From Rheinheimera sp. 4Y26 (GTDB taxonomy: Bacteria > Pseudomonadota > Gammaproteobacteria > Enterobacterales > Alteromonadaceae): a stretch of 64,000 nt of DNA. The stretch lies in contig NZ_JAOBWS010000007.1 in NCBI RefSeq assembly GCF_025245835.1, positions 62,001 to 126,000 on the forward strand, written 5' to 3'. This document shows positions 1 to 64,000 of the stretch, in pieces; position 1 is the first letter of the stretch; each line of letters starts with the position of its first letter. The translations under genes and the position numbers were made by a program. A model generated the notes under the pieces. The model was not told the origin of the DNA. It saw nothing but the letters and a program-made list of their open reading frames with translations, and searched no databases.

Positions 1-66
1 TTTCTACCGGTACTTGAGCTTTACGCTGAAAAATGAGCGCCAATTATATAGAAAAGATCTCTAAAG

Positions 67-2880
67 TCACTGCCCTTGATGACTAAAACGATAACAGCCT
101 TTGCCACTTTGTTTAGCGCGGTACATCAGGCCATCGGCAGTCTTTAGCATCTGCTGGCTGTCGATGCCATTGTCCGGATATAAGGCGATACCAATGCTGG
201 CCCCCACCCTGGCGGCACAGGCCGACAACTGCAGCGGGTTGGATAAATGCAGCAAAATTTTCTCTGCAACTATAGCGGCATCGTCTTTATCCAGCAGACC
301 AGTCAGCATAATGACAAACTCATCCCCACCAAAACGCGCCACAGTGTCACTTTTGCGCACACAGTGTTGCAGCACTTCAGCCACTTTGACCAGCAGCTCA
401 TCGCCGACATGATGACCATGCTGATCATTCACTTCTTTAAAACCATCTAAATCCAGAAACAACAACGCCAGTTTTTCATGATGCCTTGCATGCTGCAGTA
501 GTGCCTGTGTTAACCGCTCCTCCAGCAGATTACGGTTGGCCAGTTTGGTTAAATCATCATGAGTGGCCATAAAACGCATTTTTTCTTCCATTTCTCTGCG
601 CAAACCAATTTCGCGGCGCAAAGACATATTCCAGAAGAACACCAGCACTAACAGCACAGCACCAATGCCGACCACCTGCAATACCAGGCTAATGACCCTG
701 TCTTCATCAAAACCCTGATGAATTTCTACCGAAAACCAGCGATCGAGAATTTCGCTGCGGTCTGACTCATTCAGCGTTTTTAATCCTTTATCCAGAATTT
801 GCAAAAGTTCAGGCCAGTCTTTGCGCACCGCAAATAAAGATGGATAAGTGGGCATATCCACCGGCAAATGCATCCTCAGATTGCTGTTTTCGGCCTGTCG
901 TAACGCCCGGCCGGAAGAGATGACGGTGTCAACGACAAAATCCACTTCACCACTTTGCAGCATGGCAAGCCCCTGCGTCAGATCCTTGCTAAAACGCAGC
1001 TGAATGTCCGGATGATTGGCCTGAAAATATTTCACGATTTGATAATCTTGCAACACCGCTACTTTTTTGCCTTTGAGCTGACTCAGTGCTGTTATTTCCA
1101 TCACAGCGTTATGACTGATTAAAGTCCACTGGAAAGGCCAGAAGTTATGGCTAAAAGCGGCAAATTTACGACGCTCTGGCAAATCCGACATATTGGCAAC
1201 CAGATCCAGCTTACCGGCGGCAAAATCAGCTTCCAGATCGACCCAATGCTGGTAAGGTACGGCAGTAAAACTGGTGCCCAGACGCTGATTAAGCTTTTGC
1301 AAAATATCATCAGTGACACCTCTGAACCGTCCGCTCTGATCCACAAACTCCATCGGCGCCCAGTCCGCCATCACACCTACTTTCAGCAGCCTGTGTTCAG
1401 CAAGCCATTGTTGCTCTTCCGGCGTTAACGGCACTTGCTGCCGAAACCGCGCAAAGTACGCCAGTTCAGGTGAAGAGACCCAACGTTTTTCAATCGCTTC
1501 AAGCTGATCCTGCGTCAGGGCATTAAAACCAAACCGGATTTTATTGGCCAGCTCATTGTTGCCTTCCCGCGCCAACACCTGCAAAACGGTTTGATATTTG
1601 GGGAAATCGAGCATCTGATAGCTGTCCGTTTGTTGTAACATCAGACGCTGCTGCATAATCAGATCTGCACCAAAAAAACCGGCAATTTCTCTGCGTTCCA
1701 GCGCTTGTTGCATATCTTCAAGTTTGTCAAAAACGACAAACTTCAGCGTTGGATAATCCTGACGCAATACTTTTTGATAGGCCGCAGAAGCAAAAATCCC
1801 AATAGGGCTTTGCACCTCGCTCAGGTTACTTAGTTGCTGATTTTTCGGATAATAAAAAGACGAGCTCAGATTATAAATCGGATACACACTTTGCACGCCG
1901 GCACGGCTGTCCTGCATATAAGGAAACCCCATATGCACATCAACCCGCCCCTGGCTCAGGCTGGTTAAACCCGAGGCTGTGGTGTCCGGCACTATAGCTA
2001 TCGGAATACCTGTTGTTTCCGACCACAGACGCCATAAATCCACCAATAACCCCTGCGGCTGACCGTTGCTGGCCACACTCATCAGAGGCTGATTGCCCAC
2101 CGACATGGCGATCACTATAGTGTCGTCGCTGCTGATACCACTGAGCCAGCGCCGCTGCAGTTTATCCGGTAATGTGGCGGGCAATTTAGCCGCCAGCACC
2201 TCTATCTCATGCGCCAATGCCGTCGCTGTTTTTGGCACGGCATAAGTCAGTTGCATTTTTTCCAGCGGGATCTTTTTAAACAGCGGGTACAACTCGCTTA
2301 ACTGCTGGATGCGGCTGTAGCGCGGCGTTAACCTGTCCAGACCAATAAAAGCTTTGATACGTCCTTCCAGCGCGGCGTCAAACATGGCGCTGGTGTGATC
2401 AAACTGCTGCAGCACTAAATCAGGTTGTTTTTGCCGGATGGTCGCCAAATGGCCGGAATTACGCACCACGCCCACTAAATGCGGCAACAGCGCCGGCAGA
2501 TTGTTCACATAATTTAAATCGCGGTGGATAAACACATTACTGTGCACTTCAGCAATTGACTTGCCCAGCAAATAACTGGCCGCCCGCTCCGGTGTCACGG
2601 CCAGGCCACCAATCACATCGGCTTTGCCATCAGCCAGGGTCTGATAAATATCGGTCCAGTCTACTGCCACAAATTCTACAGCGCGGCCATCAACAGCAGC
2701 CAGCGCGCGCCACCAGTCAACCACCAAACCACCCGGCTGATTCTGGCTATCCAGATACATATAAGGAAAACTGTCATTACTGATGGCGATACGCAGCGGT
2801 TTTGAAGGCTCATCAGCCTGAATATCCAGTGCAGTAAACAGGCCGCACCACAGAATCAACAACACAAGGCATAACTTCAT
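67..2880 (-). CDS. Diguanylate cyclase with three periplasmic substrate-binding sensor domains
   Basis: A 937-residue inner-membrane signalling protein expected to make cyclic di-GMP from GTP. An N-terminal signal segment is followed by three consecutive SBP_bac_3-like (PBPb) modules, roughly residues 28-245, 255-470 and 490-720, then one membrane segment near 731-752 and a GGDEF domain. The GGDEF signature is intact at residues 851-855 and is preceded by an RKSD inhibitory site, so an active, product-inhibited cyclase is expected. The sensor modules resemble amino-acid-binding proteins, but no ligand can be named. It is divergent from the DUF72 gene, with 71 bp between the starts. No EAL domain is present. 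Domain boundaries are estimates. Confidence 0.9.
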   Translation of the reverse strand: MKLCLVLLILWCGLFTALDIQADEPSKPLRIAISNDSFPYMYLDSQNQPGGLVVDWWRALAAVDGRAVEFVAVDWTDIYQTLADGKADVIGGLAVTPERAASYLLGKSIAEVHSNVFIHRDLNYVNNLPALLPHLVGVVRNSGHLATIRQKQPDLVLQQFDHTSAMFDAALEGRIKAFIGLDRLTPRYSRIQQLSELYPLFKKIPLEKMQLTYAVPKTATALAHEIEVLAAKLPATLPDKLQRRWLSGISSDDTIVIAMSVGNQPLMSVASNGQPQGLLVDLWRLWSETTGIPIAIVPDTTASGLTSLSQGRVDVHMGFPYMQDSRAGVQSVYPIYNLSSSFYYPKNQQLSNLSEVQSPIGIFASAAYQKVLRQDYPTLKFVVFDKLEDMQQALERREIAGFFGADLIMQQRLMLQQTDSYQMLDFPKYQTVLQVLAREGNNELANKIRFGFNALTQDQLEAIEKRWVSSPELAYFARFRQQVPLTPEEQQWLAEHRLLKVGVMADWAPMEFVDQSGRFRGVTDDILQKLNQRLGTSFTAVPYQHWVDLEADFAAGKLDLVANMSDLPERRKFAAFSHNFWPFQWTLISHNAVMEITALSQLKGKKVAVLQDYQIVKYFQANHPDIQLRFSKDLTQGLAMLQSGEVDFVVDTVISSGRALRQAENSNLRMHLPVDMPTYPSLFAVRKDWPELLQILDKGLKTLNESDRSEILDRWFSVEIHQGFDEDRVISLVLQVVGIGAVLLVLVFFWNMSLRREIGLRREMEEKMRFMATHDDLTKLANRNLLEERLTQALLQHARHHEKLALLFLDLDGFKEVNDQHGHHVGDELLVKVAEVLQHCVRKSDTVARFGGDEFVIMLTGLLDKDDAAIVAEKILLHLSNPLQLSACAARVGASIGIALYPDNGIDSQQMLKTADGLMYRAKQSGKGCYRFSHQGQ

Positions 2881-2951
2881 TATGTTACTCTTTCAGGATT
2901 CACAGTGCCGGCACTTGCCCGACCGGCATCGCGCTTTTACAGGTGAGAGCT

Positions 2952-3818
2952 ATGTATTATTTAGGTTGCCCGGTTTGGGCTCACACACCATGGCAAGGCA
3001 GCCTCTATGCCAAAGATAGCCGATCGGCAGATTTTTTAGCGCAATATTGTCGTTTTTTCAATGCAGTAGAAGGCAACACTACCTTTTACGCCAACCCGGC
3101 TGCAGACACCATAACACGCTGGCTGGCGCAGAGCACAAGCGATTTTCGCTTTAACCTGAAGGTGCCAAAAGCCGTCAGTCATCAACAGGGCGGACCGCAA
3201 CTTTTAACACAGTGGCTAGCGCTGATTAGCCCTTTGCGGGAACGGATTGGTTTTATTCATCTGCAACTGCCGGAGCGTTTTTCACCGGCCCAACTTGCTG
3301 AACTTTCACCGCTTTTAGAGCTTATCCGGGCGCAACATGCCTGCGCCGTCGAAATCCGTCACCCGCAATTTTTTGATAAGGCCGACAACGAAAAAGCGCT
3401 GCATCAGTTGCTGCGTTTTTACCAGTGTGAACGCCTGAGTTTTGACAGCCGCAGTTTGTTTTCAGTGCCGGCTGATACACCAGCGCTTCAGGACGCACAG
3501 CGTAAAAAACCAAGGTTGCCGGTACATGCAGTGGCATTAACGGATGCACCGGTGTTTCGTTTTGTTGGTCAGGACGATTTGGCGGCTAACCGGCCTTTTT
3601 ATCAGCCCTGGCTTCACAAAATGCTGCAGTGGCTTGGGGAAGGTAAAACACCTTATGCGTTTTTCCATACCCCTGACAACACCATGGCGCCGGCTCTTGC
3701 CCGGCAATTTGCCGCAGATTTACAACAATTAGGCGGTCCGGCCCATGCCATTTTAGCGCCCTGGCCTGGCGATCTTGCCAAAGAAACAGAAACACAGCTG
3801 GCACTTTTTGCCAACTAA
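2952..3818 (+). CDS. DUF72 (YecE-like) family protein
   Basis: A 288-residue cytoplasmic protein with the features of the DUF72/YecE family, a TIM-barrel family of unknown biochemical role. It has the typical opening (YYLGCPVW), the phrase FNAVEGNTTFY, the FNLKVPKAVSH segment and a VEIRHPQFF motif. An in-frame GTG lies at 2943, but ATG 2952 is preferred because AGGTGA at 2941-2946 sits at ribosome-binding distance and the protein then begins like its relatives. It is a monocistronic unit, divergent from the upstream diguanylate cyclase. The function of the family is not established. Confidence 0.88.
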   Translation: MYYLGCPVWAHTPWQGSLYAKDSRSADFLAQYCRFFNAVEGNTTFYANPAADTITRWLAQSTSDFRFNLKVPKAVSHQQGGPQLLTQWLALISPLRERIGFIHLQLPERFSPAQLAELSPLLELIRAQHACAVEIRHPQFFDKADNEKALHQLLRFYQCERLSFDSRSLFSVPADTPALQDAQRKKPRLPVHAVALTDAPVFRFVGQDDLAANRPFYQPWLHKMLQWLGEGKTPYAFFHTPDNTMAPALARQFAADLQQLGGPAHAILAPWPGDLAKETETQLALFAN

Positions 3819-3898
3819 GCATCAGCTGAGCGAACAACAAAAAAACCGGCCTTTCGCGCAACATGGGTGCATTTTCTGTGGCCGCTAACTTACGGTAA

Positions 3899-3936
3899 CA
3901 AAGCCAAATCGGGTAAACTAACGGCATTTGGCTTTG
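3899..3936. terminator. Possible hairpin between DUF72 gene and cmoA
   Basis: An 11-bp perfect stem (3899-3909 with 3926-3936) encloses a 16-nt loop just ahead of cmoA. The following T tract is short, so it may be a weak terminator or a leader hairpin of cmoA. Confidence 0.35.
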
Positions 3937-3952
3937 TTTGCCGTGGATGTAT

Positions 3953-4720
3953 ATGCAAAAAGATTCAATTTACGCTGAGCCGCTGGCTCAAATTCAGGAC
4001 TTCTGTTTTGACGCCACAGTGGCCGAAGTCTTCCCCGATATGATCCAGCGCTCTGTGCCTGGCTATCAGACCATCATTCAGACTATCGGCAAATTAACGG
4101 CGAGATATCAACAAGATAGCAGCAACTATTACGACCTTGGCTGCTCTTTGGGAGCTGCAAGCCTCGCTATGCGCAGACAGCTCAGTGACAGCCACAGCAA
4201 GATTGTCGCCATCGACAACAGCCCAGCCATGGTGGAGCGATGCCAGCGTCATTTACAATCATTTCGCTCCGAGGTTCCGGTTGAGGTGCTGATGGCTGAT
4301 ATCCGCGATGTTGATATCAGCAATGCCGCAGTGGTGGTCAGTAATTTTACCCTGCAGTTTTTACCCAAACAGCACAGAGATGAGCTGGTGAAGCGGATTT
4401 ATCAGGGTTTAAAACCGGGTGGTATTTTTATTCTATCGGAAAAATTTGTGCAGAACGACCCACACACCCATGAACTGTTGATTGATTTGCACCACGATTT
4501 TAAAAGAGCCAATGGCTACAGTGAGCTCGAAATCAGTCAAAAACGCACAGCCCTTGAAAATGTGATGCGCCCGGACACTATCGAAGAGCATCAGCAGCGC
4601 TTTAGCAACGCCGGTTTTGGCAGCAGCACCGTCTGGTTCCAGTGTTTTAATTTCTGCTCTATGGTGGCAATCAAAACTCCGGTTGCTGTTAAAAGCGAGG
4701 CAGAGGGCATCCATGCTTAA
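3953..4720 (+). CDS. cmoA: Carboxy-S-adenosyl-L-methionine synthase CmoA
   Basis: CmoA makes carboxy-SAM from SAM and prephenate, the donor used by CmoB to form 5-carboxymethoxyuridine at tRNA wobble position 34. The 255-residue product carries the family signature [20 protein letters not shown] near the N terminus and the SAM-binding motif [11 protein letters not shown] at about residues 61-71. The open frame extends upstream to a TTG at 3938 and an ATG at 3947; ATG 3953 is chosen because it matches the usual N terminus and has TGGA at 3943-3946 upstream. Its stop overlaps the start of cmoB by 8 bp, as expected for a translationally coupled pair. Confidence 0.96.
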
Positions 4721-5678
4721 TTTTAATAATTTTTACGCTGCAATAGCCCAAAACAAACTGGCCGCCTGGCTGGATGTTTTACCAGCGCAGTTGTCAGCCT
4801 GGCAAAAAGAAGCATTGCACGGCGACTTTAAACAGTGGCAAAAAGTGCTGGCCAATTTACCTAAAAGCCAAAGTAGCGTGAAAAACATCAGCACTGACGT
4901 CAGTTTTGGCGCGCCGGATGAACTCAGCGCCGGAGAAAAACAGCGGCTTGAAGTGCTACTGAAACAACTGATGCCCTGGCGCAAAGGGCCTTTTACGCTG
5001 CATGGTTTGCATATCGACACTGAATGGCGCTCCGACTGGAAATGGGACAGAGTGTTGCCGCATCTGGCTCCGCTTACGCACCGCACTGTGCTGGATGTCG
5101 GTTGTGGCAGTGGTTATCACTTATGGCGGATGCGCGGTGCCGGCGCTGAATTTGTGGTGGGCATAGACCCAAGCCAGCTGTTTTACAGCCAATTTTGCGC
5201 CATTAAACATTTTAACCCCGACCCCAATGTACATTTGCTGCCAATTGGCATCGACGATATGCCCAAATTGCAGGCGTTTGATACTGTGTTTTCGATGGGG
5301 GTGTTATATCACCGCAAATCACCGATAGACTTTTTGCAGCAGCTGAAAAATCAGCTGCGCCCGGGTGGTCAGCTGGTGCTGGAAACCCTGGTGGTCGAAG
5401 GTGATGAAACCACAGTGCTGGTGCCTGGCGAGCGCTACGCCAAAATGCGCAATGTCTGGTTTATTCCAAGTACAGCGGCGCTTCAGGGCTGGTTGGCGCG
5501 GGTGGGTTTTAAGGATGCCCGGGTGGTTGATTTAAATCACACCTCGCTTGATGAACAACGCAAAACGGCCTGGATGGAAAATGAAAGTCTGGTTGATTTT
5601 CTTGATCCGAATGATCATAGTAAAACCATTGAAGGATATCCGGCACCCTTGCGTGCTGTTGTTATTGCAACTGCCTGA
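4713..5678 (+). CDS. cmoB: tRNA U34 carboxymethyltransferase CmoB
   Basis: CmoB transfers the carboxymethyl group from carboxy-SAM to 5-hydroxyuridine 34 of tRNAs to give cmo5U. The 321-residue product has an N-terminal CmoB-specific region and a Rossmann methyltransferase domain with motif [15 protein letters not shown] at about residues 126-140. Conserved phrases include [19 protein letters not shown] and [13 protein letters not shown]. The frame is open upstream to 4617, but ATG 4713 gives the family's usual length (323 in E. coli) and has GAGGG at 4703-4707 in the end of cmoA. It forms an operon with cmoA. Confidence 0.97.
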
Positions 5679-5695
5679 TTGCGAAAAGGAAGATT

Positions 5696-6604
5696 ATGCC
5701 GTACCGCCCCAAGTCAACACTGGAACAATGGCGCATTCTGCAAGCCGTAGTTGACGCCGGCGGTTACGCTCAGGCGGCCGAATTACTCAATAAAAGCCAG
5801 TCCAGCCTGAACCACGCAGTGGCAAAATTACAATCTCAGCTTGGTGTTGAGCTGCTGCAGGTCATAGGCCGCAAAGCATTTTTAACCGAAGCCGGCGAAG
5901 TGATGCTGCGCCGCTCCCGCATTCTGACCGCACAAATTGAAGATCTGGAACTACTCGCTGCCAGTATCGATATGGGCTGGGAGCCGGAGATCCGCATTGC
6001 GGTTGAGCTGGTGTACCCGAAGAAATATTTATATCAGGCGCTGGCAGAATTTCACCCGCAAAGTCGCGGCAGCCGTATTCAGATTATCGACACCGTTATT
6101 ACCGGCACCACCGAAGTCATTCTGGAAGCAAAAGCAGATTTAGTTATAGCAGCAAGCGGCGTCATCCCAAAAGGTTATCTCGGAGAGCCGATTTGTGTGA
6201 CCCGGATGATCCCTGTGGTTGGCAAACAGCATGTACTGGCCCAGCATCAGTCGCTGGATCTGGATGAACTCAGTCAGCATCTGCAGATAGTGATCCGCGA
6301 TACCGCCAGCAAACCGATGGACAATATTGGCGGCTGGCTCAAAGCGGAACAACGCTGGACCGTCAGCAACTTTTATGAAGCCGTTGAGATCTTAAAAAGT
6401 GGCATCGGTTTTTGCTGGTTGCCTGCACATTTAGTGCAAGATTTAACAGATTCAGGCGAGCTGAAAAGACTGCCGCTGAGTCAAAGTTCTGAGCGGCTGG
6501 TTCCTATGTCGCTATTGACCCCTAAAGAAGAAAAACTCGGTCCAGGCGGCCGGCAACTGCGTCAGTTGCTGCTTGCTGTGCATGGCAAAGGCGGAAACCC
6601 ATGA
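5696..6604 (+). CDS. LysR-family transcriptional regulator
   Basis: A 302-residue LysR-type regulator. The winged helix-turn-helix covers about residues 8-66 (AELLNKSQSSLNHAVAKLQSQLGVELLQ is the recognition region, quoted here only by its edges AELLN and VELLQ), followed by a hinge and a periplasmic-binding-like effector domain. The start has a strong AAGGAAGA site just upstream. It begins 17 bp after cmoB and its stop overlaps the start of the next small gene by 4 bp (ATGA), so these two are probably co-translated. Unusually for LysR proteins there is no divergently transcribed target; effector and targets are unknown. Confidence 0.93.
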   Translation: MPYRPKSTLEQWRILQAVVDAGGYAQAAELLNKSQSSLNHAVAKLQSQLGVELLQVIGRKAFLTEAGEVMLRRSRILTAQIEDLELLAASIDMGWEPEIRIAVELVYPKKYLYQALAEFHPQSRGSRIQIIDTVITGTTEVILEAKADLVIAASGVIPKGYLGEPICVTRMIPVVGKQHVLAQHQSLDLDELSQHLQIVIRDTASKPMDNIGGWLKAEQRWTVSNFYEAVEILKSGIGFCWLPAHLVQDLTDSGELKRLPLSQSSERLVPMSLLTPKEEKLGPGGRQLRQLLLAVHGKGGNP

Positions 6605-7014
6605 TGATCAATACCACTGAACTACAACAACTAATGCTCGACAGTGCCAGCGAAGCGGTGCAATACGCAGCGGAGCAACATCAGCAACACCTTGATTTTA
6701 GTAAAGAAAGCGTGCCTTTATTAGACACAATGCTGGTCAAATTACATTTGCAGCACAAAAGAGAAGCCATCAGCAAAGAACATCTGTTTACCTTAAGCCA
6801 TTTATTTGGCGCTTATCTTGGGCAGATATTCCAGCAAAAAGTCGGCGGTCAGTGGCAGCAATTACAGCTGGGGGACGATAACCCGGTGATTTGCCTCTGC
6901 CACAATGGCAAAGAATTTCCTTTTGCATCAGTTTGCTACAACAAAATCGTTAATGACGTAGCACTGAGTGTGGATGCGTATCTGACACAGGCGCTTAATA
7001 ACGCCACTCAGTAA
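6601..7014 (+). CDS. Small unknown protein coupled to the LysR gene
   Basis: A 137-residue protein I do not recognise with confidence. It has no signal peptide or membrane segment, so it is probably cytoplasmic. A GAYLGQIF phrase around residue 73 and a following segment about binding to a WQQLQL strand recall DUF3806-like proteins, but this is a weak resemblance. The ATG overlaps the LysR stop codon (ATGA), suggesting translational coupling and a functional link with the regulator. It is followed by a spacer holding the purM promoter. Confidence 0.75.
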   Translation: MMINTTELQQLMLDSASEAVQYAAEQHQQHLDFSKESVPLLDTMLVKLHLQHKREAISKEHLFTLSHLFGAYLGQIFQQKVGGQWQQLQLGDDNPVICLCHNGKEFPFASVCYNKIVNDVALSVDAYLTQALNNATQ

Positions 7015-7054
7015 CAAAGCAGGGGAAAAATCAACAGCCCTTGCCATAATCCTT

Positions 7055-7081
7055 TTGTCTGAACGCAGAACAAGGTAAAAT
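7055..7081 (+). promoter_or_regulatory. Possible purM promoter
   Basis: TTGTCT at 7055-7060 and TAAAAT at 7076-7081 are separated by 15 bp in the spacer before purM. The spacing is short and no PurR-type palindrome was found, so this is tentative. Confidence 0.3.
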
Positions 7082-7128
7082 GCGCCGGATTTTTTACCCT
7101 GACTTTATTTCAGCCATCGAGGATTACC

Positions 7129-8181
7129 GTGAGCGAGCAAAAAACTTCGTTAAGTTACAAAGACGCAGGCGTAGACATTGATGCCGGTGAGGCTTTGGTC
7201 GACAGGATCAAAGGTGCCGTCAAACGTACGACCCGTAAAGAAGTGATTGGTGGTCTCGGTGGTTTTGGCGCCATGTGCCAGATCCCGGCAGGTTATAAAG
7301 AGCCGGTATTAGTATCAGGCACAGATGGTGTCGGCACTAAATTACGTCTGGCTATTGATTTAAACCGCCACGACAGCGTGGGTATTGATTTAGTGGCCAT
7401 GTGTGTCAACGACATCGTGGTGCAAGGCGCTGAGCCGCTGTTTTTCCTCGATTATTACGCCACTGGCAAACTGGATGTTGATGTTGCCGCCAGCGTAGTG
7501 AACGGTATTGCCAATGGTTGTGAGCTGTCGGGTTGTGCTCTGGTCGGTGGTGAAACTGCCGAAATGCCGGGCATGTACCACGCCGGTGACTACGACATCG
7601 CCGGTTTTTGTGTTGGTGTGGTAGAAAAAGCTGACATTATCGACGGCTCTAAAGTAACAGCCGGTGATCAGATCATCGCCCTCGCCTCTTCAGGCCCACA
7701 CTCCAATGGCTTTTCACTGATCCGCAAAATTATCGAAGTCAGCGGCCAGACTCCGGACACCCTACTTGAAGGCAAACCTCTGGCCGACCATTTAATGGCG
7801 CCAACCCGGATTTATGTAAAAAATCTGCTGAACCTGATCAAAACTGTACCTGTTCACGCCTTATGCCATATCACTGGCGGTGGTTTCTGGGAAAATATTC
7901 CACGGGTACTGCCAGCCAATACCAAAGCTGTGTGTAACGAACAAAGTTACCAGTGGCCGGCTGTATTTAACTGGTTACAGCAGCAAGGCAATGTCACCCG
8001 TCACGAAATGTACCGCACCTTTAACTGTGGTGTTGGCATGATTGTGGTGGTAAGCCCCGACAACCTCAATGCAGCGCTGAAGTTCCTCAATGATGCCGGC
8101 GAAACTGCCTGGCACTTAGGTGAAATTCAGACCGCAAGCGAAGGCGAAGCTCAGGTGATCATCCCTGGTGTGAACGCTTAA
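7129..8181 (+). CDS. purM: Phosphoribosylformylglycinamidine cyclo-ligase PurM
   Basis: PurM closes the imidazole ring of AIR from FGAM with ATP in de novo purine synthesis. The 350-residue product matches E. coli PurM through nearly its whole length, including [47 protein letters not shown] and [14 protein letters not shown]. The start is GTG at 7129 with GAGGA at 7118-7122. PurN follows after 5 bp, so the two steps are encoded in one operon, as in enterobacteria. Confidence 0.98.
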
Positions 8182-8186
8182 GCCTT

Positions 8187-8840
8187 ATGAAATCAATAGT
8201 TGTACTGATTTCGGGCGGCGGCTCAAACCTGCAAGCCATTTTAGATGCCTGCCAGACCGGCTTTATTGCCGGTCGTGTCAGCGCCGTGATCTCCAATAAA
8301 GCCGGTGTCTATGGCCTGGAGCGCGCGGCGGCGGCCGGTGTAAAAGCACTGGTGCTTGACCACAAAGCTTATGCCGACAGAACCAGCTACGACCAGGCGC
8401 TGATGGCGGCTATTGACGCCGAAAAAGCAGATTTAGTGGTACTTGCTGGTTTTATGCGGATTTTAACGCCGGAATTTGTCAGCCATTATCAGGGCCGGCT
8501 GTTGAATATCCATCCGTCGTTACTCCCCAAATATCAGGGTTTAAACACCCACCAGCGTGCGATAGACGCCGGCGATACTGAACATGGCTGCAGTGTACAT
8601 TTTGTGACTGCAGAACTGGACGGTGGCCCTGTGGTATTGCAAGCCAAGGTGCCGGTATTCGACGATGATGACGCAGCTGCCGTTGCCGAACGGGTGCACG
8701 AACAGGAGCACCGGATTTACCCGTTGGTGGTGCGTTGGTTTTGTCAGGACCGTTTACAACACCTTGCAGATAAGGCATTGTTAGATGGCCAGATTTTATC
8801 AGCTCACGGATATGCCGACGATGATGATGACAACGAATAA
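8187..8840 (+). CDS. purN: Phosphoribosylglycinamide formyltransferase PurN
   Basis: PurN formylates GAR using 10-formyl-tetrahydrofolate. The 217-residue protein has the N-terminal LISGGGSNLQA phosphate-binding loop, the catalytic HPSLLPKY segment and GCSVHFVTAELDGGPV containing the catalytic aspartate. It is slightly longer than E. coli PurN (212) because of an acidic tail ending DDDDDNE. It overlaps the start of the next gene, which begins within the codons for this acidic tail. Confidence 0.97.
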   Translation: MKSIVVLISGGGSNLQAILDACQTGFIAGRVSAVISNKAGVYGLERAAAAGVKALVLDHKAYADRTSYDQALMAAIDAEKADLVVLAGFMRILTPEFVSHYQGRLLNIHPSLLPKYQGLNTHQRAIDAGDTEHGCSVHFVTAELDGGPVVLQAKVPVFDDDDAAAVAERVHEQEHRIYPLVVRWFCQDRLQHLADKALLDGQILSAHGYADDDDDNE

Positions 8841-9609
8841 AAAATGGCGCCTGTCGGCGTCTTTTTTTTGCCTGACTTCTTTTTTCCTCACCCCGGTTTT
8901 CCTGACCACATTCAGCGCCAATAGCCAGGCCGTGGTAATGGAAGAACAAGTCTCGCCTGCCAGCGACAAAGCTGCGCTGCAGCCATTTGAAGCCAAATAT
9001 CTGATTTATCGTTCCGGCAAACAACATGGTGAAGCCAGCCGTTACCTTCAGACAGACGGCCAGAATTATGAACTGGGTTATCACAGCAAAATCAGCTGGC
9101 TGATTTTCAGTGATGAACGCAATGAACGCTCGCGTTTTTATCTGCAGGATGGCCGCATTAAACCCACCCAATATCTGATGAAAAGATCCGGTACCGGACC
9201 AAGCCGTCATTATGAGCTGAATCTGGACTGGGCGGGCAAAAGCCTGAAAGTTGATAAAAACCAAAAACTGAAAAAGGTAAACTGGAACGACAACTGGCTG
9301 GATTTGCTCAGTTTTCACAGCCAAATTGTGTTGGATTTAAAAGCAGGCAAAACAGATTTTGTCTACGACGTATTAAACCGCCACGGTGAAAGCCGCAATT
9401 ACAAATATAAAGTAGCGACTGAAGAGTGGTTGTCTTTGCCTTTTGGCAAAATTAAGGCCATCCGCATTGAACGTTACGGCCAGAGTCCGGATAAACAGGT
9501 GTATGCCTGGGTTGCGCCTGAACTGGATTATTTACTGGTGCGGTTGTGGCAATCGGAAGACAACGTAGAGCAGTTTGACGTACAGCTGCAAAGTTACCAG
9601 CCGAAATAA
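8812..9609 (+). CDS. DUF3108 domain envelope protein
   Basis: A DUF3108-family protein with a signal peptide, so probably periplasmic; the family function is unknown. The hydrophobic export segment follows a basic TTNKKWR stretch and ends near an alanine-serine site before ANSQA. The DUF3108 region runs from FEAKYLIYRSGKQHGEA to VEQFDVQLQSY. Several in-frame ATGs (8785, 8812, 8821, 8824, 8827) lie in the purN tail. The start is taken as 8812, but 8827 would also give a normal signal peptide. The overlap of up to 29 bp with purN suggests coupled translation. Confidence 0.85.
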   Translation: MPTMMMTTNKKWRLSASFFCLTSFFLTPVFLTTFSANSQAVVMEEQVSPASDKAALQPFEAKYLIYRSGKQHGEASRYLQTDGQNYELGYHSKISWLIFSDERNERSRFYLQDGRIKPTQYLMKRSGTGPSRHYELNLDWAGKSLKVDKNQKLKKVNWNDNWLDLLSFHSQIVLDLKAGKTDFVYDVLNRHGESRNYKYKVATEEWLSLPFGKIKAIRIERYGQSPDKQVYAWVAPELDYLLVRLWQSEDNVEQFDVQLQSYQPK

Positions 9610-9624
9610 AGCTATTGTGATGAA

Positions 9625-9644
9625 GGGCTGCAGTCTGGCAGCCC
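9625..9644. terminator. Weak hairpin between converging genes
   Basis: A 7-bp GC-rich stem (9625-9631 with 9638-9644) lies between the DUF3108 gene and the convergent amidotransferase. The flanking T tract is poor, so terminator function is uncertain. Confidence 0.4.
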
Positions 9645-9668
9645 ATTACTTTTAATGCATAGCACTTA

Positions 9669-10463
9669 CTACTTACTGATGAGTGATGAGCGCGACAGCG
9701 GCACCAGCTCCCCTGCTTTAAATAAACAAGCCTGCCCCGGCAACATCGCCTGCCAGCTTTCATTGGATGTCAGCGGTAATGTTGCCACTATAGTCACCAC
9801 ATCGTTGGGGGTGGTTTCACGGCTAAAATCTATATCCACGTCTACATCTGACAAACAGGCTTTGCCAAAAGGCGCACGTCTGGTGATCCAGTGCAATTTG
9901 GTGCTGCAATAACAAAATAAATAATCACCGTCCGACAACAGCAGATTAAACACCCCGAGTTTACGCAGACCATGGCTTAATTTCAGCAAATAACAAAACA
10001 GCTGCTTTTTGCTTTTGGGTCCATTGGGGTATTTGTCAGCAAGGGCGGACAGCAGATAACAAAATGCATGCTCGCTGTCGGTGGTGCCAACAGGTTTAAA
10101 ACGGCTAACTGGCAACTTTTTATAATCGGTTAACTGACCGTTGTGAGCATAAGTCCAGTAGCGCCCCCACAACTCCCGGGTAAAAGGATGGGTGTTTTCC
10201 AACGCCACCCGGCCCCGGTTGGCCTGGCGTACATGCCCCACCACGACGTTACTTTTAATAGGATAGTCACTGACCAGGCGCGCCACTTCAGACTGATGGC
10301 TGGCTTGTGCATCTTTAAAAGTCGACACCCCTTTGCCTTGATAAAAAGCGATGCCCCAACCGTCTTTATGCGGCCCTGTGTTACCGCCACGCTCTTTTAA
10401 ACCTTTAAAACTAAAACATATATCGGTCGGCACATTGGCCGACATACCAAGCAGTTCACACAT
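9669..10463 (-). CDS. Class II glutamine amidotransferase (YafJ-like)
   Basis: A 264-residue stand-alone class II (Ntn-type) glutamine amidotransferase domain, expected to release ammonia from glutamine. The nucleophile is Cys2 (MCELLGM). Other signatures are NTGPHKDGWGIAFY, VVGHVRQANRG, the NTHPF loop and TTDSEHAFCYLL. Members of this YafJ/EgtC-like group are often of unknown substrate; without ergothioneine genes nearby EgtC function is not supported. It converges on the DUF3108 gene and is divergent from fadE. Confidence 0.88.
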   Translation of the reverse strand: MCELLGMSANVPTDICFSFKGLKERGGNTGPHKDGWGIAFYQGKGVSTFKDAQASHQSEVARLVSDYPIKSNVVVGHVRQANRGRVALENTHPFTRELWGRYWTYAHNGQLTDYKKLPVSRFKPVGTTDSEHAFCYLLSALADKYPNGPKSKKQLFCYLLKLSHGLRKLGVFNLLLSDGDYLFCYCSTKLHWITRRAPFGKACLSDVDVDIDFSRETTPNDVVTIVATLPLTSNESWQAMLPGQACLFKAGELVPLSRSSLISK

Positions 10464-10661
10464 AGCGGTTCTGGATTCTGGTTATCACCTGAAGATGGTG
10501 CGAGGTTAGCAGCACTTCGCCTGCCTAAACAACCCAAAGCAGAAAGCCCGCGGCAGAAAAAACCGGCTTACGGTGCTATCCGCATAAGTTGACAGCAGAT
10601 CAACTAGACTGACAAAGGAATCACTTGCATCTTGCGCCGAACCACTTTACCCTTAGCCAGT

Positions 10662-10678
10662 TAGTGGTCAGACCTCTT
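10662..10678 (+). promoter_or_regulatory. FadR operator upstream of fadE
   Basis: The core TGGTCAGACC at 10665-10674 matches the established FadR consensus TGGTCnGACC exactly, centred 23 bp before the fadE start. FadR represses beta-oxidation genes until acyl-CoA binds. Its position near or just after the likely transcription start fits repression. A possible promoter, TTGCAT 10625-10630 and TACCCT 10648-10653, is weak. Confidence 0.75.
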
Positions 10679-10692
10679 ATCTGGAGAAACAT

Positions 10693-13155
10693 ATGGATTT
10701 ATTACTCTTTATCATCGGCTTGCTGTTGGCAATCGGTGTACTGGCTTATCACAGAGCCAGTTTAACTCTGTTTACCGCCGCTATTGCGGTTATTCTCGCC
10801 GTTGCTACTGTCAGTGATACAGTGGGCTTTATCAGCTGGATTATTTTTGCCGCTATTGCCCTGCCGCTGAATATTGCCGGCATCCGTCAGCAACATATCA
10901 CTAAACCTTTGCTGAAACTGTACCGCAAAATTATGCCGGAAATGTCGACAACGGAAAAAGAAGCCATTGATGCCGGCACCACCTGGTGGGAAGGCGATTT
11001 ATTCCGTGGCAACCCGGATTGGCACAAGCTGCATAATTTCCCAAAACCACGGTTAAGTGCGGAAGAGCAGGCGTTTTTAGATGGCCCTGTTGAAACTGTA
11101 TTAAAGATGGTGGATGACTGGCACACCACCCATGAACGTGCTGATTTATCGCCGGAAGTCTATCAATACTTAAAAGATCACGGTTTCTTCGCCATGATCA
11201 TCAAAAAACAGTACGGTGGTTTAGAGTTTTCTGCTTTTGCCCAGTCTTGTGTACTGCAAAAATTAACCAGTAAAAGCATGGTGTTATCCAGCATCGTTGG
11301 TGTACCTAACTCGTTAGGCCCTGGTGAATTATTACAACACTACGGCACCAAAGAGCAGCAGGACTATTACCTGCCGCGTCTGGCCAAAGGTCTGGAAGTT
11401 CCTTGTTTTGCCTTAACTTCACCGGAAGCCGGTTCTGATGCCGGCGCTATCCCGGATTTTGGTATTGTTTGTAAAGGTGAGTGGCAAGGCAAAGAAGTGC
11501 TGGGTATGCGCTTAACCTGGAACAAACGTTATATCACGCTGGCTCCTATCGCCACTGTACTGGGTCTTGCCTTTAAATTGCAGGATCCGGAGAAATTATT
11601 GGGTGATAAAGAAGATTTAGGCATTACCTGCGCCCTGATCCCAACAGATACACCGGGCGTCAAAATTGGCCGTCGTCACTTCCCGCTGAACGTACCATTC
11701 CAGAATGGTCCGACTCAGGGCGACAATATTTTTGTGCCGCTGGACTTTATTATTGGCGGTCCAAAAATGGCTGGCCAGGGCTGGCGTATGCTGGTGGAAT
11801 GTTTATCAGTAGGCCGTGCTATCACCCTGCCGTCTAACAGCACAGGTGGTATTAAAGCTGTGGCTATGGCAACAGGTGCTTATGCCCGTATTCGCCGTCA
11901 GTTCAAACTGCCAATCGGCAAAATGGAAGGTGTGGAAGAAGCAATGGCCCGTATCGGCGGTTACGCTTATATGGCCGATGCTTCAACCACTATGTCGGTA
12001 GGTTCTATCGACCTGGGTGAAAAACCTTCTGTTATTTCGGCCATTACCAAATACCATATGACGGAGCGTATGCGTCAGGCCATTATCGATGCGATGGATA
12101 TCCATGGTGGTAAAGGCATTTGTATGGGCCCGAACAACTATTTAGCCCGCGGTTATCAGGGAGCGCCTGTTGCTATTACCGTAGAAGGTGCCAACATTCT
12201 GACCCGTAATATGATTATTTATGGTCAGGGTGCAATTCGTTGCCATCCTTATGTGCTGGCTGAATTACAGGCAGCACAGCTGGAAGACGAACGCGCTGCA
12301 GTCACTGCCTTTGACCGTGCGCTGTTTGGTCATATCGGTTTTAGTATCAGTAACTTCTTCCGTACCTTCTGGTTGTCGATTACCAACGCTGCCTTCTCGC
12401 ATGCACCGGTAAAAGATGAAACAGCCCGTTATTACAAACAGATGAACCGCTTTAGCGCTTCACTGGCCCTGATGTCTGATATTGCTATGGCAACTTTAGG
12501 CGGTGATTTAAAACGTCGTGAACGTATCTCTGCCCGTTTAGGCGACATTCTGTCGATGCTGTATATCACTTCAACAGTACTGAAAAAATACAACGACGAA
12601 GGTCGTCAGGTGCAGGATTTGCCACTGGTGCAGTGGGCCTGTGAAGACAACCTGGCCAAAGCCCAGCTCGCTCTGGATGAGTTGTTTGATAACTTCCCAA
12701 GCCGCGCTGTTGCAGTGGTATTAAAACGTGTTGTGTTCCCGTGGGGCCGTACTTTACGCCGCCCAAGTGATGTGCTGGATCACAAAGTTGCCCGTATTAT
12801 GCAAACACCTTGTGAAGCCCGTTCACGTCTTGGCAGTCATCTGTACCTGACACAGGAGCCAAACAACCAGTTAGGTCTGGTTGAAAAGGCGCTGACCGAT
12901 ATTCTGGCTGCAGAACCGCTGTTTGATAAAGTGGTGCATGCGGCTAACAAACGTCTGCCTTTCTACCGTTTAGGTGAAGTGGCTGATTTAGGTCTGGAGC
13001 TGGGTGTATTAAGCCAGGCTGAAGCAGAAAAACTGCGGGTCGCTGAAGCCGGTCGCTTGCATGTAATTAATGTGGATGATTTTGACCCACTGGACTTAGC
13101 CGCTGATAAATCGCTGTTTAACAGCACAGCTGCTAAACCTGAGCAAGCAGCTTAA
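10693..13155 (+). CDS. fadE: Acyl-CoA dehydrogenase FadE
   Basis: FadE catalyses the first step of fatty acid beta-oxidation, FAD-dependent formation of trans-2-enoyl-CoA. The 820-residue product has the long FadE architecture (814 in E. coli): two hydrophobic N-terminal helices within about residues 1-65 that would anchor it to the membrane, then the acyl-CoA dehydrogenase core with [15 protein letters not shown] and [13 protein letters not shown], and a C-terminal DUF1974 extension with [14 protein letters not shown] and FDKVV. The start has GGAG at 10682-10685. A FadR operator precedes it and a strong terminator follows at 13223-13251, so it is monocistronic. Confidence 0.97.
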
Positions 13156-13222
13156 GCGCGATGCCAAAGGGGCTGATGTTCAGCACTTACTGCTGAAACC
13201 AGCGCTTGAAAAATGCAAAGTA

Positions 13223-13251
13223 AACAACGCCGGCTATATGCCGGCGTTGTT
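13223..13251. terminator. fadE terminator
   Basis: A perfect 12-bp stem (13223-13234 with 13240-13251), loop TATAT, followed by a short T-rich stretch, 68 bp after fadE. Confidence 0.8.
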
Positions 13252-13392
13252 GTTTTCAGGCCGGGCAAGCAGCCTGTCCTGATCTTCTGCCAAAGCAATA
13301 TAATCAACTGCCTAAAACCTTGCCGCCAGCTTGCCCTGCCCCGCAATCGCCATCTATGCTGTTACCAAAGTCACGACAAGGAGCGTCTCGTT

Positions 13393-13731
13393 ATGTGGTT
13401 TTCATGGCTGAAAAAAACACCTGTGTACCAAATGCAGCTGAACGGCAACAATATTCCGGTACGCGAAGGACAAAGTCTGCTGCAGGCCGCCCTGGAGCAC
13501 AACATCCATCTTCAATCCGGCTGCAAAGTTGGCAATTGTGGTTTATGCAAATGCCGGCTGCTTGCAGGCAGAGTGCAACCCGTGCCCAACGCTGACAATG
13601 CAGCATTGGATGCAACAGAGCGCCAATCAGGCCTGATCCTGGCCTGTCAAAACACGGCACAAAGTAATCTGCGGTTAGAAGTGGCTGAAACCAAAAGGCA
13701 AAAACGAAACAAAGCCGAACAGCTGGCTTAG
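13393..13731 (+). CDS. Small [2Fe-2S] plant-type ferredoxin domain protein
   Basis: A 112-residue ferredoxin-like electron carrier. The cluster ligands are Cys44, Cys49, Cys52 (C-x4-C-x2-C) and Cys85, with an extra Cys54. The frame is open from 13213, but ATG 13393 is chosen because AAGGA at 13379-13383 precedes it and the domain then starts normally. The fadE terminator lies between it and fadE, so it is likely transcribed separately. The C-terminal tail is basic (KRQKRNK). Redox partner unknown; nothing in the sequence links it to FadE beyond adjacency. Confidence 0.87.
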   Translation: MWFSWLKKTPVYQMQLNGNNIPVREGQSLLQAALEHNIHLQSGCKVGNCGLCKCRLLAGRVQPVPNADNAALDATERQSGLILACQNTAQSNLRLEVAETKRQKRNKAEQLA

Positions 13732-13837
13732 CAAAAGAACGAAGTTGAGCTAAAAGCCAAATATTGGGTTCAGATTGTATTTTGGCGACATTCAGAAAAG
13801 ATGAATTGTTACTGAGGACAAACAGGGAGTTGGAAAA

Positions 13838-13914
13838 TGGTCGGTGATGCAAGATTCGAACTTGCGACCCCTTGGACCCAAACCAAGTGCGCTACCAAGC
13901 TGCGCTAATCACCG
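13838..13914 (-). tRNA. tRNA-Pro (TGG), second copy
   Basis: A 77-nt cloverleaf with CCA encoded (TGG at 13838-13840 on the plus strand), a 7-bp acceptor stem, and anticodon loop TTTGGGT giving anticodon TGG. It is identical to the copy at 14182-14258 and is the last gene of the four-tRNA transcript. Confidence 0.97.
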
Positions 13915-13955
13915 ACAACTATTCCGATATTGACACAACTTGCTTCTGAACTGAT

Positions 13956-14031
13956 TGGGGTGGCTGATGGGGCTCGAACCCACGACAACCGGAATCACAA
14001 TCCGGGGCTCTACCAACTGAGCTACAGCCAC
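13956..14031 (-). tRNA. tRNA-His (GTG)
   Basis: A 76-nt cloverleaf with encoded CCA; the anticodon stem-loop contains ATTGTGAT, anticodon GTG. A C at 14032 on the plus strand encodes the G(-1) that is characteristic of tRNA-His. Confidence 0.97.
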
Positions 14032-14067
14032 CACGGTATCAATTCACAACACAAGTCTTTAAGCTGA

Positions 14068-14144
<77 letters not shown>

Positions 14145-14181
14145 ATTAAGTGCGGTCACAGAGCGCATACCAGCTTAAAGA

Positions 14182-14258
14182 TGGTCGGTGATGCAAGATT
14201 CGAACTTGCGACCCCTTGGACCCAAACCAAGTGCGCTACCAAGCTGCGCTAATCACCG
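14182..14258 (-). tRNA. tRNA-Pro (TGG), first copy
   Basis: First gene of the tRNA transcript, 77 nt, encoded CCA, anticodon TGG. Identical to the copy at 13838-13914, with identity running a few bases into the flanks. Confidence 0.97.
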
Positions 14259-14287
14259 ACATCGTTACACTACTGCAACGGGGCGCA

Positions 14288-14316
14288 ATATTACAACCCG
14301 ACCCCGAATGCGTCAA
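14288..14316 (-). promoter_or_regulatory. Promoter of the tRNA cluster
   Basis: On the minus strand TTGACG (14311-14316) and TAATAT (14288-14293) are 17 bp apart. The discriminator that follows is GC-rich (TGCGCCCC at about 14280-14287), as in stringently controlled stable-RNA promoters. It lies 30 bp ahead of the first tRNA. Confidence 0.85.
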
Positions 14317-14500
14317 ACGTTTTTTTTGCCAATAAATTCGTTTGCTTATATTTTGAACCTTTCGCTACTTTTTTGCTGATAAAGCCAGCAATTTCACTGA
14401 TTTCAAGCGAATAGAACACAAATAAATCTTTGCGCTTGGCGCATCCGACGCTGCTGTGAGAAAATACGGCAACTTTTAAAAGCTGGATCAGAGGCGCTCA

Positions 14501-15361
14501 ATGGCAGCACAAATTATTGATGGCAAAGCCGTCGCTCAGGCGACAAGGGGACAGGTAGCAATCCGGGTACAACAACGACTGGCTGCAGGTAAAAGAGCGC
14601 CAGGTTTGGCGGTAGTACTGGTGGGTGCTGATCCCGCCTCTCAGGTTTATGTGGGCAGTAAACGCAAAGCCTGTGAAGAAGTTGGTTTTGTGTCTTTTTC
14701 TTATGATTTGCCTGCTGACACTAAACAACAACAACTGATGGATCTGATTGACCAGCTGAATGCCGATACCGCAGTTGATGGCATTCTGGTGCAACTGCCT
14801 TTACCTGCCGGTTTAGACTCCTCTGCTATTTTAGAGCGCATTAATCCACTGAAAGATGTTGATGGTTTCCATCCATACAATATCGGCCGTTTAGCGCAGC
14901 GTATGCCTGCCCTACGCCCTTGTACGCCTAAAGGCATTATCAAGCTTTTGCAAAGCACTGGCGTGCAAATTCGTGGCATGGACGCTGTGGTGGTTGGTGC
15001 GTCCAATATTGTTGGTCGCCCTATGGCACTGGAATTATTACTGGCGGGTTGTACCACCACGGTTTGCCATAAGTTCACCAAAAATCTGGAACAACAGGTG
15101 CGCCGTGCCGACTTGCTGGTGGTTGCTGTGGGTAAACCTGAGTTTATTCCGGGCGACTGGGTCAAACCTGGCGCTCTGGTGATTGACGTTGGCATTAACC
15201 GGTTGGATTCCGGCAAGCTGGTGGGTGATGTTGAATTTGATAAAGCTGTGGAACACGCCCGTTTTATTACCCCAGTGCCTGGTGGTGTTGGCCCTATGAC
15301 GGTTGCTTGTCTCATTGAAAATACGCTGGAAGCTTGTGAGCAATTTCACGATTTAGTTTAA
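14501..15361 (+). CDS. folD: Bifunctional methylene-THF dehydrogenase/cyclohydrolase FolD
   Basis: FolD interconverts 5,10-methylene-THF, methenyl-THF and 10-formyl-THF, the donor used by PurN. The 286-residue protein has [13 protein letters not shown] with the catalytic Tyr/Lys, the [13 protein letters not shown] segment, [10 protein letters not shown], and the NADP-binding [14 protein letters not shown] loop, ending with [13 protein letters not shown]. The length is standard. An AGAGG site precedes the ATG. It converges on cysS, with a shared terminator between. Confidence 0.98.
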
Positions 15362-15388
15362 ACACTGAGCAGCCTGCTGTCTTTGGCA

Positions 15389-15447
15389 CTTGCTGCACTG
15401 AACTTTGCTGCACTGCACTTAGCTGCACTGCACTTAGCTGCAACTCA
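15389..15447. repeat. Short tandem repeat, four copies of a 14-15 nt unit
   Basis: Four adjacent copies of a unit like CTTAGCTGCACTGCA occur at 15389-15402, 15403-15417, 15418-15432 and 15433-15447. The middle two differ by one base; the outer two are more diverged. The array lies between the folD stop and the shared terminator. Confidence 0.85.
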
Positions 15448-15483
15448 GCAGAAAAACGTCAGAATAGGGTTCAGCTGATAAAT

Positions 15484-15512
15484 AAAAAACGCGACTTCAA
15501 GTCGCGTTTTTT
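15484..15512. terminator. Bidirectional folD/cysS terminator
   Basis: A 13-bp stem (15484-15496 with 15500-15512) with A and T tracts on either side, between converging folD and cysS. Confidence 0.9.
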
Positions 15513-15546
15513 TTATGACTGATATCAGATAAGCGGCAGACGCTGA

Positions 15547-16926
15547 TTAACCGCGGCGCCAGCTGGTCACGCCATTTTTGTCTTCAACAATAATGCCTTT
15601 GGCCGTTAAAGCAGCTCGCGCAGCATCAGCCGCCGGCCAGTCTTTGTTAGCCCGGGCTTCGTTGCGTTTGGCAATCAGCGCTTCAATTTCAGCCACATCA
15701 TCGTCTGAACCACCGGCTTGCAGGAAAGCTTCGGCATCCCCTTGTAAAATACCCAGCACTTCACCGAGTTTTACCAACACAGCAGCAAGCTCAGCTGCTT
15801 TTTCTGCATTTTGCTCTTTTTCTTTATTGATATCACGCGCCAGTTCAAACAACACCGGCAAAGCGAGTGCGGTGTTAAAGTCATCGTCCATCGCCTGTTT
15901 AAACTGTGCCACATAACTGTTATCCAAAGACACTTCTGTCGCAGGTGTCACACCACGCAGCGCTGTGTATAAACGACCTAAGGCCGCATGCGCCTGCTGC
16001 AGGTTTTCCGCTGAATAATTCAGTTGGCTACGATAATGGCTGGAAATCAGGAAATAACGCACAGACTCCCGATTGTATTCATTTAATACATCTTTCACTG
16101 TGAAAAAGTTGCCCAGCGATTTGGACATTTTTTCTTTGTCCACCTGCACCATCCCTGTGTGGATCCAGGTGTTCACATAAGGGGTGTCATGGGCACAGCA
16201 TGACTGGGCAATTTCGTTTTCATGGTGCGGAAACTGTAAGTCGGAGCCACCACCGTGAATATCAAAATGATTGCCCAGATGTTTGGCGCTCATCGCCGAA
16301 CATTCAATATGCCAGCCCGGACGACCTGCACCCCAGGGCGATTGCCAGCTTGGCTCACCTGGCTTGGCCATTTTCCACAGTACAAAATCCAGCGGGTCGT
16401 CTTTGGCCTGATCAATTTCTACCCGGGCGCCCGCCTGCAGCATGTCGAGATTTTGCTGGCTCAGTTTGCCGTATTGTGCATAAGTACTAACATCAAACAG
16501 CACGTCGCCATCGGCGGCGATATAAGCATGTTTTTTTGCCAGCAAAGTCTGAATTAATTCAATAATTTCGGACATATGTGTTGTCACACGGGGTTCAATA
16601 TCGGCCGGCAGCAGGTTTAAGGCTTTAAAATCAGCGTGCATAGCTTCGGTGTAACGGGCGGTTAATGCGTCACAACTTTCACCGTTTTCGTTGGCGCGTT
16701 TGATAATTTTGTCGTCAACGTCGGTGATATTGCGGACATAAGTGACGTCATAACCGGAAAAGCGCAAATAGCGGTTCATCACGTCAAAAGCAACATAAGT
16801 ACGGGCGTGCCCCACATGACAGAAATCATAAATGGTAATACCACAGACATAGAGGCCCACTTTGCCGGGTTGCCTTGGCACAAAAGTCTCTTTTTGACGG
16901 CTCAGGGTATTATAAATCTGTAACAT
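15547..16926 (-). CDS. cysS: Cysteinyl-tRNA synthetase
   Basis: Class I aminoacyl-tRNA synthetase charging tRNA-Cys. The 459-residue protein has the HIGH-type motif HVGH at residues 37-40, zinc ligand Cys28, the central [10 protein letters not shown] and [11 protein letters not shown] zinc-site segments, and the KMSKS signature ([10 protein letters not shown]) near residue 267. The C-terminal DALR region and the terminal SWRRG are present. It is divergent from ppiB and separated from folD by the bidirectional terminator. Confidence 0.98.
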
Positions 16927-17093
16927 GGGTTTCCTCTGATAAAATGCTTGCGGCGAAAGGGTGATAGTGTAACACCGGATCTATAACGCGGCTATGGCCG
17001 GCAAGCCCAATTACGGCGCCTTTGGCTTTGTGTTCAGTCACTTCTGCGCTAAACTAGCGCCACTTTTTTCGCTCTTTATGCAGAGGATATTTT

Positions 17094-17588
17094 ATGGTCA
17101 GCTTACACACCAATTTTGGCGTTATTAAATTACAGTTATTTGCCGACAAAGCACCGGCAACAGTGGAAAACTTTAAGAGTTATGTCAGCGAAGGTTTTTA
17201 CGACGGCACTATTTTTCACCGTGTGATTGATGGTTTTATGATCCAGGGCGGTGGTTTTACTGTTGATATGGAGCAAAAAGAAACCAAAGCCCAGATTAAA
17301 AACGAAGCCAACAACAAAGTGCCAAACAAAAAAGGCACTATTGCCATGGCGCGTACCAATGACCCACATTCTGCTACCTGCCAGTTTTTTATTAACGTTG
17401 CCGACAACAGCTTCCTGAATTTCAGCTCAGAAACTTCTTCTGGCTGGGGTTATTGTGTATTTGGTGAAGTGGTTGAAGGCATGGACGTGGTCGACAAAAT
17501 TAAAGCGGTAGCAACTGGCCGCAAATTTGGTCATGCCGATGTGCCGGTTGAAAACGTTGTGATTGAAAAAGCAGAACTGCATGGCTAA
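17094..17588 (+). CDS. ppiB: Cytoplasmic cyclophilin-type prolyl isomerase PpiB
   Basis: A 164-residue cyclophilin without a signal peptide, so the cytoplasmic type. It has [15 protein letters not shown], the [17 protein letters not shown] catalytic core and the NSFLNFSS region. Length and start agree with E. coli PpiB. Its 3' end overlaps lpxH by 8 bp, forming a ppiB-lpxH operon downstream of the divergent cysS, an arrangement common in gammaproteobacteria. Confidence 0.97.
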
Positions 17589-18342
17589 GGGTTTAACCCT
17601 CGTTATTGCTGATTTGCATTTAAGCCAGGAACGCCCGGATATAACCGCGGCGTTTTTGCTTTTTTTAAAGCAAAAAGCTGTTCATGCTGATGCACTTTAT
17701 ATCCTCGGTGACCTGTTTGAAGTCTGGATTGGTGATGATAACCCCTCGCCTTTACTCACTGAGGTCGCTAAAGCGCTGCAGCTGTTAGCCAGTCAGAGTG
17801 TTCAGTTATATTTTTGCCACGGCAACCGCGATTTTTTACTGGGAACCCGTTTTTCCCAAAGAGCAGGTTTTCAGTTGCTGCCCCCGGCAACTGTGGTGGA
17901 TTTATACGGCACCAAAACCTTACTAATGCACGGCGACAGCCTTTGTACTCTGGATTTGCAATATCAGAAGTTTCGCAAATGGTGGGATCAACCCTGGTGG
18001 CAGTGGCTTATTTTGTCAACGCCCCTCTGGTATCGCCAGCATCTGGCGCGCAAAGCCAGAAGGATCAGCAAAGCAGATAAGTCAGCCAAGACTGCCATGA
18101 TTATGGATGTGACCCCAGACGAAGTGCCGAAAGTGATGATGGCTCATGCGGTAAAACACTTAATTCACGGCCATACCCACAGACCTGCAGTGCATCAGCT
18201 GGAATTAGCCGATGGTAGCGCCGCTTATCGTTATGTGGTTGGCGACTGGTATCAGCAGAGCTCTTATCTGGAAATAACCCCAGCGCACTGGCAGCTGCAT
18301 TTTGCGGCTTTACCTGAAGTTGACGCTAAAGTCAGAGCCTGA
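17581..18342 (+). CDS. lpxH: UDP-2,3-diacylglucosamine diphosphatase LpxH
   Basis: LpxH hydrolyses UDP-2,3-diacylglucosamine to lipid X in lipid A synthesis at the inner membrane face. The 253-residue metallophosphoesterase has the metal motifs [36 protein letters not shown] and [11 protein letters not shown]. An upstream TTG at 17563 is in frame, but ATG 17581 aligns with the family start. It overlaps the ppiB stop and is followed by a bidirectional terminator. Confidence 0.96.
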
Positions 18343-18380
18343 GCCCTGTTTTACTGCACGACCAAAAGCCTTCTAAAGGT

Positions 18381-18408
18381 AAAAAGGAGCTATCAGTAGC
18401 TCCTTTTT
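18381..18408. terminator. Bidirectional lpxH/miaE terminator
   Basis: A perfect 12-bp stem (18381-18392 with 18397-18408), loop TCAG, with A and T tracts at the ends. Confidence 0.92.
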
Positions 18409-18479
18409 ATTTCCCGCTAATGCTGTCTAGTAAACTTGAGTCGCATTGCGCAAGGCAACACAAAATATGTTTATAACGT

Positions 18480-19337
18480 TTAGGCCGGCACACCACTATG
18501 AAAACGGAACTCAGTATCAGGAGTCAGAATTAAATCCCGTTCAATTTCGGCAAAAAAAGCAATACGCTCATCAATAGGTTTTTTACTGTAACTTTGTGCC
18601 AGTTCCAGATAATCGCTGTAGTGCCGCGCTTCAGAACGTAATAACGAAATATAAAACTTTGCCAGTTCATCATCGAGCAAAGGCGCCAGTGCTGCAAAAC
18701 GCTCGCAGGAGCGCGCTTCAATAAAAGCACCGATAATCAGCTTGTCGATTAATGCTTCAGGCTCATAAGTACGTACATGCGTCAGCATGGCTTTGGCGTA
18801 ACGGCCGGCGGGCATTGGCATGTAGGGAATACCCCGGTTTTTCATCAGTTCAATCACTTGTTCAAAATGATGAATTTCTTCCCGCGCCAGACGGGCCATT
18901 TTTGCCAGAATATCGTCGTTATGAGTGATATCGCTGATGGAGTTCAGCGCTGCTGTTAAAGCGCGTTTTTCCAGAAAGTCCTGCTCGTGTAAACCGCCCT
19001 CTTCCACATCAATACACTGGTAAAAATCCAGATTCGGGATCAACTGTTTTTTGCCCTTTGGCAGACAATAACGCCGAATCATACTGTGTGCCGTCATGGC
19101 AGCTTTCACTTCACAGTTTGCATGATCAATCAATAATGCACTCAGCTGCTGCGCTTCTGCCGCCTTGGTTAACCAGGCTTGTGGTGTCCGGCATGCCAGA
19201 AAACCGGCCACAGGTGCAACTAACTCCGCAATTTCTTCAGAAAGGACCACAGCCACAACTTTTACCCCAGAAAAAAGACGCGCCATTATAACGACGGCAC
19301 AGCCGGGCACCAAGACGGTTTTTCCTGAACTGGTCAT
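18480..19337 (-). CDS. miaE: tRNA 2-methylthio-N6-isopentenyladenosine hydroxylase MiaE
   Basis: MiaE is a non-haem diiron monooxygenase that hydroxylates ms2i6A37 of tRNA. The diiron ligands are visible in NCEVKAAMTAH, REEIHHFEQV, AFIEARSCERF and RSEARHYSDYL (Glu, ExxH, Glu, ExxH of the ferritin-like fold). The frame gives 285 residues, longer than typical, and homology appears to begin around ELVAPVAGFLACRTPQAWL. The true start may be ATG 19286 or an internal GTG; ribosome sites are weak at all choices. It converges on lpxH. Confidence 0.92.
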   Translation of the reverse strand: MTSSGKTVLVPGCAVVIMARLFSGVKVVAVVLSEEIAELVAPVAGFLACRTPQAWLTKAAEAQQLSALLIDHANCEVKAAMTAHSMIRRYCLPKGKKQLIPNLDFYQCIDVEEGGLHEQDFLEKRALTAALNSISDITHNDDILAKMARLAREEIHHFEQVIELMKNRGIPYMPMPAGRYAKAMLTHVRTYEPEALIDKLIIGAFIEARSCERFAALAPLLDDELAKFYISLLRSEARHYSDYLELAQSYSKKPIDERIAFFAEIERDLILTPDTEFRFHSGVPA

Positions 19338-19469
19338 TAAACTTAGAAAACAGCTGGATATTCAGGGGCAAACTTGACGGGATAAGCTCCGTTAGCCATA
19401 ACTTAATTATGAGTGTTGGCTAGTCACTCAGACACCATTAGTTCAGCAGTCGACAAGGATAACTAAAAT

Positions 19470-20069
19470 ATGATCTTAAATCACTTATGGGGGCTGTACG
19501 CCCACCCGAAAGAAGAATGGCAAACCATCGATGCCCGTCACGAGAGCTTGAGATACAGTTTGATCCATATTTTGCTGGTGGCACTGATCCCGTCGGTTTG
19601 TGCTTATTTTTCCGCAGTACATATCGGCTGGAGTATAGGGGTTGGCGAACCTATCAGTTTAACGTCTGAAAGTGCACTGATGCTGGCCGTTGCCATGTAT
19701 ATCGCATTGATCCTGGGGGTTTTTGCATTGGCTTATCTGGCACACTGGATGGCACACACCTTTGGTTCAGAACCAACCTACACCCAAACGCTTGAACTGG
19801 CGTCTTATACGTCAACTCCGCTGTTTATGGTGGGCATTGCCGCTCTGTATCCGGAACTTTGGTTTGTGATGCTGGTGGGTTTAGCAGGGTTATCTTACTC
19901 AGTATATTTGTTGTATGTCGGTGTGCCTATTCTGATGCACATCCCGGAAGAGCGTGGTTTTATCTATGCAAGTTCAGTGGTTACCTGCGGTCTGGTGCTG
20001 TTGGTTTGTGTGTTAACAGCAACAGCGATTTTATGGAGTTCAGGCTTCCAGCCGGTATTTACCCATTAG
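19470..20069 (+). CDS. Yip1-family inner membrane protein
   Basis: A 199-residue integral membrane protein of the Yip1 (DUF1282) family. About five hydrophobic helices are visible, and the N terminus has the family phrase LWGLYAHPKEEWQTI; a YTQTLELASYTSTPLFMVGI segment is also typical. An AAGGA site precedes the start. Function is unknown. It is divergent from miaE and converges on purF, separated from it by a very long hairpin. Confidence 0.9.
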   Translation: MILNHLWGLYAHPKEEWQTIDARHESLRYSLIHILLVALIPSVCAYFSAVHIGWSIGVGEPISLTSESALMLAVAMYIALILGVFALAYLAHWMAHTFGSEPTYTQTLELASYTSTPLFMVGIAALYPELWFVMLVGLAGLSYSVYLLYVGVPILMHIPEERGFIYASSVVTCGLVLLVCVLTATAILWSSGFQPVFTH

Positions 20070-20084
20070 CGCATCACCAAAGCG

Positions 20085-20142
20085 CAGCTAGTCACCAATA
20101 ACAAAGGGAGCCTTGGCTCCCTTTGTTATTGGTGACTAGCTG
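20085..20142. terminator. 58-bp perfect palindrome, bidirectional terminator
   Basis: A perfect 28-bp inverted repeat (20085-20112 with 20115-20142) with only two bases at the centre lies between the converging Yip1 gene and purF. TTTTTA follows on the plus strand. It should act as terminator in both directions, although the stem is far longer than usual. Confidence 0.85.
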
Positions 20143-20157
20143 TTTTTACAACTGCAA

Positions 20158-21672
20158 TTAGTTGCCTTCGTTATAAGTTTCCAGATTCCCGGCCATTAAC
20201 GCAGCTTTACCACCTTTTTTGGCGTCATTGCGCGCTGCGTCTAATCTGTTGAGATACTCCTGGGTAATGTCATTGGTGACGTAAACCCCATCAAATACCG
20301 AAGTTTCAAACTTTTTAATATCCGGATTCTGGCTACGCACAGCTTCCACCAGATCGGTTAACGACTGGAAGATCAGGCCATCAGCACCAATAATCTTGCA
20401 GACACTTTCCGCATCATGTCCATGGGCAATCAGCTCGTTAGCCGACGGCATATCAATACCATAAACATTCGGGAAGCGGATTTCCGGTGCAGCTGAGGCA
20501 AAATACACTTTGTTGGCACCGGCTTCGCGGGCCATATCAATAATTTGCTCAGAAGTAGTACCACGCACAATAGAATCATCTACCAGCAACACGTTCTTGC
20601 CTTTAAACTCCTGCCAGATGGCATTGAGTTTACGTTTCACCGATTTTTTACGCTGGCCCTGGCCAGGCATAATAAAAGTACGGCCAATATAACGGTTTTT
20701 CACAAAACCCTGACGGTACGGCAGGCCAAGTTCAGTGGCAATTTGTAAAGCCGCGTCGTTACTGGTTTCCGGAATTGGGATCACCACATCAATATCCAGA
20801 TGCGCCCATTCTTTTTTAATTTTTTCACCGAGCTTTTTGCCCATCGCCACCCGCGACGCATACACAGACACGTTGTCGATAGTAGAGTCCGGACGGGCAA
20901 AATATACATACTCAAAAATGCAGGGTGTATAAGTTGGGTTTTCAGCACATTGTTGGCTGTACAACTGACCATCTTCAGTAATGTACACAGCTTCACCGGG
21001 AGACACGTCACGCAATACGGTAAAACCATCAGCATCCAGCGCCACACTTTCGGAAGCGACCATATATTCGGTGCCTTTGTCTGTTTCCCTTTTACCCATC
21101 ACCAAAGGACGAATGCCGTGTGGGTCACGAAACGCCACTAAACCATGGCCGATAATCAGTGCAACCACCGCATAACCACCCCGCACTTTGCGGTGCAGAT
21201 TGGCCACGGCATTAAAAATGGCTTCAGGCATCAGCTGCATGGCACTATCACCCTGCAGTTCATGCGCCAGTGCGTTTAATAACACCTCAGAATCTGAACT
21301 GGTATTGACATGGCGGCGCGCTACTTTAAAGAGTTCGTTTTTCACTTCTTCAGCGTTGGTCAGGTTGCCGTTGTGGGCCAAAGCCAGACCAAAGGGGCTA
21401 TTCACGTAAAAAGGCTGAGCTTCGGCTGTACTGGAAGAGCCTGCCGTCGGGTAACGCACATGACCAATACCGATATTACCGGCCAAACGCTCCATATGGC
21501 GTTCTTCAAAGACGTCTTTGACCAGACCATTGGCTTTACGCAAGCGCAGCCGGTTTTGATCGACAGTAACAATACCGGCTGCATCCTGACCGCGATGTTG
21601 TAACACGGTTAAGCCGTCATATAAGGCTTGATTGACCGGATATTTACCTACGATACCAACAATACCACACAT
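20158..21672 (-). CDS. purF: Amidophosphoribosyltransferase PurF
   Basis: PurF makes phosphoribosylamine from PRPP and glutamine, the first step of purine synthesis. The 504-residue protein begins MCGIVGIVG with Cys2 as glutaminase nucleophile after Met removal, contains RYPTAGSSS and the phosphoribosyltransferase PRPP loop [14 protein letters not shown]. It is the last gene of accD-folC-dedD-cvpA-purF, starting 6 bp after cvpA. Length equals the E. coli enzyme. Confidence 0.98.
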
Positions 21673-21678
21673 GGAACC

Positions 21679-22182
21679 TTACCTCGTCAGCGCTGATGTC
21701 TGTTGCATAAAACTGGAATTGTCTTTCAGGTAACTGAAAAACCATTCAATAATAAAATCAAATTCTGGGATCAGGACTGAGGCTTTCCACCAGTCGGATC
21801 CGGCTGAAGGCGTAAAAGCGTCCAGAAAAAACAACAATGCACTGACCACCAGTACACCACGCAATGCACCAAACAATAGGCCAAGCAAACGATCGGTGCC
21901 GCTAAGGCCCGTTGAGTGCACCAGTTTTCCTATCAGGTAATTAAAGAGACCGCCCAGCAACAGACAACAGATAAACAACACAGCGATAGCCACTGCGTTG
22001 CGGATCAACAGATTGTCGATGTTGGAGAAAAACGGCGAAAGATAAGGATAATAATGACTGGCGACAAAAAATGCCGCGATCCAGACGATCAGAGAAATGG
22101 CTTCTTTTACAAAACCGCGGATCAGACTGATAACAGTCGATAATCCGATAATTGCCAGAATGGCATAATCAACCCAGACCAT
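21679..22182 (-). CDS. cvpA: CvpA family membrane protein
   Basis: A 167-residue inner-membrane protein with four hydrophobic segments. It begins [15 protein letters not shown], typical of CvpA, and retains the [16 protein letters not shown] segment. The open frame extends upstream to 22224, but ATG 22182 has GGAAG just ahead and gives the family length (162 in E. coli). CvpA is required for colicin V production and envelope homeostasis in E. coli; its exact activity is unknown. It sits directly upstream of purF. Confidence 0.94.
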
Positions 22183-22241
22183 GTGCTTCCAAAGGCTGCT
22201 CGATGACGGCGCGCATTCTATCAAAAGGCGCGCCGCTTAGG

Positions 22242-22982
22242 CTAATTATTTTCAACCGGCTGAAACGGAACCACCTTCAGTTTTGGCACATCAGCCAAAG
22301 TCTGCAGCTGGCTCAGACTGTTTTCCAGTTTCTCTTTTTTCAGGTCAGGGCCAACCAGCACGCTGACCATAGTCTGACCCTGAGCGTTCACCACCTTGCG
22401 GCTGAAGGTGGCAAAACCAGCGGCTCTGAGCTTACTTATCAGCGCATTGGCATTGGCTTCTTTGCTAAAAGAACCCACCCGCACCACCCAGGCCGCTTTT
22501 GTCAGTGCAGTGTCAGTCGCAGGTTTTGCTTTTTCATCTGCCTTAGGCTGTGGTTTTATAGTCTCTTCGGCTTTCACCGGCTCAGCAACCGGCTGCTGCA
22601 CTGGGGCTGTTTCTGTTGTTTTTGCTGCCGGTTCTGTCAGCTCTGTTGGTTTGGCTGCAGCGCTGTCGGTACTGACAGATGCATAAGTTTGATCAGGTAA
22701 CACATCGGTCGCCCCCTGCTGTACAGCGCTGTCTGGCACCGGGTCCGGATCTGAATTTTGCTCCTGCGGCAACGCCATAGCTTCAGCTCTGCTGGCATCA
22801 TGCTGATCCTGCGCAAAAACCTGTTGCTGCGCGACAGACGCAAATTCCGGACGCTCAGGTATCGCTTTAAAATCGTCTTTACTGACCTGTTTCTGGCCAT
22901 CAAGTAAATCCGGTAAAAAGACGATGGCAGCAATAATTAAAATAGCACTGCCAATCAGACGGTTTCGAAATACAGCTGTCAT
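22242..22982 (-). CDS. dedD: SPOR domain protein DedD
   Basis: A 246-residue bitopic inner-membrane protein that should localise to the division septum by binding denuded peptidoglycan. A single membrane segment lies at about residues 9-26, followed by a Pro/Ala/Glu-rich periplasmic linker (about 45-165) and a C-terminal SPOR domain from AAWVVRVGSFSKEANANAL to the end. The start overlaps folC by 4 bp. The gene order folC-dedD-cvpA-purF is conserved in enterobacteria, which supports the name. Confidence 0.93.
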   Translation of the reverse strand: MTAVFRNRLIGSAILIIAAIVFLPDLLDGQKQVSKDDFKAIPERPEFASVAQQQVFAQDQHDASRAEAMALPQEQNSDPDPVPDSAVQQGATDVLPDQTYASVSTDSAAAKPTELTEPAAKTTETAPVQQPVAEPVKAEETIKPQPKADEKAKPATDTALTKAAWVVRVGSFSKEANANALISKLRAAGFATFSRKVVNAQGQTMVSVLVGPDLKKEKLENSLSQLQTLADVPKLKVVPFQPVENN

Positions 22983-24265
22983 ACATTTCCTTGCGGCCAG
23001 AGTGTCAGAAACTGTGACACTGTGACAAATGAACCAAAAATCAATACCAAATCATCGGCGGCAAGTGTGGGCGCCAGAGTTGACCATGCATTGTGCATAT
23101 TTTCATAACAATGTGAAACTGCTGTTTCCGGCAATTGCTGAGCCAGCTGCTCTGCACTGGCACCGCGCGGCCCGGGTAAAGTGACCAGATGCCACTGATG
23201 CACCAAAGGCACAAAATCCGCCAGACTCTGGCGCATATCTTTATCTTTAAGCATGCCTACCAGCGCATGCACTTTGCGATACGCCGGTGCTATTTCACTG
23301 AGTTTGCCGGCGAGGTACGCCGCCGACTGCGGATTATGCGCCACATCAAGCAACACCGCAGGTGTTTTGCTTAGCCACTGCATCCGTCCCGCCAGCTGAA
23401 GCTCAGACAACACTTTGCTCAGGGTATCGCCGTTTGGTAATAAATTCAGCGCTTCAAGACAAGCAAGGCAGGTGGCCATATTCTGCAGCGGTAAAGCGGC
23501 AAGCGGCAGCGCACTGAAACTTTGCTGAACACCCTGAAACGACCAGCTGTTGCCAGTTTCGGCCAACAGATAACGATAATCCCGGTTCACCAGCTTCAAT
23601 GCGCAGCCAATTCGGGCTGCTTCATCCAGCACTGATTGCGGCACGGCCAGGTCGCCCACCACTGCCGGTTTACCGGCACGGAAAATACCGGCCTTTTCCC
23701 GGCCAATTTTTTCTCTGGTATCGCCGAGCCAATCCTGATGATCTAAATCTATGGTGGTTAATACACTCAGGTCAGGCTCAATAATATTAGTGGCATCAAG
23801 CCTGCCACCCAAACCGACTTCAATAATACAAACATCAACCCTGGCTTGTTTTAATACCGAAAAAGCCGCCAGCGTGGTGAATTCAAAATAAGTTAAGGCA
23901 GTATCTGCACGCAGTGTATTCACCTTCGCCAAAGCACTGGCCCAAAGCTCATCACTGACATCAAGATTGTTGATGCGCAGCCGTTCATTAAATTTCAGCA
24001 AATGTGGTGAAGTGTACACGCCAACCGAATAACCCTGCGCTAACAGCAATTGCTCCAGACAACGGGCACTGCTGCCTTTGCCATTGGTGCCACCAAGCAG
24101 AATTTTAATACCGGGAAGTTGTTGCAGCTGACCACGTTCTGCCACCTGCAGCACACGCTCCAGGCCGAGTTCGATACGATCAATAGGATGGCTTTGTTCA
24201 ATAAATGAAAGCCAATCGGCCAGAGTCTGGCACGATTGGCTGGAAGATACCGCTTGAGAGTTCAT
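22979..24265 (-). CDS. folC: Bifunctional folylpolyglutamate/dihydrofolate synthase FolC
   Basis: FolC adds glutamate to dihydropteroate and then to folates. The 428-residue protein of the Mur ligase fold has the ATP-binding LLGGTNGKGSSAR loop, VGVYTSPHL, YFEFTTLAAF, VGLGGRLDATNI and the DVAHNPQSA motif. It lies 6 bp after accD and overlaps dedD by 4 bp. Confidence 0.97.
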   Translation of the reverse strand: MNSQAVSSSQSCQTLADWLSFIEQSHPIDRIELGLERVLQVAERGQLQQLPGIKILLGGTNGKGSSARCLEQLLLAQGYSVGVYTSPHLLKFNERLRINNLDVSDELWASALAKVNTLRADTALTYFEFTTLAAFSVLKQARVDVCIIEVGLGGRLDATNIIEPDLSVLTTIDLDHQDWLGDTREKIGREKAGIFRAGKPAVVGDLAVPQSVLDEAARIGCALKLVNRDYRYLLAETGNSWSFQGVQQSFSALPLAALPLQNMATCLACLEALNLLPNGDTLSKVLSELQLAGRMQWLSKTPAVLLDVAHNPQSAAYLAGKLSEIAPAYRKVHALVGMLKDKDMRQSLADFVPLVHQWHLVTLPGPRGASAEQLAQQLPETAVSHCYENMHNAWSTLAPTLAADDLVLIFGSFVTVSQFLTLWPQGNV

Positions 24266-24271
24266 AACGCC

Positions 24272-25144
24272 TTAGGCGACGCGATTCTCCGACACCGGAG
24301 CTGGCAGTCGCATGAATTTTGCTACTAATCGGGCAATTGTATCGCGCATTTGACGGCGGTCAACAATCATATCGATAGCACCATGATCCAGCAGGAACTC
24401 ACTGCGCTGGAAACCTTCTGGCAATTTTTCGCGTACTGTCTGTTCAATAACCCGCGGGCCGGCAAAACCAATCAACGCTTTGGGCTCACCGATATTGACA
24501 TCACCGAGCATGGCTAAACTGGCAGAAACCCCCCCCATAGTCGGGTCTGTTAATACCGAAATATAAGGCAAACCGGCTTCACTGAGTTTGGCAAGTGCGG
24601 CCGAGGTTTTCGCCATTTGCATCAGTGAAAACAACGCTTCCTGCATCCGCGCGCCGCCTGAAGCAGAAAAACAGATAAATGGCACTTTATGTTCAAGGGC
24701 AAATTCAACACCTTTGACAAACTTGGCGCCGACCACTGAGGCCATAGAGCCGCCCATAAAGTTAAACTCAAAGCTGGCCACCACAACGGGCATACCTTTG
24801 AGCGAACCACGCATCACCACCATGGCATCTTTTTCGCCGGTTTCTTTTTGCGCCGCCACAATACGGTCTTTGTATTTTTTCGAATCTTTAAATTTCAGCA
24901 CGTCCTGAGGTTCTAACTCAGCGGCCATTTCCACACCTGTATTGGTGTCTAAAAAGCTGGCGAGGCGCTCACGGGCACCAATCCGCATATGGTTGTCACA
25001 TTTTGGGCAAACGCCCAGCTGGCGATCCAGATCGGCCTTATACAACACTGCGTCACAAGCGGTACATTTGGTCCACACCCCTTCCGGAATGTTACGACGT
25101 GCCGACGACGAGGTTCTGGGCAGGATTTTTTCTAACCAACTCAT
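24272..25144 (-). CDS. accD: Acetyl-CoA carboxylase carboxyltransferase subunit beta
   Basis: AccD with AccA transfers CO2 from biotin to acetyl-CoA to form malonyl-CoA. The 290-residue protein has the N-terminal four-cysteine zinc ribbon (CTACD and CPKCD pairs) and the carboxyltransferase core with [20 protein letters not shown] and [11 protein letters not shown]. It is the first gene of the accD-folC-dedD-cvpA-purF operon, with a 233-bp spacer to truA. Confidence 0.98.
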
Positions 25145-25340
25145 AAATATTCCTTAGATCTCACTGTACGATTTTCGCGCACAGATTTCGTAAATTTGTG
25201 CAAAATTCAGCGAAAATATGGCAAACGGCGGTTATTAAAACACAAAGGTTGCAGAAGCAACATAAAAAACTGGTCTTAGTAGTGCAGGCTGAAACAGGTC
25301 TGTCCAGCTCTGCAAAAAATGCAGGCATCAACTGAATTCT

Positions 25341-25373
25341 TTGGTACTGCCAGGCTTGAGCCGGCAGTACCAA
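25341..25373. other. Hairpin between truA and accD
   Basis: An 11-bp perfect stem (25341-25351 with 25363-25373) whose loop can pair further (GGC with GCC). No T tract follows on the minus strand, so it may be an mRNA-processing or stabilising hairpin rather than a terminator. Confidence 0.55.
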
Positions 25374-25377
25374 CGGT

Positions 25378-26163
25378 TTAGTCTGGCAGGAATAAAGGGC
25401 CAAGCGCGCCCTGCGGGATGTCAAACTGTGCCGGATAATCCACCGCCACCAGATATAACCCTTCGGCTTTGGCAGTTGCCGCTGCCAGAGTGCGGTCTTT
25501 GGCTGCCAACAGCTCAGCTATCCACTCGGGCGGGCGTTTTTTCATGCCCACTTCCAGCAAACTGCCGGTGATATTACGTACCATATGATGCAAAAACGCA
25601 TTTGCCTTGATATCAATAACAATAAAGTCCTGAAAACGTTCGATATTCAAATGCATGACATTACGAAATGGCGTATTAGACTGACACTGAATGGCACGGA
25701 ACGACGAAAAATCCTGCTCACCAAGCAATACCGGCGCTGCCTGTTGCATCAGCGCCACATCAATATCCTGATGATAATGACTCAGCCCCTGCCCTAAAAT
25801 GGCTGGACGATATTTGCGGTTATAAATCACATAACGGTAACGGCGGGCTGTAGCTGAGAACCTGGCATGAAAATCATCAGAAACAACTTTTGCCCAGCGC
25901 ACCGCAATACCCACAGGCAAGTTAGAGTTCGCGCCCATGATCCAGCCGCGCATATCGCGCTGCGCCTGGGTATCAAAATGGATGACCTGACCAGTACCAT
26001 GCACACCGGCGTCGGTGCGGCCTGCGCAGAAAATTTCAATGGGTTCATTGGCAACCTGACTGAGCGCGCGCTCGAGCTCACCCTGAATACTTTTGACTTC
26101 ACGTTGACGCTGCCAGCCAAAATAGCCGGTGCCGTCATATTCGATACCCATAGCAATGCGCAT
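25378..26163 (-). CDS. truA: tRNA pseudouridine(38-40) synthase TruA
   Basis: TruA isomerises uridines 38-40 in the tRNA anticodon arm. The 261-residue protein has the opening [15 protein letters not shown] and the catalytic [10 protein letters not shown] with Asp51. ATG 26163 is chosen over an upstream frame opening at 26238 because a GGAG site lies just ahead and the protein starts at the conserved strand. A clear sigma-70 promoter precedes it. Confidence 0.97.
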
Positions 26164-26188
26164 GCATACTCCTTTTTTATCCGGCGCG

Positions 26189-26217
26189 AGTATAACAAAG
26201 CACAAGGCAATTCCCAA
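26189..26217 (-). promoter_or_regulatory. truA promoter
   Basis: On the minus strand TTGGGA (26212-26217) and TATACT (26189-26194) are 17 bp apart, ending 26 bp ahead of the TruA start. Confidence 0.75.
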
Positions 26218-26245
26218 AGTTCTGTCAGCAGCAGCCAAATAACAA

Positions 26246-26272
26246 AGCCGGCACTGTATGACAGTTCCGGCT
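26246..26272 (-). terminator. fimV terminator
   Basis: A 12-pair stem with one mismatch (26246-26257 with 26261-26272) and loop of three; on the minus strand it is followed by TTTGTTATTT. Confidence 0.78.
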
Positions 26273-26366
26273 CAGTCAGGATTGTTGCGGATGAACGCAT
26301 CTTTGTGTTGATTTAAGCGCTATTGCCTTTTTGGCAAACTACGTCTTGTTATCTGAGTCTAAAGTC

Positions 26367-29300
26367 TCAGGAATTTTGCAGATGAATTGCCTCTTGTTTG
26401 ACATGGGCCGGTGCGTCTGATGCCAGAATTTCTTTAATCAACTGCTGGGCACTGTCGGTATCACCAATTTCGTTATAAGCACGGATAAGATCCAGCTGTC
26501 CGGCAAAACCAGCATCAGCCTGATCAACATCACCCATCTCATCGGCTGCAATTAAATCTTCAAAATCAGCCAGACCCACATCGATATTCAGACCTGGCGC
26601 CATTTCAGCTTCAATATCGTCTTCAGTGGCGGCCAACAATTTATCAATATGCACATAATCTGGCAGATCGTGCACCGGAGTTTGACCAGTTTCTGCAGGC
26701 TCAAGTGCTTGAGTGACTGGTTCTACTGCCATTGCGCTGGCATCTGGTTCCGGCTCATCTTCAGATAACAACAACTCAGGCTGCAACTCGTCCAGCGCCT
26801 GTAACATATCGTCAAAATTGGTGTCTTCAAGCTCAGATAATTCAGTGAGCAGCGCCTTGTCAGCCATTTGCTCAGCCTGCGACAACAGGGCTGGTTCTGC
26901 CTGCTCTGTATCAGTCCGTTGTGGCTCTGCCAGCAGCGCATCATCAGGGAAAATATCTGCATCAATCGCAAATTCGTCTTCCAATTCCAGCTCCGGATAT
27001 TCATCCAGCACCTTGCTTGGCCGCTCCACTGAAGAAATTGCATCATAAAGTTTACTGACTGAATCATCGTCCAGCTCTTCCAGATCCGGCATATTCTGCG
27101 CCGCAGCAAATGAGCCGGCGTGCTGTAAATCTGCCGCTGTTTCACCGCCAAGCCCAAGCTCCTCATCCAGCAAAATATCATCAGCACTGAAAGTATCGTC
27201 AGATTCAGGCTCTGCTGCCGGCAAAACTTCTTCTGCCTGCTCAGGCTGTTCAGCCAGCTCAGACACGTCAGAAAGCACGGGTTCAATATCAAACGCAGTT
27301 TCATCAGACTCCTGCAGCATCTGACTGATATCCGAAACCGATAACTCGGCTTCATCAAAGTCTTGTTGTGCTTGCTCAAGCGCGGCAGATGGCAGTTCCA
27401 GCTCTGTCAACGCTGCGGTTTGCTGACTCTGCGCCCTGATTTGAGCGACTTCGGTCATAATGTCATCAAGTTCGTTAAAAAGCTCAGATTCATCAGCTTC
27501 AAGCAGTTCGGTAATGGCCTCTTCTTCGTCCGCTTTTGAAGACTGCTGCAGGTTGCTTTCGTCCGGCAACCGCTCTTCGGCCAGCGACTCGGCAAAAGCA
27601 TCAAGCTCAGAGCTGTCAAACTGTGGTGCTTCAGCTTCGGCTTTGCTGCTAACAGTACTATTGGCCGACAACAATGCATCAATATCAAAATCATCAGCAT
27701 CAGCAGCCGGTTCAGGTATTGCTGCAGCAGCTATTGGCGCAACCGGCTCTGCCACAACAGATTGCGTCGGAGCAGCAGCCTGTTGTGGCTGTGATTGCGC
27801 AACCAGAGCGTCAATATCAAAATCTTCATCCAAATCAATGCTGTCATTGCTACTGTCTTTATCAGCAGGAATATCCAGCTCAATTTCTTCCAGCAGCTCG
27901 TCAAACTCGTCGGCCTGCGCCGCAGCACTTTGTAATGCGTCAGCAGACAAAGGTGTATCCGGCAATAAATCGTCGTCCATCACCTCAGCCGCCTGCTGGG
28001 CAGCCAGAGCGCTGGCAAAAATAGCATCCGGATCTTCATCGGCGCTATTGGCACTAGCGGCACTATTGGCAACCGGAGTTTCAAACAATGAATCTAAATC
28101 GTTGTTCGACAGAATGTTATTAGGATCAAATTCTGTTTTGGCACTAAAAGACGGTTCATCCTCAGCACTGGCGAATAACGAATTTAAGTCATCACCGGAT
28201 AAAATATTGTTCGGGTCAAACGCTGTTTTTGCCGTGCTGCTGGCCGGGGTATCAAAAGGCTCGTCCAGCAAATCGTCCAGATCAAAGTCTGTTTTAGTGT
28301 TTGCTGTTGGTGTCGGCGAAAAATCATCCAATAAATCATCGTCAGGGAAACTGACGGCTGCTTTGCTGCTGCGGGCCGGTTGATTATCGTCATCAAGCCG
28401 GATATCCGATTGCATCCGCTGATTTAATAACGAGTCGTCCAGATTAATCAGACTACTTTCATCAAAGTCCAGGCTGTCATCCAAAGGCGGCAAAGGTGAA
28501 CGGTAATTTGGATCCACCGCAGGTGCGGCTGTGGCAGCGCTCACCACAGCTGCAGCTTTTTGACCACGGCGGCGGATCACCGACACTATCACCAATAACA
28601 GAACCACGGCAGGTAACGAGCCCATAATGGCCCAGCCAACCGGACTTGCGGCAAATTTTTGCCAGAACTCGGCAAAATTAAACCCCTCTTCGGCTTTTCG
28701 GATCTGTTCGCGTTGTTGCGCCAGTAACTCGGCCTGTTGTTGCAATAACTGCTGTAGCTGCAGCTGAATTTCGCTGTCTTTATCCAGCTGACTTTTCACC
28801 ACAGTCAGCTCTTTCACCACAGTATCCAGCTGATTTTTCAGCTGGGTATTTTCCTGAACTATGGTTTCAACATTGGTCATCGAGGCGCCCAGCCGCTCAC
28901 GCAAATCAGACAGTCGTTCTGTTTGCTGGGCTTCAACCCGACTCAGCTCTTCGGTAATTTCGCGGGTTGCTTTGGCTAAATCATCGGCTTTGGCTGTTTT
29001 ATCTTCCGGTTTGGCCTGAGATGCCAGGCGGATTTTTTCCGCCCACAGCCTGTCGTCATTTTCCGATTTACGCTGAGCTTCAACGGCATTCACTGCCAGA
29101 ATTTCACGTAAGCTTGGGATTTCAAGATAAGCCCCTGGTTTTAAATGATTAAAGTTGTCATCTAAAAAGGCATCAGGGTTTTTCTGATAAATGGCATACA
29201 TCACCTGATACATGTTCAGGCGTGGATCTGGCCTGGCTTGTTCGGCCAGCCGCCATAGGGTGTCACGCGACGACAAAGGCCCAAGCCTGGTGACTGCAGG

Positions 29301-29405
29301 CGCGTCAAATTCTTTGGGACCACGTAATTTGGCCGTGGTGTCCGCCCAGGCGACCGTCATAAAATTGACAATCAGCAACAGGATCAATAATCGCAGATGA
29401 TGCAT
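26367..29405 (-). CDS. fimV: FimV/HubP-type polar organiser protein
   Basis: A 1012-residue bitopic membrane protein of the FimV/HubP family, which marks cell poles and recruits chemotaxis, flagellar, pilus and ParA-like partners. Visible order: signal peptide (HHLRLLILLLIVN), N-terminal FimV/LysM-type periplasmic domain with RDTLWRLAEQ and LKPGAYLEIPS, coiled coil, membrane helix near residues 256-277, a very long acidic Asp/Glu/Ser-rich cytoplasmic region with repeats, and a C-terminal FimV domain (AGQLDLIRAYNEIGDTDSA). ATG 29405 is preferred to the frame opening at 29501 because AAGGA precedes it and it starts the signal peptide. Confidence 0.93.
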   Translation of the reverse strand: MHHLRLLILLLIVNFMTVAWADTTAKLRGPKEFDAPAVTRLGPLSSRDTLWRLAEQARPDPRLNMYQVMYAIYQKNPDAFLDDNFNHLKPGAYLEIPSLREILAVNAVEAQRKSENDDRLWAEKIRLASQAKPEDKTAKADDLAKATREITEELSRVEAQQTERLSDLRERLGASMTNVETIVQENTQLKNQLDTVVKELTVVKSQLDKDSEIQLQLQQLLQQQAELLAQQREQIRKAEEGFNFAEFWQKFAASPVGWAIMGSLPAVVLLLVIVSVIRRRGQKAAAVVSAATAAPAVDPNYRSPLPPLDDSLDFDESSLINLDDSLLNQRMQSDIRLDDDNQPARSSKAAVSFPDDDLLDDFSPTPTANTKTDFDLDDLLDEPFDTPASSTAKTAFDPNNILSGDDLNSLFASAEDEPSFSAKTEFDPNNILSNNDLDSLFETPVANSAASANSADEDPDAIFASALAAQQAAEVMDDDLLPDTPLSADALQSAAAQADEFDELLEEIELDIPADKDSSNDSIDLDEDFDIDALVAQSQPQQAAAPTQSVVAEPVAPIAAAAIPEPAADADDFDIDALLSANSTVSSKAEAEAPQFDSSELDAFAESLAEERLPDESNLQQSSKADEEEAITELLEADESELFNELDDIMTEVAQIRAQSQQTAALTELELPSAALEQAQQDFDEAELSVSDISQMLQESDETAFDIEPVLSDVSELAEQPEQAEEVLPAAEPESDDTFSADDILLDEELGLGGETAADLQHAGSFAAAQNMPDLEELDDDSVSKLYDAISSVERPSKVLDEYPELELEDEFAIDADIFPDDALLAEPQRTDTEQAEPALLSQAEQMADKALLTELSELEDTNFDDMLQALDELQPELLLSEDEPEPDASAMAVEPVTQALEPAETGQTPVHDLPDYVHIDKLLAATEDDIEAEMAPGLNIDVGLADFEDLIAADEMGDVDQADAGFAGQLDLIRAYNEIGDTDSAQQLIKEILASDAPAHVKQEAIHLQNS
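28083..28226 (-). repeat. Internal direct repeat in fimV acidic region
   Basis: Two 18-codon units of the form T-(E/A)-FDPNNILS-x-x-DL-x-SLF lie at 28173-28226 and 28083-28136. They encode nearly identical acidic motifs and reflect the repeat-built cytoplasmic region of HubP-like proteins. Confidence 0.85.
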
Positions 29406-29732
29406 TCCAATATCCTTTACCGCTGCAGTGGCCGTTGAGCCCACTCGAAGATGCGGTGTCATCGCCTCAGCTTTTGAGAATAAAATCTTCACTGCAAGCA
29501 TTGTTCCACATTCACTGGCAGTTCAAAGCGCCGATCCTAAACCAGTTTGCCGCACAATGCGATCTGCGCTTTGCTGCAGTGATGCAATTTTATCTGCCGA
29601 AACAGCGGAAACTTAACTAAAGACGGGAAATTAATTTAAAAGCAATGATTTGGCAGGCTGTTGCCTGAGCAAAACGACATAACACAACCGCCGTCAAAAC
29701 CACCTCCATGAAGGTGGTGTTCAATTGACAAT
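29406..29732. other. Spacer between asd terminator and fimV
   Basis: No convincing gene in either strand. It must hold the fimV promoter, but no clear pair of hexamers was found. A small 7-bp hairpin lies at 29699-29718 beside the asd terminator. Confidence 0.5.
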
Positions 29733-29760
29733 AAAAAAGCTCCCGGTTGGGAGCTTTTTT
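29733..29760. terminator. asd terminator
   Basis: A perfect 12-bp stem (29733-29744 with 29749-29760), loop GGTT, with A and T tracts, 34 bp after asd. Confidence 0.92.
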
Positions 29761-29794
29761 ATGAACCTGTATTCAGATTACCGACGAGCGCGGT

Positions 29795-30814
29795 TCACAA
29801 ATAATCGCGGATCAAGTGTTCAGCAATCTGAATACTGTTGGTGGCAGCACCTTTGCGGATGTTGTCAGCAACAATCCACAGGTTCAGGCCGTTTTCATAA
29901 GACAAGTCTTTGCGCACCCGGCCAACAAAAACATCGTCCTGGCCCTGAGCGTTGCCAACCTGAGTCGGGAAATCAGCATTGTCTTCCAGCAGCGTCACAC
30001 CTGGAGCATTGGCAAGCAAGGCTTTTACCTGCTCCACGCTGATTGGATGACGGGTTTCCAGGTGCACAGCTTCGGCATGGCCATAAAACACCGGCACCCG
30101 CACTGCTGTTGCATTCACTGCAATATGGTCATCACCCATGATTTTCTGGGTTTCCCAATGCATTTTCATTTCTTCTTTGGTGTAACCGTTGTCCAGGAAC
30201 ACATCAATCTGCGGAATGACATTAAAAGCGATCTGACGGCTGAATTTGCCTGTACTTTCAATAGGACGGCCGTTTAACAGCTGGGCTGTTTCCTGCGCCA
30301 GCGTTTCTACACCCTGCTGGCCTGCACCGCTCACCGACTGATAAGTGGCCACGTTAATGCGGGTGATACCCACAGCATCGTGAATAGGTTTTAACGCCAC
30401 CAGCATCTGAATTGTCGAGCAATTTGGGTTAGCGATGATGTTGCGGTTACGATAATCAGCAATAGCATGGGCATTTACTTCAGGCACCACCAGCGGAATA
30501 TCCGCTTCATAACGGAAGTGTGAGGTGTTGTCGATCACCACACAACCGGCGTCGGCTGCACGTGGGGCGTAAATGGCAGATACACTGCCACCGGCCGAAA
30601 ATAAACCAATTTGTGCTTCCGACCAGTCAAAAGTTTCAGCATCCAGCACTTCAATCTGTTTACCCTTAAAGGTGACAAAACCGCCAGCAGAACGACTACT
30701 CGCTAAAGGGATCAACCGTTTCACCGGAAAATCGCGTTGTTCAAGAATTTCAATCAGATGCTGACCGACTAAACCGGTTGCGCCTAATACTGCGACGTCG
30801 AATTGCTGCGCCAT
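29795..30814 (-). CDS. asd: Aspartate-semialdehyde dehydrogenase
   Basis: Asd reduces aspartyl phosphate to aspartate semialdehyde for Lys, Thr, Met and diaminopimelate synthesis. The 339-residue protein has the NADP loop LGATGLVGQHL, the catalytic Cys132 in NPNCSTIQ, and the VFYGHAEAVHLE segment. It stands where enterobacteria have usg (the inactive paralogue between pdxB and truA), but its catalytic cysteine is intact, so it should be active. It starts 15 bp after pdxB, in operon with it. Confidence 0.95.
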   Translation of the reverse strand: MAQQFDVAVLGATGLVGQHLIEILEQRDFPVKRLIPLASSRSAGGFVTFKGKQIEVLDAETFDWSEAQIGLFSAGGSVSAIYAPRAADAGCVVIDNTSHFRYEADIPLVVPEVNAHAIADYRNRNIIANPNCSTIQMLVALKPIHDAVGITRINVATYQSVSGAGQQGVETLAQETAQLLNGRPIESTGKFSRQIAFNVIPQIDVFLDNGYTKEEMKMHWETQKIMGDDHIAVNATAVRVPVFYGHAEAVHLETRHPISVEQVKALLANAPGVTLLEDNADFPTQVGNAQGQDDVFVGRVRKDLSYENGLNLWIVADNIRKGAATNSIQIAEHLIRDYL

Positions 30815-30829
30815 ATCGTCTTTCCTCTT

Positions 30830-31954
30830 TTACTGGCTGCTAAAACCTAACTGCGTTAAATATTCTGGTATTGCGCCCCCGGGGGCTGCTAACCGCAACG
30901 AACTGAATTCACGTCGCGGTGGATAATGTTTTCTGAGCCAGTCAAACCCGTTGCCATTCAGATGGTATCTGAATAAAGCGTCATCACGGCGGACATCATA
31001 TAACATACGGCACAGATTTTGGACATCTGAAAGTCTAAAATTTGCAGAAATTTGCAGCATTTCCATCACAGGCGGTGGGCAAAAATCATGCAGGCTATTC
31101 TGTGGCTGAATTTTTAACAACCGGCAAAGCGACAGATATAACATTTCCGTGCCGCGCGCTTTGCCTTCAATACTGTGACCTGCGATATGGGCTGTGGCGA
31201 TACGACAATAAGGCACCAGCGTTTTTAACACGTCAGGTTCATTGTCCCAGACATCCAGCACCAGCGGCCTTGCTGTGCCATTTTGCGCCTCAGCAAGCAG
31301 CGCCTGATTACAGGTTACTTCGCCACGCGAGGCGTTAATAATGGCCACCTCTGGCGCTAACTGCGTCAATGTCTGGCTGTTCAGCAGTTTTAAGGTGGCA
31401 TGCTCACCGCTTTTGACCAGCGGTACGTGAAAACTCAACGCATCGACCTGTTTGAGCAAGTCTACAAACGGAGTATGTGCAAAGTCCGGCTCAACAGACG
31501 CACGCAGCGGGTCGCATTGCAATACCTTTACCTGCAAAGCCTGTAACGCTTTGACCAGACGTGAGCCAATCTGCCCAACCCCCACCACACCTATAGTCCA
31601 TTGCTGCAGCGGTTTTTGTTGCTGTTCAGCCAATAAAAACAAACTGCTCAGCACATACTCCACCACTGACTGTGCATTGCAGCCAGGCGCGCTTCTAAAA
31701 CTGATGCCACGCTGCTGTAGATAAGACTGATCGATATGATCAACCCCGATAGTTGCAGTACCTACAAACCGCAACTTATTGTTTTGTGACAATAATCCGG
31801 CATTCACTTTGGTAACAGAACGCACCAGCAGCACATCAGCGTCAGCCACTTGCGCAGGCATCAGATTGCGGCCATCTACCAGCTGTACCTGCCCTAATTC
31901 GGCAAAAAACTGCTGCACATAAGGCATATTTTCATCAGCATAAATTTTTAACAT
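30830..31954 (-). CDS. pdxB: Erythronate-4-phosphate dehydrogenase PdxB
   Basis: PdxB oxidises 4-phosphoerythronate in the DXP-dependent pyridoxal phosphate pathway. The 374-residue D-2-hydroxyacid dehydrogenase has VGTATIGVDHID, the NAD loop VGVGQIGSRLV, FHVPLVKSGEH, the catalytic INASRGEV region and a histidine in ATAHIAGHSIEGK, plus the PdxB-specific C-terminal dimerisation domain. It lies between fabB and asd on the same strand. Confidence 0.96.
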   Translation of the reverse strand: MLKIYADENMPYVQQFFAELGQVQLVDGRNLMPAQVADADVLLVRSVTKVNAGLLSQNNKLRFVGTATIGVDHIDQSYLQQRGISFRSAPGCNAQSVVEYVLSSLFLLAEQQQKPLQQWTIGVVGVGQIGSRLVKALQALQVKVLQCDPLRASVEPDFAHTPFVDLLKQVDALSFHVPLVKSGEHATLKLLNSQTLTQLAPEVAIINASRGEVTCNQALLAEAQNGTARPLVLDVWDNEPDVLKTLVPYCRIATAHIAGHSIEGKARGTEMLYLSLCRLLKIQPQNSLHDFCPPPVMEMLQISANFRLSDVQNLCRMLYDVRRDDALFRYHLNGNGFDWLRKHYPPRREFSSLRLAAPGGAIPEYLTQLGFSSQ

Positions 31955-32036
31955 CAGCGATCCTGCCAGAGATTTTATAGGCGAGCTGTAATCATACGGA
32001 TAACAAGTCAGGCCGGCATTCTAAAACGCGGCCAAA

Positions 32037-32064
32037 AACAAAGCCACCTGTTGGTGGCTTTGTT
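32037..32064 (-). terminator. fabB terminator
   Basis: A perfect 12-bp stem (32037-32048 with 32053-32064), loop TGTT; on the minus strand a T tract follows. It separates fabB from pdxB. Confidence 0.85.
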
Positions 32065-32118
32065 GGCGTACTCAATAGATTGAACTGCAGATTAACAGCA
32101 TTAACCGCGGTACTGTTA

Positions 32119-33333
32119 TTAAGCGCGATATTTCTGCATCACTAAAGTGGCATTGGTGCCGCCAAAACCGAAGCTGTTGGACATCACCGTATTTAAATCG
32201 GCCGGACGGGCTTCTGTCACAATATTCAAACCTTTGGCCGCTTCATCCAGCTCACTGATATTAATCGACGGCGCAATAAAACCGTGCTCCATCATCAGCA
32301 GTGAATAAATGGCTTCATGTACACCGGCAGCGCCCAGAGCATGGCCTGTCATGGCTTTGGTGGCGCTGATTGCCGGAGATTTGCCGGCAAATACTTCCTG
32401 AATAGCGCCCAGCTCTTTGACATCGCCAACCGGGGTACTGGTACCGTGTGTGTTGACGTAATCGATAGGTGCATCCACACCTTGCATTGCCATTTGCATA
32501 CAACGCACAGCACCTTCACCACTTGGCGCCACCATGTCGTAACCATCAGAAGTTGCGCCATAACCCACCACTTCAGCGTAAATTTTGGCACCGCGGGCTA
32601 GAGCATGTTCCAGTTCTTCAATCACCAGAATACCGCCACCGCCACTGATCACAAAACCATCGCGATTCGCATCATAAGTACGTGAAGCAATCTCAGGGGT
32701 TTCATTATATTTGCTCGACAGCGCGCCCATAGCGTCAAATTCCATCGCTAAGGTCCAGTGCACCTCTTCACCACCACCGGCAAAAATAATGTCCTGTTTA
32801 CCCAGCTGAATAAGCTCTACCGCATGACCAATACAATGGGCACTGGTGGCGCAGGCTGAGCTGATGGAATAGTTCACGCCTTTAATTTTAAAAGGTGTGG
32901 CCAGACAGGCAGAACAGGTGCTCGACATGGTTTTTGGTACCACATAAGGGCCTACTCTTTTTACGCCTTTTTCACGCAGAATGTCAGCAGCTTCCACCTG
33001 AGTTTTGGACGAAGCGCCACCTGAACCTACCACTAAACCGGTGCGAGGATGGGACACCTGCTCTTCAGTTAAACCGGCATCTTCAATGGCTTGCTGCATA
33101 GAGATATAAGCAAAAGCGGCAGCGTCTGCCATAAAACGTAAGGCTTTGCGGTCAATCAGCTCGCTGGCGTCGAGTTTGATATTTCCCCAGACTTGCGAAC
33201 GCAGGCCCAGATCGGCAAATTCCTGTGAATAGGTGATCCCTGAGCGGCCGGCTTTTAATGACGCCAATACTTCCGCCTGATTGTTACCGATGCTGGAGAC
33301 TATGCCCAATCCGGTGATCACTGCTCTTTTCAT
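32119..33333 (-). CDS. fabB: 3-oxoacyl-ACP synthase I FabB
   Basis: FabB elongates acyl-ACP, including the cis-3-decenoyl intermediate needed for unsaturated fatty acids. The 404-residue protein has catalytic Cys161 (SSACATSAH), the histidines of [11 protein letters not shown] and [10 protein letters not shown], and the C-terminal [17 protein letters not shown]-type site precedes the ATG. It is divergent from mnmC; the spacer holds FabR-like and FadR-like sites, consistent with control of unsaturated fatty acid synthesis. Confidence 0.97.
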
Positions 33334-33392
33334 TCTGACTCCTGAAGCTGGTCTGAGACCGAAAAACGTTGGATAAAAAATTAACGAAAAAC

Positions 33393-33422
33393 ATTGTACG
33401 GACTTTTAATGCCAAACTGGTC
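33393..33422 (-). promoter_or_regulatory. Probable fabB promoter with FadR-like half site
   Basis: On the minus strand TACAAT (33393-33398) is a good -10 element. The -35 region is poor but coincides with GACCAGTT (33415-33422), a perfect FadR half site; the other half is degenerate. This places FadR where it activates fabA/fabB in E. coli, near -40. Confidence 0.5.
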
Positions 33423-33429
33423 CAATTTC

Positions 33430-33447
33430 AGCGCACAGTTGTACACT
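33430..33447. promoter_or_regulatory. FabR-like operator palindrome
   Basis: AGCGCACAGTTGTACACT is an almost perfect palindrome of the form AGYGYACAnnTGTRCRCT, close to the E. coli FabR sites of fabA and fabB. It lies 97-114 bp upstream of fabB, next to the FadR-like half site. Confidence 0.65.
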
Positions 33448-33504
33448 ATTATCCAAACAAATGACAATCAGGTTAAACTGTGGCGTTTTTTTTGAGAGCC
33501 CGTT

Positions 33505-35451
33505 ATGCAACCTATTCAAAGCGCCATAATTCACTACAACGAACAGGGAACCCCGGTTTCTGATTTATTTGATGATGTGTATTTTTCCAATGAAAGCGGG
33601 CTGGAAGAAACCCAATACGTGTTTTTGCAGCAAAACGGTTTGCCACAGCGCTTTTTAAATCATAAGCATCGTTATTTTCATATTATCGAAACCGGTTTTG
33701 GCACCGGGCTCAACTTCCTGCTGGCCTGGCAAAATTTCCGTGTGGCACAAAAAGAAGCGCCATCCGTTTGTTGTGAACGTTTGTATTTCAGCACCTTTGA
33801 AAAATACCCACTGAAAAAAGACGATCTGGCCAAAGCGCTCGAGAGCTGGCCGCTGCTGGCTGAACTTGCCACTTTGTTGCTGACGCAATATCCGGAGCCG
33901 GTGGCCGGTTGTCATCGTCTGCAATTTGACGAAGGCCGGGTTACCCTCGATTTATGGCTTGGCGATGTACATGATTCTATGCCACAACTGAGCGTGCAGA
34001 ACAGCGCCGATGCCTGGTTTTTGGATGGGTTTGCGCCCAGTAAAAACCCGCAGATGTGGCAACCTGAATTGTTCCGCCAAATGGCACGCTTAAGCCAACG
34101 CGGCACAACTGTAGCCACTTTTACCAGCGCTGGTCTGGTGCGCCGTGGTTTGGCAGAGGTGGGCTTTGCCATGAAAAAAGTCAAAGGTTATGGCCGCAAA
34201 CGCGAAATGTGTATTGGCATTTTTCAGCCTGATATTCCATCCCAACCTCATCTGCCAGAACATCCTGAGCAAGCAGCTGAACCGCCAGCTGCTACTCAAA
34301 CCACAGCACCACCAGAGACGACCACTATTGTTGGTGGCGGTCTGGCGGCCATCAGCCTGGCACTGACACTGCACCAGCGCGGCCGTCAGGTCAGATTGTT
34401 GTGTATGGATGATGCTGTGGCGCAGCAAGCCTCCCATAACAGACAAGGTGCTTTGTATCCGCAGCTGCAGGCGAGCTGGAGTCCGGTGTCTATGCTGCAC
34501 GCACTGGCCTTTGGTTTTGCCGGTCGCTTTTACCAGAATCTAAAACAGCAGTTTGATTTTCCAGCGGACTTTTGTGGAGTACTCACACTCGGCTGCAATG
34601 AGACACTGGCTTTACGCCAGCAAAAAATGACTGCAGAGCCGGCTTATCAGGGCTGTTTATTTCAAAAGCTTGATGCTGAACAAGCGTCCGCTGTTGCTGG
34701 TTTATCCCTGCCCTTTGCTGGTTTGTATTATCCGGCCGGTGGCTGGATAGCGCCTCAGGCCTTTTGTCAGGCAGCACTGCAGCATTTACAGCAACAAAGC
34801 GGTTTTGAAGTTATTTTCGGCTGCAAGGTCAATCAGTTGCAATGGCTGGCTGACAGTGCAACCTGGCAATTAGAAACAGAAAATATACATAGTCATCAAC
34901 CACAACTTTTGTTTACCAAAAACCTGGTGCTGGCTTGTGGCAGCCAACTCCATAGTTTTGCCCAGACCAATTTTTTGCCGTTAAACCTGGTGCGTGGCCA
35001 GGTCAGTCATGTGAAATCACAGACTATGGCACCTTTAAAAACAGTGATTTGCCATCAGGGTTATCTGACGCCTGCGCTCGATGGTCTGCATTGTGTCGGC
35101 GCTACTTTTGACCGCAGCAGGCAACAAGCACTGCTGCTGGAGAGCGACAACCAGGCCAACCTGGCTTTGGTGCAGCAGGTTTTACAACAACCGGCCTGGT
35201 TTCACGATGCCAAAGTGGACTCCGCCAAAGCAGGGCTTCGTACTACAGTGCCGGATCATCTGCCGGTTGCTGGATTTATTGTGCCAGGCCTTCACCTCTT
35301 TGGCGGTTTGGGCGCCCGTGGTTTGCTATTTGCCCCTTTGCTTGCTCAGCACCTGGCTGCGGATTTGTGTGGGGAACCCTCACCCCTTTCGGAAAAGCTC
35401 AGTGCACTTATCCATCCGGCGCGGTTTTTAGCCAAACAAAAGGCGTCCTGA
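33505..35451 (+). CDS. mnmC: Bifunctional tRNA mnm5s2U34 methyltransferase/oxidoreductase MnmC
   Basis: MnmC completes mnm5s2U34 of tRNAs: its oxidoreductase part removes the carboxymethyl group of cmnm5s2U and its methyltransferase part methylates nm5s2U. The 648-residue fusion has an N-terminal MnmD domain (about 1-245; FGTGLNFLLAW, WFLDGFAPSKNPQMW) and a C-terminal FAD domain beginning with IVGGGLAAISLAL near residue 275 and ending with GGLGARGLLFAPL. Both halves look intact. It is divergent from fabB. Confidence 0.97.
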   Translation: MQPIQSAIIHYNEQGTPVSDLFDDVYFSNESGLEETQYVFLQQNGLPQRFLNHKHRYFHIIETGFGTGLNFLLAWQNFRVAQKEAPSVCCERLYFSTFEKYPLKKDDLAKALESWPLLAELATLLLTQYPEPVAGCHRLQFDEGRVTLDLWLGDVHDSMPQLSVQNSADAWFLDGFAPSKNPQMWQPELFRQMARLSQRGTTVATFTSAGLVRRGLAEVGFAMKKVKGYGRKREMCIGIFQPDIPSQPHLPEHPEQAAEPPAATQTTAPPETTTIVGGGLAAISLALTLHQRGRQVRLLCMDDAVAQQASHNRQGALYPQLQASWSPVSMLHALAFGFAGRFYQNLKQQFDFPADFCGVLTLGCNETLALRQQKMTAEPAYQGCLFQKLDAEQASAVAGLSLPFAGLYYPAGGWIAPQAFCQAALQHLQQQSGFEVIFGCKVNQLQWLADSATWQLETENIHSHQPQLLFTKNLVLACGSQLHSFAQTNFLPLNLVRGQVSHVKSQTMAPLKTVICHQGYLTPALDGLHCVGATFDRSRQQALLLESDNQANLALVQQVLQQPAWFHDAKVDSAKAGLRTTVPDHLPVAGFIVPGLHLFGGLGARGLLFAPLLAQHLAADLCGEPSPLSEKLSALIHPARFLAKQKAS

Positions 35452-35462
35452 TAAGACGCCTT
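35440..35462 (+). terminator. Possible mnmC terminator
   Basis: An 8-bp GC-rich stem (35440-35447 with 35455-35462) overlaps the mnmC stop codon and is followed by TGTTGATTT. Confidence 0.55.
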
Positions 35463-35549
35463 GTTGATTTGGATTACAGTTCAATCTGTTTGCTGGCTTG
35501 GCCGCACCTTTAGTCTGCGTAAAGCTGCGAGTTACTTTAAGCTGAAGAC

Positions 35550-36449
35550 TCAGAGCCGGGCGAGCTGGATCACCGCCCTGCGGTTAACACCGCGTCCTCT
35601 TGGCGTATCGTTTGGTGCCACATGACGTTTTTCGCCAAAACCTTCTGTATCAATTTTGCTTTCCTCAATACCGGCCTCTACAAAAAAGGCTTTTAAGGTC
35701 GCCGCTCTTTTACGTGACAATTCTTCGTTGATCCAGCGCCCGCCATAACTATCGGTGTAGGTATCAATCCGCACTGAGACGATGCTCTTATCATGCTGCA
35801 GATATTCGGCAATTTGTTTTAGCCTTGCTGCTGACTCCCGTGTCAGCTCGTCGCTGTTGGACTGATAGTTCAGCACTGTCATGGCAATATCGTCAAAGGT
35901 ATAACGTAATAAACCCGCCATACATTGATTAAACTTCTGATAAGGGCCGGCAAACTGCACCGGATTGACCGAAGCTGCAATTTGGTCAAAGGGGCTGTGC
36001 CAGTCGGAAAAATAAAAGGTTGGGCTAAAGCCCTGCTCCAGCTCGGTCAACAAAGTCCAGGCTTCTTTTTTAGCTAAATCACCATCAAATTGTTTTAACA
36101 GTTCAAAATCGGTAATGGCTTTGGCTTGCTCACCGGCACGCCAGGCTGGTGGCACCGACAATACTTTGGCAAGCCCATAATCATCCGGCATCCGCGTCAT
36201 TTTCAGTGCAAATTGTAAATTCAGCTCTTTGCCGGAATGACTGACAAAACTCACCTCGCCAAAATTAGGAATGGTGTGACTGAGTTCACATTGCAGTGCG
36301 GTGGCGGTTTTTACGGACCAGTTTGCCTGTTCAATAGTGGCAACATATTGCCGCACATTTTGCCGCTCAGCCGGCAATGGCGATTGTTCACTGTTGGCCA
36401 GAAGCTGCAGGGAACACAGGCTCAGACACAGATAACCAACAAATTTCAT
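35550..36449 (-). CDS. motY: Sodium-type flagellar motor protein MotY
   Basis: A 299-residue exported protein that matches MotY of the Vibrio/Shewanella type, a component of the T ring that supports PomAB/MotAB stators. It has a signal peptide (MKFVGYLCLSLCSLQLLANS), a MotY N-terminal domain, and a C-terminal OmpA-like peptidoglycan-binding domain with SVRIDTYTDSYGG, LSRKRAATLKAFF and GRGVNRRAVIQL. GGAGG just ahead fixes ATG 36449 over the frame opening at 36527. It is divergent from rnt, as in Vibrio, which supports the name. Confidence 0.88.
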   Translation of the reverse strand: MKFVGYLCLSLCSLQLLANSEQSPLPAERQNVRQYVATIEQANWSVKTATALQCELSHTIPNFGEVSFVSHSGKELNLQFALKMTRMPDDYGLAKVLSVPPAWRAGEQAKAITDFELLKQFDGDLAKKEAWTLLTELEQGFSPTFYFSDWHSPFDQIAASVNPVQFAGPYQKFNQCMAGLLRYTFDDIAMTVLNYQSNSDELTRESAARLKQIAEYLQHDKSIVSVRIDTYTDSYGGRWINEELSRKRAATLKAFFVEAGIEESKIDTEGFGEKRHVAPNDTPRGRGVNRRAVIQLARL

Positions 36450-36600
36450 TACACCTCCAGCCTTCACACGCTGTTCTCCAGTTGGGGCATTGCCAGCATT
36501 TGCTGGCTGATAAGATTTTTCCTGCAAAGGCTGTGCCGCAACAAGACGACCGGCTTTTTTTTTGGCATACTGCGTGCCCCATTGTCAGGCTGGTTTGGAT

Positions 36601-37287
36601 ATGACACAAACAACATTATTTTCGCAACGATTCCGTGGTTATTATCCTGTAGTTATCGACGTAGAAACCGCAGGCTTTAATGCCCAAACCGATGCGTTAC
36701 TGGAAATTGCCGCCACACTGCTGACCATGGATGATAATGGCAACCTGTGCATTGACCGCACTTTGCATTTTCATGTAGAGCCTTTTGAGGGTGCAGTGCT
36801 CAATCCAAGCTCGCTGGCTTTTAATGGCATCGACCCCTACAACCCATTGCGTGGTGCTGTGTCTGAACGCGAAGCGCTCACTGAAATTTTTAAAGCTGTA
36901 CGCAAAGCGCAAAAAGACGCAGGTTGCCAAAGATCGGTGATGGTCGCTCATAACTCAGCTTTTGATCAGGGTTTTTTAAATGCCGCTGTTGAACGTAATC
37001 ATATCAAACGTTCACCCTTCCATGCTTTTGTGTCTTTTGATACTACAACCTTAGCAGCACTGGCGTTAGGACAGACAGTGCTGGCCAAAGCCTGTAAGGC
37101 GGCAGGCATTGCCTTTGATAACAAAGAAGCGCACAGCGCCTTGTACGACACTGAGCGCACTGCAGAACTCTTTTGTTACATCGTTAATCGCTGGCATGCT
37201 CTTGGTGGCTGGCCTCCGCCATTATTTGCCGACGACAACAATGATGAAGATTGTGCTGAAAAAGACTCAGAAACTGACGCTGGCTGA
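36601..37287 (+). CDS. rnt: Ribonuclease T
   Basis: RNase T is a DEDD 3'-5' exonuclease that matures tRNA and other stable RNA 3' ends. The 228-residue product has Asp20 and Glu22 in VIDVETAGF, the [10 protein letters not shown] region, [13 protein letters not shown], and [15 protein letters not shown] with the last catalytic residues. ATG 36601 is chosen because it aligns with the family; the frame continues upstream to 36562. A bidirectional terminator follows. Confidence 0.96.
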
Positions 37288-37347
37288 GACAGGCGTGTTA
37301 TTCAGATTTTAAGCCTGCAGCAAATCCAGGCTCAGACCAAACCGCAT

Positions 37348-37375
37348 AAAAAAAGCAGCTGACGCTGCTTTTTTT
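37348..37375. terminator. Bidirectional rnt/grxD terminator
   Basis: A perfect 12-bp stem (37348-37359 with 37364-37375), loop TGAC, seven A and seven T at the ends. Confidence 0.93.
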
Positions 37376-37418
37376 CGATAACCGCAATGATGATTGCGGC
37401 AACAGTACTCAGTGCTGC

Positions 37419-37757
37419 TTATTCTGCATCCGGCTTTTTGTATTTAGCCGCAGTTTCTTTAATTAACGGCTGTAATTCACCACGCTGAAACATTTCCAGC
37501 ATAATGTCACAACCACCAATCAGCTCACCTTCCACCCACAGTTGCGGGAAAGTTGGCCAGTTGGCAAATTTTGGTAATTCAGCGCGGATATCCGGGTTTT
37601 GCAGAATATCGACGTACGCAAATTGTTCACCACAAGCGATCAGCGCCTGAGACGCCTGAGCGGAAAAACCACAGCTCGGGAATTTTGGCGACCCTTTCAT
37701 AAACAGAATAATTGGGTTGTCTGCCAGTTGTTGTTTAATTTTGTCGATAGTTTCCAT
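37419..37757 (-). CDS. grxD: Monothiol glutaredoxin GrxD
   Basis: A 112-residue CGFS-type monothiol glutaredoxin that binds and transfers [2Fe-2S] clusters with glutathione and BolA. The motif KGSPKFPSCGFS carries Cys29, and WPTFPQLWVEGELIGGCDI forms the glutathione site. ATG 37757 has AGAGG upstream and gives the usual length; the frame is open to 37781. It converges on rnt and is divergent from sodB, which also concerns iron. Confidence 0.97.
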   Translation of the reverse strand: METIDKIKQQLADNPIILFMKGSPKFPSCGFSAQASQALIACGEQFAYVDILQNPDIRAELPKFANWPTFPQLWVEGELIGGCDIMLEMFQRGELQPLIKETAAKYKKPDAE

Positions 37758-37982
37758 AAAAACCTCTGCCCTGGGGCACATAAAAAGTTAGCGCATTTTA
37801 CCAGATGAATTGTGGCCGGCCACTTGAGTTTTCAAGTTTTGCCCCAAAAATTAATGTCCGCAGAAAGAGTGCATTAACAGGCGAAGAAACCGGCAAAACC
37901 TCAGGTAAAACTTGAGTATTTTAGTCAGGTTTTGTAGTCTACGCGATGCAGAAACCATAAACAATGTCAGTGGAGAATTAGA

Positions 37983-38567
37983 ATGGCCTTTGAATTACCA
38001 GCATTACCATACGCAAAAGATGCATTATTACCTCATATCTCCCCAGAAACTCTGGACTACCACCACGGCAAACACCACAACGCTTATGTAGTGAAGCTGA
38101 ACTCTCTGATTGAAGGCACTGCATTTGCTGGTAAATCACTGGAAGATATCATCAAAACTTCAGAAGGCCCGGTATTTAACAACGCCGCGCAGATCTGGAA
38201 CCACACTTTTTACTGGCACTGCCTGGCTCCAAATGCCGGTGGCGAACCAACAGGTGCTTTAGCTGATGCCATCAACGCCAAATGGGGTTCATTTGCTGCT
38301 TTCCAAACTGCTTTTAACGATAAAGCAGTGAACAACTTTGGTTCAAGCTGGACCTGGTTAGTGAAAAAAGCAGACGGCACTCTGGATATCGTCAACACCA
38401 GCAACGCCGGTACACCATTAACAGACGCCAGCCTGACGCCTGTTCTGACTGTAGATTTATGGGAACATGCATATTACATCGATTTCCGTAACGCCCGTCC
38501 TACGTACCTGAACGCCTTCTGGGCGCTGGTGAACTGGAAATTTGCCGCCGAAAACTTCGCCAAGTAA
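37983..38567 (+). CDS. sodB: Iron superoxide dismutase SodB
   Basis: SodB dismutates superoxide in the cytoplasm. The 194-residue protein has metal ligands His27 (YHHGKHH), His74 (IWNHTFYWHC), Asp158 and His162 (DLWEHAYYID). The sequence FNNAAQIWNHTFYW and absence of manganese-type signatures favour iron. A GGAG site precedes the ATG at 37983. A terminator follows, so it is monocistronic. Confidence 0.97.
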   Translation: MAFELPALPYAKDALLPHISPETLDYHHGKHHNAYVVKLNSLIEGTAFAGKSLEDIIKTSEGPVFNNAAQIWNHTFYWHCLAPNAGGEPTGALADAINAKWGSFAAFQTAFNDKAVNNFGSSWTWLVKKADGTLDIVNTSNAGTPLTDASLTPVLTVDLWEHAYYIDFRNARPTYLNAFWALVNWKFAAENFAK

Positions 38568-38606
38568 TACTTTTACTCTGGCGTAACTTCTGGTTGCCAA
38601 TCACAG

Positions 38607-38633
38607 AAAACCCGGTTTAAACCGGGTTTTTTT
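38607..38633 (+). terminator. sodB terminator
   Basis: A 10-bp perfect stem (38607-38616 with 38621-38630), loop TTAA, followed by a run of T to 38633. Confidence 0.92.
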
Positions 38634-38820
38634 ATTGTCTTCACCTCTGCTTTTCTTCGGCTACGCTTGTTGCCAATCAGACCAAACTGAAATAACGCTT
38701 TATCGAAAATTGCATAAAATTCTGTGAATTAGCCAAGCAAAGCGTAGTTTTACTGTCTAACCTTGAATTACAGCATCAGTTTCAGTCTCAAGTTTCTTTG
38801 ACAAGGTTGCGGAGGTGCAT

Positions 38821-40743
38821 ATGGGCATTTTTGAGCACTATAAGTCTAGGTACGAAGCATCAAAAGAAGAGGAATACAGCATTTCTGAATTCCTCGCTTT
38901 ATGCAAAAACGATAAAAGCTGTTACGCCAGTGCTGCTGAGCGGTTATTGATGGCCATCGGTCAGCCGGAGTTTATCGACACAGCACAAGATCCCAAATTA
39001 AGCCGGTTATTTTCCAACAGGGTGATTGCCCGTTATCCGGCTTTTTCTGAATTTTACGGCATGGAAGATGCGATAGAACAAATAGTTTCTTATCTGAAAC
39101 ACTCAGCTCAGGGGCTGGAAGAGCGCAAACAAATTTTGTATCTGTTAGGTCCTGTGGGCGGTGGTAAATCTTCACTGGCGGAAAAACTGAAATCTCTGAT
39201 GCAACAGGTGCCGGTGTATTATCTCAAAGGCTCTCCTGTGTACGACCACCCGCTTTGCCTGTTTGACGGTCAGGAAGATGGCAACATTCTGGAGCAGGAA
39301 TATGGCATTCCAAAACGTTATTTAAAAACCATCATGTCACCCTGGGCCAGTAAAAGACTGCATGAGTTTAACGGTGACATCAGCCAGTTCCGCGTGGTGA
39401 AAAAATATCCGTCCATACTGGATCAAATTGCCATCGCCAAAACTGAACCCGGGGATGAAAACAATCAGGATATCGCCTCTTTAGTCGGCAAAGTGGATAT
39501 CCGCCAATTGGAACATTTTGCCCAGAATGACCCGGATGCGTACAGTTATTCCGGTGCTTTATGCCGAGCCAATCAGGGCATTATGGAATTTGTTGAGATG
39601 TTTAAAGCACCGATTAAAGTGCTGCATCCACTGCTCACTGCCACTCAGGAAGGCAATTATAACGGCACTGAAGGTTTAGCCGCCCTACCCTTTGAAGGCA
39701 TTATTCTGGCGCACAGTAACGAATCTGAATGGCAAACCTTCCGCAACAATAAAAACAATGAGGCTTTTTTAGACCGGGTCTATATCGTCAAAGTGCCTTA
39801 TTGTCTGCGGGTGTCAGAAGAAGTCAAAATTTACGAAAAACTGCTTGAGCACAGCGAGTTAAAAGTAGCGCCTTGTGCACCAGGCACCCTGACTTCGCTG
39901 GCACAATTTGCTGTGTTATCCCGATTAAAAATGCCGGAAAACTCCAGCCTGTACTCCAAAATGCGGGTGTATGACGGCGAGAGTTTAAAAGACACAGATC
40001 CAAAAGCAAAATCCTATCAGGAGTACCGCGATTACGCCGGTGTAGACGAAGGTATGACCGGGCTTTCCACCCGTTTTGCTTTTAAGATTTTGTCCAGGGT
40101 CTTTAACTTTGACAGCACTGAAGTGGCCGCCAACCCGGTACATTTGTTTTATGTGCTGGAACAACAAATTGAACGGGAACAATTTCCGGCCGATGTAGCG
40201 GAGCGTTACCTTGAACATCTGAAAGGTTATTTGATCCCTAAATATGTTGAATTTATTGGCAAAGAAATTCAAACCGCATATCTGGAATCTTATTCTGAAT
40301 ATGGTCAGAACATTTTCGACCGTTATGTGATTTATGCCGACTTCTGGATCCAGGATCAGGAGTACCGCGATCCGGAAACAGGTCAGTTATTCGACCGCTC
40401 CGCCTTAAACGCTGAGCTGGAGAAAATCGAAAAACCGGCTGGCATCAGTAATCCAAAAGATTTTCGCAATGAAATTGTTAATTTTGTGCTCAGAGCCAAA
40501 GCTAAAAACAATGGCAAAAATCCAACCTGGACCAGCTATGAAAAACTGCGCACTGTGATCGAGAAAAAAATGTTCTCCAGCACCGAAGAGCTGTTGCCGG
40601 TGATTTCGTTTAATGCCAAAACCTCGACTGATGATCAGAAAAAACATGATGATTTTGTCGATCGGATGATGGAAAAAGGCTACACCCGCAAACAGGTGCG
40701 ACTGCTGTCAGAATGGTATCTGCGCGTTCGCAAGTCTCAGTGA
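38821..40743 (+). CDS. prkA: PrkA-family serine protein kinase (YeaG-like)
   Basis: A 640-residue protein of the PrkA/YeaG family, stress-induced AAA+/kinase proteins acting in adaptation to starvation. It has the AAA-type Walker A LGPVGGGKSS at about residues 110-119, a YYLKGSPVYDHPL segment, and a C-terminal PrkA kinase-like domain (KIYEKLL to the end). GTG 38815 is in frame, but ATG 38821 is the better start: GGAGG at 38811-38815 is 5 bp away. It is first in the operon with the DUF444 and SpoVR genes, matching the E. coli yeaG-yeaH pair and ycgB. Confidence 0.95.
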   Translation: MGIFEHYKSRYEASKEEEYSISEFLALCKNDKSCYASAAERLLMAIGQPEFIDTAQDPKLSRLFSNRVIARYPAFSEFYGMEDAIEQIVSYLKHSAQGLEERKQILYLLGPVGGGKSSLAEKLKSLMQQVPVYYLKGSPVYDHPLCLFDGQEDGNILEQEYGIPKRYLKTIMSPWASKRLHEFNGDISQFRVVKKYPSILDQIAIAKTEPGDENNQDIASLVGKVDIRQLEHFAQNDPDAYSYSGALCRANQGIMEFVEMFKAPIKVLHPLLTATQEGNYNGTEGLAALPFEGIILAHSNESEWQTFRNNKNNEAFLDRVYIVKVPYCLRVSEEVKIYEKLLEHSELKVAPCAPGTLTSLAQFAVLSRLKMPENSSLYSKMRVYDGESLKDTDPKAKSYQEYRDYAGVDEGMTGLSTRFAFKILSRVFNFDSTEVAANPVHLFYVLEQQIEREQFPADVAERYLEHLKGYLIPKYVEFIGKEIQTAYLESYSEYGQNIFDRYVIYADFWIQDQEYRDPETGQLFDRSALNAELEKIEKPAGISNPKDFRNEIVNFVLRAKAKNNGKNPTWTSYEKLRTVIEKKMFSSTEELLPVISFNAKTSTDDQKKHDDFVDRMMEKGYTRKQVRLLSEWYLRVRKSQ

Positions 40744-40767
40744 TGCCAGGGGTTAGCCGGAGGTTTT

Positions 40768-42048
40768 ATGGCGCATTTTATCGATCGACGCCTGAACGGA
40801 AAAAACAAAAGTGCGGTGAACCGGCAACGGTTCATCCGCCGTTACAAACAGCAAATTAAACAGGCTGTTTCCGATGCCATCAGTAAACGCAGTGTCACCG
40901 ATATCGACAGCGGTGAGTCTGTGTCTATTCCTGGCCGTGACATTACCGAGCCCTTTTTTCATCAGGGCAAAGGGGGTCACAGAGAAATGATCCACCCGGG
41001 CAATGATCAGTTCAGCCCGGGCGACAGGATCAAAAGACCTTTAGGTGGTCAGGGCGGCGGCTCGGGCCAGGGTGATGCCAGTCAGGATGGTGAAGGTGAA
41101 GACGAATTTGTATTTTCCATTTCAAAAGACGAATACCTGGATTTATTGTTTGAAGACTTAGAGCTACCAAATCTGAAGAAAAATCAGTTAGATAAATTGG
41201 TGCAATTTAAAAATGTGCGCGCTGGTTACCGCTCGGAAGGGGTACCCAGCAATATTGATATTGTGCGTTCACTGCAAGGTTCACTGGCGCGTCGTGTTGC
41301 CATGAGTGCCGGCAAAAAGAAAGATCTGAAAGCGCTGGAGCAACAAATCGCTTTGCTTGAGCAGGATGCGGTGCCGGACCAGCACAAGCTGCAACAACTC
41401 AGAGCTGAAGTTGAAGAGCTAAAAAAACGCATCGCCGCCGTGCCTTTTATCGACAGCTTCGATTTACGTTTTCGCAATTTTGCCAAAAGGCCGGAACCCA
41501 CCAGCAGAGCTGTAATGTTCTGCCTGATGGACGTATCAGGATCTATGGATCAAGCCACCAAAGACATGGCCAAACGTTTTTATATTCTGCTTTATATGTT
41601 CTTAAGCCGCAGTTACAAGAATGTTGATGTGGTCTATATCCGTCACCACACTCAGGCCAAAGAAGTGGATGAACAGGAGTTTTTTTATTCACAGGAAACA
41701 GGCGGCACCATAGTGTCGAGCGCGCTGAAACTGATGGCTGAAATTGTCAAAGAAAGATACGACCCAACACAGTGGAATATCTACGCGGCACAGGCGTCCG
41801 ACGGCGACAACTGGGCCGATGACAGCCCGCAGTGTGCCACTATTCTGACCGAAGAATTGCTGCCCTGGGTGCGCTATTACGCTTATATCGAAATTACACA
41901 GCGGCCCCATCAAAGCCTGTGGCTCGAATATGAAAAGCTGCTGCGCAGCTTTGATAATTTTGCCATTCAGCCTATCCGGCAAGTCAGTGATATTTATCCG
42001 GTGTTCCGCGAACTGTTTCGCAAAAGTGTGAACAGGCAGTCAGCCTGA
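40768..42048 (+). CDS. yeaH: DUF444/UPF0229 von Willebrand factor A-like protein (YeaH)
   Basis: A 426-residue protein of the YeaH family (427 in E. coli), of unknown biochemical role but always linked to the PrkA kinase. The N terminus has [19 protein letters not shown]; a Gly-rich linker ([11 protein letters not shown]) and a coiled-coil (about 180-225) precede a vWA-like domain with the MIDAS-type DVSGSMDQ and a later SDGDNWADD. It starts 24 bp after prkA and is followed by ycgB. Confidence 0.94.
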
Positions 42049-42102
42049 CATGGTGCCAGCTAATCAGAATGCCTGCGGCCCCGTGCTGCTAAGGAGTGCG
42101 CT

Positions 42103-43620
42103 ATGACCGCTAAACGAAAAACCACAGCTGCAACGGTGCAGCCGCTGTCGGATGGTCCGGACTGGACTTTTGAATTACTCCATCAGTATCAGACTGAAAT
42201 TGAACGAGTGGCTAAATTTTATCAGCTGGATTATTACCCGAATCAGATTGAAATTATCACCGCAGAACAAATGATGGACGCATATTCCAGCGTGGGTATG
42301 CCTATTGGTTATCACCACTGGTCTTATGGCAAGAAGTTTATACAGACCGAACAAAACTACAAAAGAGGCCATATGGGGCTGGCCTATGAAATTGTCATCA
42401 ACTCCAATCCCTGTATTGCTTACCTGATGGAAGAAAACACCATTACCATGCAGGCGCTGGTGATGGCTCATGCCTGTTATGGACATAACTCTTTTTTTAA
42501 AAACAACTATTTATTTAAAACCTGGACAGACGCCTCCTCTATTATCGACTATTTGGTTTTTGCCAAAAAATACATCAGCGACTGTGAAGAAAAATACGGG
42601 GTCAGCGAAGTTGAAGATATTCTCGACTCCTGCCATGCCCTGATGAATTACGGTGTTGACCGCTATAAAAGACCGCAGAAAATCTCGATGGATGAAGAGC
42701 AGCGCCGGCAAAAAGACCGCGAAAGTTATTTGCAGTCTCAGGTGAATCAGCTTTGGAAAACCATTCCAAACAAAGAGCAGCATGCGGTAACACAAGAGCG
42801 TCACTTTCCGGCCGAGCCACAGGAAAACATCCTGTATTTTATTGAAAAAAACGCCCCATTGTTAAAACCCTGGCAACGGGAAATTGTGCGGATAGTGCGC
42901 AAAATTTCGCAGTATTTTTATCCACAAAAACAAACCCAGGTGATGAACGAAGGCTGGGCAACTTTCTGGCACTACACCATTTTGCAGCATCTGTATGGTG
43001 AAGGCCTGGTGACTGACAAATTTATGCTGGAAGTACTGCATAACCATACCAATGTGGTGTTTCAGCCCGCCTATAACTCAAAATATTATTCCGGCATCAA
43101 CCCTTACGCACTTGGTTTTGCCATGTTTACTGATATCCGCCGTATTTGTGAGCAGCCAACAGCCGAGGATAAACAATGGTTTCCGGATATAGCAGGTTCA
43201 GATTGGGTGCAAACCTTACACTTTGCGATGCAAAACTTTAAAGATGAAAGTTTTATCAGCCAGTATTTATCGCCAAAAGTCATCCGTGATTTTCACCTTT
43301 TTGCCATTGTCGATGACGACAAAGACAACTCACTGGAAGTTGCTGCTATTCATAACAATGAGGGGTATCAGAAAATCAGGCAGATGCTGTCGGCACAATA
43401 TAACCTGAGTAATATCGAACCCAATATTCAGGTGTGGAATGTCGATGTCAGCGGCGACCGCTCGCTGACCTTACGTTTTATCCCCAATAACAGAGTGCCG
43501 CTTGCCGAAAGTTATCCTTCTGTGCTGAAACATCTGCACCGGCTCTGGGGCTTTACCGTGCGGCTGGAACAACTGAACGAAGATAACTCGGTAACTCAAC
43601 TGATGATGGTGCCGGTGTGA
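42103..43620 (+). CDS. ycgB: SpoVR family protein YcgB
   Basis: A 505-residue SpoVR-like protein (510 in E. coli YcgB) of unknown activity. Typical segments are WSYGKKFIQTEQNYKRG, AHACYGHNSFFKNNYLF, MNEGWATFWHY and ALGFAMFTDIRRI, several rich in His and Glu like a metalloenzyme site. It is the third gene of prkA-yeaH-ycgB, a module known to be induced under starvation. AAGGAG precedes the start, and a bidirectional terminator follows. Confidence 0.95.
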   Translation: MTAKRKTTAATVQPLSDGPDWTFELLHQYQTEIERVAKFYQLDYYPNQIEIITAEQMMDAYSSVGMPIGYHHWSYGKKFIQTEQNYKRGHMGLAYEIVINSNPCIAYLMEENTITMQALVMAHACYGHNSFFKNNYLFKTWTDASSIIDYLVFAKKYISDCEEKYGVSEVEDILDSCHALMNYGVDRYKRPQKISMDEEQRRQKDRESYLQSQVNQLWKTIPNKEQHAVTQERHFPAEPQENILYFIEKNAPLLKPWQREIVRIVRKISQYFYPQKQTQVMNEGWATFWHYTILQHLYGEGLVTDKFMLEVLHNHTNVVFQPAYNSKYYSGINPYALGFAMFTDIRRICEQPTAEDKQWFPDIAGSDWVQTLHFAMQNFKDESFISQYLSPKVIRDFHLFAIVDDDKDNSLEVAAIHNNEGYQKIRQMLSAQYNLSNIEPNIQVWNVDVSGDRSLTLRFIPNNRVPLAESYPSVLKHLHRLWGFTVRLEQLNEDNSVTQLMMVPV

Positions 43621-43693
43621 GCTCAGCCTTGCTGTTGTTCACGGCAAGGCTGAGAATGTCTTAACGCGAAAACCACCGGGATTTGGCCCAAAT

Positions 43694-43730
43694 CCATAAA
43701 AAAACACCGCAATAGCGGTGTTTTTTATGG
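43694..43730. terminator. Bidirectional ycgB/diguanylate cyclase terminator
   Basis: A 16-bp stem with one extra A (43694-43710 with 43715-43730), loop AATA, between converging genes. Confidence 0.9.
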
Positions 43731-43754
43731 TCTGCTGTATTTGGCGGTTGTTGC

Positions 43755-44732
43755 TTAAGAAGACGCTTTAAGCTGAGCGCTACACAAAGTCACCTGATTG
43801 CGGCCATTGGCTTTGGAGGTATACAGCGCTTTATCGGCAGCTTCCAACCACTGCCGGTGTTCCAGCATATCACTGTGGTATTCAGCAATACCAACGCTGA
43901 CTGTCACTTTCAGAATTTGCTGGTTATATTCAATAGCCAGGTTTTCTACTGTTTTTCTCAGACGTTCGGCAAAATACATCGCCTGATCTTCAGTGGTGTC
44001 TACCAGCAACACCGCAAATTCTTCACCACCATATCGCCCTGCCACATCGGTTTCCCGCAGATTTTTTTTCACCGCCTGAGCCACAGCCTTAATCACCGAA
44101 TCACCGGCAGCATGGCCAAAAGTATCGTTCACTCTTTTAAAGTGGTCGATATCACACATCAATAAACTGCTGCGATGGCCACTGCGCTTGAGCCGCTTAA
44201 ACTCATGCATCAGCGCATCTTCCCAATGACCTCTGTTATTAAGCTCCGTCAGAAAATCAGTTTTTGACAGCTGTTTCAGCTGGCCGTTCATCGACTCCAG
44301 CTCCAGTCTGCTGACCGCTACATCTGTGACATCATAAATAATCATACAAAGGTGGGTTACTACACCACGCACATCGGTAATTGGGAATATAGTGCTGTTC
44401 TGGTACATATAATCCGCAGCACCGGTAATAGGCCTGTAATTGCGGAATTTAAAGATATAAGGCCGCTGCTCCCAGATGGTAAAGGCGCGGTTTTTCAGCA
44501 AAATCACCGGATCACATTTACGTTTAAGCCAGCCTTCGTCTATTTCAGAGAACAAGTCAAACAGATACCTGTCGCGCACCTGGCGTGGTGTTAAACCACT
44601 GTGGTTTTCCATAAAACCATTCCAGACCTGAATTTTATAATCGGCAGTCAGCACCACCAGACCCACATCAACGGTCTGGAACATATCTAATAACCAGTGA
44701 ACTTCGGCAACGTCAGAGTTTATTTGTGACAT
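43755..44732 (-). CDS. PAS-GGDEF diguanylate cyclase
   Basis: A 325-residue soluble cyclic di-GMP synthase. An N-terminal PAS domain (about residues 10-145, with VWNGFMENHSGLT) is followed by a GGDEF domain whose active site is GGEEF, preceded by an RETD inhibitory site. No membrane segment is seen. It starts 2 bp after the response regulator gene, so the two are co-translated and probably work together. It converges on ycgB. Confidence 0.93.
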   Translation of the reverse strand: MSQINSDVAEVHWLLDMFQTVDVGLVVLTADYKIQVWNGFMENHSGLTPRQVRDRYLFDLFSEIDEGWLKRKCDPVILLKNRAFTIWEQRPYIFKFRNYRPITGAADYMYQNSTIFPITDVRGVVTHLCMIIYDVTDVAVSRLELESMNGQLKQLSKTDFLTELNNRGHWEDALMHEFKRLKRSGHRSSLLMCDIDHFKRVNDTFGHAAGDSVIKAVAQAVKKNLRETDVAGRYGGEEFAVLLVDTTEDQAMYFAERLRKTVENLAIEYNQQILKVTVSVGIAEYHSDMLEHRQWLEAADKALYTSKANGRNQVTLCSAQLKASS

Positions 44733-44734
44733 AA

Positions 44735-45766
44735 CTACTCTTCTAACAAAAATTCGACTTTGTAATTCAGCGTTTTAATGCTGTCTTCGGTAAAAAGCAG
44801 CAGCAAATCACAATTAATATTGTAGTTTTCGATGCCATAGCTGATTTCAATCGCCAGTGTTCTTTTCCAGCGTTTGGCATTGGCTTTAATCATCTCACTG
44901 ACCGGCGCATGTTGGCCCAGAACCACCGGATGTCCCTGACTGAACGACATATCAATCTGCTCAGCCAGCCCCTTGAGTACAGCTCCTATCAAAATATTGC
45001 CAATATCCATTAATAATTCGAGTTCAGCTTTGGTATTGAGTTTGCCTTCGTAATTCATCAGTTTGGCAATATCAACAAAACTGGAGTCATTCAGAATAAG
45101 CAAAGCTTCTCCCGACACACCGCCCCCGATAAAACCCTGACAGACCGCCGACGTAGTTTCTTTTTGCTCCACCGAAGCGATAGCCATATGCAGTTCACTG
45201 ACTTCAATGACATTGACATTAGGGATGGGTAACTTGACAAATACTTTAAGAAGCCTTGCCAGCAGATCACCGGCCTGGCCCATAGCCACGTTGGTCAGCT
45301 CCTGAAATACATCCCGCAGTACAGGGTCAAGCACAAAACTTTTGCTGGTTTGATTGAGCTCAATGGTTCTTTCCTGCACTTTTTTACTGTCTGACACTGT
45401 ATGCAGGGCTTCAAACTGCGCCAGCACTTCAGTGAGCTTATCGGCTGCTACAGGTTTACGGATAAAATCCAATGCACCAAAAGCCATCACCCGCTCGCGG
45501 GCTTCGGGCTGTACATCGCCGGATACCACAACAACTTTAACCGGAATTTTTTGCTCGGCAATAGCCTGCAGTACCTCATAGCCGTCGAGGATCGGCATAT
45601 TTAAATCAAGGAATAATAAATCGATAGGCTGACGCTTTAAAACTTCCAAAGCTTCCTGACCATGGCCGGCAAAATAAATTTTATCCTGCCACTGCGCTGG
45701 CAAACTGCGGGCCATTTGTTTGCGTGCCAGATTTGAATCATCACAGATTAATACCGCTGCTACCAT
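44735..45766 (-). CDS. Response regulator with CheC-like phosphatase domain
   Basis: A 343-residue protein with a receiver domain (residues 1-120: acidic pair D9-D10, phosphoacceptor D54, K104) joined by a linker to a CheC/CheX-like domain. The CheC active-site pattern D-x3-E-x2-N-x22-P is exactly met by D152, E156, N159, P182. A second copy, E250-D254-N257-P280, keeps the spacing but has Asp in place of Glu. CheC proteins dephosphorylate CheY-type receivers, so self-control or control of another regulator is likely. It directly precedes the PAS-GGDEF cyclase. Confidence 0.88.
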   Translation of the reverse strand: MVAAVLICDDSNLARKQMARSLPAQWQDKIYFAGHGQEALEVLKRQPIDLLFLDLNMPILDGYEVLQAIAEQKIPVKVVVVSGDVQPEARERVMAFGALDFIRKPVAADKLTEVLAQFEALHTVSDSKKVQERTIELNQTSKSFVLDPVLRDVFQELTNVAMGQAGDLLARLLKVFVKLPIPNVNVIEVSELHMAIASVEQKETTSAVCQGFIGGGVSGEALLILNDSSFVDIAKLMNYEGKLNTKAELELLMDIGNILIGAVLKGLAEQIDMSFSQGHPVVLGQHAPVSEMIKANAKRWKRTLAIEISYGIENYNINCDLLLLFTEDSIKTLNYKVEFLLEE

Positions 45767-45908
45767 TAGACACCTGATTCACGTATTGTTAAATCCAGTG
45801 TAGCGCTGAACCTTTGATTGTGCGAATCAAAACAACGGCTTTTTTCCTCAAAATCATCGACATAAGCAATTGTATTTACATTATTTTCAAGGATAACAGG
45901 AACAAAAG

Positions 45909-46517
45909 ATGAAAAATTTATCTGCGGCCTTCAAATACAGTCTCTGTTTTGCTCTGATGCTCAATTCGGCTCTGGCTGCCGACTTAACAGCCAATTTGCC
46001 GGTCAGGCTCTCTGAAGTCAAAGCGGGTGACCGACCGCTGGAGCTGCAAGGATCGCCGGTGCAATTAATGCAGCAAGCCCCTGACTTTAAAGTGGCCGAT
46101 CAAGCATTTAAAGCGGTTAAACTCAGCGATTTTACCGGAAAAACAGTGTTGCTCAGCGTAGTGCCAAGCATCGACACAGGCGTCTGCTCCATTCAGACGA
46201 AAAAATTTAACGAACAAGTCGCAAGCTTGCCCAAAGATGTGGTGCTGCTCACCATTTCCACCGATTTACCTTTTGCGCAAAAACGCTTTTGCCAAAAAGA
46301 ACAAGTCGACAAACTGCAGGTGTTATCTGATGCAGTCTGGGGCGATTTTGGCAGTAACTATGGTTTAAGAATTAAAGACATGGGCATTCTGACCCGGGCA
46401 GTTTTGATTATCGATGCCAAAGGCGCACTGGTTTATCAGCAGCTGGTGCCGCTGCTGTCACAAGAACCGGATTACCAGGCAGCGCTGAATAAACTTAAGG
46501 AAATCACCAAAACCTGA
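45909..46517 (+). CDS. tpx: Exported thiol peroxidase (Tpx)
   Basis: A 202-residue peroxiredoxin of the Tpx type reducing hydroperoxides. The peroxidatic Cys93 lies in SIDTGVCSIQTKKFN and the resolving Cys128 in AQKRFCQK, the spacing of atypical two-cysteine Tpx. Unlike E. coli Tpx it has a 23-residue signal peptide (SLCFALMLNSALA), so it should act in the periplasm. An AAGGA site precedes the ATG. No reductase gene is adjacent. Confidence 0.93.
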   Translation: MKNLSAAFKYSLCFALMLNSALAADLTANLPVRLSEVKAGDRPLELQGSPVQLMQQAPDFKVADQAFKAVKLSDFTGKTVLLSVVPSIDTGVCSIQTKKFNEQVASLPKDVVLLTISTDLPFAQKRFCQKEQVDKLQVLSDAVWGDFGSNYGLRIKDMGILTRAVLIIDAKGALVYQQLVPLLSQEPDYQAALNKLKEITKT

Positions 46518-46530
46518 TGGACTCTGATGC

Positions 46531-46567
46531 ACAGGCTGAAGCCAACTTAAAACCAACTTCAGCCTGT
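46531..46567 (+). terminator. Possible tpx terminator
   Basis: An 11-bp perfect stem (46531-46541 with 46557-46567) with a 15-nt loop, 13 bp after tpx. Only a weak T stretch follows. Confidence 0.5.
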
Positions 46568-46589
46568 TGCAGAAATTTCTTCCCGTCCT

Positions 46590-46618
46590 CTTGAAAGCAA
46601 TAACAACGCCCCTATTTT
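46590..46618 (+). promoter_or_regulatory. Sigma-32 heat-shock promoter of the Hsp20 gene
   Basis: CTTGAAA (46590-46596) and CCCCTATTTT (46609-46618) are 12 bp apart, matching the RpoH consensus CTTGAAA...CCCCATnT. Confidence 0.85.
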
Positions 46619-46695
46619 ATGAAGCAGGATGCCTGATAAGGGTCCTGCTCTGTGGGATTCATGCGAATACCACTTTGTAAAACAGTTACTTAACT

Positions 46696-46717
46696 AATTT
46701 GCTTCAGAAGAGGAATT
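46696..46717 (+). promoter_or_regulatory. ROSE-type RNA thermometer in the Hsp20 leader
   Basis: TTGCT (46699-46703) can pair with AGGAA (46711-46715), which is the ribosome-binding site. The pairing has a G-G opposition (46701 with 46713), the hallmark of ROSE elements. AA/TT pairs at 46696-46697 with 46716-46717 extend it past one bulged base. A second hairpin lies upstream near 46623-46649. Confidence 0.75.
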
Positions 46718-46721
46718 GGAC

Positions 46722-47219
46722 ATGACAACTTTAGATTTTTCTCCTTTTTATCGTTCATTTATTGGTTTTGATCATCTGGCATCACTCATGGATGCAGCTG
46801 CCCGCAATGAAAAACAACCGGCTTATCCGCCTTACAATATTGAAATTACCGGTGAAGATCAGTACCGCATTACCATGGCGGTGGCGGGTTTTGAACAACA
46901 TGAATTATCACTGGAAACCGAACACAACACCCTGCTGGTGAAAGGTCAAAAAGCCGACAAAACCGAAGGTCGTCGTTTTGTGCATCAGGGCATTGCCGAG
47001 CGCAATTTTGAACGCAAATTCCAGCTGTCAGATTACATTCGCGTGACAGGTGCCAATGTGCACAATGGTTTGTTGCATATTGAACTGGTGCGGGAAATTC
47101 CGGAAGCGTTAAAACCACGCAAAATTGCCATTGGTCAGGCGCAACCCACCACTTTACTGAACCAGCAACAAGCGGCCAATTCTGAGCCTGCGGTGCTGAC
47201 AGTAGCAAGCGGCAGCTAA
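46722..47219 (+). CDS. ibpA: Hsp20 family small heat-shock chaperone (IbpA-like)
   Basis: A 165-residue small heat-shock protein that should bind unfolding proteins during heat stress. The alpha-crystallin domain (about residues 38-128) has PPYNIEITGEDQYRITMAVAGF and NGLLHIELVREIPE; the C-terminal IxI-type motif is in KIAIG. ATG 46722 is preferred to TTG 46716 because AAGAGGA lies 7 bp ahead. It is preceded by a sigma-32 promoter and a ROSE-like thermometer, as in other ibp genes. The C-terminal tail is longer than in E. coli. Confidence 0.95.
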   Translation: MTTLDFSPFYRSFIGFDHLASLMDAAARNEKQPAYPPYNIEITGEDQYRITMAVAGFEQHELSLETEHNTLLVKGQKADKTEGRRFVHQGIAERNFERKFQLSDYIRVTGANVHNGLLHIELVREIPEALKPRKIAIGQAQPTTLLNQQQAANSEPAVLTVASGS

Positions 47220-47260
47220 TATCAGCTGACAAATAGACAGAATGGCCGGGTTTTGTGTTG

Positions 47261-48085
47261 TTATAACCCGGCTAAAAAATCAATGATTTGCTGATTCACT
47301 AACTCCGGCGCTGTCAGCGGGCCCATATGGCCTGTTGGCAGCGTTGTTGTTTGCACCTGAGCTAAACTCTGGGCCAACAGCTCAGCCACCAATAAAGCAG
47401 CCCTTCGGCTATCAGCACCATGCATTAACAATACCGGCATTTGCAGCCTGGCGTAATCGGCCTGAGTGGCGCCCTCACCTATCAAAGCGGCAAAATCCTG
47501 CGGAACTTTCCATACTTGTGCGGCCATTTGCTGCTGCATTCTGGCCGGCAAAAAACGGAAATAATCTTTTTGTTGCCAATAATCGACAAAAAGCCGTGCC
47601 GCGTCCCAAGCCTCTAATGCCGGCATCTGCTGTGAGAGCAATTTTACTTCTGCCGTCAGGGCTTGCGCTTCAGCCGAACTTTCTGCCGCCAACAGGTGAA
47701 AGGCGACAGGCTCAAATAACACCATGGCTTTGACTTTCAGCTTTTGCGTACGGGCCAGATGCAGCGCCACTGCCCCGCCATAAGAGTGACCAATCAGGAT
47801 AAGCTCAGCGTTTTTTTGCTCAGGGGTTAGGGTCGTCACAATAGCGTCAGCTTCAGCAGCCAGCGACCAGTTGGGCGTCGCGCTATCAGCCACTGCTTTG
47901 TTGCTTCCATAGCCTTGTAAGTCAGGTAACCACAGACAATATTGCTCAGACAATGATGCCACGAGCGGCAACCACTGTTTATGGCTACTGAGTGAACTAT
48001 GCAGTAACAGTATAGGCGCGCCCTGACCTGTCACCTTAAGCCCGGGCTTTTGTTCCGCCGGTAGAAGCTTTGACGCAGCCATCAT
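47261..48085 (-). CDS. Alpha/beta hydrolase
   Basis: A 274-residue alpha/beta-hydrolase with oxyanion motif LLLHSSLSSHKQW, nucleophile elbow GHSYGGAV, a probable acid in LMHGADSRRA and catalytic His in PTGHMGPLT. No signal peptide. The ATG overlaps the stop of the MAPEG gene (TAATG), so it is translated with it in a hemH-MAPEG-hydrolase operon. Substrate is not deducible. Confidence 0.9.
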   Translation of the reverse strand: MMAASKLLPAEQKPGLKVTGQGAPILLLHSSLSSHKQWLPLVASLSEQYCLWLPDLQGYGSNKAVADSATPNWSLAAEADAIVTTLTPEQKNAELILIGHSYGGAVALHLARTQKLKVKAMVLFEPVAFHLLAAESSAEAQALTAEVKLLSQQMPALEAWDAARLFVDYWQQKDYFRFLPARMQQQMAAQVWKVPQDFAALIGEGATQADYARLQMPVLLMHGADSRRAALLVAELLAQSLAQVQTTTLPTGHMGPLTAPELVNQQIIDFLAGL

Positions 48086-48462
48086 TAGATCACTAGAAAT
48101 GCTGCAGATGCCAATAAAGCCACAAAGGTAGACACCATGCCAAGAAAACGTGGTGCCGAAGTGCCCTGGGTTTTATTCAAACCAATGGCATGCAGCACGC
48201 GGCCGGCCAGCGTCAGGCCACCAATCAGATGCAGTTGCCACAAGGGCGCCTGCTGAATTTCCAGCAGCAATAATAGCACCAGCAGCAGCGGCACATATTC
48301 GGCAAAGTTGCCATGTACCCGGATGGCAGTCACCAGCGCTGGTTTTTGGCCATCACCTAACCCCACACGGTTTTTCAGACGCTGGCGGATCACCAGCGCC
48401 GCCAGGCCAACATAAAATACGGCCAGTGCCGCGGCATAATAAGGAGTGATCAATAAAGTCAT
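48085..48462 (-). CDS. MAPEG family membrane protein
   Basis: A 125-residue integral membrane protein of the MAPEG (microsomal glutathione transferase-like) family. Four hydrophobic helices are visible, with the MAPEG signature RVHGNFAEYVPLLLV and the GRVLHAIGL segment. ATG 48462 lies one base from the hemH stop, so translation is coupled. The activity of bacterial members is mostly unknown; the frame extends to 48501 but without a better start. Confidence 0.9.
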   Translation of the reverse strand: MTLLITPYYAAALAVFYVGLAALVIRQRLKNRVGLGDGQKPALVTAIRVHGNFAEYVPLLLVLLLLLEIQQAPLWQLHLIGGLTLAGRVLHAIGLNKTQGTSAPRFLGMVSTFVALLASAAFLVI

Positions 48463-48463
48463 A

Positions 48464-49468
48464 CTACCAACCCTGTAGTTGTTGTAACGCCAGCTGCGCA
48501 AACAGCTGGATATGGCAAGGCGAATCGTTTAACGCCTTGATGTATTGATAACTTTCACCGCCAGCATGCAGAAAAACTTCGCAGTTTTCTACCGCAATTT
48601 CTTCCAGAGTCTCCAGACAATCAGCCGAAAACGCCGGGCATAATACCTGCAATTTTTTAATACCTTTGCCCGGCAATTGCTCAAGTAACTGGTCGGTATA
48701 AGGTTGCAGCCACTTTTCTTTGCCAACTCTGGACTGAAAACTCACCAGCACCTGCTCTGCAGTCAGGCCTAAATCGGCCGCCAGATTGGCCGCGGTTTCA
48801 CGGCAATGCCGCTCGTATGGATCGCCAAGCCTTACAAAACGCTCCGGAATACCATGAAACGACAATAACAATGCATCGGCCTGACCATGTTGTTGCCAAT
48901 GGGCCCGCACTGAACCAGCCAGCGCCTGACGGTAACTGGCTTCATGATGATAGTTTTTCACCAGCCTGATCTGCGGTAGATCCCGCTGTTGCAACTGATA
49001 ATGCGCCAGCTGATCGGAAATTGCGGCAGTTGTGGTGGCCGAATATTGCGGATAAAGCGGCAACACCACAAAACGCTCAACACCTTGTGCGCGCAGTTCG
49101 TCCAACACAGAACTGATCGAAGGGTTACCGTAGGTCATGGCGTACCTGACCTGCACCGGCATGCCAGCCAGCATTAAACGGGATGCAAGAGCCGAAGTCT
49201 GACGTTCGGTGATCACCCGAAGTGGCGAGCCTTCAGGCCACCAGATCGACTGATACAGTTTGGCCACCCGGCGACCGCGAAAAGGTAAAATAATGCCTCG
49301 TAAAATGATTTGCCACAGCCAGGCCGGATAATCGACCACCCTTTGGTCGGACAAAAACTGTTTTAAATACCGCTGAATGGCCGGTACCGTTGGCTCATCC
49401 GGAGTCCCCAGATTAACCAACACCACCGCATATTGAGACAAAGGTAAACTGAGGTGCCTGGACGTCAT
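48464..49468 (-). CDS. hemH: Ferrochelatase HemH
   Basis: HemH inserts Fe2+ into protoporphyrin IX to make haem. The 334-residue protein has VLVNLGTPDEPT, the LLLSFHGIPERFVRLGDPY segment with catalytic His, and SFQSRVGKEKWLQPY. ATG 49468 is chosen because it begins near the conserved strand; the frame opens at 49519. First gene of the hemH-MAPEG-hydrolase unit, separated from adk by a terminator. Confidence 0.96.
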   Translation of the reverse strand: MTSRHLSLPLSQYAVVLVNLGTPDEPTVPAIQRYLKQFLSDQRVVDYPAWLWQIILRGIILPFRGRRVAKLYQSIWWPEGSPLRVITERQTSALASRLMLAGMPVQVRYAMTYGNPSISSVLDELRAQGVERFVVLPLYPQYSATTTAAISDQLAHYQLQQRDLPQIRLVKNYHHEASYRQALAGSVRAHWQQHGQADALLLSFHGIPERFVRLGDPYERHCRETAANLAADLGLTAEQVLVSFQSRVGKEKWLQPYTDQLLEQLPGKGIKKLQVLCPAFSADCLETLEEIAVENCEVFLHAGGESYQYIKALNDSPCHIQLFAQLALQQLQGW

Positions 49469-49570
49469 ACTATGGCAATCCCTATAAATCAAACTGTTGC
49501 GAAGTTTAACACTATGCAAACTGACAATGCTGACAAAAATTGCATCACGCTTTTAGTTATTGCAGGGATA

Positions 49571-49598
49571 AAAAAACCCACCTGAAGGTGGGTTTTTT
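49571..49598 (-). terminator. adk terminator
   Basis: A long stem (49571-49582 with 49587-49598 around TGAA) with A and T tracts, just after adk. Confidence 0.92.
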
Positions 49599-49611
49599 AC
49601 ACAGTGCCGGC

Positions 49612-50684
<1,073 letters not shown>

Positions 50685-50716
50685 AAAAAGGATGAGCACT
50701 CAGGCTCATCCTTTTT
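50685..50716 (-). terminator. htpG terminator
   Basis: A 13-bp stem (50685-50697 with 50704-50716), loop ACTCAG; on the minus strand a run of nine T completes it. Confidence 0.93.
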
Positions 50717-50735
50717 AGCAATAACACTGCAGCTG

Positions 50736-52661
50736 TTATTTTGCCAGATCCAGCAACAGAGCGTTTAAGCGACCAACAAAACTGGCCGGGTTTTTCAGGC
50801 TACCACGCTCTGCCAGCAAGGCTTGTTCAAACAGCACTTCTGCCCACTGCTTAAAGCGGCTTTCGTCCTGCTCATCGGCAATATGTTTCACCAGCTGATG
50901 CTCTGGGTTCAGTTCAAAAATTGGTTTTACTTCAGGTACCTTCTGGCCGACTGACTCCATCAGCTTGATCATCTGTGTGCTCATATCAAACTCATCAGTC
51001 ACCACACAAGCCGGGCTGTCGGTTAAACGGTGGCTGACTTTGACATCTTTCACCTGCTCACCCAGCGCGGTTTTAAAACGCGCCACCACAGCGGCAAATT
51101 GCTGCTCGGTTTCAGCCTGGGCTTTTTTGGTTTCTTCATCGTCCAGTTTGGATAGATCCAGTCCGCCTTTGGCGACAGAACGCAGTTTTTTGCCATCAAA
51201 TTCAGTCAGATGCTGCATCAGCCATTCGTCAATGCGATCTGACAACAACAGCACTTCAATGCCTTTTTTGCGCAGTACTTCCAGATGCGGACTGTGTTTG
51301 GCGGCTTCATAACTGTCGGCCACCAGGAAATAAATTTCGTCCTGACCTTCTTTCATCCGGCTGACATAAGCTTCGAGCCCAACTTTTTGCTCGCTGCTGT
51401 CTTCATGGGTTGAAGCAAAACGTAATAATTTGGCAATAGTTTCTTTATTGGCAAAATCTTCGGCCGGGCCTTCTTTCATCACCTGACCAAACTCATTCCA
51501 GAAGGTCTGGTATTCGCTTTGATCTTCAGCCTTGGCCATTTTTTCCAGCATTTTTAATACGCGCGAAGTACAACCTTTACGCAGGCTTTGTGTGACTTTA
51601 GTGTCTTGTAAAATTTCACGTGACACGTTCAGCGGTAAGTCGCTCGAATCCAGTACACCTTTGATAAAACGCAGGTAACTTGGCATAAACTGCTCAGCGT
51701 CGTCCATGATAAATACACGCTGTACATAAAGTTTCAGGCCATGACGGGCTTCACGGTTCCATAAATCAAAAGGTGCTTTTTTCGGCACATATAACAAGCT
51801 GGTGTAGTTGCTGTTGCCTTCAACTTTGTTGTGGCTCCAGGCAAGCGGCTCTGTCCAGTCATGTGAAATATGCTTATAAAATTCCTGATATTCGTTATCT
51901 GATACTTCAGACTTGTCGCGCATCCAAAGGGCTGTGGCTTTGTTGACTGCCTTCCAGTAACCTTCGGTGGCCGGAATTTTTTCACCGTCTTCACCGTCAC
52001 GCTCTGGGGTACCTTCCTGCCACATTTGCACCGGAATAGAAATATGGTCTGAGTATTTAGTGACAATACTTTCCACTTTCCACGGGCTTAAAAACTCGGT
52101 TTCAGCTTCGCGCAAGTGCAGAATAATGTCGGTACCACGGCTGTCTTTAACAATAGGACTGATGCTGTATTCACCTTCACCGGCAGATTCCCATTCCACC
52201 GCGCTGTCCGCTGGCATGCCGGCTTTGCGGGTACGCACTGTGACTTTGTCAGCCACAATAAAGGCTGAATAGAAGCCCACACCAAACTGACCAATCAGTT
52301 GTGAGTCTTTGCTGGCTTCGCCGGATAACTGTGAGAAAAATTCTTTGGTACCGGATTTGGCAATGGTGCCTAAGTGACTGATCACTTCATCGCGTGTCAT
52401 ACCAATACCGTTGTCGCTGATAGTGATGGTTTTGGCGCTGTCATCCAGGCTGATGCGCACGCGTAATTCGCCGTCGTTGTCGTATAAGCTACTGTCAGAT
52501 AAGGCTAAAAAGCGCAGCTTGTCGGCAGCGTCTGAGGCGTTGGATACCAGTTCACGCAGGAAAATTTCTTTATTGGAATACAACGAATGGATCATTAACT
52601 GCAGCAGTTGTTTCACTTCAGCCTGAAAGCCATGCGTTTGTTTTTGTGTTGTTTCAGTCAT
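50736..52661 (-). CDS. htpG: Molecular chaperone HtpG (Hsp90)
   Basis: Bacterial Hsp90, an ATP-driven chaperone. The 641-residue protein has the GHKL ATP site ([39 protein letters not shown]), middle domain ([21 protein letters not shown]) and C-terminal dimerisation domain. ATG 52661 has AGGAG upstream; the frame opens at 52730. A sigma-32 promoter lies about 140 bp upstream, giving a long leader. Confidence 0.98.
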
Positions 52662-52805
52662 GTACCGCTCCTGTTTAACAGTGTGACAGCCAAAGGCGCC
52701 ACACAATCCGGACTTCAAATGAAAAACCACCAGCCGTGTTGCATCGAATGCAGTTTTTTATTGCGCAGTGTTACGCCAGGCCGGTGAAGTTTTGGGCTGA
52801 CGGTT

Positions 52806-52834
52806 ATATGGGGGAGGTTAAAAAAACTTTCAAG
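52806..52834 (-). promoter_or_regulatory. Sigma-32 promoter of htpG
   Basis: On the minus strand CTTGAAA (52828-52834) and CCCCATAT (52806-52813) are 14 bp apart, a near-perfect RpoH promoter. The predicted leader before htpG is about 135 nt. Confidence 0.9.
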
Positions 52835-52909
52835 GGGAAGCCCTGCCTTTTGCAGGGTTTTCCATCAGCAGACAAGGATGAACCATAAAATGGTTGTTGT
52901 GGTGAGCGT

Positions 52910-53512
52910 TTAAAAAGGTTTGCGGCCACTTAAGGCATAAGACAGAGTGCTGCCGTCCACATATTCCAGCTCTCCCCCCACCGGCATGCCCTGCGCCAGA
53001 CGCGACACCTGAATCTGGTGTTTTTTACAAAGCTCAGCAATGTAAAAAGCGGTGGCATCCCCTTCAATGGTTGGGTTGGTGGCGAGGATCACTTCCTGTA
53101 TCGCCCCTTGCTCCAGTTGACTGGCCAGTAAGTCCAGCCCAAGCTCAGCCGGACCTATGCCGTCAAGTGGCGACAACTGACCGCCCAGCACAAAATAACG
53201 GCCGGAAAAAAGGCCAGTTTGCTCAATGGCATATAAATCGGCCGCACTGGCCACGACACAAAGCAAAGCGCTCTGGCTGCGGCTGCTGTCCTGACAAATA
53301 TGGCAAAGCGGCTCTTCGGCAAAGGTACGGCATTGCTGACAATGACCGACTTTTTCCATAGCATTGGCCAGTACTCTGGCCAGCATCACCCCACCTTCGC
53401 GGTTCCGTTCCAGTAACTGATAAGCCATACGTTGGGCAGATTTAGGCCCAACTGAAGGTAAAACCCGAAGTGCATCAATAAGTTGCTGCACCATGGCTGT
53501 ATGTTTTGCCAT
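52910..53512 (-). CDS. recR: Recombination mediator RecR
   Basis: RecR works with RecF and RecO to load RecA on gapped DNA. The 200-residue protein has a helix-hairpin-helix ([20 protein letters not shown]), a four-cysteine zinc finger (CQQC and CHIC pairs, about residues 57-73), and a Toprim domain ([15 protein letters not shown]). It is the third gene of dnaX-ybaB-recR. Confidence 0.97.
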
Positions 53513-53544
53513 ACCGGAACGTCCTTTCTAAAGCCGCAATAACA

Positions 53545-53871
53545 TTAAAACGGCATCTTAAAGCCTGGTGGTAATTGCATACCACCGGCCACACCGGCCA
53601 TTTTTTCTTTGCTGCTTTCTTCAACGCGGCGTACTGCATCGTTAATGGCTGCGGCAATCAAGTCTTCCAGCATCTCTTTGTCATCCTGCATCAGGCTGTC
53701 ATCGATACTGACACGGCGCACGTTATGATTGCCGAGCATTGTCACTTTAACCATGCCGGCACCGGCTTCACCTGTCACTTCCATCCGGGCGATTTCTTCC
53801 TGGGCACGCTGCATTTTTTCCTGCATAGCCTGCGCCTGTTTCATGATATTACCCATGCCACCTTTAAACAT
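53545..53871 (-). CDS. ybaB: Nucleoid-associated protein YbaB/EbfC
   Basis: A 108-residue DNA-binding protein of the YbaB/EbfC family, found between dnaX and recR in most bacteria. It has [20 protein letters not shown] at the start, a helical hairpin, and the [19 protein letters not shown] strand. ATG 53871 gives the normal length; the frame extends upstream to 54048 without homology. The Gly-Met rich C terminus ([13 protein letters not shown]) is typical. Confidence 0.97.
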
Positions 53872-54063
53872 AATTGTGCTCTCTTTTGTTTTCAGACCGC
53901 GTGCGGCTGTTTGTCTGTTCGCAGCTGCCGAACCGGCACTGCAGTGGACTGCAGGGCTGCCCCCTGCGTTATTTATAGTGGCGACACGATAATCACAATG
54001 CGCTGAAAATACAAGAGACTCGCCGCCAAGCGCTGGCTTTGCCAGCATATCAGCACTATGCCT

Positions 54064-56634
54064 TTAGCTGACGCTCAGTGTATCCGCCAATAATTCAGCG
54101 CCAAACTGTTGTTGCATCGCCTGCACCAGGGGGTCTTGTGCCAGCAGTTGCTGCACATACAGCCTGCGGGCTTCGTCGATGCGTTGCTGAATGGCCTGCG
54201 GACAATCCGGCACTTGCTCAGCAAACTCAACGCTAACCGCCAGCTCCATGCCATAGGAGGCCGACAATACTCTGGCAAGCGTCAGACGGTTTTTTTCGTT
54301 GTCGAGATGTCGCTGACTGCTGCTCACGGTTAACACTAACTGGTTGTCCTGAAGCTTTGGGCTTGAGTGCAGCAGGAATAACCGCATCAGGCCGCCGATA
54401 GCCAGCTGGTCGATACGGGCCGCCCAGCTGTCAACCTGACTGGCGGCGCGCACGGCAAAATTGTGGGCACCTATCACACCATCAAACTCCATCACCTGCC
54501 CCAGTGCTTCGGGCGATAATTCCGGCTGGGCTATAGCTTCGCTGGCAAAATCGGTCTCGTCTGCCACAGGCTGCAAACTCTCCAGCAGTGCATGGCGAAT
54601 AGGTGCAGCTGTGTTTTGGTTGCTTTGTGCTACTGCTGCTGTTTCTTCAGCGGCCTGATATTGTTGCCAGGCCCAGTCTCCTCCCGCGCTGTCGGCCACA
54701 GGATCTGGTTCATCTTCCGGGTCGTCGTTATTTAACATGGCCGCAGCAGGCGCATGGTGACTAAACACTTCTGCTTCTTCACTGTCCTCATCGATCACTT
54801 CTGCCGGATTGCTGATCGCCAAACTATGTTCAGCGGCTAAAGGCACAGAAGGCGCTACCTGGATATCTGTGGCGGGTGCAGAGCCGGAATCGCTGATCGC
54901 AACGACAGGAACTGGCGTGAGGGCTGGTTCAGCAACTGCAGCACCAACCCAAGCTGCCGTCGTTAAAGGCCGAACTTCTGGTATTACAGCTAAGGTGGGC
55001 TCAGGCTGTGCTGTTGGACTTTGCAGCTGAACTTGCGCTGTGACAGGGGTTGTAACATGACTGAGACTGGCCGCCTCCTGCCTGCTGACACTGTCGTCTG
55101 TCACGCGGGCAGCCAATGCCTGAGGCGTTGTTGGCGTAGCTGCTGACTGCTTTTCAACCAGCGCCGGCTGGCGCTCAGACTTTTTTCCGTCATCAGCTCC
55201 GGGTAAGGCTGCTGAAAGTCCACGCCGCGCCAGAATGCTGGCTGTCACCGGATCGACCGCTGGTGTTGATGTGACTTGAGTTGCCGCTGATGCTAAGGGA
55301 TGCTCTGCTCCAACGGGTTCTGTAACAACAGTTCCTGCAGAAACTGCAGCAATCTGAGCTGAGGCATCAACCGGCTGAGTTCCAGCCTCACTATGGCCGC
55401 CCTGCTGCTGAGCTGTTTCATCAATAGCGACATGGCATGGCGCAGCTTGCTGTTGTATTTGCACCTGTGGTGGCTGCGCCGGAATACCGGCTGCACTGAG
55501 TGCGGCAGCTCTGGCGCTTCGGGCAGAATCCTGCACCGGCTCATTGCCGCTGGCTGGCACAAAAGCGATAGCTCGCAGCAGCGCCATCTCAAGACCTATG
55601 CGCTGATCCGGTGCGTAAGCTAAATCTTTTTTACCACTGAGTAGCAGCTGATAATACAGCTGGATCATTTCCGCTGAATGGGTTTTGGCCACAGCACGGA
55701 CAAAAGCCGATTCGGTCAGCGCCAGTTCGGCAGCATTAAGCTGGAACTGACACAAAGCCGCCAGATGCAAAAGCGCCAGCATATCATCCAGCACAGATTG
55801 ATATTGACTGTGCTGAGCAATCAGTTGCAGCAAATGTTGTTGCATAGCCGCAAGGTCGCGGTTGAGTACATCCTGCAGCAACAGTTCGGCCCAGGATTGT
55901 TCCAGTAAACCCAGCATTTCCCGCACCGGCCCCAGCGCTATCTGGCCATTGGTCTGGGCTATCGCCTGATCCGTTAGGCTCAGCGAGTCGCGCAAACTGC
56001 CTTTGGCGGCACGTGATAACAAGGCCAGTGCTTCGTCTTCGGCCTGAATATGTTCTTGCCCCAGGATATAGGCTAAATGCTGTTTGATCTGGCTTTGACT
56101 TAAGGCTTTTAAACTAAATTGCAAACAACGTGACAGCACAGTGATGGGCAGTTTTTGTGGATCTGTGGTCGCCAGTAAAAACTTTACATGAGGTGGCGGT
56201 TCTTCCAGTGTTTTAAGCAGTGCATTAAAACTGTGTTTCGACAGCATATGCACTTCGTCTATCAGATAAACCTTGTAACGGCCACGGCTGGGGGCATATT
56301 GCACATTGTCGAGTAAATCGCGGGTGTCTTCGACTTTGGTGCGGGATGCGGCGTCAATTTCAAGTAAATCAACAAAATAGCCTTTATCGATTTCGACACA
56401 GGCACTGCAAACCCCACATGGGGTAGCGGTCACGCCTTTTTCGCAGTTTAAGCTTTTGGCAAAAATACGGGCTATGGTGGTTTTACCGACACCGCGGGTG
56501 CCGGTAAACAGATAAGCATGGTGCAGACGATTCTGGGTCAGCGCGTTGATCAAGGCAGCTTTAACATGATCCTGCCCTACCAGCTGGGCAAAATTTTGTG
56601 GCCGCCATTTGCGCGCTAACACCTGATAACTCAT
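54064..56634 (-). CDS. dnaX: DNA polymerase III subunits tau and gamma
   Basis: The clamp-loader ATPase of the replicative polymerase. The 856-residue tau has domains I-III with Walker A GTRGVGKTT, zinc cysteines CEKGVTATPCGVCSAC, Walker B DEVHMLS and SRC arginine-finger region. A long Ala/Gln/Pro/Glu-rich linker (about residues 370-700) precedes the tau C-terminal DnaB- and alpha-binding domains. It is longer than E. coli tau (643) because of the linker. ATG 56634 has GGAAGG ahead. A programmed frameshift site at codon 485 would give a 486-residue gamma. Confidence 0.97.
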   Translation of the reverse strand: MSYQVLARKWRPQNFAQLVGQDHVKAALINALTQNRLHHAYLFTGTRGVGKTTIARIFAKSLNCEKGVTATPCGVCSACVEIDKGYFVDLLEIDAASRTKVEDTRDLLDNVQYAPSRGRYKVYLIDEVHMLSKHSFNALLKTLEEPPPHVKFLLATTDPQKLPITVLSRCLQFSLKALSQSQIKQHLAYILGQEHIQAEDEALALLSRAAKGSLRDSLSLTDQAIAQTNGQIALGPVREMLGLLEQSWAELLLQDVLNRDLAAMQQHLLQLIAQHSQYQSVLDDMLALLHLAALCQFQLNAAELALTESAFVRAVAKTHSAEMIQLYYQLLLSGKKDLAYAPDQRIGLEMALLRAIAFVPASGNEPVQDSARSARAAALSAAGIPAQPPQVQIQQQAAPCHVAIDETAQQQGGHSEAGTQPVDASAQIAAVSAGTVVTEPVGAEHPLASAATQVTSTPAVDPVTASILARRGLSAALPGADDGKKSERQPALVEKQSAATPTTPQALAARVTDDSVSRQEAASLSHVTTPVTAQVQLQSPTAQPEPTLAVIPEVRPLTTAAWVGAAVAEPALTPVPVVAISDSGSAPATDIQVAPSVPLAAEHSLAISNPAEVIDEDSEEAEVFSHHAPAAAMLNNDDPEDEPDPVADSAGGDWAWQQYQAAEETAAVAQSNQNTAAPIRHALLESLQPVADETDFASEAIAQPELSPEALGQVMEFDGVIGAHNFAVRAASQVDSWAARIDQLAIGGLMRLFLLHSSPKLQDNQLVLTVSSSQRHLDNEKNRLTLARVLSASYGMELAVSVEFAEQVPDCPQAIQQRIDEARRLYVQQLLAQDPLVQAMQQQFGAELLADTLSVS
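55157..55200 (-). promoter_or_regulatory. Programmed -1 ribosomal frameshift cassette in dnaX
   Basis: On the minus strand the slippery heptamer A AAA AAG is at 55186-55180, in the correct frame (codons 484-485). GGAG lies exactly 10 nt upstream, as does AGGGAG in E. coli. Four bases after the heptamer a 6-bp hairpin AGCGCC/GGCGCT follows. After a -1 shift the next codons are GTC and TGA. Confidence 0.85.
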
Positions 56635-56690
56635 CTGCCTTCCTTTTGTGCCTGAATGCCGGGGCGGCGCAATAAGCGCCACCTCATCAC

Positions 56691-57242
56691 TTAATGACCG
56701 GCAAAATCAATCAGGGCGTATACCTTTAACTGTAATGCCGCCAGACGTTTGTCACCGCCAAGGTCGGGCAGATTCACGACAAAAGCCGCATCAGCCACGT
56801 TACCACCTAAACGGCGCACTAACTGGGTTGTGGCATCAATAGTACCACCAGTTGCCAATAAATCGTCAACTAACAATACTTTATCACCAGGTACTATAGC
56901 GTCAGTATGAATTTCCAGCGTGTCTTCGCCGTATTCCAGCTGATAACTCTGGGCAATACGCTCACGTGGCAATTTGCCTGGCTTACGCACCGGCACAAAA
57001 GCAACCCCCAGCGCATAAGCCAATGGCGCACCAAAAATAAAACCACGGGACTCAGTACCGATGATTTTGGTAAAACCCTGATTAGCGTAATGTTGTTTAA
57101 AGTTATCAATCACTGCGGCAAAAGCCTGCGGATCCTGCATCAGACTGGTGACATCACGGAATAAAATGCCAGGTTTTGGATAATCCGGCACTGATTTAAT
57201 CACTTGTTCCAGCATCCGGGTAAATTCTGTAGGGTTATTCAT
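56691..57242 (-). CDS. apt: Adenine phosphoribosyltransferase
   Basis: Apt salvages adenine to AMP with PRPP. The 183-residue protein (same length as E. coli) has the PRPP loop [24 protein letters not shown], and [19 protein letters not shown] 57242 is chosen over the TTG at 57266. It lies 56 bp ahead of dnaX, a conserved neighbour order. Confidence 0.97.
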
Positions 57243-57297
57243 TAAACCATCACTCTCATTATTCAATCGTTATCAGGTCAAAAGATGTACTGACAAA

Positions 57298-57319
57298 AAA
57301 ACCGCCAAACGGCGGTTTT
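57298..57319 (-). terminator. Terminator after the hvf operon and 39-residue ORF
   Basis: A 9-bp stem (57298-57306 with 57311-57319), loop AAAC, followed on the minus strand by a T run. It isolates the small ORF from apt. Confidence 0.88.
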
Positions 57320-57336
57320 GCTGACTCAGGGTTCAC

Positions 57337-57456
57337 TTAACCGAGAATTTGCAGCCAGCGTAAAATGGGAACTAGGCACAGCAGGCCCACAAACACTGCG
57401 ATAAAACCTAAAAATTGAGCCACACCAAAAGACTCTTTAAAATTCTCGTCTGCCAT
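57337..57456 (-). CDS. 39-residue single-pass membrane protein, unrecognised
   Basis: A short ORF below usual length cut-offs. It encodes 39 residues: a charged start (MADENFKES), a Gly-Val hydrophobic helix (about residues 12-32) and a short tail ending RWLQILG. ATG 57456 has a moderate GTGGGA site upstream. It is 53 bp after hvfC and directly before a strong terminator, so it may be the last gene of the hvf operon. The family is unknown to me, and the membrane role is inferred from hydrophobicity only. Confidence 0.6.
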   Translation of the reverse strand: MADENFKESFGVAQFLGFIAVFVGLLCLVPILRWLQILG

Positions 57457-57509
57457 TGTGTTTTCCCACTGCTAAAGGGCTAAAAGAAAGGCCGATATGG
57501 TAATGAATT

Positions 57510-58283
57510 TTAGTCCGCTTGGAAAGCTCGGATCACGCCTTTTCGTGCAAATTTGCCGAATAATTCAGCGGTGCCAACCTGCAATGCTGCAGGTTCTGCA
57601 GCAGGCAATAACTGCTGCAGTTTTGTCAGTACCGCATTAAGTGACAACCCGGGTTCAGTGGCCAGAATTTGCAAAGCTGTGGCGCTGAGTTCATTCAGGC
57701 TAACAAACTTAATTTCATCGGTGTCGTTTCGGTACATCAATAAATAATAAGGTCCGTCGGCAACAGTGGGCTGAAAATCCGGGCTGATTTGCATCACCGG
57801 ATACTGATAACACAGCACCAATGCCAATGCCGATAACTGAAGTGGCAGCTCTGGCATGACCGTTGTTAACGAGGGTGTTGTATCTTCGATGGTACTGGTC
57901 GCCAGATAAAGCTCCAGCCATTCATAATGGGCGAGCTCAATAGCAAATACCGGATCCTCAGAACTCAGCGGCGTACTGCTGAACCACTGAAAAAAGCCTG
58001 CGGCAATATCCAGAAAATAAGGGCTGGAAAGCGAGCTTTGCGCAAAAAACTGTCTTAACTTTTGCTGCCACAAAGACGACGGATAAAGCGACTTTAACAC
58101 CGGAAAAGCACTGTTAACAAAATTCTGCACATTATTAAAAAACAGCTGCTGGTATACCGCCATACGTTCAACGCTGATATCGTCAGGCGCAGAATTGGCC
58201 GGGTCGCGGATTGCGGCGGCAAACTGCTGTTGCACGGCCTGAAAATCAAGGCTGCTTTTTGTCATCAACCTGCCTTTGCTCAT
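57510..58283 (-). CDS. hvfC: DUF2063 protein, HvfC/BufC-like MNIO partner
   Basis: A 257-residue protein of the DUF2063 family. These proteins bind the MNIO enzyme and its peptide substrate as a recognition subunit. The DUF2063 region (about residues 5-105) has DISVERMAVYQQLFFNNV and NSAFPVLKSLYP, and ELAHYEWLELYL follows. ATG 58283 overlaps the hvfB stop in ATGA form, so translation is coupled; 58265 is an alternative start. It directly follows hvfB, which confirms the role by context. Confidence 0.9.
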   Translation of the reverse strand: MSKGRLMTKSSLDFQAVQQQFAAAIRDPANSAPDDISVERMAVYQQLFFNNVQNFVNSAFPVLKSLYPSSLWQQKLRQFFAQSSLSSPYFLDIAAGFFQWFSSTPLSSEDPVFAIELAHYEWLELYLATSTIEDTTPSLTTVMPELPLQLSALALVLCYQYPVMQISPDFQPTVADGPYYLLMYRNDTDEIKFVSLNELSATALQILATEPGLSLNAVLTKLQQLLPAAEPAALQVGTAELFGKFARKGVIRAFQAD

Positions 58284-59098
58284 TGCCCTGCCCTTTGCTG
58301 GCACGCTTTAATTTGCCAAAGCTCCGCTTCTAACTCCGGCATGGGTGGCAGATTAAAATCACGTTCCAGCACAGTGGCAAAGACCCCATGGCAGTCATAC
58401 GCATGCTGCAGCAATTGCCAGACCGGATCACAAACCGCACTGCCGTGGGTATCTATTAATAAAGATTCATGCTCTGTGTAATGGCCGGCAATATGGCCAT
58501 AAACAATACGTTCAGAGGGCAAAGCCGCAATAAATTCACGGGCGTTATAGCCATGATTGACGCTGTTCACATACACATTGTTAACGTCCAGCAATAAAGC
58601 ACAATCGGCTTGCTGCAGCACTTCCAGCGTAAAATCCAGCTCAGACATTTCCTGGCCCGGCGCCGCATAATAAGACACGTTCTCCACCACCAGCTGCTGA
58701 CCCAAAATATCCTGCACCTGCATAATACGCTCAGCTGTATATCGGGCTGCGGCTAAGGTAAAAGGAATAGGCATTAAGTCGTACAGATGACCACCAGCAG
58801 AACAATAACTTAAATGTTCGCTGTAGAGCTTGATTTGGTGTTGCTGCAGAAATTGTTTGACCGCTTTGACAAAATCCAGATCCAGCGGATCCGGGCTGCC
58901 AAGCGATAAACTTAAACCATGACAGGCAAAAGCATATCTTTCGGTCAGGGCGCGAAACTGCTTTCCCAGCGCCCCGCCAAAAGGTAACCAGTTCTCTGGT
59001 GCTACTTCAAAAAAATCAATCACTGCAGATTTTTCCTGACTGACAGACGCCAGCATTTCGCGCCGTAAGCCAAGGCCAACACCAGACAACAGCGTCAT
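58280..59098 (-). CDS. hvfB: DUF692 multinuclear non-haem iron oxidase (MNIO), HvfB/BufB-like
   Basis: A 272-residue TIM-barrel enzyme of the DUF692/MNIO family. These enzymes use several iron ions to oxidise cysteines in peptides, forming oxazolone/thioamide or thiooxazole groups. Visible conserved motifs are VAPENW, HGLSLSLGSPDPLD, YSEHLSYC, VENVSYY, LLLDVNNVYVNSVNHGY, HIAGHYTEH and DTHGSAVCDPVW. They supply the His, Asp and Glu metal ligands. It starts one base after the hvfA stop and overlaps hvfC. Confidence 0.93.
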   Translation of the reverse strand: MTLLSGVGLGLRREMLASVSQEKSAVIDFFEVAPENWLPFGGALGKQFRALTERYAFACHGLSLSLGSPDPLDLDFVKAVKQFLQQHQIKLYSEHLSYCSAGGHLYDLMPIPFTLAAARYTAERIMQVQDILGQQLVVENVSYYAAPGQEMSELDFTLEVLQQADCALLLDVNNVYVNSVNHGYNAREFIAALPSERIVYGHIAGHYTEHESLLIDTHGSAVCDPVWQLLQHAYDCHGVFATVLERDFNLPPMPELEAELWQIKACQQRAGQ

Positions 59099-59099
59099 G

Positions 59100-59468
59100 T
59101 TAGTTCATACCACCACATTTGCCCTCGCCACACTTACCTTCGCCACATTTACCTTCCTTGGTTTTGTCGGTGGCTTTATCGGCTGCTTTGTCGGCCATTT
59201 TTTCAGCGCCGCACTTTCCTTCACCACATTTGCCTTCACCACATTTGCCTTCTTTGGCTTTGTCCGCTTTGTCGGCGCCACACTTGGCTTCTTTGCTTTT
59301 ACCGTCGGTTTTTACTTTGTCAGCACCGCAGGACGCTTCAGCGGCCGACAACTGATAACCTGCTGCCAATTCAGTCGCCTGAAAGGTACCGGCGCTGGCT
59401 GTGCTGCTGATAGAGCCCAAAACCAGAACACCTACCGCAGAAACAACTTTTTTATGAAGCATGCTCAT
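59100..59468 (-). CDS. hvfA: HvfA-like exported precursor peptide with EGKCG repeats
   Basis: A 122-residue small secreted protein, the likely RiPP precursor. A signal peptide (HKKVVSAVGVLVLGSIS, cleavage about after Ala26) is followed by a 96-residue mature chain rich in Lys, Gly, Ala and Glu with eight cysteines. Six lie in EGKCG units, arranged as two triplets separated by a charged 17-residue spacer. EGKCG is the motif modified by HvfB-type enzymes. ATG 59468 has AAGGA 8 bp ahead; an in-frame opening to 59615 is not translated. First gene of the hvfABC operon. Confidence 0.88.
   Translation of the reverse strand: MSMLHKKVVSAVGVLVLGSISSTASAGTFQATELAAGYQLSAAEASCGADKVKTDGKSKEAKCGADKADKAKEGKCGEGKCGEGKCGAEKMADKAADKATDKTKEGKCGEGKCGEGKCGGMN
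59112..59252 (-). repeat. Two triplets of 15-bp EGKCG repeats
   Basis: Codons for EGKCG occur at 59238-59252, 59223-59237 and 59208-59222 (first triplet) and at 59142-59156, 59127-59141 and 59112-59126 (second triplet). The intervening region 59157-59207 encodes a charged spacer. Confidence 0.95.
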
Positions 59469-59741
59469 GTTGAAATTCCTTATGATCTGTCGATAAACCG
59501 TGATGATAAAACCCAATATCAATGCCAGACAAGCTGTCCGGCAATTACTCTGATAAAGACCCTGCAGTCTGTCGAAAAATTTCAGTGGCTGGCAATAATT
59601 CTTTGGCGCCGCCATCAGGGCACTACAGAATTAGCATAATAGTGATGCTTTTTCAGTAAGTTTTGATCTGCATCAGAGCAGCATTTTGCTGCACGCTGCA
59701 CAATCAGACCATTATTGCCCCCAATCCCATTGAGGTTTGTT

Positions 59742-60113
59742 ATGCCACAGTCTTTGACTCCAATGCTCAGAGCCCAGTTACTGGAAGAAATTCAGCAACA
59801 ACGTGCTGCTATTTATCAGTATCTGCAACAAGGACAACAAGCCGGATACAGCAACCTGCTACTGAAACTTGATAGTCACCCGCTGAGCCACTGGCCTGAA
59901 TTACTGAATCAGTGGCTCACGCCGGAACTGGAAGCAAAAACCCGGCGGCTGGAAGCAATTCAGGCGGCGCTGAGCCAAATGGATATGGGGCTTTATGGTT
60001 TGTGTTGTGACTGCGACAGCAGAATTGAACGGCATTTGTTACAACAGGATCCGGCACGCCAGCGCTGTGCGCACTGTGACAAACTATATTCAGCCGCTAA
60101 AAAGCAGGCCTGA
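59742..60113 (+). CDS. DksA/TraR-type C4 zinc finger protein
   Basis: A 123-residue protein related to DksA/TraR. The C-terminal zinc finger has Cys88, Cys91, Cys109 and Cys112 (with extra Cys89) in GLCCDCDSRI and RCAHCDKLY. The N-terminal part is a helical region. ATG 59742 is preferred to 59715 since GAGG is at 59732-59735. It is shorter than DksA (151), so it may be a TraR-like regulator of RNA polymerase. It is divergent from hvfA, so it may share its regulatory region, though no link is proved. Confidence 0.85.
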   Translation: MPQSLTPMLRAQLLEEIQQQRAAIYQYLQQGQQAGYSNLLLKLDSHPLSHWPELLNQWLTPELEAKTRRLEAIQAALSQMDMGLYGLCCDCDSRIERHLLQQDPARQRCAHCDKLYSAAKKQA

Positions 60114-60717
60114 GACTGTTCCGGAAAAAGAATGCTCATAACCACAAATGCGTTGATGTTGTCACTGTGGCTTGTTTGCCACTTAACCGCTTATGCATGC
60201 TGCAGTCTGCCTGGCATTAACGGGATAACTTAACTGCATCCTGTCCCAGCTGCCAGGCGATCAGCTGTTTGGGCTGCATATAGTATGATTGGAACATTCA
60301 GCATTAAGCCCTGTTTAGACAAAACATTTCTCCTCCATCAAGCGCATAACAATGAAGAAGGCAGCTCTGTTATCTGCCGGTTTCCATACCCGGTTGAGGG
60401 ACAACTGTCATCAAGCTGATTTGCAAATCAACAGTGAATTTGAGCTTTGATATTGAGTACAGACGGCAACGCTTTCAGTACTACCAGCACCATTTGCTTA
60501 CAAGCAGCACAGTTGCAACTGTGTGGGGCGTCGCTCAGCCGGCTGGTGTGAGATAAAACAGGTCATGCAATCATGACGTCAGCGACCATTTTTATTGTTC
60601 AAGGTCGCACATAGCGCTGTTGGAGAACAAAGCCAGCGGTCCTTTGATGAAAAAATCACTAACAAAGCACTGACACTGGCTCAGTCAAACTATTGCTGTA
60701 ATAGCAGAATCGCCTTT
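60114..60717. other. 600-bp region without a convincing gene
   Basis: No ORF with recognisable protein sequence was found; short frames look random. It holds a perfect 16-bp palindrome CACAGTTGCAACTGTG at 60508-60523 and a 6-bp inverted repeat at 60562-60577. It could contain decayed coding sequence, a small RNA, or control sites. Confidence 0.5.
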
Positions 60718-61389
60718 TTAAGAACCGTAACGCTGAGTCCAACAGTTCACTGCAACAGTAATACGCCGATCTGTACCGAAAAAAGGCGCTACTTCATGCT
60801 GCAGGTAGGATGGAAACACGATCAATTGTCCGCCTTTTAATTTGAAGTTATGACTATAGGTATTATAAACACCTGAAAGATTTGCATTACCGCTGTCCAG
60901 ATAGGTATTACAGTGCGGCCTTGGATCATGAAATCTTAAAACCCCGCTATCAGGTTTACCTTCCACATCTTCACCAGGATTCACACAGTACACAGCTGAC
61001 CAGGACGCCATAGGGTGATTGTGGGTATAAAAATATCCGCCAAATTCGGTGATATGAAACCAGGCGTCACTAAACAGCTGAATTTTTTGCATTTGCTCAT
61101 GATCATAACCATTCAGTCGGGCAATAACCCATGCCACTGTCTGTAAGACAAAGAGTCTGAGTTGTTGTACTGCCGGGTCAGGGTAATGAAATAAATCAAA
61201 GTTACTCTCAAACAGATTATCCTGAACGTAGTTTTGCGGCCGTGGATTTTTGTGTTTAACGCCCTGCGATACCAACAGATCAAAATATTGTTCCAGCTTG
61301 ATATTTAGTTCTTCCGGATTTGGAAAATCAATCACAGCAAAAGGGGTGGCAAACATCGGAAAAACTGATGGCTCCAATGGTTTATTCAT
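60718..61389 (-). CDS. Putative 2OG-Fe(II) oxygenase (TIGR02466-like)
   Basis: A 223-residue protein resembling the family of putative 2-oxoglutarate and Fe(II)-dependent oxygenases. The cupin-type core has His123-Asn-His125 in FYTHNHPMASWS, a Leu-rich RFHDPRPHC strand, and a distal His198 in LQHEV with Arg209 for the 2OG carboxylate. No signal peptide. It follows a TonB-dependent receptor gene on the same strand with a terminator between. Substrate unknown; PKHD-type hydroxylases often accompany such receptors. Confidence 0.85.
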   Translation of the reverse strand: MNKPLEPSVFPMFATPFAVIDFPNPEELNIKLEQYFDLLVSQGVKHKNPRPQNYVQDNLFESNFDLFHYPDPAVQQLRLFVLQTVAWVIARLNGYDHEQMQKIQLFSDAWFHITEFGGYFYTHNHPMASWSAVYCVNPGEDVEGKPDSGVLRFHDPRPHCNTYLDSGNANLSGVYNTYSHNFKLKGGQLIVFPSYLQHEVAPFFGTDRRITVAVNCWTQRYGS

Positions 61390-61447
61390 AATAATTCAGC
61401 TCAAAAACGTCAGTTTAACGGAGACAATTTTATTAATAAAAACAAAT

Positions 61448-61473
61448 AAAAAGCCCCCGTGAGGGGGCTTTTT
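61448..61473 (-). terminator. TonB-dependent receptor terminator
   Basis: A perfect 11-bp GC-rich stem (61448-61458 with 61463-61473), loop GTGA, followed on the minus strand by a T tract. Confidence 0.93.
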
Positions 61474-61488
61474 TATTATCAGCTCAGA

Positions 61489-64000
61489 TTAGAACTTCAT
61501 AGTAGCTCTGAAGTAAACAAAGCGGTCCATGTTTACGTCGTATTCAGTTACAGAGAAGTTGTTGGTAGAGGCAGCATAGTTGTTATCAATACCTTCTGGA
61601 GTAGGCTCTTTGGCAAACAAGTTCTCAACACCAAAAGTTAACTTAGTATTGTAGTCACTTAAGTTATAACCCATTGAAATATCATGGATAACATAAGTTG
61701 GCAGACGCTCAGTTACGCCATCAGCCGCTGTGTCGCCATACACGTGGGTATAGAAACCTTTCATCGCGTGAACATAACGGGCTGTGTAGTGAGCATCCCA
61801 GTCACCTAACATCCAGTCAACACCGAAGCTGCCTTTCAAACGAGGATAACCTGCGTCACCCCACTGAACACCTACGTACTCTTCGTCACTGATTTCGCTG
61901 TCAGTCACGTATGAGAAGTCCAGGTAGGTCTTGAAAGTACCAAATGAGGTTTCTGGCAGACGGTATGCCATGTAGGTATCTACACCTTGTACGTGTAATG
62001 TACCTTGGTTCTGCAGACCGTTGCGTAAGTCTACAACGTTACCGTTTGAGTCACGGTCAACCAGGCCACAGAATTCTGAAGCTGGGCCACCGGTTGCACA
62101 ACCAGCAAGGATGATACCTGCACCGATACGTGAAATTGAATCTTCAACTTCAATGTCATACCAGTCCACTGTCAGCTCTGCGCCTTCCAACCAGCTTGGG
62201 TTGTATACAAAACCAACTGTTTGTGATGTTGAAGTTTCTGGCTTCAGATCTGGTGATGATTGTTGCGTCACACGGATCTGAGGGTTTGACTGACGGTAGC
62301 CTGCAGGCACACCAGCACAACCAGGAACCTTAGATAAATCTAAAGTGATTGGCGCACCAGCTGCAGTCAGAGTGTTACAAGGGTCAGTTAAACCAGTGTA
62401 AGAATCTGAGTTACCAGCGAATAAGTTAGACAGTGACGGAGCACGGTAACCTTCAGCCCAGGTAGAACGAACTAATAAATCTTCGATTGGGCGGAATTCA
62501 ACACCAACTTTTGCAGTGCTGTTGCTGCCGTAAGAGCTGTGGTCAGAGAAACGTACTGCCGGGCTGATTAACAGGTTCTCAAGAACCGGAATTGACACTT
62601 CAGCATAAGCTTCGTCCAGACGGAAACCACCAGCTGTTGCATCACGTTGGTTACCTGATGATTCACCAGTTACAGTCAGCGGATCCGGGTTGTCATAACC
62701 GTTCTCTTCACGGCGTTCAAAACCAACAGCTAAGCCCATAAAGCCAGATGGCAGTTCAAACAGTTCGCCTGAAGTGTTAAAGGCGTAATCTTTTAACTCG
62801 CTACCAGATGATGCAATGCTGTCAAAGGTGATGTAATCAAGCATCTCTGGCGTGATAGTGCCTGGGCCGCCAAACAAGTTTAATGGCACACAGTTCGTTG
62901 ACGCAGTACAGTTTGCACCTAAAGCAGCGTTGATACGGGTCAGGTTTAATAAACCTGTTGTTTTTTCATCTTGTGAGTTCTGGCCGTAGATGTAGTGAGC
63001 ATCCCAAGTCCATGATGAATCACCGAAGGCACCTTCTAAGCCGACCATACCGCGGTAGGTATTATCGTTTTGCACATAGCGGCGTGGGCCTGCTTCTACC
63101 ATACGGCGTTGCAGAGAGTAAGGTGTATAAGTAGTGTAACCAGCTGCTAAAGCGCGCGAAGCATGTCCGTACAATGTTTGTTTAAACGGGTTGTAAATAT
63201 TGTCGGCGTGAATATCAACACGGCTTGCTGCTGCACCGAAGGCGGCACCCAGAGTTACCGGCATTGGTGCTAATTCTTGCGCAGATTTACGGTTTGTCAT
63301 CACAAAGTCAGAAACCAGACGCAGGTCATCAGTCAGGTTGTAGTAACCCTGAACATAGAATGCGTTACGGTTTTGCGGCGTTACTAAGTAGTTATCAGGT
63401 GCATAGTTATAGTTGTCACCGTTACCAGCCTGACGCTGACGGAACTTATCCAGACCTGTTGCAGCGCCAGTGCCTTCTTTGGTCATTAAGTCATAACGAC
63501 CAGATGTGGCAGTAGTAGTTTTGTAACCATTGGCAATCAGAGCAGCCTGGTTAGCAGCGCTTAAAGTGTTAGCACTAACACCTAAACGGGTATTCATACC
63601 AGTAGAACTCCAACCTACAGATGATACTTCGCGATCACCAGCCCAGATTGGTTGTTGTGTAGTGTGGTTGGCGTTGAACAGGATACCGCCTTTGTCAGTG
63701 CTGGTACCCAGAGTCATTTCAGCTGTGTACTGACGGCCGTCACCTTCACTCATGTTTTCGCCAACATAAGAAGATAATTCAACACCTTCAAAATCTTTAC
63801 GTGTAATGATGTTCACTACACCGGCAATGGCATCAGAACCATATAATGCAGAAGCGCCGTCTTTTAATACTTCAACACGTTCAATTGCTGAAGTTGGAAT
63901 AGTGTTTAAGTCAACAGTTGAACCTAAAGATGAAACCCAACGTCTGCCGTTTACTAAAACCAACAGGCGCTGTGAACCTAAGTTACGCAGGTCCATGTTG
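61489..64000 (-). CDS. TonB-dependent outer-membrane receptor, 5' end beyond window
   Basis: The C-terminal part of a TonB-dependent receptor. At least 835 residues are visible; signal peptide, TonB box and plug start are beyond the window. The plug is represented by LVLVNGRRWV and IERVEVLKDGASALYGSDAI, and the barrel ends in aromatic Phe (VYFRATMKF) as expected for BAM recognition. Extracellular loop motifs include LFGGPGT and Cys-containing loops. The barrel strand LKPETSTSQTVGFVY is typical. The substrate is unknown; carbohydrate- or amino-acid-linked receptors of this type are common in Alteromonadales. The frame runs to the end of the window on the minus strand. Confidence 0.92.
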   Translation of the reverse strand, partial: NMDLRNLGSQRLLVLVNGRRWVSSLGSTVDLNTIPTSAIERVEVLKDGASALYGSDAIAGVVNIITRKDFEGVELSSYVGENMSEGDGRQYTAEMTLGTSTDKGGILFNANHTTQQPIWAGDREVSSVGWSSTGMNTRLGVSANTLSAANQAALIANGYKTTTATSGRYDLMTKEGTGAATGLDKFRQRQAGNGDNYNYAPDNYLVTPQNRNAFYVQGYYNLTDDLRLVSDFVMTNRKSAQELAPMPVTLGAAFGAAASRVDIHADNIYNPFKQTLYGHASRALAAGYTTYTPYSLQRRMVEAGPRRYVQNDNTYRGMVGLEGAFGDSSWTWDAHYIYGQNSQDEKTTGLLNLTRINAALGANCTASTNCVPLNLFGGPGTITPEMLDYITFDSIASSGSELKDYAFNTSGELFELPSGFMGLAVGFERREENGYDNPDPLTVTGESSGNQRDATAGGFRLDEAYAEVSIPVLENLLISPAVRFSDHSSYGSNSTAKVGVEFRPIEDLLVRSTWAEGYRAPSLSNLFAGNSDSYTGLTDPCNTLTAAGAPITLDLSKVPGCAGVPAGYRQSNPQIRVTQQSSPDLKPETSTSQTVGFVYNPSWLEGAELTVDWYDIEVEDSISRIGAGIILAGCATGGPASEFCGLVDRDSNGNVVDLRNGLQNQGTLHVQGVDTYMAYRLPETSFGTFKTYLDFSYVTDSEISDEEYVGVQWGDAGYPRLKGSFGVDWMLGDWDAHYTARYVHAMKGFYTHVYGDTAADGVTERLPTYVIHDISMGYNLSDYNTKLTFGVENLFAKEPTPEGIDNNYAASTNNFSVTEYDVNMDRFVYFRATMKF

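Follow-up and report, generated by a model that had tools for sequence, protein, structure and literature searches.

A captophorin-branch HvfABC operon in Rheinheimera and its predicted control by a DUF3379-linked ECF sigma factor

The operon class to which hvfABC belongs comprises more than 20,000 known loci (PMC13097082). The Haemophilus influenzae oxazolin (hvf), gonophorin, and fontiphorin operons encode an EGKCG precursor, an MNIO enzyme, and a DUF2063 partner, in that order. Characterized relatives make 5-thiooxazole copper peptides, and copper binding by EGKCG peptides has been reported among them (PMC13097082). In Neisseria (sigma-E/MseR) and Haemophilus (RpoE2/HrsE), one ECF sigma factor joins hvf-type genes, DoxX, and msrAB (PMC2893595, PMC7907618). 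The Caulobacter bufferins, which are also MNIO peptides with their operon under an ECF sigma factor, are under sigma-F/NrsF (PMC3511200, PMC12452194), and sigma and NrsF genes are reported for Buf1 (PMC12452194).

Here we describe an hvfABC operon in a 64-kb stretch of Rheinheimera sp. 4Y26 DNA (hereafter the window; C31:62001-126000). The three-gene operon is a real, ordinary member of this large known class and by itself adds little; the new element, which matters more, is its predicted regulation by an ECF sigma factor encoded next to a DUF3379 protein. We put at about four in five the probability of the account as a whole, that is to say, a captophorin operon whose precursor would be oxidized at its cysteines to a metal-chelating product and whose transcription would be switched on by the DUF3379-linked sigma factor.

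The hvfABC operon and its class

The genes hvfA, hvfB, and hvfC follow one another in that order on the minus strand, from 59468 down to 57510. A gap of 1 nt separates hvfA from hvfB, and hvfB and hvfC overlap by ATGA; these ORF coordinates bear out the order, strand, and junctions given in an earlier note on this DNA. The features of the locus are as follows.

59100..59468, minus strand: hvfA, exported Cys-rich precursor, 122 aa (NF050137)
58280..59098, minus strand: hvfB, MNIO (DUF692) maturase, 272 aa (PF05114, NF003818, PDB 3BWW)
57510..58283, minus strand: hvfC, DUF2063 / NGO1945-type partner, 257 aa (PF09836, PF22106, NF050145, PDB 3DEE)
59557..59583, minus strand: predicted ECF-type promoter of hvfA, GAAA-N18-GGTCT; 88 nt between the end of the -10 element and the ATG
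57337..57456, minus strand: 39-aa single-TM ORF 3' of hvfC, same direction; conserved, not hvf-specific
57293..57319, minus strand: terminator-like hairpin and T run after the 39-aa ORF; fold z-score -3.14

HvfA has a Sec-like signal (approximately residues 1–26, with AxA ahead of residue 27, judged by eye) and the leader motif FQATELAAGY. Its 8 cysteines are residues 47, 63, 76, 81, 86, 108, 113, and 118, and its repeats comprise six EGKCG motifs in two triplets (about 59208–59252 and 59112–59156), plus EAKCG and ASCG. The exported EGKCG-repeat precursor of the earlier note is thus confirmed, with the signal read by eye. The leader pattern F-x4-[LM]-x2-[GA]-Y is present in all 74 precursors found among the best 80 of 345 named loci. 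HvfA scored above the NCBIfam family-domain model NF050137 (53 bits, cut-off 19.5) and below the narrower equivalog NF050188 (28.8 bits, cut-off 95); because the latter cut-off was not reached, the profile scores make it a member of the family, and we do not call it an HvfA equivalog.

HvfB matched PF05114 of Pfam (344.4 bits, cut-off 25) and the NCBIfam equivalog NF003818 (428 bits, cut-off 360), and its nearest solved structure is PDB 3BWW (E 1.4e-64). HvfC matched PF09836 (73.9 bits, cut-off 27.2) and PF22106 (77.2 bits, cut-off 27) of Pfam and the NCBIfam equivalog NF050145 (245.5 bits, cut-off 142), with PDB 3DEE as the nearest solved structure (E 1.1e-12). The profile search that the earlier note had proposed therefore places DUF692 (PF05114), DUF2063 (PF09836), and the HvfA family (NF050137) all above cut-off.

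The earlier note had labeled the locus "bufferin/HvfA". The HvfA/EGKCG half of this label stands and the Buf1/Buf2 half does not: HvfB reached 261 bits against the NCBIfam BufB model, below the cut-off of 310, and the Pfam and NCBIfam profile search of the precursor gave no match to the DUF2282 and BufA2 models. We rejected the Buf1 and Buf2 bufferin types on these two results, and by its profile matches the operon belongs to the HvfA/oxazolin (captophorin) branch. Lys-Cys MNIO enzymes are marked by two adjacent Arg residues and an Asp-Phe pair (PMC13097082). HvfB contains the motifs GLRRE, DTHG, and ERDF, of which GLRRE and ERDF fit these Arg-Arg and Asp-Phe features. By analogy with the described relatives, the product of HvfA is likely a 5-thiooxazole copper peptide. 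An HvfA that acts unmodified, like a metallothionein, beside relic enzymes is very improbable: HvfB and HvfC are intact and above their equivalog cut-offs, and the HvfB motifs are kept. In the modification route that we favor, HvfA would be made with its Sec signal and conserved leader motif, HvfB and its partner HvfC would oxidize the KCG cysteines before export, most likely to 5-thiooxazoles, and the periplasmic product would then chelate copper(I) or a similar soft metal.

The enzyme was matched in 34 of the 40 genomes searched as relatives (own genome included) and in all 22 genomes of the genus. The enzyme gene has a precursor gene next to it at 23 of 24 loci, and the remaining locus (L027) shows one in a larger stretch (L053). 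The genome of strain 4Y26 has one MNIO gene and one HvfA locus, which are adjacent. Of the best 80 among 345 named loci, 79 show hvfC, 74 a precursor, and 56 a flanking apt gene; DoxX was counted in 3, an underestimate, as DoxX-like genes are visible in more of these loci. Curated models, the structures 3BWW and 3DEE, and conservation in the genus together support the HvfABC-like MNIO RiPP identity first proposed from the letters of the sequence.

The fourth gene and the flanks

The locus differs from the oxazolin, gonophorin, and fontiphorin operons in that the precursor falls below the narrow HvfA equivalog and no DoxX/HvfX gene adjoins. A DoxX family search of the own genome found no DoxX inside the window or beside hvfABC. 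Both own-genome matches, C22:159084 (65.6 bits) and C31:18148 (22.1 bits), are below the HvfX cut-off of 80 and outside the window, in agreement with the earlier statement that the DoxX-type fourth protein is absent. A DoxX/HvfX gene is usual beside such operons without being required, "various combinations" having been described (PMC12452194). A DoxX gene heads the ECF sigma operon described below in 12 of the 22 genus genomes. As HvfX, this sigma-operon DoxX scored 208.6 bits in the one genus member tested and 231.9 bits in Arsukibacterium; in G013 it starts approximately 6 kb beyond hvfC.

Five genus genomes contain a second hvf locus (L057–L061) with DoxX and two-component genes nearby. 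The two second-locus precursors tested match EF-hand models, and the one DoxX tested beside such a locus scored 139.2 bits as HvfX.

The 39-aa membrane ORF after hvfC (57337–57456, minus strand), which has no Pfam family above cut-off and no NCBIfam match, might stand in for DoxX/HvfX as the fourth protein. It is present in all 22 genus hvf loci read, mostly with third-position changes between close relatives. Against this substitute role, which we rejected as highly improbable, 12 of 28 family loci examined lie by apt with no hvf gene in the 1.5-kb flanks, and 6 of the 28 have neither apt nor hvf. Because the ORF is conserved but not hvf-specific, its distribution makes it a neighbor rather than a member of the operon. 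The family occurs in 45 of 247 genomes of the order and, judged from these matches, is a widespread unnamed microprotein. It adjoins dnaX-apt(-ybaN), and in another group it lies between pepD-like and carA-like genes.

On the other side of hvfA, a divergent gene (59742–60113, plus strand) encodes a short DksA/TraR-like protein below the DksA model cut-offs; this divergent arrangement recurs in many related loci. An FNR-like box (59663–59676, TTGATCTGCATCAG, 1 mismatch) lies approximately 65 nt before the dksA-like gene and farther from hvfA; such boxes match 7 times in the window versus 3.15 expected. Beyond the dksA-like gene, a 2OG-Fe(II) oxygenase-like gene and a TonB-dependent receptor gene (60718–63999, minus strand) show no visible hvf link. 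An Rfam scan returned four tRNAs and nothing else.

The hvfA promoter and the DUF3379-linked sigma factor

One conserved block stands out upstream of hvfA. It has the form GAAA-N18/19-GGTCT in 23 of 23 hvfA regions (shuffle mean 0.06, maximum 2), which are related sequences and not independent rows. In the window, GAAATTT-N15/17-GGTCT occurs once, at 59583–59557, with 0.03 expected. The longer form GAAATTT-N15-GGTCTA has 13 matches in the genus genomes, one in each of 13 of the 22 and all at hvfA by coordinates; the reversed control has 17, so the number is not enriched and only the position is telling. Among the best 80 of 345 named loci, the strict form GAAA-N18-GGTCT is present at 58 with a spacing of 18 and at no more than 4 with any other spacing from 10 to 26. 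It is absent from the other 22, which include Alishewanella, Methylococcales/Methylococcaceae, Bermanella, and three Shewanella loci. With one mismatch allowed, four genomes yielded a total of 20 matches, of which four are at hvfA. Two other conserved one-mismatch sites were set aside, being antisense within a gene taken by eye for trmD.

A dedicated copper sensor (such as CueR or CusR) could instead switch on hvfABC, with the ECF-like sequence incidental; the copper bound by EGKCG peptides of relatives (PMC13097082) would suit such a sensor. We consider this unlikely, since the conserved part of the hvfA upstream region is the ECF-like block itself, and a scan for a CueR-like dyad with as many as 2 mismatches found none in the region separating hvfA from the divergent gene.

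A candidate for the factor that reads the ECF-like block comes from Arsukibacterium, where a PRK12517-type ECF sigma gene lies on the far side of hvfABC and of DoxX or Trx/DsbD-like genes. In the loci that extend far enough, a DUF3379 gene comes after this sigma gene. We disregarded a motif-like sequence within the first codons of the Arsukibacterium sigma gene, since it may be coding. The own-genome counterpart lies at C3:108663-109184 (NF009170, 253.3 bits, cut-off 197); the gene directly after it is DUF3379 (226.8 bits), and GAAC-N18-GGTCT ends 32 nt ahead of the start of the sigma gene. Unlike in the Neisseria and Haemophilus regulons, hvf and sigma are thus at separate loci in this genome. 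A DUF3379-linked sigma is present in all 22 genus genomes, and in each of them its operon is preceded by G[AC]A[AC]-N18-[GT]GTCT, which stands directly before sigma in 10 and before doxX-sigma in 12. Scanned over spacings of 10 to 26, this site gave 22 matches at a spacing of 18 and at most 1 elsewhere. Markov controls for the sigma and named-hvf scans had means of 0.17 and 0.18 and a maximum of 2. Among 19 own-genome loci with a sigma region-4 match, the DUF3379-linked sigma is the only one with the site immediately ahead of its start, and two others have it in another place.

The widened and class patterns were set after the sigma-operon sequences had been inspected. The class pattern occurs four times in the 64-kb window on both strands, hvfA included, so that a chance match within any one 100-nt upstream region is uncommon but can occur. 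GAAMWTT-N15-GGTCT, widened after the own sigma site had been seen, has exactly two matches each in G000, G018, and G012, at hvfA and sigma. In G005, G013, and G021 it has 2, 1, and 3 matches, of which one in each is at hvfA and the three others are not at sigma; the reversed control gave higher counts (8, 6, 6, 3, 5, and 5). The two extra G021 matches were discarded as lying within reading frames.

The GTCT of the -10 element and the A-rich -35 element also look like sigma-E promoters, and the own genome encodes RpoE (NCBIfam RpoE, 320.8 bits), so classical sigma-E might read the hvfA promoter in place of the DUF3379-linked sigma. Shewanella sigma-E promoters, however, have GAACTT approximately 15 nt before GTC (PMC4336711), whereas at hvfA the element is GAAATT and the interval 17. 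A Shewanella-like sigma-E site belongs to the own rpoE gene, and no class site lies ahead of the start at the rpoE locus. Reading by sigma-E is accordingly unlikely in our view. We favor the DUF3379-linked sigma: hvfA would be transcribed from GAAA-N18-GGTCT by the product of C3:108663-109184, and the DUF3379 membrane protein, whose gene comes next, would hold this sigma factor in check.

The described systems differ from this arrangement in promoter and anti-sigma factor. The Neisseria -10 element CGTCTAAH resembles the GGTCTA found here, whereas its -35 element is GTMAGBWTT with a 12–13 nt spacer (PMC2893595), as against GAAA-N18-GGTCT. In Caulobacter, the promoter (GTAACC-N16-CGAA), the precursor type, and the anti-sigma factor all differ (PMC3511200). 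Neisseria and Haemophilus have a small zinc-type anti-sigma factor, by contrast with the DUF3379 candidate here; a search for the zinc-type anti-sigma motif at the 19 own-genome sigma loci found one ChrR-like pair and one short doubtful frame.

DUF3379 consists of an N-terminal part, one hydrophobic stretch from approximately residue 81, and a C-terminal part in which H114, H117, E118, C158, and H167 are invariant in 22 sequences (19 Rheinheimera and 3 Arsukibacterium; L234, L236, and L239 are not included). From this layout, we infer that DUF3379 may be a membrane anti-sigma factor that senses metals or redox state in the periplasm. The predicted model is poor (mean pLDDT 50.1), and a fold search with it gave nothing at E 0.001 or below. 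A literature search, to which subscription papers were mostly closed, found no paper on DUF3379 and none joining thiooxazole with a sigma factor and promoter; the words Rheinheimera and promoter do not occur in the part of PMC12452194 available.

A candidate regulon with methionine-sulfoxide repair

The same promoter class may extend to other genes. Six msrB genes were found in four genomes, two of them fused as MsrA-Trx-MsrB and four single-domain. A class site precedes the fused Trx-MsrAB gene by 41 nt in the own genome (G000) and by 60 nt in G005; the four single-domain genes have no class site. With the narrow motif, the six msrB loci have no site able to drive them. In another genus of the family (G022), GAAA-N18-GGTCT lies 41 nt before the first gene of a DUF2282 operon (L064 6781) and 45 nt before the first gene of a BufA2-like operon (L063 3852), whose precursor scored 140.9 bits as BufA2 (cut-off 60). 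The second, EF-hand-type hvf loci L057, L058, L060, and L061 have no class site.

The G005 match that is not at hvfA, a class site at L240 1527-1501 (minus strand), lies 187 nt before a PCuAC copper-chaperone gene. We do not claim this site, which lies, by eye, inside a small PspC-type frame and is probably a chance match.

The presence of one promoter class before the sigma operon and the gene for the periplasmic Trx-MsrAB suggests that the peptide probably takes part in an envelope stress response to oxidants, metals, or both. In Haemophilus, hypochlorite induces hvf-type genes via RpoE2 (PMC7907618). Meningococcal sigma-E does not respond to peroxide, diamide, or singlet oxygen (PMC2893595), and Caulobacter sigma-F genes respond to metals and not to reactive oxygen (PMC3511200); these responses argue against oxidants as the simple explanation. 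As a second candidate role, beside metal stress, we put forward an ECF sigma regulon that hvfABC would share with methionine-sulfoxide repair.

Judged from the promoter sequences, we lean toward a broader proposal, held with less confidence than the account of the operon itself. In Rheinheimera, Arsukibacterium, and their relatives, DUF3379 membrane anti-sigma factors, sensing copper or oxidants through periplasmic His/Cys residues, and their ECF sigma factor would run a regulon of HvfA-type operons and, in another genus, Buf1-/BufA2-type operons, together with HvfX, Trx-MsrAB, and themselves, as a separately wired counterpart of the known msr-hvf regulons. If this is true, the same peptide operon is linked with methionine-sulfoxide repair through different anti-sigma factors in Neisseria, Haemophilus, and the relatives of Rheinheimera. 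Such peptides would then belong to the envelope response to oxidants and copper, and a function would be suggested for DUF3379.
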